From NCBI GenBank assembly GCA_030593145.1, contig JAUVHU010000003.1:1-64000 (forward strand): 64,000 bases of DNA. Direction: 5' to 3'. A model generated the notes under the pieces. The model made no database searches and was not told where the DNA came from. It saw only the letters and a list, made by a program, of their open reading frames with translations. Shown here in pieces: positions 1 to 64,000 of the stretch (within the stretch, counting starts at the first letter, position 1; the number at the start of each line of letters is the position of its first letter). The position numbers and the translations under genes were made by a program. The stretch is from Desulfobacteraceae bacterium (lineage in GTDB: Bacteria; Desulfobacterota; Desulfobacteria; Desulfobacterales; ETH-SRB1).

Positions 1-578
1 AACGCTTCCGGCACTTTTTTTCTGGTCCCCCTGACTATATTAAAACCTCCGGAGCCAAGGTTTTCGTCACCGGAACTTTCCTTTTCTGCAAGCAGTTTGC
101 CTTTTGTATCAAATACAGTAAGATTAATTAAATATTCCAGACGAACGTTGCTATATGTATCGCTTTTCCATTGTTTTATCTGGAAATAAATCAGTTTTTC
201 TGCTCCGGTAGCAACCAGTTTTTTTCGTACCTGCTCTATAGGTTCTGTGGCTGCAACTACCACGGAAATTGTTTTAAATCCTTTTTTCTTCAGTGCACCG
301 ATAATGACACCACCCATTTCATCGGCTAATGGACGTCCGCTGCTTGTAGTCATGTATAATGGATTTCCAAAAGCGCCTCTAATGACACCAACCAGCTGAG
401 GTTTATTCCTCCCGGAGATAACATAGCTGCGCTTATCCTGGGACGCCACTGCGACTGAGCAATTACCTGCAGGATACAATTCCGGTGTTACATTTGCAAG
501 GTTGTAAGTATATTTTATGCAACCACTTGCTATAAACATAACGGCCAGTACAAATGCAAATTTTATCCTATTTTTCAT
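1..578 (-). CDS. Putative lipoprotein, C-terminus truncated by window edge
   Basis: Reverse-strand reading frame from ATG at 578: MKNRIKFAFVLAVMFIASGCIKYTYNL..., with a lipobox-like SGC; open to the window edge. Confidence 0.6.
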   Translation of the reverse strand, partial: MKNRIKFAFVLAVMFIASGCIKYTYNLANVTPELYPAGNCSVAVASQDKRSYVISGRNKPQLVGVIRGAFGNPLYMTTSSGRPLADEMGGVIIGALKKKGFKTISVVVAATEPIEQVRKKLVATGAEKLIYFQIKQWKSDTYSNVRLEYLINLTVFDTKGKLLAEKESSGDENLGSGGFNIVRGTRKKVPEA

Positions 579-714
579 TTTATCCCCCCTTTTTTGTTGG
601 TTGAAAATAGATTAAAAACCCGCACCAATAGCTTCACATGGTTAGGTAAACAATTCTTATTCACTATTCAGCTTTGACACAAATCCCTTTTCAGATTTCA
701 CTCAGACTTTTGTA

Positions 715-2400
715 TTATCCTCTTGTCAAATGTCTGTATTTGATCCTATGGGGCTGTTCAGCAGCCTTTCCAAGCCTTTTTTTTCTGTCCGCTGCATAAT
801 TTGAATAATTGCCTTCAAACCACATGACAGTACTGTTTCCTTCAAAAGCAAGAATATGGGTGGCGATGCGATCGAGAAACCAGCGATCATGAGTGATAAT
901 AACCGCGCAGCCTCCAAAATGTTCCAACGCTTCTTCAAGGGCACGCATTGTATTCACATCAAGATCATTTGTAGGTTCGTCTAAAAGCAACACATTGGCG
1001 CCCTCTTTGAGTATACACGCAAGATGGACTCTATTACGCTCGCCGCCTGAAATCATGTTTGTTTTTTTCTGCTGGTCTGATCCTGAGAAATTAAAACGGG
1101 AAACATAGGCCCTTGAGTTTACTTCTATTTTCCCAAGCTCAACCATATCCCTACCACCGGAAATCACTTCCCATATTGTTTTGTCGGGTTCAAGAATATC
1201 GCGTTCCTGATCAACGCAAGCGAGTTTAACAGTCTCCCCGATGTTAATGATTCCGGAATCAGGTTTTTCCAAACCGGTTATAATTTTAAAGAGTGTTGTT
1301 TTGCCTGCACCGTTAGGACCGACAACACCGACAATACCTCCCGCAGGTAAAGCAAATGTCATTCCCTCAAAGAGAAGACGATCGCCATATGCTTTGCTCA
1401 GATTTTCTGCTTGAATAACTACCTTTCCAAGACGTGGTCCTGGTGGAATAAATATTTCAAGCTCGTTGGCCCCTTTTTCATAATTCTGGCTTAAGAGTGT
1501 TTCATAAGCATTAATGCGTGCCTTTCCCTTTGCCTGGCGACCTTTTGGTGACATGTTGATCCATTCCAATTCCCGCTGCAAGGTCCTCTGCCGTTTTGAT
1601 TCTGATTTTTCTTCCTGCTTAAGATGTAATTGTTTCTGTTCAAGCCATGAAGAGTAGTTGCCTTTCCACGGGATGCCGTGTCCTCGATCGAGCTCTAAAA
1701 TCCAACCCGCTACGTTATCCAAAAAATAACGATCATGCGTGACGGCAATCACCGTACCTTTATACTGCTGAAGATGATGTTCGAGCCAGGCGATAGTTTC
1801 GGCATCAAGATGATTTGTCGGTTCATCCAATAGCAGGATATCCGGCTTCTGCAATAAAAGTCTGCATAGCGCCACACGTCTTTTTTCACCACCGGAAATA
1901 ACACTAATTGGAGTATCTCCCGGAGGGCAGCGCAGCGCATCCATTGCCATTTCTAAACGCGCGTCAATATCCCAGGCATCAAGATGATCGATTTTTTCCT
2001 GCAATTCGCCCTGGCGCTCAATAAGTTGATTCATTTCATCATCAGACATGGGCTCAGCAAATTTTTCACTGATTTTATTGTATTCCTCAACAAGATTTAC
2101 AACCTCCAGCAGGCCTTCTTCAACCACAGCTTTTACGGTTTTATCCGAATCAAGCAAAGGTTCCTGCTCAAGAAACCCTAAAGTGTATCCCGGGGAAAGT
2201 GCGGCTTTTCCGTCATATTCCTGATCAACACCTGCCATAATACGTAAAAGAGAACTTTTCCCTGAAGCATTTAATCCTAAAACGCCAATTTTGGCGCCAA
2301 GAAAATAGGAAAGGGATATGTCTTTCAGCACAGGTTTGTTCTGGTATGCCTTGCTGACTCTCGTCATTGTATAAATAATTTTTTCCGGTTCGTTACTCAT
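715..2400 (-). CDS. ettA: ABC-F family translational throttle ATPase EttA
   Basis: Two ABC domains (GLNASGKSS, GPNGAGKTT), two signature/Walker B motifs (SGGEKRRVALCRLLL...LLLDEPTNHLD; SGGERNRVHLA...LLLDEPTNDLD), 561 aa. Confidence 0.93.
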   Translation of the reverse strand: MSNEPEKIIYTMTRVSKAYQNKPVLKDISLSYFLGAKIGVLGLNASGKSSLLRIMAGVDQEYDGKAALSPGYTLGFLEQEPLLDSDKTVKAVVEEGLLEVVNLVEEYNKISEKFAEPMSDDEMNQLIERQGELQEKIDHLDAWDIDARLEMAMDALRCPPGDTPISVISGGEKRRVALCRLLLQKPDILLLDEPTNHLDAETIAWLEHHLQQYKGTVIAVTHDRYFLDNVAGWILELDRGHGIPWKGNYSSWLEQKQLHLKQEEKSESKRQRTLQRELEWINMSPKGRQAKGKARINAYETLLSQNYEKGANELEIFIPPGPRLGKVVIQAENLSKAYGDRLLFEGMTFALPAGGIVGVVGPNGAGKTTLFKIITGLEKPDSGIINIGETVKLACVDQERDILEPDKTIWEVISGGRDMVELGKIEVNSRAYVSRFNFSGSDQQKKTNMISGGERNRVHLACILKEGANVLLLDEPTNDLDVNTMRALEEALEHFGGCAVIITHDRWFLDRIATHILAFEGNSTVMWFEGNYSNYAADRKKRLGKAAEQPHRIKYRHLTRG

Positions 2401-2429
2401 TGTAATCCTCTTTCAATTTGTGAAACTAA

Positions 2430-2592
2430 TTCTTTTTATTTTATCCTTAAAAACCTGGCCATCATGACCAGATCAGAGTTCTTCGACACAGTCAATTTTA
2501 TATAAAAAACGGAGCGGAGCGACTCCATCCCGCCGTGCTCGCGCTCGTCGCGGCAGGAACTTTAGACACTTTAGCTCACTTTAGGCACTTGT
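2430..2592 (-). promoter_or_regulatory. Repeat-derived ettA leader with terminator-like hairpin
   Basis: Reverse strand: aagtgcctaaagt...ggagtcgctccgctccg...tttatataaaattgac...aactctgatctggtcatgatggccaggttttt, same order of blocks as upstream of hemB. Confidence 0.65.
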
Positions 2593-2958
2593 AACTTTTC
2601 CGGGAAAGTGGATAGCTTCAGCGCATTTAACGCAAAGATCGGATTCGGGCATGATCATCAATCTTGCAAACGGGATCGGCTCTTCACACTCACAGCACAA
2701 GCCAAAATCAGGATCATCGATCATCGTCAACGCACGTTCCAGTTTTGATAAAGTCTGTTTTGAATTGTTCAGGGCAGCTTCATTGATGCTTTTGCTGTTT
2801 ATCGCTTCCATACGAGAGAGCCGTCCAATGGCATTATCCGGCGATATAGGCTGGGTGAGCAGTTGATAAGACTTTATGTTTTCCTTTAAGCCTTCAATCT
2901 TTTCTTTGATATGATTTTTTAGTTTTTCTCTTTTCCCGGTTTCCAAAGCCATTCTCAC
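2581..2958 (-). CDS. DksA/TraR C4-type zinc finger family protein
   Basis: CCECEEPIPFARLMIMPESDLCVKCAE, typical DksA/TraR zinc finger. Confidence 0.85.
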   Translation of the reverse strand: MRMALETGKREKLKNHIKEKIEGLKENIKSYQLLTQPISPDNAIGRLSRMEAINSKSINEAALNNSKQTLSKLERALTMIDDPDFGLCCECEEPIPFARLMIMPESDLCVKCAEAIHFPGKVTSA

Positions 2959-3075
2959 TATTTCTTAAAATTAAAATAAGGGTTCAGTTTTTCATTCTTC
3001 ACTCAAGACATAGCTCTGTCAAGAATGAAAACCCGATCCCTTTGTTTTCCACCGTTTATAGACAATCTGCATCAT

Positions 3076-3795
3076 TTATGACAGTGCACAAACAGGCATT
3101 TCATCCCATGTTTTATTTAAAAGAGTCCGGCCGTTTTTCTTCTTACGCACACCGCCCCATTGTTTAAAAAAGAACGGAACATTGTATTTTACGCATTGTC
3201 TTTTTATTTCAAGCACCCATTCTTCCTTCATTGGTCTTGCTCCAGGACCGGATTCTCCGCCAACTATAACCCAATCTATTCCTTTTAGATTAACTTTTCC
3301 AATATTCCCGATTAATGGTTCAAATGATAAAAATTTTACGTTTGCTTTTACTTTTCGTAAATCGTCTATTCTGAATTTATAATCTGCATTTTCAACAGTT
3401 ACTCCCATCCAGATATGTTTTGACCATGGGATTTCCGAATTTAGCTCAAGCATTCTCTCAGATCGTTTGGTTAATATTTGGTATAAGTGCCAGTCTGCTT
3501 TATTCATTACATCAAACAAGTTAAGAACAAATGCTTTCTGAACTGATTTGTGAAAAATGTCACTCATGGAATTTACAAAGATGGTTTGAGGTTTTTTCCA
3601 TTTCAATGGCAACCCAGTTGCAAGTGGGTGAGTAGTTATTTTAAAGCCGTTACGATAATTTGCTTGCCCCATAGCTTTTAATCTTTTAGCCATTCTTTCG
3701 GCATAGCAGTTTTTACATCCCGGACTTATTTTAGAACAGCCCGTAATGGGGTTCCACGTGGATTCTGTCCATTCAATAGATGATTTTTTTGACAT
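3076..3795 (-). CDS. DUF5131 / phage Gp37-Gp68-like three-Cys-motif protein
   Basis: WTESTWNPITGCSKISPGCKNCYAERMA (C-x6-C-x2-C); start placed at MSKKSSIEW (3795), overlapping the tcmP stop as TAATG. Confidence 0.85.
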   Translation of the reverse strand: MSKKSSIEWTESTWNPITGCSKISPGCKNCYAERMAKRLKAMGQANYRNGFKITTHPLATGLPLKWKKPQTIFVNSMSDIFHKSVQKAFVLNLFDVMNKADWHLYQILTKRSERMLELNSEIPWSKHIWMGVTVENADYKFRIDDLRKVKANVKFLSFEPLIGNIGKVNLKGIDWVIVGGESGPGARPMKEEWVLEIKRQCVKYNVPFFFKQWGGVRKKKNGRTLLNKTWDEMPVCALS

Positions 3796-4682
3796 TATTG
3801 CCTCTTTAAAATATCCTGTGCAATTTTTATTGCGGTTTTTGCGCCCCTTGGACTGCCCGATGCAAAACACAGCAAATATAATGGATTGTTTTTTGAATTT
3901 CGGAGTAATAAAGGGTTTTCAGCAACACCGGCAAATATCGATTTAAGTCTTTTCACAATGAATTTGCTTATTTTATTAAAATCAGCGTCTTTAACTATTT
4001 TAGTTTCATTACCAAAAAGCGTTGTCTCTTGTCGTTTGCTATAAAAAGCCTCTTTCCACTCGTTTGTTCCAAAAATGCTATCTAACTTTGCTTCCCACGA
4101 AGCGGGTATTTTACCAGCATCTTTTTTAAGAAGTCTATTTACACCAATACCCAAAGGGAAAAGATACCATAAATCTATAGCTTCTGTGTTTGCAATGGCT
4201 TTGATTGTTTCCCAATTGACCTGCATTCCATATGGATCAAGCAATAATACAGCGCGGTTATATTGCCACTTATAATTGTTACAGCGGTCTATTATCCAAC
4301 TATTTGCATCCGTGTTGATTAAATCAATCTTTTTCTCTTTGTTTTTGAATTCCTCTTTGAGTTTTAGCAATTCTGTAAAATGTTTTCTTGTTTTATCAAT
4401 AAAGATATATTTGTCAAATTCCGGCTTAATCTCCAAAGCAATACGAGCAGAGCCTTTTGAATATGTTTCAATCTCTTTTATATCGTTTTGTTGGAACAGG
4501 AATATTTGTCCATCATTTTTATTCTTTTTTTCTTCTCTGTATCCGGTACCGGCAAAGGCATCAATATAAGCAAACCGAAATTTTCGCTTATTCATAATAG
4601 TAGCATAAGCTTTCAGGTATTTTTCTACCCGTTTGAGTTTTTCTTCTGTCCAGCTACCTCCGAATCCATGAGTTTCTGTCAT
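3795..4682 (-). CDS. tcmP: Three-Cys-motif partner protein TcmP-like
   Basis: HGFGGSWTEEKLKRVEKYLKAY...FAYIDAFAGTGYR...LLLDPYGMQVNW; immediately upstream of and coupled to the three-Cys-motif gene. Confidence 0.82.
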   Translation of the reverse strand: MTETHGFGGSWTEEKLKRVEKYLKAYATIMNKRKFRFAYIDAFAGTGYREEKKNKNDGQIFLFQQNDIKEIETYSKGSARIALEIKPEFDKYIFIDKTRKHFTELLKLKEEFKNKEKKIDLINTDANSWIIDRCNNYKWQYNRAVLLLDPYGMQVNWETIKAIANTEAIDLWYLFPLGIGVNRLLKKDAGKIPASWEAKLDSIFGTNEWKEAFYSKRQETTLFGNETKIVKDADFNKISKFIVKRLKSIFAGVAENPLLLRNSKNNPLYLLCFASGSPRGAKTAIKIAQDILKRQ

Positions 4683-4859
4683 TTGGATTTTTTCCTTTTG
4701 TTTTTAGGCCGTTCGCTTTTATTCACAATTCGCAATTAATTCCCTTCCACGATTTTGATATTGGAGCGTATAGAGGCGTATTAAACTTTCGCGGTGTGAA
4801 GGAAAAATAAGTTGATAAGTTTAATGTCCCTTATTTGCCCCCCGGTAGTCCTTTACATT

Positions 4860-5032
4860 CTAGTGTCCTGTCATCTATGTAATGTCGCAAAGATGGCCGT
4901 CATTCCCGCGAAAGCGAGAATCCAGAAGCGCCGAAGTGGCCAGAAATACTGAATTCCCGCATTCGCGGGAATGACATTGGTGGTGTTCTACTTTCTTTCA
5001 TATCAAACACTTGATACATGACACGACACTAG
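4860..5032. repeat. MITE-like element with about 21-bp terminal inverted repeats
   Basis: Left end ctagtgtcctgtcatctatgta (4860-4881); right end tgatacatgacacgacactag (5012-5032), near inverse complement. Interior has CATTCCCGCGAAAGCGAGAATCCAG...ATTCCCGCATTCGCGGGAATGAC. Confidence 0.75.
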
Positions 5033-5565
5033 TTGGAAACAAGAAACCCCAAATTGATCAGCCGATATTCCATTGCTTGCGTGCTAACATCGAACGTATT
5101 AGAAAGCTTTTGTATGAGCGCTTCTTTCCCTATCACATTATTTTGCTTTGATATTTCTCTGCGAATTTCTCTCTGCACGAAATCTCTTGGCATTAGCAGT
5201 TCTGCAGCAAATGCATTAGCAGCTATTTCATTTTTATCAATAGCCATACTTGAAGTAGTATCTCTAAAATCAATCTTTACAACTTTATCTATAAAAAGTT
5301 TCTTTTTGTGAAGAACTAAGTGCCCAATTTCATGCGCAATCGAAAAGCGTTGTCGGGTATTGGGGTGTGAGGAGTTAATGCCTATTATATTGATTTCTCC
5401 ATCGCGGAACATCATACCAGAAATATCATCTTTACCTTCAAAAGGCTCAAAAGTGAGCTTTGCCCCCATTTTTTTTGCAATCAATTCCACTGGCACTGGC
5501 GGTTTATTAATGTTTAGGTCTTCAAGAATTGATCTTGCCTTTCTCTCATTTGCGTTCATCATCAA
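5029..5565 (-). CDS. ImmA/IrrE family metallopeptidase
   Basis: RFSIAHEIGHLVLHKK (HExxH) plus ENEIAANAFAAELLMP-like motif (KNEIAANAFAAELLMPRDFV). Confidence 0.9.
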   Translation of the reverse strand: MMMNANERKARSILEDLNINKPPVPVELIAKKMGAKLTFEPFEGKDDISGMMFRDGEINIIGINSSHPNTRQRFSIAHEIGHLVLHKKKLFIDKVVKIDFRDTTSSMAIDKNEIAANAFAAELLMPRDFVQREIRREISKQNNVIGKEALIQKLSNTFDVSTQAMEYRLINLGFLVSN

Positions 5566-5896
5566 CCTCCATCTTCATCCCTAAGGATATGACTCGTTCT
5601 GCCCAGCTTACGCCTTCCTCTTCCCTTAGTTTTTGCTTTAAAATTTTCCTGTCAATTAAATCCTGTTTGGGGGAGTTTTTTGTTTCGGGGAGCAACCCAA
5701 CCGGTTGCACACCAACGGCTGAAGCTAATTGAAGTAACATGTGCAAGGAAATACCTTGTCTGCCTTTTTCAATATTTGTTATTGAAGTGCGGCTAAGACC
5801 AACCCTATCCGCAAGGTCTACCTGGGTCAATCCCGCCCTTTTTCTCGCATCCCGGAGCTTTAGGCCGAATGCTTTGTATATTAAATTTTTATACAT
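5546..5896 (-). CDS. XRE-family helix-turn-helix regulator
   Basis: LRDARKRAGLTQVDLADRVGLSRTSITNIEKGRQGISLHMLLQLASAVGV; start placed at MYKNL (5896); overlaps the ImmA gene start. Confidence 0.88.
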   Translation of the reverse strand: MYKNLIYKAFGLKLRDARKRAGLTQVDLADRVGLSRTSITNIEKGRQGISLHMLLQLASAVGVQPVGLLPETKNSPKQDLIDRKILKQKLREEEGVSWAERVISLGMKMEVDDERK

Positions 5897-5903
5897 ATTG
5901 AAA

Positions 5904-5932
5904 ATATAATCATTTCCATGGCCAGATGTCAA
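5904..5932 (-). promoter_or_regulatory. Candidate sigma70-like promoter for XRE/ImmA
   Basis: Reverse strand TTGACA (5932-5927), 17 bp, TTATAT (5909-5904), just upstream of the XRE start. Confidence 0.5.
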
Positions 5933-5984
5933 CAAAATAAACAGTTTGCTTAACAAACATATTAAAAATATTTTGTCAGAGGTA

Positions 5985-6012
5985 TTGACATTTGATTTTT
6001 CGAGATTATAAT
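5985..6012 (+). promoter_or_regulatory. Candidate sigma70-like promoter for the ubiquitin-like operon
   Basis: TTGACA (5985-5990), 16 bp, TATAAT (6007-6012), 50 bp before the first ATG at 6063. Confidence 0.65.
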
Positions 6013-6062
6013 TAAATCAGTTCAGTTTTAAGAATCCATTAATTCTAAGCAAGAGGTGAAAA

Positions 6063-6290
6063 ATGAAAAACAAATCCACACACGTTGTACCGAAGTCATC
6101 TGGAGGATGGAACATTAAACAAAATGGTGCGCAGAGGTCTTCTGGTCACTTTGACAGGAAGCAAGACGCTATTGACCGGGCACGGGAGATCAGCCGTAAT
6201 CAGAACACAGAACTTGTTATCCATAATAAGGATGGCAAGATATCCCAGAAAGATAGTCACGGGAATGATCCATTTCCGCCAATAGGTTAA
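6063..6290 (+). CDS. DUF2188-like small protein
   Basis: HVVPKSSGGWNIKQNGAQRSSGHFDRKQDAIDRAREISRNQNTELVIHNKDGKISQKDSHGNDPFPP, typical DUF2188 pattern. Confidence 0.85.
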   Translation: MKNKSTHVVPKSSGGWNIKQNGAQRSSGHFDRKQDAIDRAREISRNQNTELVIHNKDGKISQKDSHGNDPFPPIG

Positions 6291-6343
6291 GCATTAAAAC
6301 TATTAACTTATTGAATAAATAATGAAATTAAGGAGAAAGAATC

Positions 6344-6598
6344 ATGCAAAATGAAAAATCTTCAAAAGACCACCCGTTTAAAATTATGATCGATCAAAAG
6401 CCTTACGACTGGCCGAATCAGTTTATCACAGGATCTCAGATCAAACAATTGGCAGGTGTTGACATGAGCTATGGTGTATGGCTCAAAGTTCATGGTCCTG
6501 GCGAGGACCTGCCTATTGGTGACCAAGAACAGGTTGATCTGAGTGAACCTGAAAGAGAGCATTTTTTTACAGCTCCTACCCAGACAACAGAGGGGTAA
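6344..6598 (+). CDS. Ubiquitin-like (multiubiquitin-family, beta-grasp) modifier, single domain ending in Gly
   Basis: KIMIDQKPYDWPNQFITGSQIKQLAGV...LPIGDQEQVDLSEPEREHFFTAPTQTTEG*, first in an E2/E1-JAB operon. Confidence 0.8.
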   Translation: MQNEKSSKDHPFKIMIDQKPYDWPNQFITGSQIKQLAGVDMSYGVWLKVHGPGEDLPIGDQEQVDLSEPEREHFFTAPTQTTEG

Positions 6599-6599
6599 A

Positions 6600-6989
6600 A
6601 TGTCATTTTTGCCTGAATTTGACCAAAATTATTTGCAGGAGAAAGGTTTCGACTTCAGAGAGGTCTCGAATAACGGCCATAAAGGTCTCATCCTATCCGA
6701 TTTCGTCCTCCCTGTAGAGAAATATGACCGTGGCAAGGTGGATTTGTTAATCCTTCTTCCCCAAGGTTATCCTGATATTTCACCTGATATGTTTTATCTG
6801 TTCCCGGCAGTAGTTCTGATGCCTGGAAAGCAGACTGCCAAGGCCGCAAATGTCAAATTCAATTTCGAAAATAAAGAATGGCAGCGATGGTCTCGGCATT
6901 CTCCTGGCCCAACTTGGCGACCAGGAATAGACGGGCTCCATACATATTTAAAAAAAATTGAAACTGCCTTGCAGGTGGCTAAGCCATAA
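6600..6989 (+). CDS. Prokaryotic E2-like protein (Prok-E2_E type), cysteine-free
   Basis: MSFLPEFDQNYLQEKGFDFREV...LLILLPQGYPDISPDMFYLFP...WQRWSRHSPGPTWRPGIDGLHTYLKKIETAL; no Cys in the translation. Confidence 0.8.
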   Translation: MSFLPEFDQNYLQEKGFDFREVSNNGHKGLILSDFVLPVEKYDRGKVDLLILLPQGYPDISPDMFYLFPAVVLMPGKQTAKAANVKFNFENKEWQRWSRHSPGPTWRPGIDGLHTYLKKIETALQVAKP

Positions 6990-8398
6990 TGAGATATACA
7001 TTTACTTTACAGCAGCAGCATTACCAGGAGTTGCAAGAAAACCTGATCCGCGATGATGGACTAGAGCGCATCGCCTTTATCTTATGCGGTCGCTCCTATA
7101 TAGCGTCAGACCCTTGGGATTCGATACCTGAAGAGCGATTCTTGTCCAGAAAGGTAATAATTTTGCCAGACGATATGGTTTTGGATTCCAGTCTTGTGCA
7201 TGTCACTTGGGAAACTGATTATTTCGTTAAGCTTCTGAAAGAGGTTGAGGAACAGAGCCTTGCAATAACAATTGTGCATAACCATCCAAATGGTCATCCC
7301 AAATTGTCCGAGATAGACAAGGTCAATGAAAAGAAACTATTTAGGGTATTGCATAACAGGAATGGAATTGAACGTCCTCATGCAAGCTTAGTTATTATAC
7401 CTGATGGTGGAATTTCTGGGCACTCATGGGATAAAGAACTGGATACTCATCCGTTTGATTTGATAAGAGTTTTTGGAAACAAATTTAAAATCTTTTATCC
7501 AAGTAAAGGTCAGGGTGATTTGGCAAAGGCTTTTCATAGGCAAGAACTCGCCTTTGGAAAAGCATTAAATCATGACCTTTCAAAAATGAGAATAGCTGTT
7601 GTCGGGTGTGGAGGAACTGGTTCGGCAACTGCAACTTTCTTAGCAAGATTAGGCGTGGGGAAAATTCTCCTTATTGATGAAGATTATGTGGATGAAACGA
7701 ATCTTAATCGCTTGCATTGTGCTTCGATATCTGATGCTCAGACCAAGCGACTTAAAGTTGATGTGTTAGAATCAGCGATTATAAATATGGGGTTGGGGAC
7801 TAAAATTAAGACTATTAGCCAATGGGTCGAGTCAGACAATAACACTGATTCATTAAAATCGTGTGATATAGTATTTGGGTGTACAGATGATCATCAAGGA
7901 AGATTATTATTGAATCGTCTTGCTTATTTTTATCTGTTACCGGTGATTGATATGGGTCTGCTCATTAAGGTTTCAGAGGCAGAACCACCGGAAATTAGCG
8001 TTTTGAATGGAAGAGTTACGGTTCTCTATCCGGAGAATGTATGCCTATTATGCCGAAATGTGATCAATCCAGAGATTGCACGTGCTGAAGGCTTGCAGCG
8101 TCGTGACCCTGAAGGCTATAGGGAGTTAAAAAAGGAAGCGTATGTCATTGGAGAAGGTGATCCAAGCCCTGCCGTTATGACTTTTACAACTGAAGTGGCA
8201 ATAATGGCTGTAAATGAATTTATTCACCGTATCCAAGGATTTCGTGGACCAGATGGCTCAGCTTCAGAGAGACTCCGTCTATTTATAAGCTGCGAGGATA
8301 GAAAGACAGGTGGTAAAATTCGTGAAGGCTGTGACCTGTGCGACAAACAAAAGTTCTGGGGCCGTGGTGATATGGAACCCTTTTTAAATCGGATTTAG
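6989..8398 (+). CDS. JAB (JAMM) isopeptidase-like / ThiF-E1-like fusion protein
   Basis: N-terminal JAMM HNHPNGHPKLSEID; C-terminal E1 adenylation motif AVVGCGGTGSATATFLARLGVGKILLIDEDYVDETNLNRL; CLLC/CDLC pairs; TAATG overlap with the E2 gene. Confidence 0.9.
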   Translation: MRYTFTLQQQHYQELQENLIRDDGLERIAFILCGRSYIASDPWDSIPEERFLSRKVIILPDDMVLDSSLVHVTWETDYFVKLLKEVEEQSLAITIVHNHPNGHPKLSEIDKVNEKKLFRVLHNRNGIERPHASLVIIPDGGISGHSWDKELDTHPFDLIRVFGNKFKIFYPSKGQGDLAKAFHRQELAFGKALNHDLSKMRIAVVGCGGTGSATATFLARLGVGKILLIDEDYVDETNLNRLHCASISDAQTKRLKVDVLESAIINMGLGTKIKTISQWVESDNNTDSLKSCDIVFGCTDDHQGRLLLNRLAYFYLLPVIDMGLLIKVSEAEPPEISVLNGRVTVLYPENVCLLCRNVINPEIARAEGLQRRDPEGYRELKKEAYVIGEGDPSPAVMTFTTEVAIMAVNEFIHRIQGFRGPDGSASERLRLFISCEDRKTGGKIREGCDLCDKQKFWGRGDMEPFLNRI

Positions 8399-8399
8399 A

Positions 8400-8783
8400 A
8401 TGAATACATTCAATAAATTTCTTTTAACCATATTCATAAAGCTTGGATTTTTTGACTCACCAGATTTTTTATCACAGATTGTATCAGACCATCCATCCAG
8501 GGATAACCTACCGAAAAATCAGGTGCTTGTTGTTGGAGGTCCCGGTTTTAAGAAATGGGCTTATCTAAAATGCCCTTGCGGTTGCGGTGATTTTGTCATG
8601 CTATCGCTATCAAAAAAAACAAGACCAAGCTGGTCTGTTTCATTAGATTTTTTTAATAGGCCAACCATCTATCCATCAATACGCCAAACATCACGATGCA
8701 TGAGCCATTTTTGGATAAAAAAGGGCAATGTCAAGTGGTGTGAAGACACCGGGAAACCCCCTAAAATTGCTATAAATATATAA
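8400..8783 (+). CDS. DUF6527 family protein
   Basis: WAYLKCPCGCGDFVMLSLSKKTRPSWSVSLD...PSIRQTSRCMSHFWIKKGNVKWCED; starts 1 nt after the E1-JAB stop. Confidence 0.82.
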   Translation: MNTFNKFLLTIFIKLGFFDSPDFLSQIVSDHPSRDNLPKNQVLVVGGPGFKKWAYLKCPCGCGDFVMLSLSKKTRPSWSVSLDFFNRPTIYPSIRQTSRCMSHFWIKKGNVKWCEDTGKPPKIAINI

Positions 8784-8911
8784 ATCATCATCAAACTTTC
8801 TTTACCCACTGCAGATTTCTCTAATAAACCTTTTGTGATTCTTAAAATAGTCGCAACATTGTCCTTCGTGAACCTTCTCTTGCCGCCAACCTTCTCCACT
8901 TTAGAGACCTT

Positions 8912-8939
8912 GGTGTCAAATCTTGAATAGTGAATAAAG
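8912..8939. repeat. Short dispersed repeat GGTGTCAAATCTTGAATAGTGAATAAAG, copy 1
   Basis: Near-identical copies at 10002-10029 and 14664-14691. Confidence 0.8.
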
Positions 8940-9145
8940 GGGTCAAGTCTGCTTTTAACTCCTGAGTATTTTTTTCAATAGCAACAAGTAAATCCAGATG
9001 ACCGAAGGAGAGTTTAAAAACAAAATGATTCGGGTGTTTTGATTGAATAGCGTCTCTCCTGTTTGAAGCAAAGCAAGTTCTTTCAACTTGAGGTATGCTT
9101 CCTGGTTATGAAAATCTATATTTGTTGCAAAAATTGCCTGCTAAA

Positions 9146-9913
9146 TCATGGATTTTTCGAGGTAAGCGGCCCTGAAGATGTAAGAATATAGTTTACCCAG
9201 TCAAATCCGAACTTCATCAGCTCAACATCTGATTCCATTATTTTTTCCTTTCTTTCTTCAGGCACGTCAAACCTGGATAAAAAAGAACTCTCAAAAATAA
9301 AATCCTTTAGTTTATCTACATTAAAACACGCCAAAAATGCCATTTTTAATGCAGGGCTGCTGGTTCCTTGATCGCCCCAGGGATTTTTTCGGAATATGGT
9401 ATCTATATTAACCCACAAGTCATTCATCTCATCATATGTTTGAAGCTGCTGATTTTCTGTCCACTCTTTAACTGTCCATTCACGTGGTTCCTTATGTCCA
9501 AGGCAGTATGGGTGATTGGCGACAAAATATTGAACTAAACGCTCATCTACATCGTTCAATCTTGCCACTGCGCGCTCCAATGGATAGGCACGGCATGAAA
9601 ACGGCCTGTCCTCGTAAACCGTACAACCTTCTTCAGTGAGAAACGGACATGATTTTTCTTCGTCATCTGACATCTTCAGCATAAGACTGGGGAAATACTT
9701 ATTATCCCGGAAAGCTGAAATCGTATGCTTCTTAAGAAATTCATCAGAAGAAATTTTTAGCTTCTTTTTCAACCTTATAATATCATACGGATAAAGATAC
9801 ATATCTGCATTTCTGCAGCATCTGGTAAAACAGGATACACCAGGATGACATTCAAACCTGAATTTATCTTTGTCAAGCAACATCCTGTTTCCGTTAATCT
9901 TCTTCTCTTGCAT
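9146..9913 (-). CDS. YkgJ family cysteine cluster protein
   Basis: FECHPGVSCFTRCCRNADMYLYPYDIIRLKKKL...CPFLTEEGCTVYEDRPFSCRAYPLE; start set at MQEKK because the upstream extension is repeat DNA. Confidence 0.85.
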   Translation of the reverse strand: MQEKKINGNRMLLDKDKFRFECHPGVSCFTRCCRNADMYLYPYDIIRLKKKLKISSDEFLKKHTISAFRDNKYFPSLMLKMSDDEEKSCPFLTEEGCTVYEDRPFSCRAYPLERAVARLNDVDERLVQYFVANHPYCLGHKEPREWTVKEWTENQQLQTYDEMNDLWVNIDTIFRKNPWGDQGTSSPALKMAFLACFNVDKLKDFIFESSFLSRFDVPEERKEKIMESDVELMKFGFDWVNYILTSSGPLTSKNP

Positions 9914-9948
9914 GTCTTCCCCTAATCCATATAGACGAACCGACCCTG

Positions 9949-9982
9949 AAACCTTTGCAAAACGCCCCCTTTTGCCCAATTA
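9949..9982. repeat. Partial copy of dispersed CAAAACGCCCCCTTTTGCCCAAT element
   Basis: gaaacctttgcaaaacgcccccttttgcccaatt; same as the left part of the 25429-25572 element. Confidence 0.7.
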
Positions 9983-10001
9983 CGCCTTTGGTGTCGCCTT
10001 T

Positions 10002-10029
10002 GGTGTCAAATCTTGAATAGTGAATAAAG
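10002..10029. repeat. Short dispersed repeat GGTGTCAAATCTTGAATAGTGAATAAAG, copy 2
   Basis: Matches 8912-8939 and 14664-14691. Confidence 0.8.
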
Positions 10030-10591
10030 CAAAAGGCTCGGTGTCACATTTTGATCAACACATTGGAAACAGACTGCCGGGACATCCTTCACATTTACAG
10101 TTTTAATAAATTTTTGCTCGAAAAAAATGGTTTTTAGCACACTGATGCCCATAGAAGTTCTGCGACAGCTTGTCGCAATTTTTCATGCTCCATAATCACA
10201 ATATTAAAGCATAGATAGCGGTTTTGTGTCAATTTGTTCTGTAATTTAGAAAAAACAAAAAAAAGGAGGCGTGTCTTCATTGAAGAACTCCTTAGTTACG
10301 TCTTTCCGATGTCATTTATAAACTCGTAAAGTAAAAAATCAACAAATCTATTGTCTTTTGCTATGTTCTTCATGACCGTCGGGGAACTATGAAAATGTTC
10401 GCACAGAAAGTAAAAATATAGTGTTCAGGGATACAGATTTTTTGCCGCTAAATACAATATATGCCATTTTTACTTGACAAACACACAATATATTGATTAA
10501 TAGGCATAAAATGTTACTCTTACTTACCGCAGAGTATACTTAGCCGAAAACAAATGATTCCCGCGAACGCGGCAACCCTTAACAAGGTTAA

Positions 10592-11371
10592 ATGAGTTAT
10601 ATGAATTCCGATACATCATTATCTTTTTTGTCAAAAGCTAACCTTTTTAATGCCTATCATGTGCTGTTTGGCTACGACAAGGGCGTTTCGATTGAGTTGC
10701 TAAAAGAGCTTCAGCCACCTGTGCTTAAAGCAGTGTACTGGAAGAAGGCGCTGGAGACACATCCGGATCGTTCAAAAGTACTGGGAAAAGTTGAATCTGA
10801 AATGGATGAACAATTCAAGGAAGTGACCCTGGCCTACGAAAACCTGAATTCTATTTTAAAAGATGATCGAATAGATACTTTGAATGATGAAACATGTATT
10901 CAAAGAAAAAGCCCGGAGAAAAACGTAAAGGTTAATAAAAAAAGGGGGGTTTCAGATCACTTTTACAAAGCTTGGCTTCCAAAACGCAAGTTGTTAATCG
11001 GTCAATTTCTCTATTACTCCGGCTATATTTCATGGAGAAACCTTATTGATGCAATAATCTGGCAGAAAAAGCAACGTCCGGCTATTGGCCAGATAGCGCT
11101 TAACTGGGGGATACTGACGGTATATGATATCAGGAGAATCCTGACAGAGCGAAATATAGAGCAAAGGCATAAAGAAAAATTCGGCGAATATGCCTGGAGC
11201 AAGGGGTATATAACCTCCTTTCAACATTTAGCTCTTTTAGGCAAACAACGCCTTCTACAACGCCCCATAGGAGAGTACTTCATGGAACAGGGGATACTTT
11301 ACGCCAGAAAGATAGATGAGATAGTAGCAAAACAAAAGGTTCATAACAGATGCGCTTGGGAAGACAAATAG
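10592..11371 (+). CDS. J-domain protein with C-terminal MshEN-like repeats
   Basis: N-terminal AVYWKKALETHPDRSKVLG (HPD); C-terminal tandem LLIGQFLYYSGYISWRNLIDAIIWQKKQRPAIGQIALNWGILTVYDI... and RPIGEYFMEQGILYARKIDEIVAKQ. Confidence 0.7.
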   Translation: MSYMNSDTSLSFLSKANLFNAYHVLFGYDKGVSIELLKELQPPVLKAVYWKKALETHPDRSKVLGKVESEMDEQFKEVTLAYENLNSILKDDRIDTLNDETCIQRKSPEKNVKVNKKRGVSDHFYKAWLPKRKLLIGQFLYYSGYISWRNLIDAIIWQKKQRPAIGQIALNWGILTVYDIRRILTERNIEQRHKEKFGEYAWSKGYITSFQHLALLGKQRLLQRPIGEYFMEQGILYARKIDEIVAKQKVHNRCAWEDK

Positions 11372-11488
11372 TGTCACCCATTAAAGCGCACGTCTTGGAG
11401 AAGAATTAGGGCCAAATAGGAGACATCCCTAATTGGCCCTAAATTTTTCATACAATAGATCTGTGTGGTTTTAAAATAACTTTCCGTT

Positions 11489-11704
11489 CTATGGACAAGT
11501 CCCAGGCATCGGTGGAGCACTTGGTATTTTTCCATGGCAGGCGCAACAGTCTATTGTCTTATTAATATATTTACCTGGTACTCCTTTAGTACCTGCTGGA
11601 ACGGGCTTATTTTTATATTCTGCCCAACTTGAGTGAGCCTGCGCAAAACCGATCACCCCAAACAGGAATACAACTGCACATACTAATACTATTAGCTTCT
11701 TCAT
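11489..11704 (-). CDS. Small secreted protein with a single CxxCH heme-c-like motif
   Basis: MKKLIVLVCAVVFLFGVIGFAQA signal peptide; TIDCCACHGK contains CxxCH. Confidence 0.6.
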   Translation of the reverse strand: MKKLIVLVCAVVFLFGVIGFAQAHSSWAEYKNKPVPAGTKGVPGKYINKTIDCCACHGKIPSAPPMPGTCP

Positions 11705-11874
11705 TTAACATATACCTCCTTTTAGTTTTGAAATACAGATAGTTAACTTTTGGTGTTATAAGCATTATATTGCTAAAAAGCAATAATGTTGTTATGTTGA
11801 AATAATTTTGTATTAACTTTTTGATTTGCCATCATATTTTTACCATTTGTTCTATAAAACCATATTGGTGATAA

Positions 11875-14656
11875 GTGATTAATTTAACAATAAAAAAGAA
11901 AATATTATTACTATCAATAACATTTTTATGCCTTATTATTGGATGCTCTATAGCTGGGATATGGGGTCTTTATCAGGTTCGTATAGCTAAAGATCAATCA
12001 GCAGCAGCCTATAATTTACATGATAAGTTCCAGGAAATAAGGATATTATTTGAACAATCCCTGATGGGACCTCATGATTATATAATTCACGGTAACGAAC
12101 TTGAGAAAGAAATATTTTCAGAAGATTATAAAAATCTTATTTCTAAAATAAATGATCTTAAAAATCTTATTACAAGTAACAAGGCAAAGCATGATTATGA
12201 ATTTGAAAAAATATTGGGTGTTATAGAAAAACAACTTCTAATAATAGAAAATGAGCTTTCTGATTATAGGTCGATAGTTTTAGATGATATATTCAGTCTT
12301 AAGATATATATAGAAGACAATTTGCCTGGATCCAGAATGGAAGAAATGGATCTTTTTGTTCGTGGATTAGGAGATGACCTGAAAGCAGAAGGAAATATTC
12401 TATCAAACCTTTCTGCTAAAGCTCAAAAAAGAATAGATGATGTACAATTTTATGTCTTTATCCTTTTAATAATGCTTGGCGCAAATGCTTTGATAGTCGG
12501 GATGTTATTAAGTTTTTATATAATTCGAAATATCTCAAGTTCTATAAACAGTCTGATTCAAGTTACACGAAAGATAAAAGGCGGTGATCTTACAGTTCGG
12601 GCAAATATTAAGTCAAATGATGAAATCGCAGAATTTGCTGATTCCTTTAACGAAATGCTTAATGAATTGGCCGACACACAAAATCGTATATCGAGCATTT
12701 TTCAAGGCTCTGGTGATAGCATGTGCGTTATAGATGATAATTTTAATATCCTTCAGCTTAACAAACAGATGGAAGATATGGTGGGTTTGCCTGAAGCCGA
12801 AGTCGTCGGCAAAAAATGTTACGAAATTTTTCATGGAGAACTATGTCATACCGATAAATGCACTCTCAAATGTATCTTAAACGGGGAAAAACGGGTCAAA
12901 CTTGAAACCGACAAAGAAACCAGGGACGGGAAAAAGAAGCCTGTTGAGCTTATCGCAACACCTTTTAAAAGAAGAGGTAAAACTATCGGGGTTATTGAGT
13001 CATTCCGTGATATTACAAAGCGAAAGAAAGCGGAAGACAAGCTTAAAAGAACCTATGACGATTTAGAAATACGAGTTAAGGAACGCACCTCTATGCTTGC
13101 TGATGCCAACAAAGAACTGCAGGCAGAAATTATAGAACGCAAAACAGCAGAGGACGCCTTGCGCCGGGAAGAAGAAAGGTTTCGTGATCTCTACCAGGAA
13201 GCTCCTATTGCTTATTTGAGTTTGCAAAATAATGGAATAATAGATGACTGCAATAAGAAGACGGAAGAGCTCTTTGGATATAAAAGAGAGGAATTAACCG
13301 GAACAAATTTAATTGATTTATTTTCAGATACGCAAAAGGAAAAGGCCAAGGAAATACTCAACCGGTTTATAAGTGGTAATATAATCTATAATGAGAGAAT
13401 ACGCTTTGCAAATAAAGATGGCTCATTAATTTGGGGCAGCATGACGATAAATGCCGTAAGAGACCAGGAAGGCAATATGGTCTCAAGCCGATGTATGATT
13501 GCCGATATTACCGGACAAGTGAATATGGAAGGCCGACTCATGCGGGCACAAAGAATGGAGTCAATCGGCACACTGGCCGGAGGTATAGCTCATGATTTTA
13601 ACAATCTCCTCATGGGTATCCAGGGCAACGCTTCTTTAATGCAAATAGATATGGATATATCGCATCCTTATTATAAAAGGTTAAAAAATATTGAAAAACA
13701 AGTTCAAAGCGGAGCACAATTAACCTCTCATCTTCTTGGTTTTGCAAGAAAAGGGAAATATGAGATCAAATCAATTAATAGAAAATACCTTATATGCTTT
13801 TGGACGAACAAGGAAAGAAATTACAATCCACAATGAGCTGGCTGAAAATTTATTTACAATAGAGGCTGATCAAAGCCAAATTGAGCAGGTTCTTTTAAAT
13901 CTTTATGCAAATGCGGCCGATGCTATGCATGGCGTGGGTGACCTTATAATAAAAACAATAAATATAACTCATAATGATATTAAAAGCTCTTTTTTTGAAC
14001 CTAAGCATGGAAATTACATAATGCTTATGGTTACAGATACAGGCACAGGTATGGACCAAAGTACAATTGAACACATATTTGATCCTTTCTTTACAACTAA
14101 AAGAATGGGTGCGAGCAAGGGAGCAGGCCTTGGTCTTGCATCTGCTTACGGCATCATAAAAAGTCATGACGGATATATAGATGTCGAATCCAAAAAGGGA
14201 CACGGAACAACGTTTAGAATTTATATTCCTGCGTCAGAAAAAAAGATTGCAAAAGCCGTTGGCATTACAGAAAAGTTGTTAAAGGCAATTGAAACCGTTT
14301 TTTTGGTGGACGATGAAGAACTAATATTAGATGTGGGAAGTGATTTGTTGGAAGCAATGGGTTACAAGGTACTCACAGCCAGAGATGGAATAGATGCAAT
14401 AAAAGTTTATAAGAAAAAATATAAAGAAATCGATATCGTCATTTTGGATATGGTTATGCCGAATATGGGCGGCGGCGAAGCATATGACCGGATGAAAGAG
14501 ATCAATCCTGACATTAAGGTTCTTCTTGCAAGCGGATACAGCATTGATGGTGAAGCCACTGAAATATTAGAACGAGGTTGCAATGAGTTTATCCAGAAGC
14601 CATTTAATATAAAAGAACTCTCAAAGAAGATAAGAGAAATTTTAGGTGATGATTAG
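11875..14656 (+). pseudogene. Hybrid sensor histidine kinase (HAMP-PAS-PAS-HisKA-HATPase-REC), frameshifted
   Basis: ORF 11875-13836 carries HAMP, PAS and HisKA (GGIAHDFNNLLMGIQGNASLM); ORF 13736-14656 continues with NQLIENTLYAFGRTRKEITI...HATPase and receiver (VFLVDDEELI). Reading frame changes near 13760-13775. Confidence 0.8.
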
Positions 14657-14663
14657 AACCTTT

Positions 14664-14691
14664 GGGGTCAAATCTTGAATAGTGAATAAAG
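14664..14691. repeat. Short dispersed repeat GGGGTCAAATCTTGAATAGTGAATAAAG, copy 3
   Basis: Matches 8912-8939 and 10002-10029; 8 bp after the kinase stop. Confidence 0.8.
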
Positions 14692-14758
14692 CCCGTTTGT
14701 TTTCCACTTCAATGCCTTATCTTTTTTCAGGATGTCTTTCACTGCACAAATACAAAGA

Positions 14759-17700
14759 TCATGCTTCAAGCATTTTTTTGTGCAAACGTCCTGCTCGCAG
14801 GTAGAAGGTCTCCAGCTTTGCGCTTATCAATTGCGGGAAAGGGGAACCGTCGCTTTCAATTGCAAGAAAAGGCAGGTCTTCAATATTTGCCAGGATTTTT
14901 TGGAGCCGCTTATTTTCCGGGTCTGTTGCCAGTTTTCCTTTACGATTCATAATAGTGTTTAAGATAGACTCTGACAGACGGTTTGGCATGCAGCCGAAGG
15001 GCCCTATGGCGATAGCGCCGCATGCATGAGAAGCTACATCGCTTATAGTGCCTCCCACCGTAAGAACTGCTTCACCTGTCAGGTCTGGCGATATATAGGG
15101 CTCGGCATTTTTTATTATTGCTTCAACGTCAATAAGCTCTGAGTGAACAAGTCCTGACCCGGATAAAATGGATTTGATACGCTTTTCGTAGCTGGTCATA
15201 TATTTTTGCTTGATTGTCAATTCAAGCTTCTCCATTATTGATACCTTGTAGTCAACAAGCCCTTTGCGCATTAGATAGTCGGAATATAATACCCATTCCG
15301 CAACAGGTGAACAAACAGTGGCAAAACCGCTTTTTGCCAGACGTCTTGTCAAATACTGGCGTGATATTGAATCCCTGCGGACAAATATCTCACCTATAAG
15401 GCAGATTACAGGCACCTCTTTTGGCGGACGTTTCATGGAAATCCGGCTAAAACGTTCTGAAGTACGTACCAGCTGTTTTTCCAGTTTAGAAAAGTCCCCT
15501 CTTTCCATTTCTTCCAATATCAGATTCCATTCCTCATTAAATATCCTTATTCCATCTTCGACATCTGTTGCGTTGGCTAATATCATCGACCGGATATCTT
15601 CCATAACGTCGGATGTTACAACAGAGCTCCATGCTTTTAACTGGAAATCTTTTCCCAAACCGGCGTAAGAATTCTCTGATGTCAGCGCAAACAAGGCTAC
15701 ATCCGAAAGTTCAAGCCTTTTTACAAGGTCTTCCATGAATACATAATACTGGCCGAACCGACATGGACCTGAGGCGGTAGGCATAAAATAGATTAGAGCC
15801 TCATTTTCCTTTTTTACATTGTAAACATAGTTAAGCAATGTTCCTGTAGTTAGTATCAGCGGTAAACACTCTTTGCATGAAGTGTTTGCGCGTCCAAGTT
15901 TCAATATGGCCTCATCAGACGGTGGATGGGAAATTGCATTAAACCCGAAGCTGCGAAATACCGCTGCCAGGGATTCGGAGGAAATCTTGCCCATAGACGG
16001 AAACAAAAGGGTCACACGCGGGTCGCTGGCAGGGAGTGTTTTGCCGGAAGACGTTACCAGGTTAACCTTTCCGTTTTCTATTTCTAAGCGAGCAGGAACA
16101 AAAGCGCGCTTCTTCTGGACGATCACCTTATCTGCCAGAAGTTGCCTGTAAGCCGCGACAATATCAAGAAACGCCTCGACCCTGGTCTCAAGGCCGGCAT
16201 CTGCCGTGTGACTGTCCAGCTCAAGAGTCAGCGACGGTTTTTGACCCATAAGAGTCCTAAAATATCCGACCATGAAAGAATCCGGTCCACAGGAAAAGTT
16301 TGTAATATAAGTTCCAAACAGTTGAGGATGCCTCTTAACCACTCTTGCCGCCTTCAATATAATCTGGCCCATTCCCCAGTACATATGGCGCTTTGTTTTC
16401 TCTTCGTCAAATGTAAGAAAATCAAACGGCATTACCAGAACGCCCCTTGATGCAAGCTTGCTCGGAATACCCATATGCGCTTCTTTAACAAATCCGTTAT
16501 AAGGCCTGGCAAATATCACCACCGCTGTTCTGTCCGGATCTTTTTTCAGCTCTTCAATGGCTTTGTTCCCGATCTTTTTCATTTCAGCCATGCATTCCAT
16601 CTGTTTTTTCAGCGCCTTTTGAAAAGCATTTTTAGCCTCTTTTTTTCCAACCCCCATTTTTACAGCGGTTTCAATAAGAGGCTTTTCCGCGGTCTCCAGC
16701 CCTTCTGTCAAATCAAGCAGCGGGGTCAATACTTTTATCCCTCTATCTCTCAGTTCATCCAGTTTTTTCCTGAACGCGCTCCTTAGGAAAAAGGTTTCAC
16801 CCTGAACAAAAGGACAAACCTGCGAGCTTGTGTAACCGTTTTGGACCGGAACAGCTTTGAAGTGCGGCAGGAATATAAATTCCGGAGGATTTTCCATATA
16901 AATAAGGGAATGGAAAAAACCGTGGGTCAGTTCAGCAGGATAACAAAAGGCCGCCTCTTTTTGATCTATTCCTTTTTTAGAAGGAAAATCAGGCACAACC
17001 GGCTCAAACCCTAATTCGGCAAAAAACGTGGAATAAAGAGGATAAAAAGTGTTAACCAGGAAACTCCTGTTTATTCCGATCCTTGCCCTGGGCTTTTTTT
17101 TGCTGCCCTCAGCCAGCTTGCCTCCATACTTATCAAAAATCAATTGCTGACGTATACGAACAAGGTCCAGCTTCTCTACATCGTATTTCACTTTGTTCCG
17201 CAAATTGTAGTATCTGTTGCAGGCTCCGCCAAACGGATATTTCTTTCCTTCCAGCTTGATTATAGCTATATTGCAGCGCCGGTCACATTTTTCCTTTCCG
17301 CCTTTGCATATAAACGATTTTCCGTATTGCACCTCACGGCTAAGCAGAGCATTCAGGTCAAAGATCTTTTTTTTCATCAAACCTGATTCGATTCTTTTCT
17401 TCACCTCGAGCGCAACACCAAAAGCGCCCATAAGCCCCGGTTCGGGGGGAACGACTATCGGCTTGCCCACAAGCGCTGCCATGGCAAAGGGAACCGCCTT
17501 GTTATAGCAGACACCGCCCTGCATAAACACCTTTTCACCCACCGGCTTATTTCCCTTGACCCTGTTTGAATAGTTCATGCAAATGGAATACACCAGACCT
17601 GCAAGAATATCTTCGTGTTTCACGCCTTCATGAATTGCGTTCTTTATATCGGAAGCAATAAACGCAGCGCACTGATCATTGAAATTAGGTGGCTTCTTGC

Positions 17701-19114
17701 CTTTAAAAGCAATGTCGGCAATATCTTCCATTTTTACACCAAGTGTCTCATACGCCGACTCTTCCAGAAAAGAACCTGTGCCCGCGGAACAGGCTTCGTT
17801 CATCGCGTAATCGGATGGCACGGAATTTGTGATATAGGTATATTTTGCATCCTGTCCGCCTATCTCAAATATTGTGTCCACCTTGGGATCAAAATATACT
17901 GCCGCAGTCGCATGAGCAATTATTTCGTTGATAACTCCCTGTGTAAGCGCGTGAAGACCGGCTATCTGGCGGCCTGAGCCGGTAACACCCAGCCCTGTTA
18001 TACTTATCTCGTCAGGATTTACCTTTTCACTTATCTGGCCAAGAATCGAATCGTAACACTTGCGGGAAGCTCCAACAGGATCACCGTCAGTACGCAGGTA
18101 AATTGACGCAAGAATTGCATCGTCCTCGATCCGTAGAAGAACCGCCTTTGTTGTAGTTGAACCAACGTCAAGTCCCAGTATGCATTCATCTCCCTGCCGG
18201 ACATCTTCCATCGCGACAGACTTGAATTCAACCATGTCTTTAAAATCGATAAGGGGCATAAGTGTGTCAAATGCTTTGGTCTCCGTTCTTAATAATTTTG
18301 ACATCCCAGGAAATTCGGCTGTCTCATTTTCCAGCGCCCAGAGAGCAGCGCCAAGAGCTTCGAAACACGGGGCCTCCTCAGGAACAATAAGGTCTGTAAT
18401 GTCTTTACGCAGGTACTCAATCATCATCCGGTTGAGCGCGGTGCCCCCGACGATCATAATGTTTTTTCTCTGCACCTTTTTTAAAAGCTCAAGTATTTTC
18501 TCCGCCATCATCTTACAAAGCCCGGCAGTTACTTTTGATCTGGGGATGCCTTTGTTGGTTGCATGGGTGCAGTCAGATTTGCAAAAAACCGAACAACGCC
18601 CCGAAAGCTGATACGGCTCCTCTGTGGCAGCCCACTGGGCTGCTTCTTCCAGCGTTACTTTCATCCTGCGAAGTTGCTGAAGAAAAAATTCACCGGTTCC
18701 GGATGCGCACTTGTTGCCTGTCAAAACATTAGATATTTGACCCTGACCGTCCATGACATATACCATGAAGGTCTCCCCGCCAGCGGAAATAACAGCAGGG
18801 CATGTAATATCAGCGGGTTTGACAAAATTGTACGCGTATTCCACTGCTTCAGGTTCAGATATGGATGACAAGTTTACAAAATCGCGAAATCTCCTGCCGG
18901 TCACGGCAATCCTGTCGTATGAATTCATATCCAGAGACTTGAGAGCTGAAAGCAGTGTCTGTTTTGGATTCCCTTCGTGGGTATGAAGCGAATATTCAAC
19001 CATTTCAGGCTTTGCCTCACGCCTGCCCTGCTTGCTAATCTCCTGTATGACATTAACTATCGATACGGTGGATGCTCCAAGACATATACCAAGGGAGCTT
19101 ATCTTGCCGGACAT
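14759..19114 (-). CDS. BadF/BadG/BcrA/BcrD-type acyl-CoA dehydratase activase with DUF2229 region
   Basis: Two activase-type ATPase domains (GICLGASTVSIV; ILGLDVGSTTTKAVLL...GGQDAKY...NEACSAGTGSFLEE) and a long C-terminal DUF2229-like part. Start set at MSGKISS because the ORF start at 19159 abuts heptad repeats. Confidence 0.88.
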   Translation of the reverse strand: MSGKISSLGICLGASTVSIVNVIQEISKQGRREAKPEMVEYSLHTHEGNPKQTLLSALKSLDMNSYDRIAVTGRRFRDFVNLSSISEPEAVEYAYNFVKPADITCPAVISAGGETFMVYVMDGQGQISNVLTGNKCASGTGEFFLQQLRRMKVTLEEAAQWAATEEPYQLSGRCSVFCKSDCTHATNKGIPRSKVTAGLCKMMAEKILELLKKVQRKNIMIVGGTALNRMMIEYLRKDITDLIVPEEAPCFEALGAALWALENETAEFPGMSKLLRTETKAFDTLMPLIDFKDMVEFKSVAMEDVRQGDECILGLDVGSTTTKAVLLRIEDDAILASIYLRTDGDPVGASRKCYDSILGQISEKVNPDEISITGLGVTGSGRQIAGLHALTQGVINEIIAHATAAVYFDPKVDTIFEIGGQDAKYTYITNSVPSDYAMNEACSAGTGSFLEESAYETLGVKMEDIADIAFKGKKPPNFNDQCAAFIASDIKNAIHEGVKHEDILAGLVYSICMNYSNRVKGNKPVGEKVFMQGGVCYNKAVPFAMAALVGKPIVVPPEPGLMGAFGVALEVKKRIESGLMKKKIFDLNALLSREVQYGKSFICKGGKEKCDRRCNIAIIKLEGKKYPFGGACNRYYNLRNKVKYDVEKLDLVRIRQQLIFDKYGGKLAEGSKKKPRARIGINRSFLVNTFYPLYSTFFAELGFEPVVPDFPSKKGIDQKEAAFCYPAELTHGFFHSLIYMENPPEFIFLPHFKAVPVQNGYTSSQVCPFVQGETFFLRSAFRKKLDELRDRGIKVLTPLLDLTEGLETAEKPLIETAVKMGVGKKEAKNAFQKALKKQMECMAEMKKIGNKAIEELKKDPDRTAVVIFARPYNGFVKEAHMGIPSKLASRGVLVMPFDFLTFDEEKTKRHMYWGMGQIILKAARVVKRHPQLFGTYITNFSCGPDSFMVGYFRTLMGQKPSLTLELDSHTADAGLETRVEAFLDIVAAYRQLLADKVIVQKKRAFVPARLEIENGKVNLVTSSGKTLPASDPRVTLLFPSMGKISSESLAAVFRSFGFNAISHPPSDEAILKLGRANTSCKECLPLILTTGTLLNYVYNVKKENEALIYFMPTASGPCRFGQYYVFMEDLVKRLELSDVALFALTSENSYAGLGKDFQLKAWSSVVTSDVMEDIRSMILANATDVEDGIRIFNEEWNLILEEMERGDFSKLEKQLVRTSERFSRISMKRPPKEVPVICLIGEIFVRRDSISRQYLTRRLAKSGFATVCSPVAEWVLYSDYLMRKGLVDYKVSIMEKLELTIKQKYMTSYEKRIKSILSGSGLVHSELIDVEAIIKNAEPYISPDLTGEAVLTVGGTISDVASHACGAIAIGPFGCMPNRLSESILNTIMNRKGKLATDPENKRLQKILANIEDLPFLAIESDGSPFPQLISAKLETFYLRAGRLHKKMLEA

Positions 19115-19164
19115 CTTTCCCTTTTCATCTAACTGCTTGTTTGTATTTTTTGTTTTCATAGTTA

Positions 19165-19206
19165 GTTGCTTGTTGCTAGTTACTTGTTGCTGGTTACTCG
19201 TTGCTG
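19165..19206. repeat. Degenerate heptanucleotide tandem array (GTTRCTN)6
   Basis: GTTGCTT GTTGCTA GTTACTT GTTGCTG GTTACTC GTTGCTG. Confidence 0.9.
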
Positions 19207-19246
19207 GTTTTCCAAACTGAAGAGCGAAGCGACATCATCATTCATC

Positions 19247-19281
19247 ATTTGATGTTGGACGTTCGATGTTCGACGTTCATC
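19247..19281. repeat. Degenerate heptanucleotide array (GTTCGAY type)
   Basis: ATTTGAT GTTGGAC GTTCGAT GTTCGAC GTTCATC. Confidence 0.85.
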
Positions 19282-19332
19282 TTTTTTCCCTTCTCACCTT
19301 CTAAGTTTCAAGCCGTGAACGGCTACAATTTC

Positions 19333-20913
19333 TTACTTAATTTGCAAAACCTCTCCGGCTCTCGGAACAATCACCGGAAAGCCTTCATTTGCAAGATGGT
19401 CGGCAAATAAAAGAGACTGATCCTCCTCTCCATGAACAACCGCGATCTTTTTTATCCGCAGGTTTGATTCCCTGACAAAGCGAAGCATTTCATCCTTATC
19501 TGCATGAGCGCTGAAACCGCCCAGCCTGACAACATGCGCTTTCAGGGGATAGGTTTTGTTTAAAAACTTGAGCATAGGCGGATTGTCCTTCCTGCCGGAT
19601 TTTGCATATTCCCTACCTTTTTCCAGGATGCGCCGACCAAGGGTATTCTGAGCCATATAACCGACTATAAGAATAGTGTTTTTCGGGTTATGGATCTTAT
19701 AACGAAGATGATGCAATATACGTCCTGCCTCACACATTCCTGACGCCGCGATTACAATGTGCTGTTTTTCCTCCCGCATAAGCTCCATTGATTCATCAAC
19801 CGAGCTTACAAAATGGATCTCATTAAAGAAAAATGGGTTTTTACCCTGCTCAAGAAATATTCCATTTGTTTTTTTGTCATATACTTCAGGATGCTCACCA
19901 TAAACCCTGGTTAACTTTATAGCAAGTGGGCTGTCAACATACACCGGAAGCCGCGGAATATCACCCTCATCGTAAAGTTCATGAAGTACATACAAAAGTT
20001 CCTGTGTACGGCCAAACGCAAAGGACGGTATTAAAAGCGACCCGCCGCGGTTAACAGTGTCGATTATTACCTGTTTTAATTGTTGTTTTAAATCCTTTAC
20101 CGGCCCATGAAAACGATTGCCGTAAGTGCTTTCCATAATCAGCAAATCTATTTCGCGATCTTCTTCAGGAAAAACAAGGGTCGGGTCCCTGAGAATAGGT
20201 GTGCCAAACCTGCCGATATCTCCGGTATAACAAATATTGTATTGGCGGCCATTTTCTTTTGCCTTGATTAAGGAAAAAGCCGACCCTAAAATATGACCGG
20301 CATCATAGAATGTACAAGTCATATCATGCCCAACAGTTGCAGGGTGGCAATAAGGATAACCATTAAAACATTTGAGTGATTGCTCTGCATCAAAAACAGT
20401 ATAAATCGGCCGAACTGCATCCAGGTTCAACTTGTTAATCAACTCGTTAATTTTATCAGTGTTAAGCTTATTATGATTTGTTTTTAAGATTTTTTTTATT
20501 TCTTTTCTTTTGTGATTTGATACATTTTTCATGCCTGTAGAACCATTCATGCCGGACAAAGATGAACGCACAATCTTATAATTAAGATAATTTGCGTCCG
20601 ATTCCTGGATATGAGCAGAATCCTGCAGGAGATATTCACACGCATCGGCTGTCGCGCGCGTGCATATAATCTGCCCGTTGAACCCGTTCTTCGTCAGCAT
20701 GGGGATTCGACCGGAATGATCTATATGAGCATGAGAAAGTATAATGTTGGTGATAATCTGCGGGTCAAAAGGCAAAACCCTGTTCTTTTGCTCGGTTTCT
20801 TTTCGTCTGCCCTGAAACATTCCGCAATCCAGCAGTATCCTGTCATTTTCCGTGCTTAAAAGATGCATGGAGCCGGTGACTTCTCGCACAGCGCCATAAA
20901 AGGTTACATTCAC
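19333..20913 (-). CDS. MBL-fold beta-CASP RNA-processing exonuclease family protein
   Basis: LSHAHIDHSGRIP, beta-CASP motifs, RMMBL-like C-terminus VVRLGGFSAHADKDEML...VVHGEEDQ. Confidence 0.9.
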   Translation of the reverse strand: MNVTFYGAVREVTGSMHLLSTENDRILLDCGMFQGRRKETEQKNRVLPFDPQIITNIILSHAHIDHSGRIPMLTKNGFNGQIICTRATADACEYLLQDSAHIQESDANYLNYKIVRSSLSGMNGSTGMKNVSNHKRKEIKKILKTNHNKLNTDKINELINKLNLDAVRPIYTVFDAEQSLKCFNGYPYCHPATVGHDMTCTFYDAGHILGSAFSLIKAKENGRQYNICYTGDIGRFGTPILRDPTLVFPEEDREIDLLIMESTYGNRFHGPVKDLKQQLKQVIIDTVNRGGSLLIPSFAFGRTQELLYVLHELYDEGDIPRLPVYVDSPLAIKLTRVYGEHPEVYDKKTNGIFLEQGKNPFFFNEIHFVSSVDESMELMREEKQHIVIAASGMCEAGRILHHLRYKIHNPKNTILIVGYMAQNTLGRRILEKGREYAKSGRKDNPPMLKFLNKTYPLKAHVVRLGGFSAHADKDEMLRFVRESNLRIKKIAVVHGEEDQSLLFADHLANEGFPVIVPRAGEVLQIK

Positions 20914-20941
20914 AGTAAATATTCCTTAATCCTTTAATCCC

Positions 20942-21508
20942 TTAGCCCACTGACCAATTAATATCATACAACCCTTTGTTTACAGATGCAATATGACCAT
21001 TGAAAAACAGATGTTCAACAGGCCAGGTTTTGTCCATATAGTCTATCATAAGATTGTTTTCATCAATTACTTTCAAAATTTTGCATCTTGACATATCTTT
21101 AAGGCCTGTTCCAACAGCCTTTAACACAGCTTCCTTCGAAGTCCAGTAACGAAAGAAAAGTGTGTTTTTATCAGTATCTGTCAGCTCCCATTCCCTTTGG
21201 TTCGCTATTTTCTTAAAGAGTGCTTCCCGGCAATCGCGTATCTCTTCAATGTCGATTCCTATCCTTGAACAAGCTGTAACTCCGCCAACATATTTTGGTT
21301 TATGAGAAACAGACCAGTAGTTTCCATCAACAGGCATGGGAACACCTTTTTCATCTTTTAAAGGGTTGCCAAGATAAATAAAACTCTTTTTTGCGGAAAG
21401 TTCAAGTGCATTCCTTGCATATTTGCTAAGATACAATACCCTGTCTCTACCGGTAAGGGTCATATTTTCTTCAGAGACAGGGAGTATAACCGGATAAATA
21501 GTATTCAA
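20942..21508 (-). CDS. 4'-phosphopantetheinyl transferase superfamily protein
   Basis: YWSVSHKPKYVGGVTACSRIGIDIEEIRDC...FFRYWTSKEAVLKAVGTGL; probable TTG start at 21508 (ATG alternative at 21463); upstream ORF extension is repeat DNA. Confidence 0.75.
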   Translation of the reverse strand: MNTIYPVILPVSEENMTLTGRDRVLYLSKYARNALELSAKKSFIYLGNPLKDEKGVPMPVDGNYWSVSHKPKYVGGVTACSRIGIDIEEIRDCREALFKKIANQREWELTDTDKNTLFFRYWTSKEAVLKAVGTGLKDMSRCKILKVIDENNLMIDYMDKTWPVEHLFFNGHIASVNKGLYDINWSVG

Positions 21509-21565
21509 TTGACTCCGTTTTGAGTGCCTAAAATTAAGGACACAGCCGTAGGCTGTAAACGCTAT

Positions 21566-21600
21566 GAACATTGAACATCGAACGTCCAACATCGAATTTT
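21566..21600. repeat. Degenerate heptanucleotide array (GAACATC type)
   Basis: GAACATT GAACATC GAACGTC CAACATC GAATTTT. Confidence 0.85.
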
Positions 21601-21788
21601 GAATAAGGAATTCTGCCAATTTATAAACTGACGAAGCGGTTTTATCATTAGATATTCAAAGTTCGATATTCAAAAATTTTTCTGCCACGGAATATCTCAA
21701 AAAATACGTTCCCAGATTCTACTTGGAAACGGGTGGATATTTAAACCCATCTGCGTTCATCTGCGTGAATCTGCGGCCGAATAGTTAC

Positions 21789-23951
21789 CTATTTTTTTGA
21801 ATCATTCGGTTTTTTTAAAATAATCCTGCAGTCAGCTACTGTAGCGCCCTTTCCTTCCTCATGAACCAAAAGTGGATTGATATCCATTTCGCTTATTTCC
21901 GGATGATTTATTGCCATATCTGACAGGCTGACCATCGACCTTTCAAGAATCTCGATATCCGCCTTTGGTTTTCCTCTGAACCCCTGTAAAAGTCTGTACC
22001 CCCTGATGCTGCTGATCATTCTGCGGGATTCGTTCCTGCCGATAGGAGCAAGACGAAATGCAACATCTTGAAAGACTTCAACAAATATTCCGCCAAGACC
22101 AAACATCAGTAAAGAACCGAACACCGGTTTGCGACTCATGCCCAGTATCACCTCTTCTCCAGGCATAGCCATTTTTTGAATTAGAACACCTTTGATCTCA
22201 GCATCAGGATCGTATTTTCTGGCCTTTTCAACAATTTTTTTAAAACCTTTTTTTACATCTTCACGGTTCCCAAGCTGCAACATAACCCCGCCGGCATCTG
22301 TTTTATGAAGAATCTGCGGAGAAACAATTTTCATGGCCACCGGAAATTTCACACTCTCCGCAATGTCTGCGGCCTCGTCTTCACTTTTTGCAAAAATAGT
22401 CGGCAACACATTAAAACCGTAACATTTCAGCAAATCAACACCATCAAGTTCACCCAGATGGGTTTTGCCGTCCGCAAGACAGTTTGCGATAATCCCGGAA
22501 GCCCTCTCAGTGTCGTGTTCCAACACATACTGCTCTAAATGCGGCCTGCTCAACCACTTGAAATATTTGTAAAGAGCGGCAAAGGCCTTTGCCGCATTTT
22601 CAGGAAACTTGTAAACAGGATAACCATGTTCCTGAAGAAAATGTACGCCCTGGGATACATCCATGATTCCCATAAAGCAGCATAAAATGGGCTTATGAGT
22701 GTGCCTGGCAATTTCTACAATAGCCTCTGCCGTGCCAAGAACATTAGTCATGGATTGAGGTGTAAGAATTACAATGGCTCCATCTACCCCATCATCATTT
22801 ATTACAGCTTCCAGCGCATTCTTATAACGATCTTGTGCCGCATCTCCAACAATATCCACCGGATTACGAAGGTTTGCGGTAAAAGGAAGATGGCTTGCGA
22901 GTTTATCAATTGTTTCTTCCTGAAATTCAGCAAGTCTCAGGCCCGATGACATTGTAATATCTGTTGCCAAAATTCCAGGTCCGCCGGCATTTGTAACGAT
23001 AGCAACCCTGTTTCCGCGCGGCACCTTCCTTGTTAGTTTTCCAAGAGCGCTTTCACTTTTGTAAGCAAAGGCGGTTGCAAAGTCAAAAAGCTCATCAATT
23101 GAATCTACTCGAATTATCCCTGCCTGCTGGAAAACAGCATTGTATATTGCCTCGGAGCCTGACAGAGAGCCTGTATGGGATGCCGCTGCCTGAGCCCCCG
23201 CGCTTGTTCTTCCTGATTTTATCACAAGTATCGGCGTAGGCCTGTTCCCGGAAGTAATCTCTTTAACAATATCTACAAACTCACGTCCCCTCCGGAGTTC
23301 CTCAAGATAAACCATTATAACTCTTGTATCAATATCCTCATGCAGATAACGCAACAGATCGAGCTCATCCACATCCGCCTTGTTGCCGATGGAAATAAAC
23401 TTTGAAAAGCCAAAATCCCTGTCAGCCGCAAAATCGAGAACCGCTGTACACAATGCCCCACTCTGAGAAATAAAAGAAATATCACCGCTTGACGGCATAC
23501 GGACAGCAAAACTGGCATTCAGACTTACCGAGGGCAGCGGGTTAATTACGCCAAGGCAGTTTGGGCCGACCAAACGCACTCCTGCCTCCTTGCAAATGGC
23601 TGCTATTCTGTTTTCCATCTCAAGCCCTTCGCCCCCAACTTCTCGAAAGCCCGCGGAAACAATCACAATTCCCTTTACTTTTTTCTTAACAGCATCTTCA
23701 ACCGCTTTCATGGCAAACTTGGGAGGAAGAATTATTATTGCGAGATCAACATCATCCGGCACATCCATAATTGACGGATATGCTCTTACGCTCAAAATCG
23801 ACTTTGCATGCGGATTTACCGGATATAAGATTCCTTTATAATTACCTTTTAAAATATTGGCAAAAATATCATGCCCGACCTTTCCGGGCTTTGTAGAAGC
23901 CCCGACAACAGCTATCGATTGCGGGGAAAAAATTGCATCAAGATCATGCAT
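21789..23951 (-). CDS. Acetate/acyl-CoA ligase (ADP-forming) family, fused alpha-beta
   Basis: FSPQSIAVVGASTKPGKVGHDIFANIL (CoA-binding), TNAGGPGILATD, C-terminal ATP-grasp (PVAMKIVSPQILHKTDAGGVMLQL). Confidence 0.9.
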   Translation of the reverse strand: MHDLDAIFSPQSIAVVGASTKPGKVGHDIFANILKGNYKGILYPVNPHAKSILSVRAYPSIMDVPDDVDLAIIILPPKFAMKAVEDAVKKKVKGIVIVSAGFREVGGEGLEMENRIAAICKEAGVRLVGPNCLGVINPLPSVSLNASFAVRMPSSGDISFISQSGALCTAVLDFAADRDFGFSKFISIGNKADVDELDLLRYLHEDIDTRVIMVYLEELRRGREFVDIVKEITSGNRPTPILVIKSGRTSAGAQAAASHTGSLSGSEAIYNAVFQQAGIIRVDSIDELFDFATAFAYKSESALGKLTRKVPRGNRVAIVTNAGGPGILATDITMSSGLRLAEFQEETIDKLASHLPFTANLRNPVDIVGDAAQDRYKNALEAVINDDGVDGAIVILTPQSMTNVLGTAEAIVEIARHTHKPILCCFMGIMDVSQGVHFLQEHGYPVYKFPENAAKAFAALYKYFKWLSRPHLEQYVLEHDTERASGIIANCLADGKTHLGELDGVDLLKCYGFNVLPTIFAKSEDEAADIAESVKFPVAMKIVSPQILHKTDAGGVMLQLGNREDVKKGFKKIVEKARKYDPDAEIKGVLIQKMAMPGEEVILGMSRKPVFGSLLMFGLGGIFVEVFQDVAFRLAPIGRNESRRMISSIRGYRLLQGFRGKPKADIEILERSMVSLSDMAINHPEISEMDINPLLVHEEGKGATVADCRIILKKPNDSKK

Positions 23952-24882
23952 GCTGGTTCTCCTGTTTAATCTTCAAAGCTTCGTTATATACCTTATTCTT
24001 AGAAATATTGTATTGCTTTGACATCTCTTTTGCAAGCTCAGAAAGCCTTGTGCCTTTTATTTGCAGCCGTTTTTTTATTTCATCTCTTATAGTCTTCATG
24101 GAAATGTCTTCCTTTTTTTTGCGACCGCCGACAAGAAGAGTGCATTCCCCTTTTACTTCAGGACGTTCCTTTAATCTGGAAAGGATATCAGACAAAGCGC
24201 CCCTGATATATTCCTCATGAAGTTTGGTCATTTCACGAGACAAAACTCCCTTTCTGTCTCCAACAACCATTATTATTTCCTCTAAAAATTTTAAGATACG
24301 CTTTGGAGATTCATAAAATATTATTGTTCTGCGTTCACCGGCAAGCTGCTTTAACTGTTCAAGACGTTTCGCCTTTTTTCTCGCTGGAAAACCCGCGAAA
24401 ATAAAGGAATCTGTTGGCAACCCGGCAACGCTGAGGGCGGTAATGGCTGCAGACACACCTGGCACCGGAATAACCTGAATGCCGCTAGCTGCAGCCTCTT
24501 TTATCAAGTGATAGCCTGGATCGGAAAGGAGCGGTGTCCCTGCATTCGACACAAGCGCAACAGACAGTCCTGAATTAAGTTTATCCAACAGTGCGGGTAT
24601 TTTCTTTCTTTCGTTATGTTCATGACATGAAGTGAGACGACCCTTAATCTTATAAAAAGACAGAAGCTTTCTTGTGTGCCTCGTATCTTCAGCCGCAATA
24701 ATATCGATCTGCCTGAGAATATTAAGAGCCCTTAATGTTATATCCTCCATATTTCCTATGGGAGTAGCAACAACATAAAGATTACCCTTAAGGATTGTTG
24801 ATTGTTGATTGTTGATTGTTGGTTGATAATTAATGAATTCCGGATTATGTATAGGCATGTTCAAAGTCTTTTCAATCGACAA
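23944..24882 (-). CDS. rsmI: 16S rRNA (cytidine(1402)-2'-O)-methyltransferase RsmI
   Basis: LYVVATPIGNMEDITLRALNILRQIDIIAAEDTRHTRKLL...SNAGTPLLSDPGYHLI. N-terminal about 30 residues come from repeat DNA, so the true start is probably downstream of 24882. Confidence 0.92.
   Translation of the reverse strand: MSIEKTLNMPIHNPEFINYQPTINNQQSTILKGNLYVVATPIGNMEDITLRALNILRQIDIIAAEDTRHTRKLLSFYKIKGRLTSCHEHNERKKIPALLDKLNSGLSVALVSNAGTPLLSDPGYHLIKEAAASGIQVIPVPGVSAAITALSVAGLPTDSFIFAGFPARKKAKRLEQLKQLAGERRTIIFYESPKRILKFLEEIIMVVGDRKGVLSREMTKLHEEYIRGALSDILSRLKERPEVKGECTLLVGGRKKKEDISMKTIRDEIKKRLQIKGTRLSELAKEMSKQYNISKNKVYNEALKIKQENQHA
24793..24827. repeat. Heptanucleotide tandem array (GATTGTT)4
   Basis: Four perfect GATTGTT units followed by GGTTGAT. 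Confidence 0.9.
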
Positions 24883-24905
24883 TCATAAATCATTAATCAT
24901 CAATC
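24871..24905. repeat. Heptanucleotide array (NNNAATC)5, inverse of 24793-24827
   Basis: TTCAATC GACAATC ATAAATC ATTAATC ATCAATC. Confidence 0.85.
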
Positions 24906-24909
24906 CTTA

Positions 24910-25281
24910 TTATGTATAGGCAAGTTCAAAGGCATTTTTAATTATTTCTATGCTCTGGTCGCCCTGTATTGGATGAATAGCCACCACATCAAATCTTGCC
25001 TTGACATCTCTTAGTTTTGTGGCTTTGAGATAATATAAAGCTACCATCGAAATCTTCCGCTGTTTTTTGGGGGTTACTGCCCATTTGGGATTTCCGAAAC
25101 GATATGATCTCCTTGCTTTGACCTCTATAAAAACAATTGCGCCTTTTTCTTTTGCTATTATATCGATTTCGCCGAGTTTAGTGCGGTAATTTTGCTCAAG
25201 GATCCTGTACCCGTGTTTTTTAAGATGTTCAACAGCAACTGCTTCACATATTTCACCAAATTGCTGATCCCTGCTTTTCAT
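24910..25281 (-). CDS. yraN: YraN family protein
   Basis: GEICEAVAVEHLKKHGYRILEQNYRTKLGEIDIIAKEKGAIVFIEVKARRS. Confidence 0.92.
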   Translation of the reverse strand: MKSRDQQFGEICEAVAVEHLKKHGYRILEQNYRTKLGEIDIIAKEKGAIVFIEVKARRSYRFGNPKWAVTPKKQRKISMVALYYLKATKLRDVKARFDVVAIHPIQGDQSIEIIKNAFELAYT

Positions 25282-25428
25282 TAGAATTGTCCCTTTTTCA
25301 CAAGACTTTGATATTTTCGTAAAAAGTTACAAAAATTATTTTAAGGTTTATATCAATTAATCAATCAAAAATCAATATACTTGACGCTGAAGCTTTTTTT
25401 TGTGGTACAAGAACAAAAAAAGCTGATG

Positions 25429-25572
25429 TGAGACCTTTGCAAAACGCCCCCTTTTGCCCAATTTCAGCGTCAGGCTCAGATTTTAATCCTCGAAATATTC
25501 AATATATTCCTCCGGTTAAAATCTTCGCCTTCCTTGAACTTGAGCAAAATTGAGCATTTTTCAAAAGTCTCA
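25429..25572. repeat. Dispersed element with TGAGAC...GTCTCA inverted ends, full copy
   Basis: tgagacctttgcaaaacgcccccttttgcccaat ... catttttcaaaagtctca; homologous to 35042-35207. Confidence 0.8.
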
Positions 25573-25604
25573 ATGTTCAAATAACAAGTCGAATATAATG
25601 AACC

Positions 25605-26360
25605 ATGGTTACCATTGAATCAACAGGCATTACTGATATTGGTAAAAGACGGAAGAACAATGAAGACTCTATGCTCCTTGATGACGAACAAAGGCTCTAT
25701 GTTGTTGCCGACGGCATGGGCGGACATCAAGCCGGAGAAGTAGCCAGCAAGCTTGTAGTGGAAACAATCCGGCACTATATGAAGCAATTCAAGGATGGGG
25801 GTAAAACTGAAGAATTAGACGACTCCGACGAAACTCTCTCCAGGGAAGCCAATCGGTTATTAGCCGGCATCAACATGGCCAACAATGTTGTTTATAATGT
25901 CTCCCATATAAAAAACACTTACAGCGGGATGGGCTCCACTGTATCGGCTGTATATTTTACTAACAAAACTCTTATCTCCGCCAATGTTGGTGACAGCCCG
26001 ATTTATCTTGTTCGCAACGGAAACATAGAGCTTCTATCCACAACTCACAACCAGTTTTCCGAGATGGTAGCTCTTGACCCCGCCATGGCGATGCAGATTA
26101 GCCCCGAGTTTAAACATATACTCACCAGAGCCATAGGAACAAAAAAAAGCGTAAAAGCTGATATCTGCGAAATTCGGTATTTCAAAGAAGATATTCTGGT
26201 TATTAGTTCCGATGGATTGAGCAACAAAATCTCTCAGGAAGAAATACTTGACGTTATAAATAAAGAGCGACCCGATAAAGCCTGCCGCTCCCTTGTGGAT
26301 CTGGCCAACAAACGTGGTGGAGATGACAATATTACTGTTATTACTTTAAACCTAAATTGA
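25605..26360 (+). CDS. PP2C-family serine/threonine phosphatase
   Basis: GKRRKNNEDSMLL...VVADGMGGHQAGEVAS...GMGSTVSAV...SSDGLSNKI...GGDDNITVI. Confidence 0.93.
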   Translation: MVTIESTGITDIGKRRKNNEDSMLLDDEQRLYVVADGMGGHQAGEVASKLVVETIRHYMKQFKDGGKTEELDDSDETLSREANRLLAGINMANNVVYNVSHIKNTYSGMGSTVSAVYFTNKTLISANVGDSPIYLVRNGNIELLSTTHNQFSEMVALDPAMAMQISPEFKHILTRAIGTKKSVKADICEIRYFKEDILVISSDGLSNKISQEEILDVINKERPDKACRSLVDLANKRGGDDNITVITLNLN

Positions 26361-26379
26361 GCTATTTTTTACCAGACCG

Positions 26380-26943
26380 TCAATAGTAAATTCTATCTGT
26401 TAATACTTTCCCGTTTTTCGCAAACCTAATCTTTTCAAGTTCAAGCAAAGACCGTTTCATCTCCGGTCCGCTCATGAATCCACCAGAATGGCCGTCTGAC
26501 CTGACAACCCGATGGCATGGAATAACTATTGGAAACGAATTATGCGATAACGCTGAACCAACCGCCCTCGCGCCGCCGGCAATTCCCAGACTCTCTGCAA
26601 TCCTTCCATAAGTGCTTATCCACCCGCGGGGAATATCAAAACATGCTGAGAGAACCTTTCTTTGAAACTCTGAGCACTCTTCAAGGGCAACAGCTTCCAG
26701 TTTAAAAATAATCGATTCACCCTCAAGAAATTTATTTATCTGTTCGCCAAGCACTTTAATAAAAGAACACGATCGAAAACTCACATCAGCGAAATTACTA
26801 TGGACAAGTTTTTCCAGGGGCTTTCTTTTATCTGATAAAAAAATTCGATAAACTTTTGGCCCATCTATAGTTTCCTGCCAAACGACAGCAAATAAGCTAA
26901 AAGCCGATGGAATCAATATATAATACATTAAGCTACCATACAA
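26380..26943 (-). CDS. Methylated-DNA--[protein]-cysteine S-methyltransferase
   Basis: AVGSALSHNSFPIVIPCHRVVRSDGHSGGF (PCHRV active site). Confidence 0.92.
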   Translation of the reverse strand: MYGSLMYYILIPSAFSLFAVVWQETIDGPKVYRIFLSDKRKPLEKLVHSNFADVSFRSCSFIKVLGEQINKFLEGESIIFKLEAVALEECSEFQRKVLSACFDIPRGWISTYGRIAESLGIAGGARAVGSALSHNSFPIVIPCHRVVRSDGHSGGFMSGPEMKRSLLELEKIRFAKNGKVLTDRIYY

Positions 26944-26993
26944 AAAAACAGTTCTTCATTTTAAGTAAGAAAGCCACCGATCTACGCTGATCA

Positions 26994-27170
26994 TCACTGA
27001 TATAATTCTGTAACCGTCTCCAGAACATCTTCCTTGGACAAAAAACCCAGTTTGACCGCTCTGCAGACGAGAAAATCGTCTTCCTGTACCCTGCTCAATT
27101 CGCGCTCATGCGCAAAACGGGCCAGCTCCTGCAACTTTTTACGAATTGATTTTGCATACTGAAGCATCAT
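26994..27170 (-). CDS. Small uncharacterised ORF (58 aa)
   Basis: Reverse-strand ATG...TGA: MMLQYAKSIRKKLQELARFAHERELSRVQEDDFLVCRAVKLGFLSKEDVLETVTELYQ; below the ORF-track length cut-off. Confidence 0.45.
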   Translation of the reverse strand: MMLQYAKSIRKKLQELARFAHERELSRVQEDDFLVCRAVKLGFLSKEDVLETVTELYQ

Positions 27171-27245
27171 ATTTTACAATCATTTCAATAGGATCTGCAT
27201 AAATAGATATCAACTAATGTACTGATCAAGATACCAAGTTCTTTT

Positions 27246-28184
27246 TCATTGTCTCCGCGATCTGGGACGAACCGATTTGAAATATTCGACCTGCTTTTTC
27301 CAGTTGAAGCCGCAAGCTGTGTGACAATCGAATGGCCCGAACAGGATGTTGTAGTGATAGGATTTACCGCATTTAGGGCAGCTCAGGTTAAAGGTCAGCA
27401 CGCCTTCCTCTTCGGCCTCCCGATATCCTTCTATTCCGACAAACTGTATGCTGGCGTTCTGGTCACAGCCATCAGGGCAACGAAACATAATATAGTGGTC
27501 CGAAGCCATTGCGATATCTGGGAGCCTGTAATCAGCGCATCCGCTTAGGGTATAGGTCATAATGTTTGTCCGTGGTTCTCCGGGTTCCTCTATTTCAACG
27601 GTCTTTCGCGTCTCTTTTTTATCGTCCTTATAATAGCGAATCCTTATCAGGCGATCGTATTTTTGGACCATTTTTGCTGTCCCCTTGCCACCACGGACAA
27701 TCGTATTGCTGATTTGGGCATTGGCGTAAAATGTGTCCGCATCTCTCACCCAATCTAATTCCTGTTCCCGGAGATTGACGGCCCTTTCAACTTTTTCGGA
27801 AGGCCAGCCCAGCCGAGCGGCAATCATTTTGACATGGTGGATTTCAAGGGGATCGGCTTCTTCAATAATGATTTTGTTGAGTGACTCCCACAGAGCTTCG
27901 GCAAGATCCTCAAGAACTACGGTCTCTGCCTTTTTGTCGATTTCCTTGTGGTTAGATTGATAAAAATCGTCCCGATCCACGTATTTTGTATCGACAAGCA
28001 TCTCTTCAACGATTTCGTCGATTGCCTCTTGTCGTCTTTCCCTGTACTTATCTTCCTCTATTTTCAAAGGATACAGTATGTTGGCTACTTCACTTGCCCT
28101 CTTTGTGGCGGTTTCCCTGTTGGAGAAGATTGCGCCACCCAATCCCCATGGCTGGTCTGAAATATTCACAAAAACAGTTGTCAT
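27246..28184 (-). CDS. Hypothetical protein with Cys-rich zinc-ribbon-like C-terminus
   Basis: 312 aa; CPDGCD...CPKCGKSYHYNILFGPFDCHTACGF; promoter-like TTGACA-16-TATATT upstream. Confidence 0.6.
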   Translation of the reverse strand: MTTVFVNISDQPWGLGGAIFSNRETATKRASEVANILYPLKIEEDKYRERRQEAIDEIVEEMLVDTKYVDRDDFYQSNHKEIDKKAETVVLEDLAEALWESLNKIIIEEADPLEIHHVKMIAARLGWPSEKVERAVNLREQELDWVRDADTFYANAQISNTIVRGGKGTAKMVQKYDRLIRIRYYKDDKKETRKTVEIEEPGEPRTNIMTYTLSGCADYRLPDIAMASDHYIMFRCPDGCDQNASIQFVGIEGYREAEEEGVLTFNLSCPKCGKSYHYNILFGPFDCHTACGFNWKKQVEYFKSVRPRSRRQ

Positions 28185-28210
28185 CCTTTCATCCTCCCGC
28201 GTTTGATATT

Positions 28211-28282
28211 ATTTGCCAAATATAGCAACTTTAATTGTATTGTCAACCAATAAAATAAAATAAATTTACCATATATAGCAAA
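28211..28282. promoter_or_regulatory. Two direct copies of ATTTRCCAWATATAGCAAM
   Basis: atttgccaaatatagcaac (28211-28229) and atttaccatatatagcaaa (28264-28282), 53 bp apart. Confidence 0.45.
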
Positions 28283-28465
28283 TTAATGAAAGTGTCGTGG
28301 TGATAAGAAGGGAATGGTCTTCAAAGGTCAAACGAGAAATCGTCAGGAGCAACATAATGACACCCATATGCCTCATCAGCATGGTAAGATGCCAACTAAT
28401 TTACAAATGGACCGCAAGTCCACCCGCTCAGCAGCTTTTTTACTTGACATCTCAATCTGATTAGA

Positions 28466-28489
28466 ATATGTATTTGTACAAGTACATAT
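28466..28489. promoter_or_regulatory. 24-bp operator-like palindrome upstream of the R-M-like operon
   Basis: atatgtatttgtacaagtacatat, palindromic with one mismatched pair; TTGACA at 28444-28449. Confidence 0.55.
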
Positions 28490-28535
28490 CGTAGTTACTT
28501 TCTTTCCCATTCTCCATCACTTTAAAGGATTTATT

Positions 28536-28790
28536 ATGAACGCAGGAGACATCCTTCAACAAGCTGATGGTCTTACCCATGACAAGCTCACATACTTTGT
28601 CAGAGCTGGTTATCTCAATCCAAAAAAAATCAAAAAAGGTTCTCTAAATTATAACAAATTTTCAGGAAAAGATTTGTTTCTTGTCAAACGTGCTTGGGAA
28701 TACATCAAAACATACGACATGAAAACAAAAGCCGCCTTTAAACGGGCTGAAAATGAGTTTAAAGACCCACAGATGGCTCTATGGAGATAA
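28536..28790 (+). CDS. MerR-like HTH protein
   Basis: DILQQADGLTHDKLTYFVRAGYLNPKKIKKGSLNYNKFSGKDLFLVKRAWEYIKTY, MerR-like winged HTH pattern. Confidence 0.65.
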   Translation: MNAGDILQQADGLTHDKLTYFVRAGYLNPKKIKKGSLNYNKFSGKDLFLVKRAWEYIKTYDMKTKAAFKRAENEFKDPQMALWR

Positions 28791-28886
28791 TGTCTAATAT
28801 GCAAACCAGCGGCCTGATGGTTTGTTCAACAGAAATAGAAAGATTACACCAGAGAGCAAAGCCAAATGCTCTAAATAGAGGCTGGC

Positions 28887-31874
28887 ATGAACAACCTTTC
28901 TAATAATGACTTCATGGACATCCTGATGAAGTTTGACATGATGCCAGAAACAGGTAAATCGTCTGGATTGGTTTTTGTTGGAAAAGAGAAGCGAGATAAC
29001 AGTGAAGTGATAGCTCTGGAATATGCTAAAAAATACGGAGCCGATGCTGTATATTTCAGGCGGTTTGATGGTGGCCGCCCCCCGATCCCACAGATTTATA
29101 TATATGATTTTACTGAAAATGAAAAGGATGATGATGAAATAGGTGTTTTATATAAAAGATTATGGAATTTTGGCCAGGTCCCGCTTTTTTTTATTTTTTA
29201 TAAAACTGAAGTTAAGATTTTCAACTGCCTGAAACATCCAAAACTTGATCCATCAACCGGAGATATATCATATTCAGTCTTTGAAACGATTAACTTAGCC
29301 TCAAATATAAAGAAAGAATTGGACAAAACAAAGGACTTTTCAGCAAAGCGATTTGATAATGGCACATTTTGGACCAACCCCAAATATAAAGACAGATTTA
29401 AGTTAAAAGATACAGTATATTTAAAATTATTAAATGAATTAAAGCGGACAAGAACAGATATAATCAAAAGCAAAATTCTGAAAGATGAAATCGCTCAAAA
29501 GCTCTTTGTTATGTCGATCCTTGTTAAGTATCTTGAGGAACGGGAGGATGAAAACGGTGTTAAAGTTTTTCCATCAGGGTTCTTTAGCGATTTTTCAGAT
29601 GGACATGATACTTTTTTGGGCGTTTTGAGGAAAAAGGGGGCGTGCCTTGATCTGTTCGACTATTTAGGTAGTAAAGACTGTTTTAACGGCGAGATTTTCA
29701 AATGGAAAGATGAAAAAGAGAGAGAAACTTTAAAAAACGCAGACCTTAAACCTTTTGCAGATTTTTTCGAAGGAAAACTGGATGGCCGCCAGTATACATT
29801 CTGGAGGCTCTATTCTTTTAATGACCTGCCCATAGAATTAATCAGCAATATTTATGAGGAATTCCTGGAATCTAAAAAAGGCATCGTTTATACGCCCCCA
29901 TATTTAGTCAATTTTCTTATTGATGAGCAGATGCCTCTTACCGACTTTCATAAGACTGATTTCAAGGCTATTGATCCGGCTTGCGGGTCAGGTGTTTTTC
30001 TGGTTGCCGCATTTCGGAGAATGATACACTGGTGGAGAATTCGAAATGATTGGAAAAAACCGGATGCTAACAATCTGAAAGAATTAAAAAAGATTCTCAA
30101 AAATAATATCTTTGGCGTTGATATGCATGAAGAAGCTGTGCGCCTGACATTTTTCAGTTTAAGCCTGGCCTTGCTGGACGAGCTGTCACCTAAAGTGATA
30201 TGGGAAAATCTAAAATTTGACAACCTGCGGGAAAGCAACCTAATAAGCAAAGATTTTTTTAAATTAATAAAGGATAATTTTTTCCAATCTGATTTTGACC
30301 TTGTGATTGGGAACCCACCTTTTGAGTCTAAATTAACTACTGCTGATGCAAAACAGATTGAACAACAAAAAATAAAGGAAAGACCAAAACTGCCTGATAA
30401 CCAGATTGCTTTGCTGTTCCTTGAGCAGGCCATGAACCTGTGCAAAGAAGGGTCCCATCTCTGCTTAATCATGCCTTCCGGGCCGTTTCTTTACAACAAC
30501 AATTCTGTGGAATATAGAAAATACTTTTTAAGCGCTTATCATGTGCCTCAAATAATAGATTTTACCTTTTTAAGCGCGGTTCTCTTTCAAAGTGCAAATG
30601 TTGCTGTAGCAGCCGTTTTTGCAAAAAAACAGAGTCCCACCAAAGAAGATCTGCTTCATGTAACAGTGAGAAGAACAAAGCCGGCCAAGGAAAAGCTGTA
30701 TTTTGAATTGGACTACTATGATTTCCATAGGATATCCCACCAGGAGGCATTAGAAAACAGGCTTGTCTGGAAAGCAAACTTATTAGGGGGCGGAAGGTTA
30801 AAGCACCTTATGGCAAGATTTGCGCCCCTGAGAACCTTAGGCGATTATTTAAAGGAAGCTAAAAATAAACATGGCTGGGCAATTGCAGAAGGATTCATAG
30901 TTGGCAATAGAGAAAATATAGATGAGCTAATAAAACTTAAGGCAAGTGCAGGAATATTATCCCTGAAAGATAGAAAAAGACTAGAAAGGTTGGAAAATAA
31001 ATATAAAAAAGCAGACTATCTTACAGATAAAAAGACCTTACCTCGGGATGCGCTCACCGAAGAAGGGATTGTTGAGGCTGAAATTCACCCTTTAAGAGAA
31101 GAATATTTTGAACGGAATAGGCAAAGAAATAAGCTAATTTTTAAAGGCCCACATTTGTTAATTAAAGAAAAAGTTACGAAAAATTCAATCCCAATAGCAT
31201 TTAGAAATAATGACCTATCTTTCCAACATGACATTATAGGTATTCACGCCCCTGAAGACCAAATAGACAAATTATTACAGATTGAAAAGCGAATCAAAAA
31301 TAATAAAACTTGCCTTTTCTATGTTGCAGGATATAGCGGATGTTACATGATCGGGCGGGCTACATCTATTTTAAAAGAAGATTTCGGAAGCCTGCCCTTT
31401 CCTGAAGATGAAACGGAGCTTGAACTTACTGAAATTGAACAGATTTTAGTGGATGATGTTTTGGATTATATGCTCGATTTCCGGAAAAAAGGTGAAACGT
31501 CTGTTGCTGAAAAACCTGTTAATGATCATCAGTTGCATCGATTCTCGGAAACATATTGCAGGGTTTTAAATTCAGTATATAAAGAGTTCAAACCATACAA
31601 GCCGCTAAAAACCGGCTCATTTATCTGTTTCCCGTTTTACTACAAGGATAAACCTCAAATTAAAACAGAAAATCCGGATGAACTTGAAGCAGCTTTATAT
31701 GAGCTAATCCAAAACAATACCAGCACGAATTCAAGAATTGTTAGAATGTTGAGGGTTTATGAAAACAACACTATTTATCTGATAAAACCCAAACAGACAC
31801 GCTACTGGCTACGATCTGTTGCTATTCGTGATGCAGACGATACTTTTACTGATCTGGTTGTTCAAGGATATTAA
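28887..31874 (+). CDS. Eco57I-like class I DNA adenine methyltransferase
   Basis: FKAIDPACGSGVFLVAAFRRM (SAM-binding) and FDLVIGNPPFES (NPPF catalytic motif), 995 aa. Confidence 0.88.
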   Translation: MNNLSNNDFMDILMKFDMMPETGKSSGLVFVGKEKRDNSEVIALEYAKKYGADAVYFRRFDGGRPPIPQIYIYDFTENEKDDDEIGVLYKRLWNFGQVPLFFIFYKTEVKIFNCLKHPKLDPSTGDISYSVFETINLASNIKKELDKTKDFSAKRFDNGTFWTNPKYKDRFKLKDTVYLKLLNELKRTRTDIIKSKILKDEIAQKLFVMSILVKYLEEREDENGVKVFPSGFFSDFSDGHDTFLGVLRKKGACLDLFDYLGSKDCFNGEIFKWKDEKERETLKNADLKPFADFFEGKLDGRQYTFWRLYSFNDLPIELISNIYEEFLESKKGIVYTPPYLVNFLIDEQMPLTDFHKTDFKAIDPACGSGVFLVAAFRRMIHWWRIRNDWKKPDANNLKELKKILKNNIFGVDMHEEAVRLTFFSLSLALLDELSPKVIWENLKFDNLRESNLISKDFFKLIKDNFFQSDFDLVIGNPPFESKLTTADAKQIEQQKIKERPKLPDNQIALLFLEQAMNLCKEGSHLCLIMPSGPFLYNNNSVEYRKYFLSAYHVPQIIDFTFLSAVLFQSANVAVAAVFAKKQSPTKEDLLHVTVRRTKPAKEKLYFELDYYDFHRISHQEALENRLVWKANLLGGGRLKHLMARFAPLRTLGDYLKEAKNKHGWAIAEGFIVGNRENIDELIKLKASAGILSLKDRKRLERLENKYKKADYLTDKKTLPRDALTEEGIVEAEIHPLREEYFERNRQRNKLIFKGPHLLIKEKVTKNSIPIAFRNNDLSFQHDIIGIHAPEDQIDKLLQIEKRIKNNKTCLFYVAGYSGCYMIGRATSILKEDFGSLPFPEDETELELTEIEQILVDDVLDYMLDFRKKGETSVAEKPVNDHQLHRFSETYCRVLNSVYKEFKPYKPLKTGSFICFPFYYKDKPQIKTENPDELEAALYELIQNNTSTNSRIVRMLRVYENNTIYLIKPKQTRYWLRSVAIRDADDTFTDLVVQGY

Positions 31875-31877
31875 TTA

Positions 31878-32594
31878 ATGCTTGCCGATACTCATAAATC
31901 CATGGCATCAGGAAAAATAGAAGGACCGGAAATAGACGCCCATATAATTGCTGTCGTGGATTTTGTTGAGCGGATTTTGATCACATTTTCAGATAAATAT
32001 GCCGACTCGGATATAAAAAATGAAAAAGGATTAACCCAGAAACTCGTATTAATCTTAAATTCTCATGCATTACGTGAGTACTATTCATTCTGGTTTGACA
32101 AGGAATATATGGAAATCCCCGAACGCGGCGACAGTCCACAGGTTGATATCGGAACAATAACCACCCTTGAAAAAGGCATTGTAATCGACGCAAAAACATA
32201 TACGGATGAATCCTTTTTTTCTATGGAGGCAAAAAGATTAGGCAATTTAGGAAAAAAAAGGTCAAAAGAATATCTGATCGGCCGATATGAAAACGAGAAA
32301 TATATCCATTGCGGTGGTGTTGAACGGTTTAAACAGGAGAAACACGGTAGAAATTTAGAGTATGGGGCTATTATCGGTTATGTTCAGGAACATGACTTTA
32401 CTTACTGGTACGACCGCATTAATTTATGGATTGATGGTTTGATCCAAAAGAACTTATATTCTCCAGTGCCCTGGCTATTAAAAGACAAGCTGAAAAAAGA
32501 TTATATCAGATCAACCACCGCAAAGTTTATTTCAACAACCTCCCGAAAAAATGATTTTATTACGCTGTTTCATCTGTGGACAAGATTAAATTAA
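31878..32594 (+). CDS. PD-(D/E)XK-like restriction endonuclease subunit (putative)
   Basis: QVDIGTITTLEKGIVIDAKTY...FFSMEAKRLG (E-x-K); starts 3 nt after the methyltransferase stop. Confidence 0.6.
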   Translation: MLADTHKSMASGKIEGPEIDAHIIAVVDFVERILITFSDKYADSDIKNEKGLTQKLVLILNSHALREYYSFWFDKEYMEIPERGDSPQVDIGTITTLEKGIVIDAKTYTDESFFSMEAKRLGNLGKKRSKEYLIGRYENEKYIHCGGVERFKQEKHGRNLEYGAIIGYVQEHDFTYWYDRINLWIDGLIQKNLYSPVPWLLKDKLKKDYIRSTTAKFISTTSRKNDFITLFHLWTRLN

Positions 32595-32823
32595 CGGGTA
32601 AAACGTGCCGGAAAAAATTCAGACCAATTTCTTCGACTTTTAATACAACATACCTCTGCTCCGATTTGTGTAATGGAGTCACCCATTAGATGCAACCTGG
32701 CAATGTTGCGCAAACTTGCAGGAGGGAATTCTGCTCAGGTAGCCGTTTCGGTAACATCACGATAAAATTTGTTAAGAGGCAAATAACTTTGCCCAGCCAT
32801 AAACATTGTCCATGTTTATTTGG

Positions 32824-33954
32824 TCAACGCTGGGAAAGATATCCGCCTTGAACACCTTCTGGAGAAAAAACTATCTGCCACACCTGATTTACCCTTGCAC
32901 GGAAACAACCTGCGCAGGATAAGAGATAAAATTTCCACATTCTGTAAAAACGCTCATCATATTTTTCTTTCAGAACATCCCAATTATTATGGAAATTTTC
33001 AAACCATTGCATCAGGGTTTTATCGTAGTAAACACCAAAACTATGCCAGTCTTCAAGAACAAACAATCCATTGAAAGCATCGCATAGCTGTTTTGCAGAC
33101 GGCAGCATTGAGTTAGGAAAAATGTAACGATTAATCCATGGATCAGTGTTTGTATCTGAAGAATTCCTGCCTATTGTATGCAGCAGGAAGAGTCCATTCT
33201 TCTTAAGGCACTTTTTAACTACACGCATAAATTCAGCGTAATTTTTGTAACCAACATGTTCGATCATACCGATTGAAAGTATCCGGTCAAAGACTTCATT
33301 GAGGCTGCGATAGTCCTGGAAGCGAATTTCTATTGGCAGCCCCTGGCAGATCTCCTTCCCCAACCGTGCCTGCTCTTCTGAAACAGTAATACCTATTACT
33401 TCAACATTATAGTGTTCAACAGCAAATTTAGCGGTCCCACCCCAGCCGCAACCGATATCAAGGACCCGCATACCAGATTTTAAGCCCAGCTTACGACAAA
33501 TCAGATCCAGCTTGGCTTCCTGAGCTTCGTCAAGATTTGAAGCATTTTTCCAGTAAGCGCAACTATAAATCATGCGCTTGTCCAGCATGCAACGGTACAA
33601 ATCATTACCCATATCATAGTGGTAACGTCCTATCTTGAAAGCACGGGATGGCTTTTGCAAGTTGACTATTTTAGCCTTCACGACTTCGAATAAATATGAG
33701 AGCGGTTTAATCTTTGTATCCAGCCCGGCCCTAAAAACCTTATCAAATAATTGGTCAAGACTGTCACAATCCCACCAGCCGTCCATATAGGATTCGCCGA
33801 CACCCATCGAACCCTCGGCTAAAAATCTTGCACACATCTTATCATCATGAACCTGGATATTCCAGGGACGGTCGCCATTAATTTTAACATCGGCAAGAAA
33901 CAATAGCTCTTCAACTTTTTGGTGTAACTTATCCTGACTCATTGCCACCTCCAT
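32824..33954 (-). CDS. cfa: Cyclopropane-fatty-acyl-phospholipid synthase
   Basis: MRVLDIGCGWGGTAKFAVEHYNVEVIGITVSEEQ...MIEHVGYKNYAEFMRVV...YIFPNSMLPS. Confidence 0.93.
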   Translation of the reverse strand: MEVAMSQDKLHQKVEELLFLADVKINGDRPWNIQVHDDKMCARFLAEGSMGVGESYMDGWWDCDSLDQLFDKVFRAGLDTKIKPLSYLFEVVKAKIVNLQKPSRAFKIGRYHYDMGNDLYRCMLDKRMIYSCAYWKNASNLDEAQEAKLDLICRKLGLKSGMRVLDIGCGWGGTAKFAVEHYNVEVIGITVSEEQARLGKEICQGLPIEIRFQDYRSLNEVFDRILSIGMIEHVGYKNYAEFMRVVKKCLKKNGLFLLHTIGRNSSDTNTDPWINRYIFPNSMLPSAKQLCDAFNGLFVLEDWHSFGVYYDKTLMQWFENFHNNWDVLKEKYDERFYRMWKFYLLSCAGCFRARVNQVWQIVFSPEGVQGGYLSQR

Positions 33955-34102
33955 CTATACTCAACAGAGTCATAAATGGCGTTTTTGAATTAATCAGAAT
34001 TGCAAAACAACGAAGTTGTACGAAGGATAGAGTTAAAGAATGGTTTCATCTTCGTGTTTTGTAATGAAAAAAACACAATAAAGAAACTCCAATTATGACT
34101 GT

Positions 34103-34336
34103 TCAAGGTGTAACTGGATCTACGATCTTAAAATCCCATACTTCATCCTTGTAAATATCTCGAAGTTTCATGGAAGCCTGTTCCGGCGTTTTTGTCCTCC
34201 ATGTTAAAGGCAAATCATCGTCGGTCATACCTCCGACTATATATGTCCAGCCATCCTCTTTTTTTACAATGCTCAGCGAAACAATCCCGCTATGATTTTT
34301 TCCTTTTGCGCTAACTTTAACTTTATTAATAATCAT
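34103..34336 (-). CDS. Small hypothetical protein
   Basis: 77 aa ORF, MIINKVKVSAKGKNHSGIVSLSIVKKEDGW...; no recognised family. Confidence 0.5.
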   Translation of the reverse strand: MIINKVKVSAKGKNHSGIVSLSIVKKEDGWTYIVGGMTDDDLPLTWRTKTPEQASMKLRDIYKDEVWDFKIVDPVTP

Positions 34337-34369
34337 ATATTTCCCCTAAAAAAAGATACAGTAAATCGA

Positions 34370-34400
34370 GCTAATTTCAAAACGTCCCCTTTTGCTCATA
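34370..34400. repeat. Partial copy of the AAAACGYCCCCTTTTGC dispersed element
   Basis: gagctaatttcaaaacgtccccttttgctcat. Confidence 0.6.
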
Positions 34401-35031
34401 TTGTAATGACCTTCCCGGCACCCCCTTCGATATATTTATCAGGATAAGAAGCCCTGATTTTCTGAATGAACTGGGTGCAGTGGGTCGGGCAAATCTTTTT
34501 TAGATCATCTATCAAATCGAACTCTTTAAATCCGTGCAACCCTCCAATGAGCGTGCTGACCTTTCCATGCTTTGAAGCTGCTTTAAGTATTTCCCCAACA
34601 CCTGGATGGGAACATCCGGCAATCACAACAACATCCTTATTATGTTTTATGATAAGAGACTGTTCACCATTTTCCAGTTCGCCTGTGGAAAATATATTTT
34701 CATGAAGCATTAAAGGTTCTTTTACCTTTATTACATCTCTTGCTCCCTCCGGCTCAGAGCATGAATAAGGTATATAAACCATCGCTTTGTTAATTTTAAG
34801 AAAAGCGGAAAGCCCATCAATGTGATCCCAGTGATCATGTGAAATAAAAACCTCATCAACAATTAAAGGATCTATGTTGAGTTTATTCATGTTTTCAAGC
34901 AGAATGTCGCCCTTGGCGCCTGTATCAAAAAGAATTTTCCTGTCAAATACTTCTATCAGGCAGGAAAACCCCCAGTCAGCTACAAGTCTTTCATTAAATG
35001 CTTTGTTATCATATATAATGGTTATTTTCAT
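34396..35031 (-). CDS. MBL-fold metallohydrolase
   Basis: FISHDHWDHIDGLSAFL, VVIAGCSHPGVGEIL, LIGGLHGF; start set at MKITIIYD. Confidence 0.85.
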   Translation of the reverse strand: MKITIIYDNKAFNERLVADWGFSCLIEVFDRKILFDTGAKGDILLENMNKLNIDPLIVDEVFISHDHWDHIDGLSAFLKINKAMVYIPYSCSEPEGARDVIKVKEPLMLHENIFSTGELENGEQSLIIKHNKDVVVIAGCSHPGVGEILKAASKHGKVSTLIGGLHGFKEFDLIDDLKKICPTHCTQFIQKIRASYPDKYIEGGAGKVITI

Positions 35032-35041
35032 CTTATCTTCA

Positions 35042-35207
35042 TGAGCCAATTCCAAAATGTCCCCTTTTGCCCAATCTCTGCGTCAGGCTCAAATTCCAAT
35101 CCTCGAAATATTCAATATATTCCTCCGGTTACACGCAGTGAAGCGTCAGCGCTCATTTTTCGCCTTCCTTGCACTCGAACAAAATTGAACATTTTTCAAA
35201 GGTCTCA
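35042..35207. repeat. Dispersed element with TGAG...GGTCTCA ends, second full copy
   Basis: ccccttttgcccaatctctgcgtcaggctcaaattccaatcctcgaaatattcaatatattcctccggtta...catttttcaaaggtctca; homologous to 25429-25572 with an extra internal segment. Confidence 0.8.
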
Positions 35208-35210
35208 TCC

Positions 35211-36752
35211 TCACAGCAATGATTTTCCGGTCATTCTTTCGGGCCTGTCTATGCCCAAAATATGAAGAATGGTCGGCGCAATATCTGCTAAAACACCTGT
35301 TTTTAAACTTACATGCTTTTGATCTTCGTCAACTAAAATAAAAGGAACCGGATTAAGTGAGTGGGCTGTATGAATATGCCCATGTTCATCTATCATCTCT
35401 TCAGCATTTCCATGATCCGCTGTAATTAAAACAACGCCGCCCATGGTCTGAATTTCCGCAACAATTTTTTCCACACACCCGTCAACCACTTCGCATGCCC
35501 TGACCGCAGCATCAAGAACTCCTGTATGACCCACCATATCCAGGTTCGCGAAATTTAAAACTATAAAGTCATAAACATTTGATTGAAGCCTTGAAATTAC
35601 CTCCTCTGTTATTAGAAAAGCACTCATTTCCGGCTTCAGGTCATAAGTCGGAACCTCCCGTGGTGACTGGATAAGGCATCGATCTTCAAGGGGAAAAGGC
35701 TTTTCTTCCCCTCCGTTAAAAAAGTAAGTGACATGGGCGTATTTTTCCGTCTCTGCTATTCTAAGCTGTCTTAACCCCTTTTTGCTTATTGCCTCACCAA
35801 GAATGCCATCTATATGAACAGGAGGAAACGCCAGAGGCAGCGTAAAAACTTCATCATACACAGTCATGCAGACAAATTCACACAGTTTTGGGAAAGTATT
35901 CCTTTCAAAAAAATCAAAAACAGGATCAGTAAAAGCATGCGTTATCTCTCTTGCGCGATCAGCGCGGAAATTAAAAAAAATAATCCCATCTCCATCTTCA
36001 ACAACCGCTGTAGCTTTTTCATCCTTTCCTGTTATTACTGTTGGGAGAATAAATTCATCTGTTTCATTCCGCATATATGACTTTTTTACCGCTTCTACAG
36101 AATCCTTTTCCCGTATCCCTTCACCAAGCACATACAGACGAAAAGCCTTTTCTACACGCTCCCATCTGTTATCGCGATCCATTGCATAAAACCGCCCGCA
36201 AACAGTTGCAATAGCGCCCAGACCGATCTTGTCGATATATTCCTGTAAATCCTGCAGGTATCCAGCGCCGCTGTCAGAAAGTGTGTCGCGGCCATCTGTT
36301 ATCGCGTGTATATAAACCCGGCTTAATCCTTTATTTTTAGCTAGGTCAAGCAGGGCAAACAGATGATTTATATGGCTGTGCACACCGCCGTCCGACAAAA
36401 GCCCAATTAGATGGAGCGCTGAATTGTTGTCCTTTACCTTGGACATTACTGAATTCAGCGCACTATTTTCAGCAAACGAACCATCACGAATAGCCGTATT
36501 TATTCTAAGCAAATCCTGATAGACTATCCTGCCGGCGCCTATGTTTAGATGTCCCACCTCGGAATTACCCATGAACCCTTTTGGAAGTCCTACAGCTTCA
36601 CCGGAACACAAAAGTCTTGTGCTGGGATATTCTTTTTTGAGCCTGTCCAGGCATGGAGTCCTGGCAAGATAAACAGCATTTCCATCACCATCAGGACCGA
36701 TTCCCCATCCATCCAGAATCATCAACATGCACGGTCTTTTATTCTTTGTCAT
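35211..36752 (-). CDS. gpmI: 2,3-bisphosphoglycerate-independent phosphoglycerate mutase
   Basis: MLMILDGWGIGPDGDGNAVYLARTP...GNSEVGHLNIGAGRIVYQDL...LITADHGNAEEM. Confidence 0.95.
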   Translation of the reverse strand: MTKNKRPCMLMILDGWGIGPDGDGNAVYLARTPCLDRLKKEYPSTRLLCSGEAVGLPKGFMGNSEVGHLNIGAGRIVYQDLLRINTAIRDGSFAENSALNSVMSKVKDNNSALHLIGLLSDGGVHSHINHLFALLDLAKNKGLSRVYIHAITDGRDTLSDSGAGYLQDLQEYIDKIGLGAIATVCGRFYAMDRDNRWERVEKAFRLYVLGEGIREKDSVEAVKKSYMRNETDEFILPTVITGKDEKATAVVEDGDGIIFFNFRADRAREITHAFTDPVFDFFERNTFPKLCEFVCMTVYDEVFTLPLAFPPVHIDGILGEAISKKGLRQLRIAETEKYAHVTYFFNGGEEKPFPLEDRCLIQSPREVPTYDLKPEMSAFLITEEVISRLQSNVYDFIVLNFANLDMVGHTGVLDAAVRACEVVDGCVEKIVAEIQTMGGVVLITADHGNAEEMIDEHGHIHTAHSLNPVPFILVDEDQKHVSLKTGVLADIAPTILHILGIDRPERMTGKSLL

Positions 36753-36811
36753 AGAACTTTGCTTCCAATCCTTTTATTAATCAGAACTTCACAAACTCAT
36801 TTTACTACAGA

Positions 36812-37020
36812 GCAGACAGGCAATTAAATTTGAAAAGGGCTGACTGTTTGAACGCATTAGTAAGCCTTAAGAAAAAACAGCCGGTAATGAGATATTTCCG
36901 GTATGATTTATTAATTTCAACCAACAGAAGCAGTTTTGTCATGTTTTTGTATGCTGTTTTTTATTTAGGCTAACTTGTCGCGTGAGTTTCAGCCCTTTTC
37001 AAATTTAATTGCCTGTCTGC
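36812..37020. repeat. MITE-like element with perfect 31-bp terminal inverted repeats
   Basis: gcagacaggcaattaaatttgaaaagggctg (36812-36842) is the exact inverse complement of cagcccttttcaaatttaattgcctgtctgc (36990-37020). Confidence 0.88.
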
Positions 37021-37391
37021 GGAGAAGATGCATTCACCATGCTATTAGTTGTTATCCTTTTTGCATCAATCCAAAGCCCTTCAAGGTCATAAAAATCACG
37101 AACAGATTCATAAAACACATGTATAATAACATGACCATAATCTAACAAAACCCAGTGCCCTTCCTTTAGCCCCTCTACCATATAAGGTCTTATTCCATGC
37201 TCTTTTTTAAGATCAGTCTGAATGTATTCCGCAATTGCGGTAACCTGTCGATTTGAACTGCCGCTGCAAATGATAAAAAAATCTGCTATTGAGGATAATC
37301 CCCGAACATCAAGTATAACAGGATTGATTGCTTTTTTGCCCAAGACTGCTTGAACATATAAATCAAGAGATGGATCAAGATCATCGGTCAT
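37005..37391 (-). CDS. rsfS: Ribosome silencing factor RsfS
   Basis: VILDVRGLSSIADFFIICSGSSNRQVTAIAEYI...WVLLDYGHVIIHVFYESVRDFYDLEGLW. Confidence 0.94.
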   Translation of the reverse strand: MTDDLDPSLDLYVQAVLGKKAINPVILDVRGLSSIADFFIICSGSSNRQVTAIAEYIQTDLKKEHGIRPYMVEGLKEGHWVLLDYGHVIIHVFYESVRDFYDLEGLWIDAKRITTNSMVNASSPQTGN

Positions 37392-38065
37392 AGATAAAGT
37401 CCTTTTGTTTTAATAAATTCTTCCACTTTTTCAGGAACTAAATATTTAATAGACATACCCTGGTTGATAAGTTCGCGTATTTTTGTTGATGAAATATTTA
37501 TCGGATTAACATCAAAGAAAAAAACCGGTTTTTTTTTGTCATTCACATAACATAATTGTGAATCGGAATATTTATAATTTAATGATATCTTGTTTTGAAG
37601 ATAATTTTCAAGGGATTTTCGCATTATAGATATGTCGTTTTGCTCCGCGGCAGAGCGGGTAATCACAACAAAGGAAGTAAGCATGAAAAGATCCATATAA
37701 GATTTCCAGGTATCTATTTCGAGGAAAGCGTCAAGCCCCAGGATAAAATAGATCCGGCTGTCTTCCGGCAATATGGATTTAAAATAAATAATAGTATCAA
37801 TAGTATATGAAGGCCCTGAACGTTTCAGCTCAACATCGGAAATAATAACCGATTTCATAAAGTCCGGGGTGCTTGAAACAGCAAGACGTATCATCTCAAT
37901 ACGGTCTTTTGCATCAACAACACTGTGTTGCTCTTTGTGTGGAGGAATTGCGGAAGGAATAATATAGCTTTTATCCAAAGCAAACCCTTTTTGCACCTCA
38001 CAAATAGCCTTAAGGTGTCCATTGTGAATCGGATTAAAAGTGCCGCCAAACAGTCCTATACGCAT
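37388..38065 (-). CDS. nadD: Nicotinate-nucleotide adenylyltransferase
   Basis: MRIGLFGGTFNPIHNGHLKAICEV...FILGLDAFLEI...ISSTKIRELI. Confidence 0.94.
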   Translation of the reverse strand: MRIGLFGGTFNPIHNGHLKAICEVQKGFALDKSYIIPSAIPPHKEQHSVVDAKDRIEMIRLAVSSTPDFMKSVIISDVELKRSGPSYTIDTIIYFKSILPEDSRIYFILGLDAFLEIDTWKSYMDLFMLTSFVVITRSAAEQNDISIMRKSLENYLQNKISLNYKYSDSQLCYVNDKKKPVFFFDVNPINISSTKIRELINQGMSIKYLVPEKVEEFIKTKGLYL

Positions 38066-38067
38066 TA

Positions 38068-39324
38068 CTACAGCCTTATCTGCCCATCTCCAAAAACCAC
38101 AAATTTGGTAGTTGTAAGCTCCTCTAATCCCATTGGTCCAAAGGCATGAAGCTTAGAAGTGCTTATGCCAATTTCGGCTCCCAAGCCAAGCTGCCCTCCA
38201 TCATTAAACCGGGTTGAAGCATTAACCAGCACAACCGAAGAATCGACTTCGCGTATAAAACGCCTGGCCCTTTTATAGTCTGATGTAACAATGACTTCAG
38301 TATGGCTGGAACCGTACTTTGCCATGTGTGCGATGGCCTGATCCATATCCTCCACTACCTTTACAGCAATAACGAGATCCAGATATTCGGCCGGCCAGTC
38401 CTCTTCCGCCGCCTTTATTGCTTTTGGCAGGATACGGCATGTTTCAGGGCAACCCCTGATTTCAACTCCCGCTTTGACAAACCGTTTTTCCATGGTAGGC
38501 AAAAACTCCTGGGCCACTGCTTTGTGAACAAGCATTGTCTCCATGGCATTGCATACGCCTGGACGCTGAACCTTTGCATTAAAACAGATCTCTTCAGCCA
38601 TAAACATATCTGCGCTATCATCAACATATACATGGCATACGCCTTTATAATGTTTTAATACAGGTATCTTTGAATTTTCCACAACAAAACGGATTAAACC
38701 CTCGCCGCCCCGGGGAATAATAAGATCAATAAATTCCTCCTGCTCTAAAAGTGCGTTGACAGCCGCCCTGTCCCTAACCGGTATAACATTGACCACTGCC
38801 TCCGGAAGACCGCTTTCAACAAGAGCATGGCCTATAATTCCAGCTAATGCCTGATTAGAATGGAGCGACTCAGAACCACCACGAAGTATAACCGCATTTC
38901 CTGCTTTCAGGCAAAGGCCGGCGGCATCTACGGTAACGTTTGGCCTTGATTCATAAATTATGCCGATAACACCAAGAGGTATGCGCATACGCGCCACCTG
39001 CAAGCCGTTGGGCCTTATCCATGTTTTGCTCATAGAGCCGACAGGGTCGTCAAGCTGCGCCACTTCCCTCAGACCATCAGCCATAGATTTTATAGTCGAA
39101 TCAGATACAGTGAGCCGGTCAATCATTGCATTTGAAAGCCCCATCTCCTTTGCGCGTAAAAGATCCTTATTGTTTTCTTCTTTTATATATGAAGCTTCTT
39201 TTTCAATTTTACCGGCAAGCCCGATAAGAACTCCGTTTTTTATAACTGACGGGCATTTTGCTATCTCTATTGAAGCGGCTCGTGCGGCTTTTGCCATCTC
39301 CAGAATCGTTGATTCAACAGACAT
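38068..39324 (-). CDS. proA: Glutamate-5-semialdehyde dehydrogenase
   Basis: [37 protein letters not shown]...[14 protein letters not shown]...[24 protein letters not shown]. Confidence 0.95.
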
Positions 39325-39476
39325 TTTTCCCCCTTGAAATGTTTATTATGTTTTCTTCACCACGAAGAACACGAAGAAATTATAAAACCATTAATTTTAA
39401 GCTTCGTGTACTTCATGGTTTAATTTTATAATCCTGGTATTAATTTAACCTTTTGAAACAAATCGATCTCAAACAA

Positions 39477-39675
39477 GCTTCAGGTATAATTAAATTTTAT
39501 ACTGGAAACTGTCTGAATAGATTATGGATCGTTATGAAAGAACCATAATCTATTTGATTTAAAGATAAAACATTCCATTAAAACAAAAACCTTTATTATT
39601 AGCCCATACAGGTTCTTTCATTACGAGCCGTTATCTACGAGTTTTTTCAGTATAAAATTTAATTATACCTGAAGC
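39477..39675. repeat. MITE-like palindromic element with 28-bp terminal inverted repeats
   Basis: gcttcaggtataattaaattttatactg (39477-39504) is the exact inverse complement of cagtataaaatttaattatacctgaagc (39648-39675); nested hairpins inside. Confidence 0.9.
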
Positions 39676-39712
39676 GGCGCTTGCCAAAAACCGAACTTTT
39701 CATTCAGGCATT

Positions 39713-39872
39713 ATACCTCGAAAGGCCACAAATTGCGGTTTTTCGCTGGCCATGAACACCAATAGCTGCGTTGCTCAGGCTTGCTAATAGCTTGCTATTC
39801 CGCACCTTCGCGCCTTGCTCTTGATGCTCATTGCTCACCGAAAAAAACGCAATTTGCAACCTTCCGAGGTAT
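39713..39872. repeat. Second palindromic element with about 33-bp imperfect terminal inverted repeats
   Basis: atacctcgaaaggccacaaattgcggtttttcg versus inverse of cgaaaaaaacgcaatttgcaaccttccgaggtat. Confidence 0.8.
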
Positions 39873-39900
39873 AGTTAAGTTGTTTGAAAGTCGAATTCAT

Positions 39901-41037
39901 TCAATCATAATACGTAATAGCCAAGTTGTCTCTATGTATAACTTCATCATAAGACTTATATCCAAGGCGCTTCTCAATCCTGCTTGACCTGAGCCCCATG
40001 ATCTTACGTATATCGGCCGCACTGTAGTTAACAAGGCCGGTTCCCAATGTTTTATTATCATCCGTTTTAAATTCTACAGGCGCTCCGATACTGAATTCAC
40101 CTTTTACACCAATAATACCGCCTGGAAGAAGACTTTTGCCTTTTTTAAGTATTGCGGCAGCTGCGCCGCTATCAATTTTAATAACACCCCTGGGTTTTAA
40201 ACTATAAGCGATCCAGCATTTACGTCCTGCAAGCTTTTTCTTTTTCGGAACAAAAAAGGTTCCATACTCTTTGCCGGAAAAAATCTTTTTCAAAATATCA
40301 GGTTTTGCGCCACCGGCAATTACCATGGGTATTCCTGCCGCAGTAACCTTTTTGGCGGCATTTACCTTTGTAGTCATTCCCCCGGTTCCGAGGGCGCCTG
40401 GAATATCGCCCGCGAGTTTTTCAATGCTCTTTTTTATTATTGATACAACCGAAATCAGCTCTGCGTCCGGATTGCCGCGAGGATCTTTATTATAAAGCCC
40501 GTCAATATCGGTAAGATTGATTAGAATGTCAGCATCCATCAGCATTGTAATCATGGCGGCAAGATTGTCATTATCTCCAAATCTAATCTCTTCCACCGCT
40601 ACCGTATCGTTTTCGTTAATAATCGGAACAATCTGCCACGCCAACAATGTACATAGAGTATTTCGAGCATTTAAGTATCTTTTTCTGTTGCTGAGATCTT
40701 CGCTGGTCAGAAGAATCTGAGCCACCTTTTTCCCACATCCGGCAAATGCTTTTTCATACTCCATGATAAGTCCAGCCTGACCAACAGCAGCAATTGCCTG
40801 CCTTTTAGGAATTTCATCCGGCCTCCTGGAAAGACCGACTTTCTTTATCCCTGATGCCATCGCTCCTGATGAAACAAGGATAACCTCCATTCCCCCATCA
40901 ATAAGAAAACAAATCTGCCTGCTGATCGACCTGATAATTTTTAGATTCAAGCCGTTATCTTCGGTGAGGACTCCGCTGCCAATTTTGACAACAATGCGCC
41001 TTGCGCAATCAAAACATGATTTTCTGTTTTTATTCAT
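39901..41037 (-). CDS. proB: Glutamate 5-kinase with PUA domain
   Basis: VVKIGSGVLTEDNG...GTGGMTTKVNAAKKVTAAGIPMVIAGG...C-terminal PUA-like RGVIKIDSGAAAAIL. Confidence 0.94.
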   Translation of the reverse strand: MNKNRKSCFDCARRIVVKIGSGVLTEDNGLNLKIIRSISRQICFLIDGGMEVILVSSGAMASGIKKVGLSRRPDEIPKRQAIAAVGQAGLIMEYEKAFAGCGKKVAQILLTSEDLSNRKRYLNARNTLCTLLAWQIVPIINENDTVAVEEIRFGDNDNLAAMITMLMDADILINLTDIDGLYNKDPRGNPDAELISVVSIIKKSIEKLAGDIPGALGTGGMTTKVNAAKKVTAAGIPMVIAGGAKPDILKKIFSGKEYGTFFVPKKKKLAGRKCWIAYSLKPRGVIKIDSGAAAAILKKGKSLLPGGIIGVKGEFSIGAPVEFKTDDNKTLGTGLVNYSAADIRKIMGLRSSRIEKRLGYKSYDEVIHRDNLAITYYD

Positions 41038-42031
41038 AGGTTTTATCTAATATCTCAAGTACCCGTAATACTAAATGGTTAACCCCTTTTCCAGTAATAG
41101 CAGAAATCAATTCGATCTTCTTTCCTTTTGCAGCAGACTGGAACACATCTGCCGCTTCTTGGGCGCCTGGAATATCAAGCTTATTTAGTACAACAATCTG
41201 AGTTTTTTTTGCAAGATTCTCGCTGTATCGTGCAAGTTCCATGTTTATAGTATTATAAACATCAAGGGGGTGGTTGGTGTCAATAGATGATATATCAATA
41301 AGATGAATGAGGATTCGGGTTCGTTCTGTGTGTTTTAAAAATCTTATACCCAGACCGGCCCCTTTATGCGCTCCGGATATCAAGCCTGGTATATCAGCGA
41401 CAACAAAGGGCTCTCCCTTGTCTGTTTGAACTACGCCGAGGTTGGGTGTAAGAGTTGTAAAGGGGTAACCGGCTATCTTAGGACGGGCTGAAGAAATTAC
41501 GCTGATAAGAGTGGATTTCCCTGCGTTGGGAAGGCCGATAATACCTACATCCGCGAGAAGTTTAAGTTCTATTTTTAGATTCAGTGTTTCGCCAGGTTCA
41601 CCCGGCTGGGCAAACCGTGGGGTACGGTTTTTTGACGATTTAAAGCGTGTATTTCCCTGGCCGCCTCTGCCGCCTTTTGCTATTATAAAAGTTTCACCAG
41701 GTTTAACAAAATCTTTTATCAGATTACCGGTTTCGGCATTAAAAACCAGGGTACCAATGGGAATTTCTATTCTAAGTTCTTCACCGTTCTTACCAGCTTT
41801 TTTTTTGCCCTGTCCGCCAGTGCCATTTTTAGCTTTCAGAATATTCTTGTATCGAAACTGATACAGGGTACGTCTTCGTGATGCCGCAACAAAAACAACA
41901 TCACCGCCTTTGCCCCCGTCTCCTCCATCCGGGCCTCCGCGGGGTATAAATTTTTCACGCCTGAAACTTACACATCCGCGACCTCCGTCCCCGGACTGAA
42001 CAGTGATAATTGCTTCGTCAATGAATTTCAC
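41030..42031 (-). CDS. obgE: GTPase ObgE/CgtA
   Basis: MKFIDEAIITVQSGDGGRGCVSFRREKFIPRGGPDGGDGGKGG...VGIIGLPNAGKSTLIS. Confidence 0.96.
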   Translation of the reverse strand: MKFIDEAIITVQSGDGGRGCVSFRREKFIPRGGPDGGDGGKGGDVVFVAASRRRTLYQFRYKNILKAKNGTGGQGKKKAGKNGEELRIEIPIGTLVFNAETGNLIKDFVKPGETFIIAKGGRGGQGNTRFKSSKNRTPRFAQPGEPGETLNLKIELKLLADVGIIGLPNAGKSTLISVISSARPKIAGYPFTTLTPNLGVVQTDKGEPFVVADIPGLISGAHKGAGLGIRFLKHTERTRILIHLIDISSIDTNHPLDVYNTINMELARYSENLAKKTQIVVLNKLDIPGAQEAADVFQSAAKGKKIELISAITGKGVNHLVLRVLEILDKTYE

Positions 42032-42282
42032 TATGCATAAACACTTACTTTCTTGCGCGAACGGCCCATTCGTTCATAAGCAACAATTCCGTCAACAGTG
42101 GCAAACAATGTATAATCTCGACCCATTCCAACATTATCTCCTGGATGAATCTTTGTCCCAAGCTGGCGAACCAGTATATTTCCGGCTCTTACCTTTTCTC
42201 CGCCATATCGTTTAACACCACGCCTTTGCCCGTTGCTATCGCGACCATTTTTTGAGCTGCCGCCAGCTTTTTTATGTGCCAT
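42031..42282 (-). CDS. rpmA: 50S ribosomal protein L27
   Basis: [48 protein letters not shown]. Confidence 0.97.
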
Positions 42283-42382
42283 TATTCCACTTCCTTGTAA
42301 TAAAATACATTTAAAAAATTATACCCGATAAACTCGTAAAAAATCATGAAGTTAACTATAGATGGAACTTTTTACGACGCCA

Positions 42383-42694
42383 TCAGATTTCAATACTGTC
42401 AATTTTAACTCCGGTAAACTGCTGGCGATGCCCCTGTTTCCGGCGGTATCCCTTCCGCTTTTTGTACTTGAAGACAATGATTTTTTTAGCTTTACCCTGC
42501 TCAACGATATGGCCTCGAACAACAATATTATCCAAAACAGGCGTGCCGATACTTACATTTTCACCATCTGAAAACATAAGAACCCTGTCAAAAGAAACAG
42601 AAGCTCCAAGCTCTCCTGAGATTTTTTCTACTCTTAAAATCTCCCCTTCCTGGATTTTATATTGTTTTCCGCCAGAAGCAATTATTGCGTACAT
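42383..42694 (-). CDS. rplU: 50S ribosomal protein L21
   Basis: MYAIIASGGKQYKIQEGEILRVEKI...KKIIVFKYKKRKGYRRKQGHRQQFT. Confidence 0.97.
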   Translation of the reverse strand: MYAIIASGGKQYKIQEGEILRVEKISGELGASVSFDRVLMFSDGENVSIGTPVLDNIVVRGHIVEQGKAKKIIVFKYKKRKGYRRKQGHRQQFTGVKIDSIEI

Positions 42695-42921
42695 ATTATT
42701 TAACTCTCCGTTTTTTATACAAATTTGACCTTTTTGAAGGCCTCAAGACAATTATTAAATCTACTATTCTAAAAGAGATTTATGTTAATATATATTTGTT
42801 ATTTGTCAAGCTAAATTTGTATATCCATTTTAATTTGACATAAAAGCACAAATCATATTTTATTGTGATGGTAACATAATCACTCAACCACTCGACCAAA
42901 CAAAGGAAAAAGGAGCTCTAA

Positions 42922-43731
42922 TTGAATACCTTTTCAAACCATCAGATAATATTTACAGATGATAAAACCAGTATATCTTTACGCCACAAACTTGTTGGCG
43001 AAAAACCTCTGTCAATATACGTTCAAGAAAAACTGTATTCAATTACAATGCGCACCCCAGGTGATGAATTGCCACATGTAGCCGGTTTCTGTCTTGGTGA
43101 AGGAATCATTGAAAAACCTGATGATTTTACTTCACTGTCATTTTGTAATGGAAGCAATACCAATGGGGTAATCATTACCCTGACCGAATCAAGAATAAAT
43201 AAAATATCTCATCTCCTTGACAAACAAAAAGATAACTATAAATCGGACGGCTGCCTTTCCCGCAGTGATATGGTAAACAATCTTTATCAAAGCATTCAGC
43301 CTCTTAAGGCTAAAGCCGGAATAGACATTAAAAAGGCGATTGATTGTCTTAAAAGACTTTCAGACCATCAACCATTACGCCATCATACACATGCATCTCA
43401 TGCCGCAGCACTGTATAGTTCGAATTACAGCTTATTGTCTGTAGCTGAAGATGTTGGCCGGCATAATGCGCTTGATAAAACAATAGGGAAATTATTTCTT
43501 GATCACACTCTTAACAAAGCTTCCTTTTTAATACTTTCTTCCCGTATCAGTTATGAACTTGTCCAGAAAGCTGCAAGAGCTCATATTCCGGTCATTCTTG
43601 CAATATCACGCCCTACATCCCTGGCAGTTGAACTTGCATCGCAACTGAATATGACACTGGCATGTCTTGCGAAAAATTCAGGATTATACATTTTCTGCGG
43701 CGCAGAACGAGTAAAAAATCGCTCAATTTAG
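42922..43731 (+). CDS. fdhD: Formate dehydrogenase accessory sulfurtransferase FdhD
   Basis: MRTPGDELPHVAGFCLGEGII...HTHASHAAALYSSNYSLLSVAEDVGRHNALDKTIGKL...SSRISYELVQKAARAHIPVILAIS. ATG not obvious at 42922 (TTG used by the ORF track). Confidence 0.88.
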   Translation: MNTFSNHQIIFTDDKTSISLRHKLVGEKPLSIYVQEKLYSITMRTPGDELPHVAGFCLGEGIIEKPDDFTSLSFCNGSNTNGVIITLTESRINKISHLLDKQKDNYKSDGCLSRSDMVNNLYQSIQPLKAKAGIDIKKAIDCLKRLSDHQPLRHHTHASHAAALYSSNYSLLSVAEDVGRHNALDKTIGKLFLDHTLNKASFLILSSRISYELVQKAARAHIPVILAISRPTSLAVELASQLNMTLACLAKNSGLYIFCGAERVKNRSI

Positions 43732-43745
43732 GTTAAAATAAAAGA

Positions 43746-43884
43746 GTAACTATCAGCCACAGATCTACGCTGATTATCACTTAAATCAGTTTAACCTTGA
43801 ACTTTGAACCTCTGAACCGTGAACAGTTACTTGTATCTAAACCTATCTGCGTTCATTTGTGTAAATCTGTGGCTGAATAGTTAC
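43746..43884. repeat. TIR-bounded repeat element (GTAACTAT-CAGCCACAGAT ends) containing heptad array
   Basis: gtaactatcagccacagat and atctgtggctgaatagttac are inverse complements apart from one extra base; internal AACCTTG AACTTTG AACCTCTG AACCGTG. Confidence 0.75.
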
Positions 43885-43890
43885 AAATAA

Positions 43891-43924
43891 AAAAGGGTTC
43901 AGACTGTCACAGCCTGAACCCTTT
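43891..43924 (-). terminator. Rho-independent terminator-like hairpin downstream of dsrP
   Basis: Reverse strand AAAGGGTTCAGGCTGTGACAGTCTGAACCCTTTTTTATT: 10-11 bp stem followed by a T-run. Confidence 0.8.
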
Positions 43925-43951
43925 AAATTTTTATAAACTGTTATATGTTGT

Positions 43952-45112
43952 TTACACGCCGGAAACTTCTTCCTTAACAGTAACGGCAATCTTGAAAAGT
44001 ATAGTTAATACAAGAAATCCTGTTGCCCAGACTCCAAGAGTAATTATTATTTCAGGAAGCGTAGGCGCATATTCGACTACATGATGAAGCGGATTCGGCA
44101 CAAACCCGCCTGAGATCATTCCCATGCCTTTATCAATCCATGTTCCAATAAACAGTATTACGCATGTAAAAGCCAGAACCTTTTCGTTTTTACGGGTAAC
44201 AGGATTAACAAGAAGAATAATTGATGTCACCATAAATAACATTGATGTCCACATCCATGGAACCAATGCGTTATGTCCGTGAAGTCCGAAAAAGAGGTAT
44301 TTAATGTGATCCATATGACTCGGTATCCTGCTGTAAAATACTACAAAAACTTCACAGAGGAAGAAGAATACATTAATTATTATCGCATATGTAACAATTT
44401 TTGCCAGGGATTGAATCTGTTCCCTGCCTGGATCAAAATTTGTCACCCTCCTGATGATAAGGCACAAAAGAATTAATAATGCCGGACCCGCAGCAAAGGC
44501 TGAAGCAAGAAATCTTGGAGCAAGAATAGCAGTTAACCAGAATCCCCTTCCTGGCAAACCACAGTATAAAAATGCCGTTACAGTATGGATTGCAGGCGCC
44601 CATATAATCGAAAAGATTGCCAGTACCTTTATCCAGCCCGGATAACCTATATTATTTCGTTCCGCCTCAATCACATTCCAGCCCACAACGACATTCAGCA
44701 AAAGATACACGTTTAAAACTATCATATCCCAGAAAAGAACGGAACCGGGCGTTGGATACAATATAACATTAAGAGCGCGCATCGGCTGCCCAAGATCCAC
44801 GATAATAAATAACAGACACATTACTACAGCCGCTATAGCCAGAAACTCACCCAGAATGGTAATTCTGCCGAAAGCTTTATAGTCATGAAGGTAATATGGA
44901 AGAACCACCATAACACCTCCTGCCGCAACACCAACAAGGAATGTAAATTGGGCAATATAAAAACCCCATGAAACATCCCTGCTCATACCTGTAATTCCAA
45001 GGCCAAAGTCGAGCTGCCACAGATAGACAATAAAAGCAATGCCGATAATTGTCAGCAAGGACAAAATCCAACCCCAGTATGTCTTACCGCCTTTAATAGC
45101 TAATTCAAGCAT
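43952..45112 (-). CDS. dsrP: DsrMKJOP complex subunit DsrP (NrfD-like membrane protein)
   Basis: 386 aa polytopic NrfD-like protein, in order after DsrO. Confidence 0.92.
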   Translation of the reverse strand: MLELAIKGGKTYWGWILSLLTIIGIAFIVYLWQLDFGLGITGMSRDVSWGFYIAQFTFLVGVAAGGVMVVLPYYLHDYKAFGRITILGEFLAIAAVVMCLLFIIVDLGQPMRALNVILYPTPGSVLFWDMIVLNVYLLLNVVVGWNVIEAERNNIGYPGWIKVLAIFSIIWAPAIHTVTAFLYCGLPGRGFWLTAILAPRFLASAFAAGPALLILLCLIIRRVTNFDPGREQIQSLAKIVTYAIIINVFFFLCEVFVVFYSRIPSHMDHIKYLFFGLHGHNALVPWMWTSMLFMVTSIILLVNPVTRKNEKVLAFTCVILFIGTWIDKGMGMISGGFVPNPLHHVVEYAPTLPEIIITLGVWATGFLVLTILFKIAVTVKEEVSGV

Positions 45113-45119
45113 AATAACC

Positions 45120-45896
45120 TCATACTATGTAGTAGATGGCCGGCCCAGCGCCAAGGTACGGTTTGCGACGAATTGTATAATTATTTTTCAATAAGTCTCT
45201 TACGTTAGAATCAGGATCGTGAAGATCCCCAACAACGATTGCTCCGTTTGATGCTTCCACGCAGGCAGGCATTTTTCCAACTGCCAGCCTTTCAGCACAG
45301 AAATTGCACTTTTCTACAACCCCTTTCATCCTTGTTGGAAATTCTTTGTTCTCCTCCTCGACAAATGGACGTGGATCTCTAAAATTGAAACTTCTCGATC
45401 CATAGGGGCATGCAGCCATGCAGAACCTGCACCCTATGCAGCGATGAAAGTCCATTAGAACAATTCCGTCCTCCCGCTTAAAAGTTGCCCTGGTCGGACA
45501 TGCTCTTACACACGCGGGTTTTTCGCAATGATTGCAAAGCACCAGAAACGGCAAATGTTTTACCCTGTCATCAAGAAACTCATGTTCCTGGTATGTAAAA
45601 ACATGTTTAAAGTCGTCAATCCAAATCCAGTCGATCTTATGTCTTTTCTCTTTAAGTTTTGGGACATTGTGGATTTTGTGACAGGCTGCAACAATCGGTT
45701 CGAAATCCTCTTCCGACTCAAACTTTCTGGTGTCTATGACCATGGCCCATCTTTTTGCTGTCAGCGCCTCCTGATTTGGGAATATTTCAGGTCCGTGTTC
45801 ATCAGACGAAGCAAATGCGTTTAGAACAGGTTTTGCTCCTAAACCAAGGGCTGAAATACCAGCTAATTTCAAGAAGCTTCTTCTGCTGTTTTTCAT
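45120..45896 (-). CDS. dsrO: DsrMKJOP complex subunit DsrO (periplasmic ferredoxin-like, TAT signal)
   Basis: NSRRSFLKLAG TAT motif; CNHCEKPACVRACPTRATF, CIGCRFCMAACPYG; start at MKNSRRSFLK (45896). Confidence 0.92.
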   Translation of the reverse strand: MKNSRRSFLKLAGISALGLGAKPVLNAFASSDEHGPEIFPNQEALTAKRWAMVIDTRKFESEEDFEPIVAACHKIHNVPKLKEKRHKIDWIWIDDFKHVFTYQEHEFLDDRVKHLPFLVLCNHCEKPACVRACPTRATFKREDGIVLMDFHRCIGCRFCMAACPYGSRSFNFRDPRPFVEEENKEFPTRMKGVVEKCNFCAERLAVGKMPACVEASNGAIVVGDLHDPDSNVRDLLKNNYTIRRKPYLGAGPAIYYIV

Positions 45897-46294
45897 CACT
45901 TCTTCTCCTTCGGTGGCTCTATGTGGCAATCCCAGCAATAAGGTCTTACCGATGCATAATCGTGGCATTTATCACAAAAATCAGCCTTGTTAGAATGGCA
46001 TCCCATACATGAATCATCTCCAGTGGAAAGACTCATATTAAACTTCTTGCCTTTTTCATTTATATAAACTCTGTCGGCTTCTCTAACAACAGAATCTCTC
46101 CAGATATCGAGTATCTGCATGTGCTCAACCTTCATATACTCTTTCGGCTCAACACATTCTTTTGCAGCCTTTGCCTTGTCTGTCAGTTTTGGCTCAGGCA
46201 CAGGAGATGCTTTTCCCATGTTATACCAAAAAGGAAATGTAATAATCACAATAAAGATGATTAAACCGGTGATTATCTTGTTTTTATCGTTCAT
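45896..46294 (-). CDS. dsrJ: DsrMKJOP complex subunit DsrJ (triheme cytochrome c)
   Basis: Three CxxCH motifs: CMGCH, CDKCH, CWDCH; TGATG overlap with dsrO. Confidence 0.93.
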   Translation of the reverse strand: MNDKNKIITGLIIFIVIITFPFWYNMGKASPVPEPKLTDKAKAAKECVEPKEYMKVEHMQILDIWRDSVVREADRVYINEKGKKFNMSLSTGDDSCMGCHSNKADFCDKCHDYASVRPYCWDCHIEPPKEKK

Positions 46295-46329
46295 CAGTAT
46301 TACCCTCCATTACTGAAAGCGGTACCGTA

Positions 46330-47991
46330 CTACCGGCCTGAAAAAGCAGGGCGAACATAATATTCATCAGGATCGCTCTCTTTATCCGGTATGTCTTCTC
46401 CACGCAGGTTAACGGTTTTTTCCTTTTCTCCGGGTATGATCAGGGCATTGGTCACCAGTTCGTGAATACCTGTAACATCCACTTCGGGAACCCAGTACCC
46501 CATTAGCGGAGGAAGCACAGCCCTGTCAATTGCACATATACAGGCAAGCATGTTTACACCGTGTTTTTCATTAACATATTTTACTGCATTCGCTCTCGGC
46601 AGGCCTCCGGCCAGCCGCAATTCCATATCTTCGCTTGCATTCAGTCCCGATCCGCTGCCACAACAAAATGTCTGCTCCTTTATGCAGTTTCTTGGCATAT
46701 CATAATAATTGTTGCATACATTTTTTATTACATACCTTGGTTCTTCGAAAAATCCCATTCCTCTCGCAGGATTGCAGGAATCGTGAAATGTAACCTTTAA
46801 ATTGTCGTTACGGCTCGGATCAAGATCGAGCTTGCCGTGCTTGATAAGATCAGCAGTAAACTCAACAATATGAACCATCTTAGTGGATTTGGCATTCTCG
46901 AACTTGGTGCCTGTTATAGGATTAACCGGTTCTTCGAGAAAATCAGCGGGGCCGTTCATTGTGCCCATGTACTGATTTATAACCCGCCACATATGACCGC
47001 ATTCTCCTCCAAGAATCCATTTCACCCCCAGCCTTTTAGCTTCAGCATACATTTTTGAGTTAAGCCGTTTCATCACCTCGTTTGAAGTAAAGAGGCCAAA
47101 ATTTCCGCCCTCTGATGCGTAAGTGCTCCATGTAACTTCAAGCCCATATTTTTCCTTTAAATAGTGGAAAAGTATCATATAACCCATACAGGTATATGTG
47201 CCTGGATCGCCAAACACATCGCCGGACGGGGTGACAAACAAAATGTCGGCGCCTTTCTTGTTAAATGTGGGGTTTACCCTGACGCCTGTACACTCCTCAA
47301 TATCGTCAACAAAAAATTCCAGCATACCCACAAATGCATGAGGCTGGATTCCCATATGATTTCCTGTCATGTAACAGTTGGAAACAGGGGTTGCTATCCA
47401 GTCAATATTAAGGCCAAGAAGATTAAGCAGCTCCCTGCCGATAATGGTAATTTCTGCGGTATCAATACCATATGGGCAAAAGACCGAGCAACGCCGGCAT
47501 TCACTACACTGAAAGAAATAGTACCACCACTCTTTCAAAACATCGAGAGTAAGTGGTCTTGCGCCTCCAAGCTTTCCGAATATCTTTCCGAATGTTGTAA
47601 AATCATTTTTATATACGGATCTTATAAGTTCAGCCCTGAGAACCGGCATGTTCTTTGGATCGCCTGTCCCAATAAAAAAATGGCATTTATCTGCACATGC
47701 ACCGCACCGCACACAGATATCCATGAAAATTTTGAAGGTTCTAAACCGGTCCAGTCGATCCCTCATTCCCTCATAAATTATCTCTTTCCAGTTTTCAGGT
47801 AGTTTCCAGTCGTCATGTTTAGGATTCCATTCCCTCGAATAGGGAAGATCAAGTGTTTTAACGCTTTGGGGTTTAGCGGCAAAACAAAACATCCCGTCTT
47901 TAATTACCGTGGGGGTATCCATCCATCCGGTTTTGGATGGATTCAAATCTATTTTTGAAAAATCTTCATCTGATTTTAGACGTTCTGACAT
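46330..47991 (-). CDS. dsrK: DsrMKJOP complex subunit DsrK (HdrD-like Fe-S protein)
   Basis: CVRCGACADKCHFF, CSECRRCSVFCPYGID, CCG-type motifs (TFCCGSGSGL). Confidence 0.94.
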   Translation of the reverse strand: MSERLKSDEDFSKIDLNPSKTGWMDTPTVIKDGMFCFAAKPQSVKTLDLPYSREWNPKHDDWKLPENWKEIIYEGMRDRLDRFRTFKIFMDICVRCGACADKCHFFIGTGDPKNMPVLRAELIRSVYKNDFTTFGKIFGKLGGARPLTLDVLKEWWYYFFQCSECRRCSVFCPYGIDTAEITIIGRELLNLLGLNIDWIATPVSNCYMTGNHMGIQPHAFVGMLEFFVDDIEECTGVRVNPTFNKKGADILFVTPSGDVFGDPGTYTCMGYMILFHYLKEKYGLEVTWSTYASEGGNFGLFTSNEVMKRLNSKMYAEAKRLGVKWILGGECGHMWRVINQYMGTMNGPADFLEEPVNPITGTKFENAKSTKMVHIVEFTADLIKHGKLDLDPSRNDNLKVTFHDSCNPARGMGFFEEPRYVIKNVCNNYYDMPRNCIKEQTFCCGSGSGLNASEDMELRLAGGLPRANAVKYVNEKHGVNMLACICAIDRAVLPPLMGYWVPEVDVTGIHELVTNALIIPGEKEKTVNLRGEDIPDKESDPDEYYVRPAFSGR

Positions 47992-48992
47992 TAGCTCTCC
48001 TTTTCCACTGGAAGTCCAGCTTCTATCATTTTTTCCCTGAAATCATCTTCATACTCTTGGTATGTATGAAGCTTGACAGATGGATTCCACGGGTTGATAT
48101 GTCTTTCAGCACGGTTATTGTTCGGAAGATTTCTGGTGGGACTCAAAAATACGCCTCCCATATGCATAAGCTTGCTGAAAGGGAAATATACAAAAAGAAC
48201 ACTTACAAGAAACAGATGGACATAAAAAAGTCCTCCTAAGCCATCCGGAATAGTTGGATGAAGTGTTACCAGACCCATTGCAAACTCTTTAATACCCACA
48301 ATATCCACCTTGGTGAAATAGCGCATGAAAATGCCGGTAATAGCTATGCTGATAATGAGAAAAAGCGGGAAAAAATCGGAAGCAAGGGAAATATATCTCA
48401 CCTGTGGAATATAAATTCTTCTTAGAAACAAAAAGATTACAGCAGCAAGAAGAACTACACCGGACAGGAAAAGCCCAGGCAACCCAAGCTGGAAGAAACT
48501 ATCGACTTTTTCCAGCAACTGTAAACATACAGGCACAGGCTCAAGAAAAAATCGTAGATGCCTTATCAGCACGGTAAGAAAAGAATAGTGAAATGCCAAT
48601 GCGGCAAGCCATAACCACTTTTCCCATACATAGGTAATTTTAGCTCCTTCATTCAATCTGCAGCTGGTATTCCTGAATAATGAGCGGAAAAAAAGTATTT
48701 CAAAAATCATCCGCACAATTACGCCGCCGGCAGTAGACGGGTTGTCTATCTTATTTTCTTTGATCCAGGGAAGCGATTTTTGTTGTCCGCATGTAGAGGG
48801 AATGCGAAATGGAACCGGTGAACGCACCCAATCCATTACACGATATACAAACCCCGCTATAAAGATGAATACAGCTATATAAGGTATAATGACGCCAAAA
48901 AGAACCTGAAGACCTGCCCCCTCAACACCTACATAAGCAAGTAGAATAAGAACAACAACTGCCAGGAGGGAAAACATGTAATTTACATTCAT
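47991..48992 (-). CDS. dsrM: DsrMKJOP complex subunit DsrM (cytochrome b-like)
   Basis: Polytopic NarI-like protein directly upstream of dsrK. Confidence 0.92.
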   Translation of the reverse strand: MNVNYMFSLLAVVVLILLAYVGVEGAGLQVLFGVIIPYIAVFIFIAGFVYRVMDWVRSPVPFRIPSTCGQQKSLPWIKENKIDNPSTAGGVIVRMIFEILFFRSLFRNTSCRLNEGAKITYVWEKWLWLAALAFHYSFLTVLIRHLRFFLEPVPVCLQLLEKVDSFFQLGLPGLFLSGVVLLAAVIFLFLRRIYIPQVRYISLASDFFPLFLIISIAITGIFMRYFTKVDIVGIKEFAMGLVTLHPTIPDGLGGLFYVHLFLVSVLFVYFPFSKLMHMGGVFLSPTRNLPNNNRAERHINPWNPSVKLHTYQEYEDDFREKMIEAGLPVEKES

Positions 48993-49106
48993 TAACGTTA
49001 CCTCGCTTTAAAGCTTTACTACAAGTCCAAAAATAATTACGAGATCTTTGCAAACAAGTACCAAATTGGTCTTTAAAAATTTAACAATCCTGCCTGCTGT
49101 ATTGAT

Positions 49107-49664
49107 TTATAAACCCTGTGTATCATCCATGGTCTCGGTTACCAAACCGGCCCTTTTAAATGCACCGAATGCTCTGTTTAAACGATCATTCGCCTTTATT
49201 GTGTAAACTTGTTCTCTGCATTTCACAAAAATATCAAAGGCAATTAAACCAACCTCATCGATCTTTAGTTCAAACACCAACAAATCGTTAGATATTTCAA
49301 TATCTTTTAGTTCTTTTCTTAAATTTTCTCTAATTGCTTTTTTCAAGAAAAAGATAAATGAAGTGGCTTGCGATGGAGATAAAATAGACTGAACAGCCCT
49401 GATCCTGATTATTGGATCAATATAGGCTGCTATAGCCTCATGATCCATTCTGTTAAGAATCTCGTCAAAAAGAGGTTTTAAAGCCTGTGAAATGGTGGCC
49501 CCAACAGGATTAGCAAAAGGATCTTTCTGTTTCTTTAGAAATTGAGACGTATCTAAAGGATAGGTTTCAACCACCAGGTCAAACCAACATTTGATAATTG
49601 CAGATTTTCTTTTTTCTAATAGATCTTTCAGATTCATGCTTAGGATTGTTCCAAAATTTCTCAA
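49107..49664 (-). CDS. RsbRD-N-terminal-domain protein
   Basis: MNLKDLLEKRKSAIIKCWFDLVVETYPLDTSQFLKKQKDPFANPVGATISQALKPLFDEIL; adjacent to dsrM. Confidence 0.8.
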   Translation of the reverse strand: MRNFGTILSMNLKDLLEKRKSAIIKCWFDLVVETYPLDTSQFLKKQKDPFANPVGATISQALKPLFDEILNRMDHEAIAAYIDPIIRIRAVQSILSPSQATSFIFFLKKAIRENLRKELKDIEISNDLLVFELKIDEVGLIAFDIFVKCREQVYTIKANDRLNRAFGAFKRAGLVTETMDDTQGL

Positions 49665-49780
49665 TGATAATATTAAACAAACCAGCTAATAATTTTAAAG
49701 ATCACGCCACATGCTTTAAGTTTGGCCTTATAAACAACTTCTAAAATTTTGTCAAGAATAAAAGATAAAAATTGCGGAAG

Positions 49781-50446
49781 CTATAAAAAGCTTTTTTTGA
49801 TTTTTTCCCCATATTTCAGTAAGAATTTTTTATAAAGAATATCAACAGATTTAATCAATTGTTCAACTGAACCATTATTTTGCAATACAAAGTCGGCACG
49901 TCCGGCCTTCTCCTCATCAGGCATTTGAATATTTAACAGGTTCTGCGCATCACTATGAGATATATAATCGCGATCCATCAATCTTTTAATGCGTAATTCC
50001 CGTTTAGCAATTACAACTATGATCTCATCAAACAAGCTTTCCATATCAAATTCGAAAAGTAGAGGCACCTCTACCACGACAACAAAATTACCATCCTTTT
50101 CCGCTACCGTAATCTGCGATTTCATAAGCTTAATTATTTCAGGATGCGTAAACTGCTCCAAAGCTTTCCTGAGAGTGTCATCATGTATAATCATGCGGCG
50201 GATCATCCGACGATTTAACGTCGCGTCATCGTTTAAAACCTTCTTCCCAAAAAAATTAATTATTTTTTTATATGCGGTTGAATCAGGAAAAACCGCTTCC
50301 CTTGCAAGAATATCGGAATTAATAACCCTTAAACCTAATGCTTGAAAGCGGTTGCAAACAATTGTTTTACCGGAACCAGCGCTCCCGGTTACAGCTACTT
50401 TCTTGATTTTTGACAGTGCCTGTTTTTGCTTGTCTTTAAAATCCAT
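49781..50446 (-). CDS. coaE: Dephospho-CoA kinase
   Basis: VAVTGSAGSGKTIVCNRFQALGLRVINSDILAREAV...VVVVEVPLLFE. Confidence 0.93.
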   Translation of the reverse strand: MDFKDKQKQALSKIKKVAVTGSAGSGKTIVCNRFQALGLRVINSDILAREAVFPDSTAYKKIINFFGKKVLNDDATLNRRMIRRMIIHDDTLRKALEQFTHPEIIKLMKSQITVAEKDGNFVVVVEVPLLFEFDMESLFDEIIVVIAKRELRIKRLMDRDYISHSDAQNLLNIQMPDEEKAGRADFVLQNNGSVEQLIKSVDILYKKFLLKYGEKIKKSFL

Positions 50447-50484
50447 ATGAAAAAATCTATATTTATGTTATGTTTAAAATAAGT

Positions 50485-50512
50485 GATTAGTCATTAGACT
50501 TTAGCTATTAGT
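50485..50512. repeat. Heptanucleotide array (NATTAGN)4
   Basis: GATTAGT CATTAGA CTTTAGC TATTAGT. Confidence 0.75.
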
Positions 50513-50603
50513 CAAACTATATCAAGATGTTATTAAATAATAATCCGCCAGAGCCTGTTGGCGGAGGTGATTAATAAATAATTATACGAATGCATTTCAT
50601 AGA

Positions 50604-50638
50604 AGCCAACGGCTAATTGCTAACAGCTAATCGCTTAA
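50604..50638. repeat. Heptanucleotide array (NGCTAAY)5, inverse type of 50485-50512
   Basis: AGCCAAC GGCTAAT TGCTAAC AGCTAAT CGCTTAA. Confidence 0.8.
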
Positions 50639-50719
50639 CATAGGTTGTATTTAAGCCTATCTGCGTTCATCTGTGTAAATCCGTGGCAAAATAATTGCAA
50701 AAAACACTAACGACTTGAA

Positions 50720-52087
50720 ATGATTCAAATAAATACAAATATTCTTCCTGAAACCAAAGGCGCATATCTTGTCGGCGGTTCGATCAGAGATCTTCTTCTC
50801 GGCCGTTCTCCGATTGATTATGACATTGCTGTTTTGGGAAATCCAGAAGAATTTGCCAAAAAAATTGCAGCAAAAATATCCGGCCATATTGTCCGGCTTG
50901 GGAAACCGGGGCAGGCAATAATCCGGATTGTCTCAGACAATAAAATTTTTGACATATCATCCGTAAATGGCGCAACTATTGAAGATGACCTTGGCAAAAG
51001 GGATTTTACAATCAATGCTATTGCTTGCTCACTATCTTCAAAAAAAATTATCGACTGCCTCGGGGGAATGGATGACATCGCCGCAAATAAAATTCGCATG
51101 GTTTCAAGAAAAGCCTTCAGAAAGGACCCAATCCGCCTGATAAGAGCCTACAGGATGGGCGCATCTCTAAATTTTGAAATCGAACCGCACACATCGTCCG
51201 CTATTAAAAATGACGCGAATCTTATACAGGATTCGGCTGGTGAAAGGATCAGGACTGAACTTTTCAAGATTTTCAACACTTCGAAATCACATCGTTACAT
51301 TTCACAAATGGCCGATACCGGCCTTCTTTTCTCTGTCTTTCCTGAACTTAACGAATTAAAAGGATGCCCTCAAAACACATATCATTCATATGATGTCTTT
51401 GAACATACGATGAAAGCTTTTTATCATCTTGAAGCGCTGTTAAATGATTGCGGCAAAGCAATGCCGGCGATCTCTGACCCAAACATTTTGAATGTCGGGC
51501 ATCAGGCAGCCTGGTTGAAATGCGCGATACTTCTGCATGATATCGGCAAACCTCACGTAAAAACTGTTGACATCAAAGGCAGCATTCACTTCTACGGCCA
51601 TGGTCAAAAAAGCGCTGACATGGCAAAAGCAATAACTACAAGATTAAAATTTTCAAACCGCGAAAGACTCTACATTGACCATATTATCCGCAATCATATA
51701 AGACCGCTTTTTCTCTTTACAGCTTATCAAAAAAAGACACTTACCAATAAAGGTATAATACGTTTCTTTAATAAATGCGGAGACAATACACCTGCATTGC
51801 TGCTTCACACCATTGCAGATATTCAAGGAAAAGGGAACAAAGACAACGCAAGAGATGAAGATTTCATAAGCTTTGCAAAAAAAATGATTCAGGATTATAT
51901 ATCTGCTTTTAAACCGGAAAAAAAATTGCCGCCCCTTTTAACAGGTTACGACCTTATGACTGAATTTGGTTTAACACCTTCACCATTATTTAAAAAAATT
52001 TTAGACAATGTAGAAGAAGCAAGGCTTTGCAAAACTATCAAAAGCAGACAGGATGCCTTGATCCTTGCAAAAAAAATCATAAAATAG
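50720..52087 (+). CDS. CCA tRNA nucleotidyltransferase / polyA polymerase-like with HD domain
   Basis: AYLVGGSIRDLLLGRSPIDYDIAVLG...GKRDFTINAIACSL...AILLHDIGKP HD motif. Confidence 0.93.
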   Translation: MIQINTNILPETKGAYLVGGSIRDLLLGRSPIDYDIAVLGNPEEFAKKIAAKISGHIVRLGKPGQAIIRIVSDNKIFDISSVNGATIEDDLGKRDFTINAIACSLSSKKIIDCLGGMDDIAANKIRMVSRKAFRKDPIRLIRAYRMGASLNFEIEPHTSSAIKNDANLIQDSAGERIRTELFKIFNTSKSHRYISQMADTGLLFSVFPELNELKGCPQNTYHSYDVFEHTMKAFYHLEALLNDCGKAMPAISDPNILNVGHQAAWLKCAILLHDIGKPHVKTVDIKGSIHFYGHGQKSADMAKAITTRLKFSNRERLYIDHIIRNHIRPLFLFTAYQKKTLTNKGIIRFFNKCGDNTPALLLHTIADIQGKGNKDNARDEDFISFAKKMIQDYISAFKPEKKLPPLLTGYDLMTEFGLTPSPLFKKILDNVEEARLCKTIKSRQDALILAKKIIK

Positions 52088-52239
52088 CAGCATTGTATGC
52101 GTTCGCTATGATCAGAAGTTTTATCAACCAGTTAACACCTGACAAATTCGAATCCTTGACAAAACACTGTCATTTATATAAGTAAAACGGCTAAATGATT
52201 TAATCGTATTTTGCCTTTCAAACACATATCATACTTGAC

Positions 52240-52362
52240 AAACTCGTAAAAAGTCGAGAAATCACTTTTTGCAAAACGTGTTAAGGACTTGATAAAATAG
52301 ACAATTGCTTCAACCTAACACTTAACGCCTAACACTTGATGAATTCGACTTTTTACGAATTC
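52240..52362. repeat. TIR element of the TCGTAAAAAGTC family with internal heptads (CYTAACR)
   Basis: aactcgtaaaaagtcga (52241-) versus ttcgactttttacgaatt (52343-52361); internal CCTAACA CTTAACG CCTAACA CTTGATG (52314-52341). Confidence 0.75.
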
Positions 52363-52389
52363 ATCACATTTGAAAAAAGGAGAATTTTT

Positions 52390-53064
52390 ATGAATATTTT
52401 GTTTTTTGGGCCAAATGGCAGCGGCAAAGGAACCCAGGGTGCGATATTAAAGGACAAATATAATACTGCCCATATTGAATCAGGCGCTATTTTTCGTGAA
52501 AACATCAAAGGCGGAACAGAACTTGGCACAAAAGCCAAGGAATATATCGACAAAGGCGATCTTGTGCCGGATGAAATCACCATACCCATGATACTTGACC
52601 GCCTGCAAAAGGATGACTGTAAAAACGGATGGCTTCTTGACGGATTCCCAAGAAATAAAATTCAGTCTATAAAGCTGGATGAATCTCTTAAAAAAGCGAA
52701 TATGAAACTCGATATTGTCATAGAAATTATTCTTGACCGTGAAATCGCCAAAAACAGGATCATGGGCCGCAGGCTTTGCGCAAACGACAACAATCATCCA
52801 AACAACATTTATATTGACGCGATAAAACCGGACGGAGACAAATGCAGAGTATGCGGAGGTGAATTAAGCTCAAGAGCCGACGATCAGGATGAAGACGCCA
52901 TTAATAAACGACATGGCATTTACTATGACAGCGAAACCGGTACTCTTGCGGCAGCTTACTATTTCAAAGACATTGCCGCTAAAGATACATCTATTAAATA
53001 TATATTATTAGACGGCAAACCAGGCGTAAAGGATGTTACTGCGGAGCTTGTTTCAAAACTTTAA
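52390..53064 (+). CDS. adk: Adenylate kinase
   Basis: MNILFFGPNGSGKGTQGAILKDKYN...WLLDGFPRNKIQ; start at 52390, since the upstream ORF extension is repeat DNA. Confidence 0.92.
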   Translation: MNILFFGPNGSGKGTQGAILKDKYNTAHIESGAIFRENIKGGTELGTKAKEYIDKGDLVPDEITIPMILDRLQKDDCKNGWLLDGFPRNKIQSIKLDESLKKANMKLDIVIEIILDREIAKNRIMGRRLCANDNNHPNNIYIDAIKPDGDKCRVCGGELSSRADDQDEDAINKRHGIYYDSETGTLAAAYYFKDIAAKDTSIKYILLDGKPGVKDVTAELVSKL

Positions 53065-53222
53065 AAATTGACCATGATTTCTAATAGCATGGTCTCTCAA
53101 AATATCTCATTTTTTATCTTGCAAAAGCTTTATGAATATATTAGAAGTTCTTTTTTTTGTATTACAGTAAATAAATAACCATCGGATAAACACTTCCGGT
53201 GGAACAAAAGGAGGCGAGCAAT

Positions 53223-53420
53223 TTGAAGGAAATTCAGGTCAAGGTTTTTGACAATGACCTCGAAAAGGCTATGCGCATTTTGAAAAAAAAGATTCAAAAT
53301 GACGGGTTGTTTAAACGTTTAAAGTTGAAAAAGAGCTACGAAAAGCCAAGTGAACACAAACGTCGAAAACAGCGTGAAGCCTTAAGAAGGCGTAGAATTA
53401 CCGCTTCCAGATATAGATAA
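53223..53420 (+). CDS. rpsU: 30S ribosomal protein S21 (probable TTG start)
   Basis: (M)KEIQVKVFDNDLEKAMRILKKKIQNDGLFKRLKLKKSYEKPSEHKRRKQREALRRRRI; AAAGGAGG at about 53207-53214, then TTG at 53223. Confidence 0.92.
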   Translation: MKEIQVKVFDNDLEKAMRILKKKIQNDGLFKRLKLKKSYEKPSEHKRRKQREALRRRRITASRYR

Positions 53421-53441
53421 GACCGAAAATTTTAAAAAACT

Positions 53442-53478
53442 AACCCGGCACGGATAATATCTGTGCCGGGTTTTTTAT
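53442..53478 (+). terminator. Rho-independent terminator after rpsU
   Basis: AACCCGGCACGGATAATATCTGTGCCGGGTTTTTT: strong GC stem with U-run. Confidence 0.9.
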
Positions 53479-53479
53479 T

Positions 53480-54754
53480 ATGGCGCAAAGAGATTCTTAT
53501 AATAAATGTATTAAGACCATGTACAGCCTGGGAAGGTTCGGTATTAAGCTTGGTTTGTCTACAATCAAAAGCATTTTACACAACCTTGAAAATCCACAGG
53601 ATACTTATAAGTGCATACATGTCGCGGGAACAAACGGAAAGGGATCAATAGCGTCATCCCTTGCTTCGATTCTGCACATATCCGGATACAAAGTCGGGCT
53701 TTATACATCCCCGCATCTCATAAGGTTTAATGAAAGGATCTGCATAAATAACAAACCTGTTTCCGATGCAAATGTTGTAGCATCTTATGAGGCCGTAAAT
53801 AAGGCAAGCTGCGGCGCTCGCAAACCAACCTTTTTCGAACTGACAACGGCCATGGCTCTTTATGAATTCAACAGGCAAAAAGTTGACTGGGCTGTTATCG
53901 AAACAGGTATGGGAGGAAGGCTTGACGCAACAAATATAATAAATCCGGCTATTTCCATAATATCCAATATATCCCTTGAACATCAAAAGTATCTTGGTAA
54001 TACCATAAGTCGCATTGCAGGAGAAAAAGGAGGGATTATAAAAAAATGTATCCCTGTAATCACTGGTGTTAAGCAAAAAAATGGGATCTCAACATTAAAA
54101 AATATAGCAAACAAACAATCTGCTCCCTTTTATCGTCTTGGAGATACCTTCAGGATTAGAAGAGGTAAAAACGGAACTTTTACATATTTTGGAATCGACA
54201 ACATTTGGCGTAATATGCGTTCAGGACTGCTTGGCGCCCACCAGATTGATAATGCAGCTCTCGTTCTTGCAGCATGTGAAATACTCAACAAAAATAAAGC
54301 AGAACTTTCCATACAAAGCATAAAAGACGGTCTTGCGCAAAACAATTGGCCTGGAAGACTCGAAATAGCCTCTTCCTCCCCCTTTATACTTCTCGATGGA
54401 GCACACAATTTAATTGCCACCCGCTGTCTGGCAAAATTTCTGTCCGAAAATCTAACTAAACGGAAAATAACACTCGTCACAGGCATATTGGACGACAAAC
54501 CCTATGCCGCAATGCTTGCCTGTCTTCTTCCTCTTTGCAATAAAGCAATATTAACCCGGCCGAAAACCAACCGGGCGATAGAACCTGAAAAGCTTTATTC
54601 AATTGCAAAAAAAATAATCCCGGACGTCTGCATAATACAGGATGTTGGCAAAGCCATAAAACATGCAATTAAAATCGCATCATCCGATGACGCAATCTGC
54701 ATCGCGGGTTCTCTATACCTCGTAGGTGAAGCAAAAGAGATGCTTGACTTATAA
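53480..54754 (+). CDS. folC: Bifunctional folylpolyglutamate synthase/dihydrofolate synthase
   Basis: CIHVAGTNGKGSIASSLASILHISGYKVGLYTSPHLIRFNERI...ETGMGGRLDATNI. Confidence 0.94.
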   Translation: MAQRDSYNKCIKTMYSLGRFGIKLGLSTIKSILHNLENPQDTYKCIHVAGTNGKGSIASSLASILHISGYKVGLYTSPHLIRFNERICINNKPVSDANVVASYEAVNKASCGARKPTFFELTTAMALYEFNRQKVDWAVIETGMGGRLDATNIINPAISIISNISLEHQKYLGNTISRIAGEKGGIIKKCIPVITGVKQKNGISTLKNIANKQSAPFYRLGDTFRIRRGKNGTFTYFGIDNIWRNMRSGLLGAHQIDNAALVLAACEILNKNKAELSIQSIKDGLAQNNWPGRLEIASSSPFILLDGAHNLIATRCLAKFLSENLTKRKITLVTGILDDKPYAAMLACLLPLCNKAILTRPKTNRAIEPEKLYSIAKKIIPDVCIIQDVGKAIKHAIKIASSDDAICIAGSLYLVGEAKEMLDL

Positions 54755-54782
54755 GCGCCAACAAATTAATTACACACATAAT

Positions 54783-54858
54783 GCGCCCGTAGCTCAGGGG
54801 ATAGAGCGTCAGCCTCCGGAGCTGAAAGCCGCTGGTTCAAATCCAGCCGGGCGTACCA
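54783..54858 (+). tRNA. tRNA-Arg (anticodon CCG), CCA encoded
   Basis: GCGCCCG-TA-GCTC..GAGC-G-TCAGC-CTCCGGA-GCTGA-..-GCTGG-TTCAAAT-CCAGC-CGGGCGT-A-CCA; complete cloverleaf. Confidence 0.95.
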
Positions 54859-54890
54859 AAACATTACCCTACACCGCATAGCTTTTGGCT

Positions 54891-54985
54891 CATACGAAAC
54901 TTTTGCAAAACGCCCCCTTTTGCCTTTACCAGAGTGCTTTAGCGGATCAGACTCAGATTTCAATCCTCAACATATAGGGTAGCCT
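54891..54985. repeat. Partial/diverged copy of the AAAACGCCCCCTTTTGCC dispersed element
   Basis: cgaaacttttgcaaaacgcccccttttgcctttacc...cagactcagatttcaatcctc. Confidence 0.7.
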
Positions 54986-55279
54986 GCGGTTTTCGCAAAC
55001 CCTTATGCATCAAGATCTCAGCACATTTGTTTCCCAAAAACCGCTCAACTTAGAAGGCAAGTATAAATAAGTTGTACAGATTGCGCCGTAATTTTGTTTG
55101 TTTTCAAGGCGCGTTAAAGCGCGCATAACGAGTTATGTAAGCCTTGACGGAACACAGAAAACAAGCAAAAGGACAAGCAAGATGTATAAGTTATTTTTAC
55201 TTGACGACTTACGTATAAATTTGCGCAAATGGATCGACGGTCTTGATTTTTATATAATATATGATTATAGTTAGCGATC

Positions 55280-57022
55280 ATGAAAGAAAATAATGAAAAA
55301 ATACCAAGTCCTAAAGAACTTGAAAAGGAAATCGGCGAATTTCTGACCAAAAAATTCGGAGATAATGTCAAAGTCGTATCTCCAATAGTTATTCCACAAA
55401 CCGTTGTTTCAGAAAAAGAAGCGCCCCCTTCCCCAAAAAAAGAAAAAAAACTAAGTTTTGATTTAAAGCCTGAAGATCTTATCTCCTATCTTGATCAATA
55501 CATCGTAAAACAGGCTAATGCAAAAGCAATTCTATCCACAAAAATATGCACCCACTTCAACCGGATTAAACATGCTGAAGCCTCTCCTGATAAAATCGAT
55601 GAAATAGTCGGCAGTATCAAGAACAATGTCCTCATGATCGGCCCAACCGGAGTCGGCAAGACATATATGATTAAATTGATAGCCAAAAAAATCGGGGTTC
55701 CATTCGTTAAGGGCGATGCCACTAAATTCAGCGAAACAGGATATGTCGGAGGAGATGTAGAGGACCTGGTACGGGACCTGGTCAGGGAGGCTGATGACGA
55801 TATTGAACTTGCTCAATACGGTATTATATACATTGATGAGCTTGATAAAATTGCATCAAGCCGCAATCTGATAGGCGCAGATGTATCAAGAACCGGTGTC
55901 CAGCGCACTCTACTTAAACCGATGGAAGAAACCGATGTAGATCTGAAAATCCCTCACGACCCTATTTCAATGCTCCAGGAAATTGAACGATTTCGTAAAA
56001 CCGGCAAACGGGACAAACAAACCGTAAACACAAAAAACATACTCTTTATTATGAGCGGGGCATTTACCGGCCTGGAACAAATTATTAACAAACGAATTTC
56101 TAAACAGGAAATAGGTTTTGGCGCGCATATTATAAGTTCCCAGGAACGGATCAACATTCTTCAACAAGTATTTCCTGAAGATCTGATAACATTCGGATTT
56201 GAATCGGAATTTGTGGGCAGACTGCCTGTAAAGGCTGTTTTTGAAATTCTTACTGAAGATGACCTTTACGAAATTCTGAAAAATCCCAACAATCCGATCA
56301 TTCTTGGGAAAAAACTCGATTTCGCGGCATATGGCATAGACATCAAGTTTGATCGTAAAGCGCTTCGAATTTTAGCAAAACGCGCCTTTAAGGAAACAAC
56401 AGGCGCAAGAGGTCTGGTCAGCGCATTTGAAACAGCGCTGCTTATATTTGAGAAAAAACTGCCGTCAACCAACATCAAAAAATTCTCTGTAACGGTTTCT
56501 GTTGTCGAAAATCCGGAAAAAACGCTTGAAACTATTTTGTCTTCATCAAACGAAAATGAATTAGATGAAATCTTTGACAAGCTATTTTGTGACGAAAAAG
56601 AATTTATTGAAAAATATATTGAATTAAACAAGAAAAATTTAAGTGAAAAATATAATCTAACCCTGACGCCGGCACGCACAGCCATTGTTGCCGCTTTTTA
56701 CTGCAAACATATAATGGATATTGGAAAAGTCTTACAAAAAATCAAATCCTATTATGATGAAATTAAAAAGATTGAACTATATTTTTTTAAAAATAACGAT
56801 ATCAATATTGTTATGGAAGAAGATGCCGTTGACTTTATTATTGAACAGGTTGTCAATTCAGGCATTAAACTCGAAGACTTTTATAAACAATTGATAGTCG
56901 ATTTTGAACTCGGGCTTAAACTCATCCGTGAAAAAACCGGTAAAAACTATTTTAAAATTACCAAACAAGCACTGATGGGGCCTGAGTCTTTTATAAGTGA
57001 TCTTATTAAAGATGAACTTTAA
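55280..57022 (+). CDS. ClpX-like AAA+ ATPase without N-terminal zinc domain
   Basis: MIGPTGVGKTYMIKLIAKKIGVPFVKGDATKFSETGYVGGDVEDLVRDLV...IIYIDELDKIA...SRTGVQRTLLKPMEET...KQEIGFGAH...FGFESEFVGRLPV. Confidence 0.88.
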   Translation: MKENNEKIPSPKELEKEIGEFLTKKFGDNVKVVSPIVIPQTVVSEKEAPPSPKKEKKLSFDLKPEDLISYLDQYIVKQANAKAILSTKICTHFNRIKHAEASPDKIDEIVGSIKNNVLMIGPTGVGKTYMIKLIAKKIGVPFVKGDATKFSETGYVGGDVEDLVRDLVREADDDIELAQYGIIYIDELDKIASSRNLIGADVSRTGVQRTLLKPMEETDVDLKIPHDPISMLQEIERFRKTGKRDKQTVNTKNILFIMSGAFTGLEQIINKRISKQEIGFGAHIISSQERINILQQVFPEDLITFGFESEFVGRLPVKAVFEILTEDDLYEILKNPNNPIILGKKLDFAAYGIDIKFDRKALRILAKRAFKETTGARGLVSAFETALLIFEKKLPSTNIKKFSVTVSVVENPEKTLETILSSSNENELDEIFDKLFCDEKEFIEKYIELNKKNLSEKYNLTLTPARTAIVAAFYCKHIMDIGKVLQKIKSYYDEIKKIELYFFKNNDINIVMEEDAVDFIIEQVVNSGIKLEDFYKQLIVDFELGLKLIREKTGKNYFKITKQALMGPESFISDLIKDEL

Positions 57023-57028
57023 AACTGC

Positions 57029-57153
57029 ATGGCGTCGTAAAAAGTCCCATCTACCGCGTTGCAGTGATTTTTCAGACTCTCAACATACTATATGTATGCC
57101 TTCGATCCTGAAAAATCACTACGCCTTGTATATGAAACTTTTTACTTAGCCAT
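57029..57153. repeat. Long palindromic element of the TCGTAAAAAGTC family
   Basis: atggcgtcgtaaaaagtcccatctaccgcgttgcagtgatttttcag... mirrored by ...ctgaaaaatcactacgccttgtatatgaaactttttacttagccat; centre CATACTATATGTATG. Confidence 0.85.
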
Positions 57154-57308
57154 CTATAGTTAGATTCGTAAAAAGAGCAACAAGCACTAAAACACGAAAT
57201 AATTACATGTTTTTCGTGTTTTTGTGATAAATATTTTAATTCTGGCCCGTCCGCCTCATGCCGCTTGGCAGAAGGACGAGCTTGACCAGGAAAGGTAAAG
57301 GATTCACA

Positions 57309-58487
57309 ATGATCGGTATATCAAAACTATATTGCGGAACAGTAGAGCCCTCCGATGCGCTTCGCTATGGGCGCGATTCATCAAAACTGCCTTCACACCT
57401 GCTTCAGTTTTCCAGCGACAAACGGCCGGTAGTTGTATGGAACATCACAAGAAAATGTAATCTAAAATGCGTCCATTGCTATGCGCAGGCAAAAGACAAA
57501 ACCTTTGAAAATGAACTTTCCACAAAAGAGGGTAAAAAACTGTTGGATGATCTTGCGCAATTCGGCGTCCCTGTAATCCTGTTTTCCGGAGGAGAACCTA
57601 CGATTCGGAAGGATCTTCCCGAACTTGCGGCTTATGCTGTCGAAAAAGGGATGCGAGCAGTTATCTCTACAAACGGCACGCTGATATCACAAAAAATGGC
57701 GCAGACGCTTAAAGAAATCGGGCTGTCATATGTAGGCATAAGCCTCGATGGAATGGAAGAAATCAATGATCGTTTCAGAGGTGTTAAAGGAGCATATAAA
57801 TCGGCTTTAGATGGAATTAAAAACTGTAAAGAAGCGGGCATAAAGGTCGGGCTCCGTTTTACAATAAACAAATTGAATGCCGCTGAAGTTCCGGCCATAT
57901 TTGAGCTTCTTGAAGATATGGATATTCCAAGAGCATGCTTTTATCACCTTGTTTATGCGGGACGCGGTTCAAAACTGGTAAATGAGGATTTATCGCATGA
58001 GGAAACAAGGCATTATGTCGATATGATAATGGATCTTACAAAGAAGCTCCATGATAAAGGAAAACCAAAAGAAATATTGACTGTTGATAATCATGCTGAC
58101 GGCCCATACGTTTATTTAAGGCTTTTAAAAGAAGATCCAGCGCGTGCCAAAGACGTTCTTGAACTTCTACAAATGAACGAGGGAAACAGTTCGGGCATAG
58201 GTATCGGGTGTATAAGCTGGGATGGCGAGGTTTATGCTGATCAGTTCTGGCGTCATCACAGTTTCGGCAATATAAAGGATCGACCATTTTCCGAAATCTG
58301 GACCGATACATCAGAACCGCTGATGAAAAAACTAAAAGATAAGAAAAAATATGCTAAGGGCAGATGCTTAAAATGCCGCTGGCTTAATATTTGTGCCGGA
58401 AACTTCAGGGTTAGGTCTGAAGCCGTAACCGGCGATCTCTGGGCGCCTGATCCTGCATGTTATCTTACAGATGAAGAGATAGCGTAA
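57309..58487 (+). CDS. ahbC: 12,18-didecarboxysiroheme deacetylase AhbC (radical SAM)
   Basis: MIGISKLYCGTVEPSDALRYGRDSSKLPSHLLQFSSDKRPVVVWNITRKCNLKCVHCYAQAK; SPASM-like C-terminal cysteines. Confidence 0.9.
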   Translation: MIGISKLYCGTVEPSDALRYGRDSSKLPSHLLQFSSDKRPVVVWNITRKCNLKCVHCYAQAKDKTFENELSTKEGKKLLDDLAQFGVPVILFSGGEPTIRKDLPELAAYAVEKGMRAVISTNGTLISQKMAQTLKEIGLSYVGISLDGMEEINDRFRGVKGAYKSALDGIKNCKEAGIKVGLRFTINKLNAAEVPAIFELLEDMDIPRACFYHLVYAGRGSKLVNEDLSHEETRHYVDMIMDLTKKLHDKGKPKEILTVDNHADGPYVYLRLLKEDPARAKDVLELLQMNEGNSSGIGIGCISWDGEVYADQFWRHHSFGNIKDRPFSEIWTDTSEPLMKKLKDKKKYAKGRCLKCRWLNICAGNFRVRSEAVTGDLWAPDPACYLTDEEIA

Positions 58488-58560
58488 ACAAAAGAAGCCC
58501 GGCCCAAAGGACCAGACTTTGGTTTGCCACTGAAAGAAGCTGTTTTGCTTAAAGCTGTAC

Positions 58561-58733
58561 AAGTTAAAAGTGCCTAAAGTTGTGGAGTCGCTTCGCTCCG
58601 CCGATTTTATATAATTGACAGAATCCCTTAACTTTAGTTCACTTCAAACTCTTACAGCGTTTCTTCAGGCAGAGCCGAAAAACTCTGACCTGGCCCTGAG
58701 AACCAGGTTTTTCAAGGTAAAATAAAAGGAACA
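58561..58733 (+). promoter_or_regulatory. Repeat-derived hemB leader with terminator-like hairpin
   Basis: aagtgcctaaagt...ggagtcgcttcgctccg...ttttatataattgac...aactctgacctggccctgagaaccaggttttt; homologous to the reverse strand of 2430-2592. Confidence 0.65.
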
Positions 58734-58737
58734 AGTT

Positions 58738-59715
58738 ATGTTATTTCCAGACTATAGACCAAGGCGTCTGCGTCAAAATGAGGCTTTTCGCCGCATGATA
58801 CGTGAAACGGAAATTTCCGTAAATGATCTGATTCTGCCGCTTTTTGCGATTAACGGCAAAGGGATTAAAAAACCAATACCATCCATGCCGGGGCAGTATC
58901 AGTTATCAATAGACAATTTGGTTAAAACAGCCAAAAAGGCTTTTGATCTTGGCATCCCGGCTATTATGCTTTTCGGAATACCGAACAAAAAAGATCCCCT
59001 TGCGACAAGCGCTTACGCAAAAAATGGTATTGCACAAAAAGCAACAAGCGCTCTGAAAAATAAAATTCCTGATCTTGTCGTAATAACCGACGTCTGCTTG
59101 TGCCACTATACGGACCACGGCCACTGCGGCATTGTAAAAAATAATATAATAGACAATGATGCGTCGCTCGATCTTATAGCCCTCACAGCACTTTCTCACG
59201 CAAAAGCAGGCGCTGACATGGTAGCTCCTTCTGACATGATGGACGGCCGCGTTGCTGAAATTCGCAATATACTCGATGAAAACAGTTTTACAAATATTCC
59301 TATCATGGCATATTCAGCAAAGTATTGTTCTGCTTATTATGGGCCGTTCCGCCAGGCAGCCAGCTCAGCTCCAAAATTCGGTGACCGCAGAACATATCAG
59401 ATGGACCCCGCAAACGCTGTCGAAGCAATCAGGGAAGTTACAATGGATATTGAAGAAGGAGCGGATATTATAATGATAAAACCCGCCCTGCCCTATCTCG
59501 ATATTATCTGCCGCATCCGCGACGAAATTGATCTTCCTGTCGCCGCATATAATGTCAGCGGCGAATACGCGATGATTAAGGCTGCCGACAAAATGGGATG
59601 GCTTGACGGCAAAAGAGTCATGATGGAAACCCTTACCGCAATCAAGCGGGCAGGCGCAGACATGATTTTGACCTATTTTGCCATTGAAGCCGCAAAAGAG
59701 CTGATTAAAAAATGA
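58738..59715 (+). CDS. hemB: Porphobilinogen synthase (delta-aminolevulinate dehydratase)
   Basis: RPRRLRQNEAFRRMIRETEISVNDLILPLF...DVCLCHYTDHGHCGI...MVAPSDMMDGRV...MIKPALPYLDII...YNVSGEYAMIKAA. Confidence 0.96.
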   Translation: MLFPDYRPRRLRQNEAFRRMIRETEISVNDLILPLFAINGKGIKKPIPSMPGQYQLSIDNLVKTAKKAFDLGIPAIMLFGIPNKKDPLATSAYAKNGIAQKATSALKNKIPDLVVITDVCLCHYTDHGHCGIVKNNIIDNDASLDLIALTALSHAKAGADMVAPSDMMDGRVAEIRNILDENSFTNIPIMAYSAKYCSAYYGPFRQAASSAPKFGDRRTYQMDPANAVEAIREVTMDIEEGADIIMIKPALPYLDIICRIRDEIDLPVAAYNVSGEYAMIKAADKMGWLDGKRVMMETLTAIKRAGADMILTYFAIEAAKELIKK

Positions 59716-59748
59716 ACATCGAACATCGAACGTCCAACATCGAATGGG
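59714..59748. repeat. Heptanucleotide array (GAACATC type), overlapping hemB stop
   Basis: GAACATC GAACATC GAACGTC CAACATC GAATGGG. Confidence 0.88.
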
Positions 59749-59849
59749 AAAAGATGAACTTCTGAAAAGAAACAGAAATAGTCATTCAAGATTCTGTATT
59801 GGTTTTTTATTCAATTTTAAAATAATTTGAAGAGCGGAGCGACATCATT

Positions 59850-59891
59850 ATTCGACGTTCGACGTTCAATGTTCGATGTTGGACGTTCATC
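59850..59891. repeat. Heptanucleotide array (GTTCGAY type), inverse of 59714-59748
   Basis: ATTCGAC GTTCGAC GTTCAAT GTTCGAT GTTGGAC GTTCATC. Confidence 0.9.
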
Positions 59892-59951
59892 TTTAAAAAC
59901 AACCCCTTATGGCATAAATACAACCTGTAAACAGTTACGAAATAACTTATC

Positions 59952-61076
59952 ATGACAAAAAAATTAAATCATACATCGGCCCCGAAGCCTCATCCACATG
60001 GTGAAAACAAAGAAGCATCCCTGCGCCTTGTCGCCTGGGAAACTACGCGCAACTGCAATCTTTCCTGCAAGCACTGCCGCGCTTCCGCAACAAAAGGCCC
60101 ATATAGCGGGGAACTCGACACACAGGCTTCCATACTGCTTCTGGATCAGATAGCAAAACTTGGGAAACCGATAGTTATTCTTACCGGCGGTGAACCTCTT
60201 TTACGTCCCGATATATTTGAACTTGCAAGTTACGGCACGGATAAAGGGCTCAGAATGGTTATGGCTCCAAACGGAACACTGATCACAAAAGCTTATGCCA
60301 GACAGATGGCGGATTCAGGAATCAAAAGAATAAGCATCAGCATTGACGGCGCAACAAAGGAAAGTCATGACAGTTTCAGGGGAGTTGACGGAGCTTTTGA
60401 AGGAGCGCTTCGCGGTATCAACATGGCAAAGGAGGCTGGAATAGAATTTCAAATTAATACCACCATTACAAAAACAAACCTTGACCAGATCCCCTTGATA
60501 CAGGAACTCGCCATAGAACTTGGCGCAGTTGCCCACCATATTTTTCTTTTAGTCCCAACCGGCCGCGGCAAATATATTGTTGATCAGGAAATAACGTCAG
60601 AAGAATATGAACGCACTTTAAACTGGTTCTATGACCAGAGGGAAAAAACACCTTTACAATTAAAAGCCACATGCGCTCCACATTACTACCGCATACTCAG
60701 ACAAAGGGCTAAAAAAGAAGGAAAGCAGGTTACGTTCAAAACACATGGTCTGGATGCTGTTACACGGGGATGCCTTGGAGGCACAGGATTCTGTTTTATT
60801 TCACATACAGGTATTGTGCAGCCCTGCGGGTTTCTCCAGTTAAATTGCGGTGATATTACAAAGACACCTTTTTTCGATATCTGGAATAATTCTGAAACCT
60901 TTCTATCCTTACGGGATTTTAACAAATTAAAAGGAAAATGCGGAAAGTGTGAATTCAAAAAAGTATGTGGAGGCTGCAGGGCAAGAGCTTATGAAGCAAC
61001 CGGAGACTACCTCGCCGAAGAACCTCTTTGCAGTTATCAACCCGGCTCTAAGTCATCCGCCAAGAAACCTGCTTAA
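59952..61076 (+). CDS. ahbD: Heme b synthase AhbD (radical SAM)
   Basis: LRLVAWETTRNCNLSCKHCRASATKGPYSGELDTQ...GLDAVTRGCLGGTGFCFISHTGIVQPCGFLQLNCGDI...CGKCEFKKVCGGCRARA. Confidence 0.92.
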   Translation: MTKKLNHTSAPKPHPHGENKEASLRLVAWETTRNCNLSCKHCRASATKGPYSGELDTQASILLLDQIAKLGKPIVILTGGEPLLRPDIFELASYGTDKGLRMVMAPNGTLITKAYARQMADSGIKRISISIDGATKESHDSFRGVDGAFEGALRGINMAKEAGIEFQINTTITKTNLDQIPLIQELAIELGAVAHHIFLLVPTGRGKYIVDQEITSEEYERTLNWFYDQREKTPLQLKATCAPHYYRILRQRAKKEGKQVTFKTHGLDAVTRGCLGGTGFCFISHTGIVQPCGFLQLNCGDITKTPFFDIWNNSETFLSLRDFNKLKGKCGKCEFKKVCGGCRARAYEATGDYLAEEPLCSYQPGSKSSAKKPA

Positions 61077-61139
61077 AAAAAGAAACCGCTGCAAAACTTT
61101 TGCAACGGTCTCTGCTCATCTACTCAACTGTAATATTTT

Positions 61140-62042
61140 TCACGGCATGTAAAGATAACCGGCATATAAAGATTGATTGACCAACTGGCTTATAAACTCT
61201 TTAACTGATGAACCTGTAAGGTATTTCAGGATGGAAAATTTCTTCTCAGGGGGATACACAGTAGAAATCTTTCCTTTTATTCCACCCAAACGCCCCGCCC
61301 ATTCTACAGCATCTTCAAGATTTCCAAGACGATCAACAAGCCCAAAATCTTTGGCCTCTTCCCCTGTAAATATTCGTCCATCAGCAAGCGTTTCCACTTT
61401 AGCCTGATCCATCCCTCTTCCTTCGGCAATATCCATAATAAATTGCCTGTGAATCCGGTTTGAAAAACCCTGGAGAATCTTTTTTTCTTCTTCTGCCATC
61501 TCTCGCACAGGAGAGCCTATATCCTTATATTTGCCACTTTTTATGACAACGGGAACCAGACCGATTTTATGAAGAAGTTCCTGGAAATTTGCATATGCCA
61601 TGATAACCCCGATACTGCCTGTTATAGTACCGGGATTCGCCACAATGCCGTCTGCCCCGGCAGCAACATAATAACCACCCGAAGCGGCAACAGCGCCCAT
61701 AGAAGCAATAACTTTTTTTGATTTTACTGTCTTTCTTATTTCCCTGAAAATTTCCTGCGAAGGGCCTACAGCTCCTCCTGGAGAATCGATCCGTACCACT
61801 ATGGCTTTAATAGAACTATTCTCACGGAAGAGTTTCAGGTTATGAATTATATCCCTGGAACCGGTAATAGCGCCGGTCAATTCTATTATTCCGACCTTTT
61901 CTCCGCCCGATTTTATCATATCATCAAAACCGGCGCCTCTTGTGCCAAAGACAAATATCAACGATATTCCTATTACAGCCGTAACCATAATAAATGAAAA
62001 AACAAGCATAAAAAAAAGATATGGATGACGCCTGGAGAACAT
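61140..62042 (-). CDS. sppA: Signal peptide peptidase SppA
   Basis: IVVRIDSPGGAVGPSQEIFREI...ASMGAVAASGGYYVAAGADGIVANPGTITGSIGVI. Confidence 0.93.
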   Translation of the reverse strand: MFSRRHPYLFFMLVFSFIMVTAVIGISLIFVFGTRGAGFDDMIKSGGEKVGIIELTGAITGSRDIIHNLKLFRENSSIKAIVVRIDSPGGAVGPSQEIFREIRKTVKSKKVIASMGAVAASGGYYVAAGADGIVANPGTITGSIGVIMAYANFQELLHKIGLVPVVIKSGKYKDIGSPVREMAEEEKKILQGFSNRIHRQFIMDIAEGRGMDQAKVETLADGRIFTGEEAKDFGLVDRLGNLEDAVEWAGRLGGIKGKISTVYPPEKKFSILKYLTGSSVKEFISQLVNQSLYAGYLYMP

Positions 62043-62053
62043 ACAGGTTAACC

Positions 62054-63886
62054 CTATTCCTTGCTGGCGCTATCCCGCAAGTTCTCACGCAGAATTTCAC
62101 CAAACGTTGAGGGCAGCGGATTTGTATTGTTTGCATAGTCGCTAAGAAGGCCTTTATCATCATCAATTTCAAGCCTCTTTATTGAAAGTCCGATCCTTCT
62201 TTCATCGCTGTTTATGTTCATAACCTTTGCGGTAATAACATCATTAACATTAAACTTTCCCACAGGTGTTTTTATTTTTTCCTTACTGATTTCAGATACA
62301 TGAACAAGCCCCTCTATCCCTTCTTCCAGCTCTATAAAAACGCCGAAATCAGTAATATTTGTAATCGTTCCCGAGATTTCTTTGCCAACCTCATATCGCT
62401 CGCTTACAGTGGTCCATGGATCTGTCTGTAATTGTTTAATGCCAAGAGAAAATCTTTCATTGTTCTTTTCAATATCAAGAACTATGGCCTGTATAACATC
62501 CCCTTTCTTATATAACTCAGATGGATGTTTTATACGCTTTGTCCAGGAAATATCTGAAATATGCACAAGGCCGTCAATGCCTTCATCTATACCGACAAAA
62601 AGACCAAAATCGGTAATATTCTTAATTTTCCCTTCTATGGTTGTACCAACAGGATATTTTTCACTGATTACATCCCACGGATTTGGAACAACCTGTTTCA
62701 TGCCAAGGGAAATACGTCTATTTTCGGGCTTGATGTCAAGCACAACCGCCTCAACCATATCTCCTATGGAAACAACTTTGGAAGGATGGCGTATCTTCCG
62801 GGTCCAAGACATCTCAGAAACATGAATCAGACCCTCAATACCATCTTCCAGTTCTATAAATGCGCCATAATCTGTCAGACTAACGACCTTGCCTGTTATA
62901 TGGGAACCCAGCGGATATTTTTCTGTAGCAATCGCCCAGGGGTCCTGAGTAAGCTGTTTCATGCCGAGTGAAACCCGTTCCCTCTCAACATCAAAATTAA
63001 GAATCTTTACCGTTATATTGTCGCCAACAGAAAAAAGTTCCGAAGGATGTTTAACACGTCCCCATGAAATATCTGTAATATGGAGCAAACCGTCCACACC
63101 GCCAAGATCGACAAATACACCATACTCGGTAATATTTTTTACTATTCCTTCAACGACCTTATCCTCGTGGATATTTTCAAGAGTCGCAGATCGTTTAGAT
63201 TCGCGTTCTTCCTCAAGAATTGCCCTTCTCGACAAAACAATATTGCTGCGTTTTCTATTATATTTTAAAATTTTAAAAGAAAACGTCTTGCCTACAAGCT
63301 CGTCCAGATTGCGTATAGGACGCAAATCAGCCTGTGAACCAGGCAAAAAGGCCTGGACTCCGATATCCACAGAAAAACCACCTTTTACACGAGATAATAT
63401 CTCCCCTTCAATAATTTCCTCGTTATCAAAAGTCTTTTTGATTGCTTCCCATACCTTAATCTTTGCCGCTTTTTCCTTTGAAAGAACGACACGCTCTTCT
63501 TCTTCATCCCAGTATTCGACCATTACCTCAACACTATCGCCGAGAACGGCGTTTAAATTGCCTTTCTCATCCCTGAATTCGTGAACTCGTATCTGTCCTT
63601 CTGATTTGTATCCTACATCAACCAGCACGTACTCTTTATCAACCGCAATGATCTTGCCGGTGACAACCTCCCCTTCCGCAAAGCGCTTGAAGCTTTCCTC
63701 ATAGATATCCATGATATCTTCCATGCTGCCCTCATCGTCCTGAACATCTTCTGACAAAGATGTATCGGATTTCAACTCATCGCTTTGCTGCACAACTTTT
63801 TCATCCGGCTGCTCTGAATTGATCGAGCCGGATAAATCACTCTCATCATTTTTTTTGATTGAATCGTCTGTTACAAAATTTTCCAT
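62054..63886 (-). CDS. rpsA: 30S ribosomal protein S1
   Basis: Six S1-type repeats, e.g. VVEGIVKNITEYGVFVDLGGVDGLLHITDISWGRVKHPSE; start at MENFVTDD (63886). Confidence 0.95.
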   Translation of the reverse strand: MENFVTDDSIKKNDESDLSGSINSEQPDEKVVQQSDELKSDTSLSEDVQDDEGSMEDIMDIYEESFKRFAEGEVVTGKIIAVDKEYVLVDVGYKSEGQIRVHEFRDEKGNLNAVLGDSVEVMVEYWDEEEERVVLSKEKAAKIKVWEAIKKTFDNEEIIEGEILSRVKGGFSVDIGVQAFLPGSQADLRPIRNLDELVGKTFSFKILKYNRKRSNIVLSRRAILEEERESKRSATLENIHEDKVVEGIVKNITEYGVFVDLGGVDGLLHITDISWGRVKHPSELFSVGDNITVKILNFDVERERVSLGMKQLTQDPWAIATEKYPLGSHITGKVVSLTDYGAFIELEDGIEGLIHVSEMSWTRKIRHPSKVVSIGDMVEAVVLDIKPENRRISLGMKQVVPNPWDVISEKYPVGTTIEGKIKNITDFGLFVGIDEGIDGLVHISDISWTKRIKHPSELYKKGDVIQAIVLDIEKNNERFSLGIKQLQTDPWTTVSERYEVGKEISGTITNITDFGVFIELEEGIEGLVHVSEISKEKIKTPVGKFNVNDVITAKVMNINSDERRIGLSIKRLEIDDDKGLLSDYANNTNPLPSTFGEILRENLRDSASKE

Positions 63887-64000
63887 TAACAAAATACCCC
63901 CTAAGCCAATTTTAATACCGCAATCAATAGAAGATTGCATAAACTATTTTTATTATCAAACAACTTATTAGAAAACAACTATTATTTTGAGGTGGTTTCA

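Follow-up and report, generated by a model that had tools for sequence, protein, structure and literature searches.

The window, a 64-kb stretch of DNA from a member of the Desulfobacteraceae, carries a compact operon of five genes on the forward strand. The first gene (6063-6290) encodes a 75-aa DUF2188 protein (PF09954, E-value 1.6e-22) that also matches PDC-S16 (2.3e-36), which PADLOC lists as a candidate defence family. It is followed by the genes for a single-domain, BubA-like ubiquitin-like protein, Ubl (6344-6598; Multi_ubiq, PF14452, 4.6e-17), a 129-aa BubB-like E2-like protein (6600-6989; Prok-E2_E, PF14462, 1.8e-42), a BubCD-like JAB-E1 fusion (6989-8398; ThiF, PF00899, 5e-39) and a DUF6527 protein (8400-8783; PF20137, 7e-23). 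These Pfam match strengths are far beyond chance for the five ORFs; the further Prok-JAB match of the fusion protein (6e-4) falls below the Pfam cut-off, and its JAMM residues are intact nonetheless. The ORFs and Pfam assignments bear out the five packed genes and the families named in a first-pass annotation of this DNA, and the HMM searches it had proposed, for Prok-E2_E, Multi_ubiq and DUF6527, all gave matches. Its statement that the gaps are of 1 nt, apart from a TAATG overlap between the E2 and E1 genes, holds for the Ubl/E2 and E1/DUF6527 junctions but not for DUF2188 and Ubl, which are 53 nt apart.

Upstream of the operon, two genes are transcribed divergently from the minus strand. 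One encodes a CapH-like HTH repressor (5546-5956; capH is its best PADLOC match, 2.3e-13; HTH_31, 1.2e-15), whose true start is likely the ATG at 5896, and the other a CapP-like ImmA/IrrE (M78) metallopeptidase (5029-5565; best PADLOC match capP, 1.2e-32; PF06114, 4e-25). A repressor and peptidase pair of this type beside an immune-type operon is the hallmark of CapH+CapP, and we infer that it is a DNA-damage-type controller of the Bub operon. A predicted sigma-70 promoter, TTGACA-16-TATAAT (5985-6012, forward strand), found by pattern matching, agrees with the consensus at 12/12 positions and faces the operon. Around the capH start lie two palindromic repeats, candidate CapH operators of the form ACATATT(G/A)AAAATAT (5893-5907 and 5957-5971), with an inverted repeat, GTTTG-CTTAA-CAAAC, between them; the pattern has only these two copies in the 64 kb and none in shuffled sequences, a zero expectation that overstates their significance, since the pattern was derived from the same pair. 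On the minus strand, an 11/12 sigma-70 match (5932-5903) stops some 7 nt short of the ATG at 5896, which may make the mRNA of capH leaderless. Adjoining capH/capP and the Bub operon is a candidate defence pair, the minus-strand genes for TcmP (three-Cys-motif partner) and DUF5131 (3076-4682; PADLOC PDC-M41A/B, 2.6e-124 and 3.1e-118). Neither this pair nor capH and capP had been mentioned in the first-pass annotation. The locus may be a small island of defence type in which the Bub operon is controlled by the divergent CapH/CapP pair.

Adjacency of a Multi_ubiq Ubl, a Prok-E2_E protein and a JAB-E1 fusion in one operon defines the known "6e" or Bub (bacterial ubiquitination-like) class, of which the operon is, by its gene sequences, a member. 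Operon type 6e was predicted by Iyer, Burroughs and Aravind in 2006 (PMC1779556), for example on Synechocystis pSYSX, with an E2-like protein that lacks a conserved Cys and was read as "catalytically inactive", and with a Zn-finger partner. The window shares with it the Ubl gene, the Cys-less E2-like gene between Ubl and JAB-E1 and the Zn-finger partner, but its Ubl consists of a single domain and its first gene is DUF2188. Equating 6e with the Bub name rests on homology found in this analysis: the closest solved relatives by sequence are Citrobacter BubB for the E2 and Citrobacter BubCD for JAB-E1, from the operon whose BubA, BubB and BubCD structures are deposited in the PDB (9ea4, 9ea5, 9ea8, 9eae, 9eav), and the Bub structures that we found are from Citrobacter only. 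Pfam, the 2006 report and the PDB entries agree with the earlier assignment to a multiubiquitin/Prok-E2_E/JAB-E1/DUF6527 class that is not new. A published survey counted 544 Bub operons, 219/544 with CapW or CapH+CapP, and phage protection by Bub has not been shown to date (PMC13373217).

Three known loci illustrate how the window compares with its class. On Rhizobium phaseoli pRphaR620c, the same five genes occur in identical order, with HTH and ImmA/IrrE genes upstream that are co-directional rather than divergent as in the window; the E2 and E1 proteins share 50% and 49% identity with ours. The Synechocystis pSYSX locus has its HTH and ImmA/IrrE genes divergent upstream, as in the window. 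The Citrobacter Bub system shares the E2 motif QRWSRH, a JAB-E1 fusion of the same overall fold and a crossover-loop Tyr, yet its E1 is only about 24-27% identical to that of the window. In the Citrobacter relative L012, a small gene lies directly 3' of the E1 gene, again as in the window, whereas a multi-domain Ubl part is fused to the E2 (the window Ubl being single-domain and separate), the CxxC pairs and DUF2188 are missing, and a CapK/CapS-like regulator pair lies upstream. Two cyanobacterial plasmid loci, L013 (7898-9352) and L014 (7622-10375), carry SAVED-domain (CBASS-type) genes just downstream of the Bub operon.

The Ubl of the window, which matches the solved multi-ubiquitin proteins 9cd2, 8u38 and 9d5b, ends in an exposed TTEG. 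For wider comparison, we assembled 93 loci, consisting of the window, 12 plasmid loci and the best 80 of 356 candidate relatives from a contig scan. Among the Ubls of this set, 65 are separate from the E2, 40/65 of them ending in Gly and most others carrying a short tail after it, and 28 are fused to the E2, mostly right after TTEG. The JAMM motif (E, HxH, SxxD) of the fusion protein is intact (E26, H97, H99, S107, D110) and conserved in the alignments. These tails would fit processing of fused or tailed forms by the JAB domain, for which the window Ubl should have no need, its Gly being already exposed.

In the E1 half, the adenylation residues are conserved: the intact GCGGTGS loop at 206-212 (GxGGTGS in the family), D232, N238, R241, K256 and D300. 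JAB-E1 matches BubCD of 9ea4 at 2.4e-45 by sequence, and a fold search with its AF2 model (pLDDT 88.9) returned 9eav, 9ea4, 9ea8, 9eae and 9ea5 as best matches (about 1e-43 to 1e-40; TM 0.8 to 9eav/9ea4), followed by UBA5, ThiF, MccB and MoeB. Resemblance of the E1 domain in fold to ThiF, MoeB and MccB could point to sulfur carriage or peptide modification instead of conjugation, a reading that we regard as extremely improbable: the BubCD structures fit far better (about 1e-43 vs about 1e-15), genes for all three of E2, Ubl and JAB-E1 occur together in 93/93 loci, including the best 80 of 356, and the window operon is adjoined by no rhodanese or cofactor-biosynthesis gene.

The E2 protein contains no Cys at all, as its translation (6600-6989) confirms, and hence none at the canonical UBC active site. 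E1-like adenylation and E2-like domains also occur together in Cap2-like E1-E2 fusions (Prok-E2_B) and in eukaryotic E1/E2 systems, but these keep a conserved E2 Cys (invariant C104 in A5). No conserved Cys column was found in the E2 alignment of the 93 loci, 80 of them the best of 356; position 82, where Cys is commonest, has it in 29/93, and Cys is entirely absent from 34/93 of the E2 domains. Sequencing error or a local loss is therefore ruled out, and the claim of a Cys-free E2 withstands the test of whether this one sequence alone has lost a Cys. By the alignment, absence of a catalytic Cys is a trait of the whole family, not a peculiarity of this locus. The suggestion that the chemistry would be novel here does not stand, as the same loss was described in PMC1779556 and holds in 93/93 loci (the best 80 of 356 included), and Citrobacter Bub structures are already in the PDB.

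Ser, Thr and His residues had been proposed earlier in place of the missing Cys, and conservation narrows this choice to S98 and H100. W97, S98, R99 and H100 are present in 93/93 E2s, including the best 80 of 356, an invariance that is partly built in for the 80 scanned loci, because WQRWSRH was among the scan patterns; the motif is also found in Citrobacter BubB and in the 12 plasmid loci, which came from tblastn, independent of the pattern. Assignment of the protein as an E2 rests on Pfam and on sequence matches to BubB (9eae/9eav; 1e-13, or 8e-19 with the family profile). In its AF2 model (pLDDT 90.2), S98 directly follows the strand 92-97 and precedes the helix 113-126, which would be the place of the Cys in active E2s; comparison of the Prok-E2_E profile with that of the Cys-bearing Prok-E2_B, made to place S98 against that Cys, gave no significant similarity.

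The main rival to Cys-free ester transfer through E1 and/or E2 is that the E2-like protein is an inactive, RWD-like adaptor that binds Ubl, while E1 alone transfers Ubl, from AMP or Y385, to targets bound by the E2 or DUF6527. Inactivity was proposed for the family in PMC1779556, the E1 adenylation residues are intact, and BubB is bound to BubCD in 9eae and 9eav, all of which would suit such an adaptor. However, an adaptor of this kind need not keep QRWSRH (nearly) invariant across several phyla in 93 loci (the best 80 of 356 included), nor hold S98 at what would be the Cys place of an active E2, and we consider this rival unlikely.

The E1 half was inspected for cysteines in the same way. By hhalign, C352/C355 and C448/C451 line up with the CxxC pairs of E. 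coli ThiF, and ThiF C184 (PERNCRTAG segment) falls at K381, at the start of a loop just before the crossover-loop insertion; we take C184 to be the catalytic Cys of ThiF and its CxxC pairs to bind zinc. The E1 loop that matches the catalytic-Cys region is KKEAYVIGEGDP (381-392), and no Cys column occurs between 355 and 405 of the E1 alignment. C298 is conserved in 88/90 sequences, including the divergent L012. A thioester on C298 or on a CxxC Cys of E1, with the E2 alone being non-canonical, would make use of this conservation, but it is very unlikely: C298 lies in FGCTDD, whose counterpart in ThiF, DCTDN, belongs to the nucleotide site and does not hold the catalytic Cys, and the CxxC cysteines, which are missing in L012, are ruled out as catalytic by their alignment with the ThiF pairs. 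These alignments agree with the first-pass annotation, which described the E1 cysteines as mostly CxxC-type or belonging to the nucleotide-binding region. It was also right that the segment expected to hold the catalytic residue has no Cys, though it placed this segment at SPAVMTFTT, just downstream of the aligned loop.

Instead of a Cys, the crossover loop contains Y385, which is present in 88/88 E1 sequences; within the E1 half, with the GTGS loop (S212) set aside, it is the only Ser, Thr, Tyr or Cys kept in every row. The title of PDB entry 9eav reads BubCD(D104A/Y370F)-BubB-BubA(155-229). Its Phe aligns in the Y385 column, at chain position 372 by count, the title numbering being two lower, so that by alignment Y385 is the counterpart of Citrobacter BubCD Y370, a residue that the depositors evidently deemed important. 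The E1 alignments favour this Tyr, not the Ser or Thr of SPAVMTFTT; Y385 lies within a lower-confidence loop of the AF2 model (block pLDDT 63), and its role could be structural.

Of the two accessory proteins, DUF6527 contains C58-x3-C62, C100-x2-H103 and C114, with Cys/His conservation across the family, and probably binds Zn. DUF2188 directly precedes Ubl in 10/93 loci, including the best 80 of 356. In the E1 tree, 9/10 of these loci fall into one clade of ten rows (support 98/98), whereas the window branches elsewhere, at an uncertain place and with a long branch. A literature search found no paper that explains DUF2188. Four of these loci (L015, which is the R. phaseoli locus, L066, L075 and L085) share, at most 220 nt upstream of DUF2188, the palindrome CGCTA(A/T)TTAGCG, to which CapH might bind there. 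An operator common to all DUF2188 loci is ruled out, as the palindrome occurs in 4/9 of the others and is missing from the window.

The operon has a patchy distribution. E1 was missing from 56/57 related genomes searched, and Prok-E2_E was found in 4/396 genomes of the phylum, the genome of the window included, so the Bub operon is probably a horizontally moved module. No E2 relatives were found in the phage collection.

Taken together, we think it likely that the window encodes a complete Bub/6e conjugation operon, controlled by CapH/CapP, in which Ubl passes through Ubl-AMP and a Cys-free ester via Y385 and/or S98 to a target. Damage or phage signals, in a presumed defence role, would activate the CapP peptidase, leading to removal of the CapH repressor. 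With its C-terminal Gly exposed, the Ubl would be adenylated by the E1 domain and handed on without Cys, as an ester on the crossover-loop Y385 of E1 and/or on S98 of the E2, the latter assisted by H100. From this ester, Ubl would move to the target, and the fused JAB domain could remove or process the tag. DUF6527 and DUF2188 would be accessory and possibly target-selecting. Ye et al. (2026), in a paper on the Bub mechanism, reportedly describe oxyester intermediates. A more specific order, a tyrosyl ester on E1 Y385 followed by a seryl ester on E2 S98, with DUF2188 as an additional, dedicated player (a target, an adaptor or an inhibitor) by which a subtype of these operons could be told apart, is put forward only tentatively.

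The anatomy of the operon is secure, and its Cys-free property is family-wide and was noted 20 years ago. To this class, the window adds an operon whose single-domain Ubl has an exposed end, whose E1 has kept the zinc-type cysteines and which includes DUF2188, a recurring partner of Bub operons. The question of Cys-free transfer concerns the whole family and is already under study; the comparison made here pinpoints Y385 of E1 and S98 and H100 of the E2 as the residues to consider. Should Tyr and Ser esters prove to be the route, ubiquitin-like transfer chemistry would extend beyond the thioester of the textbooks.
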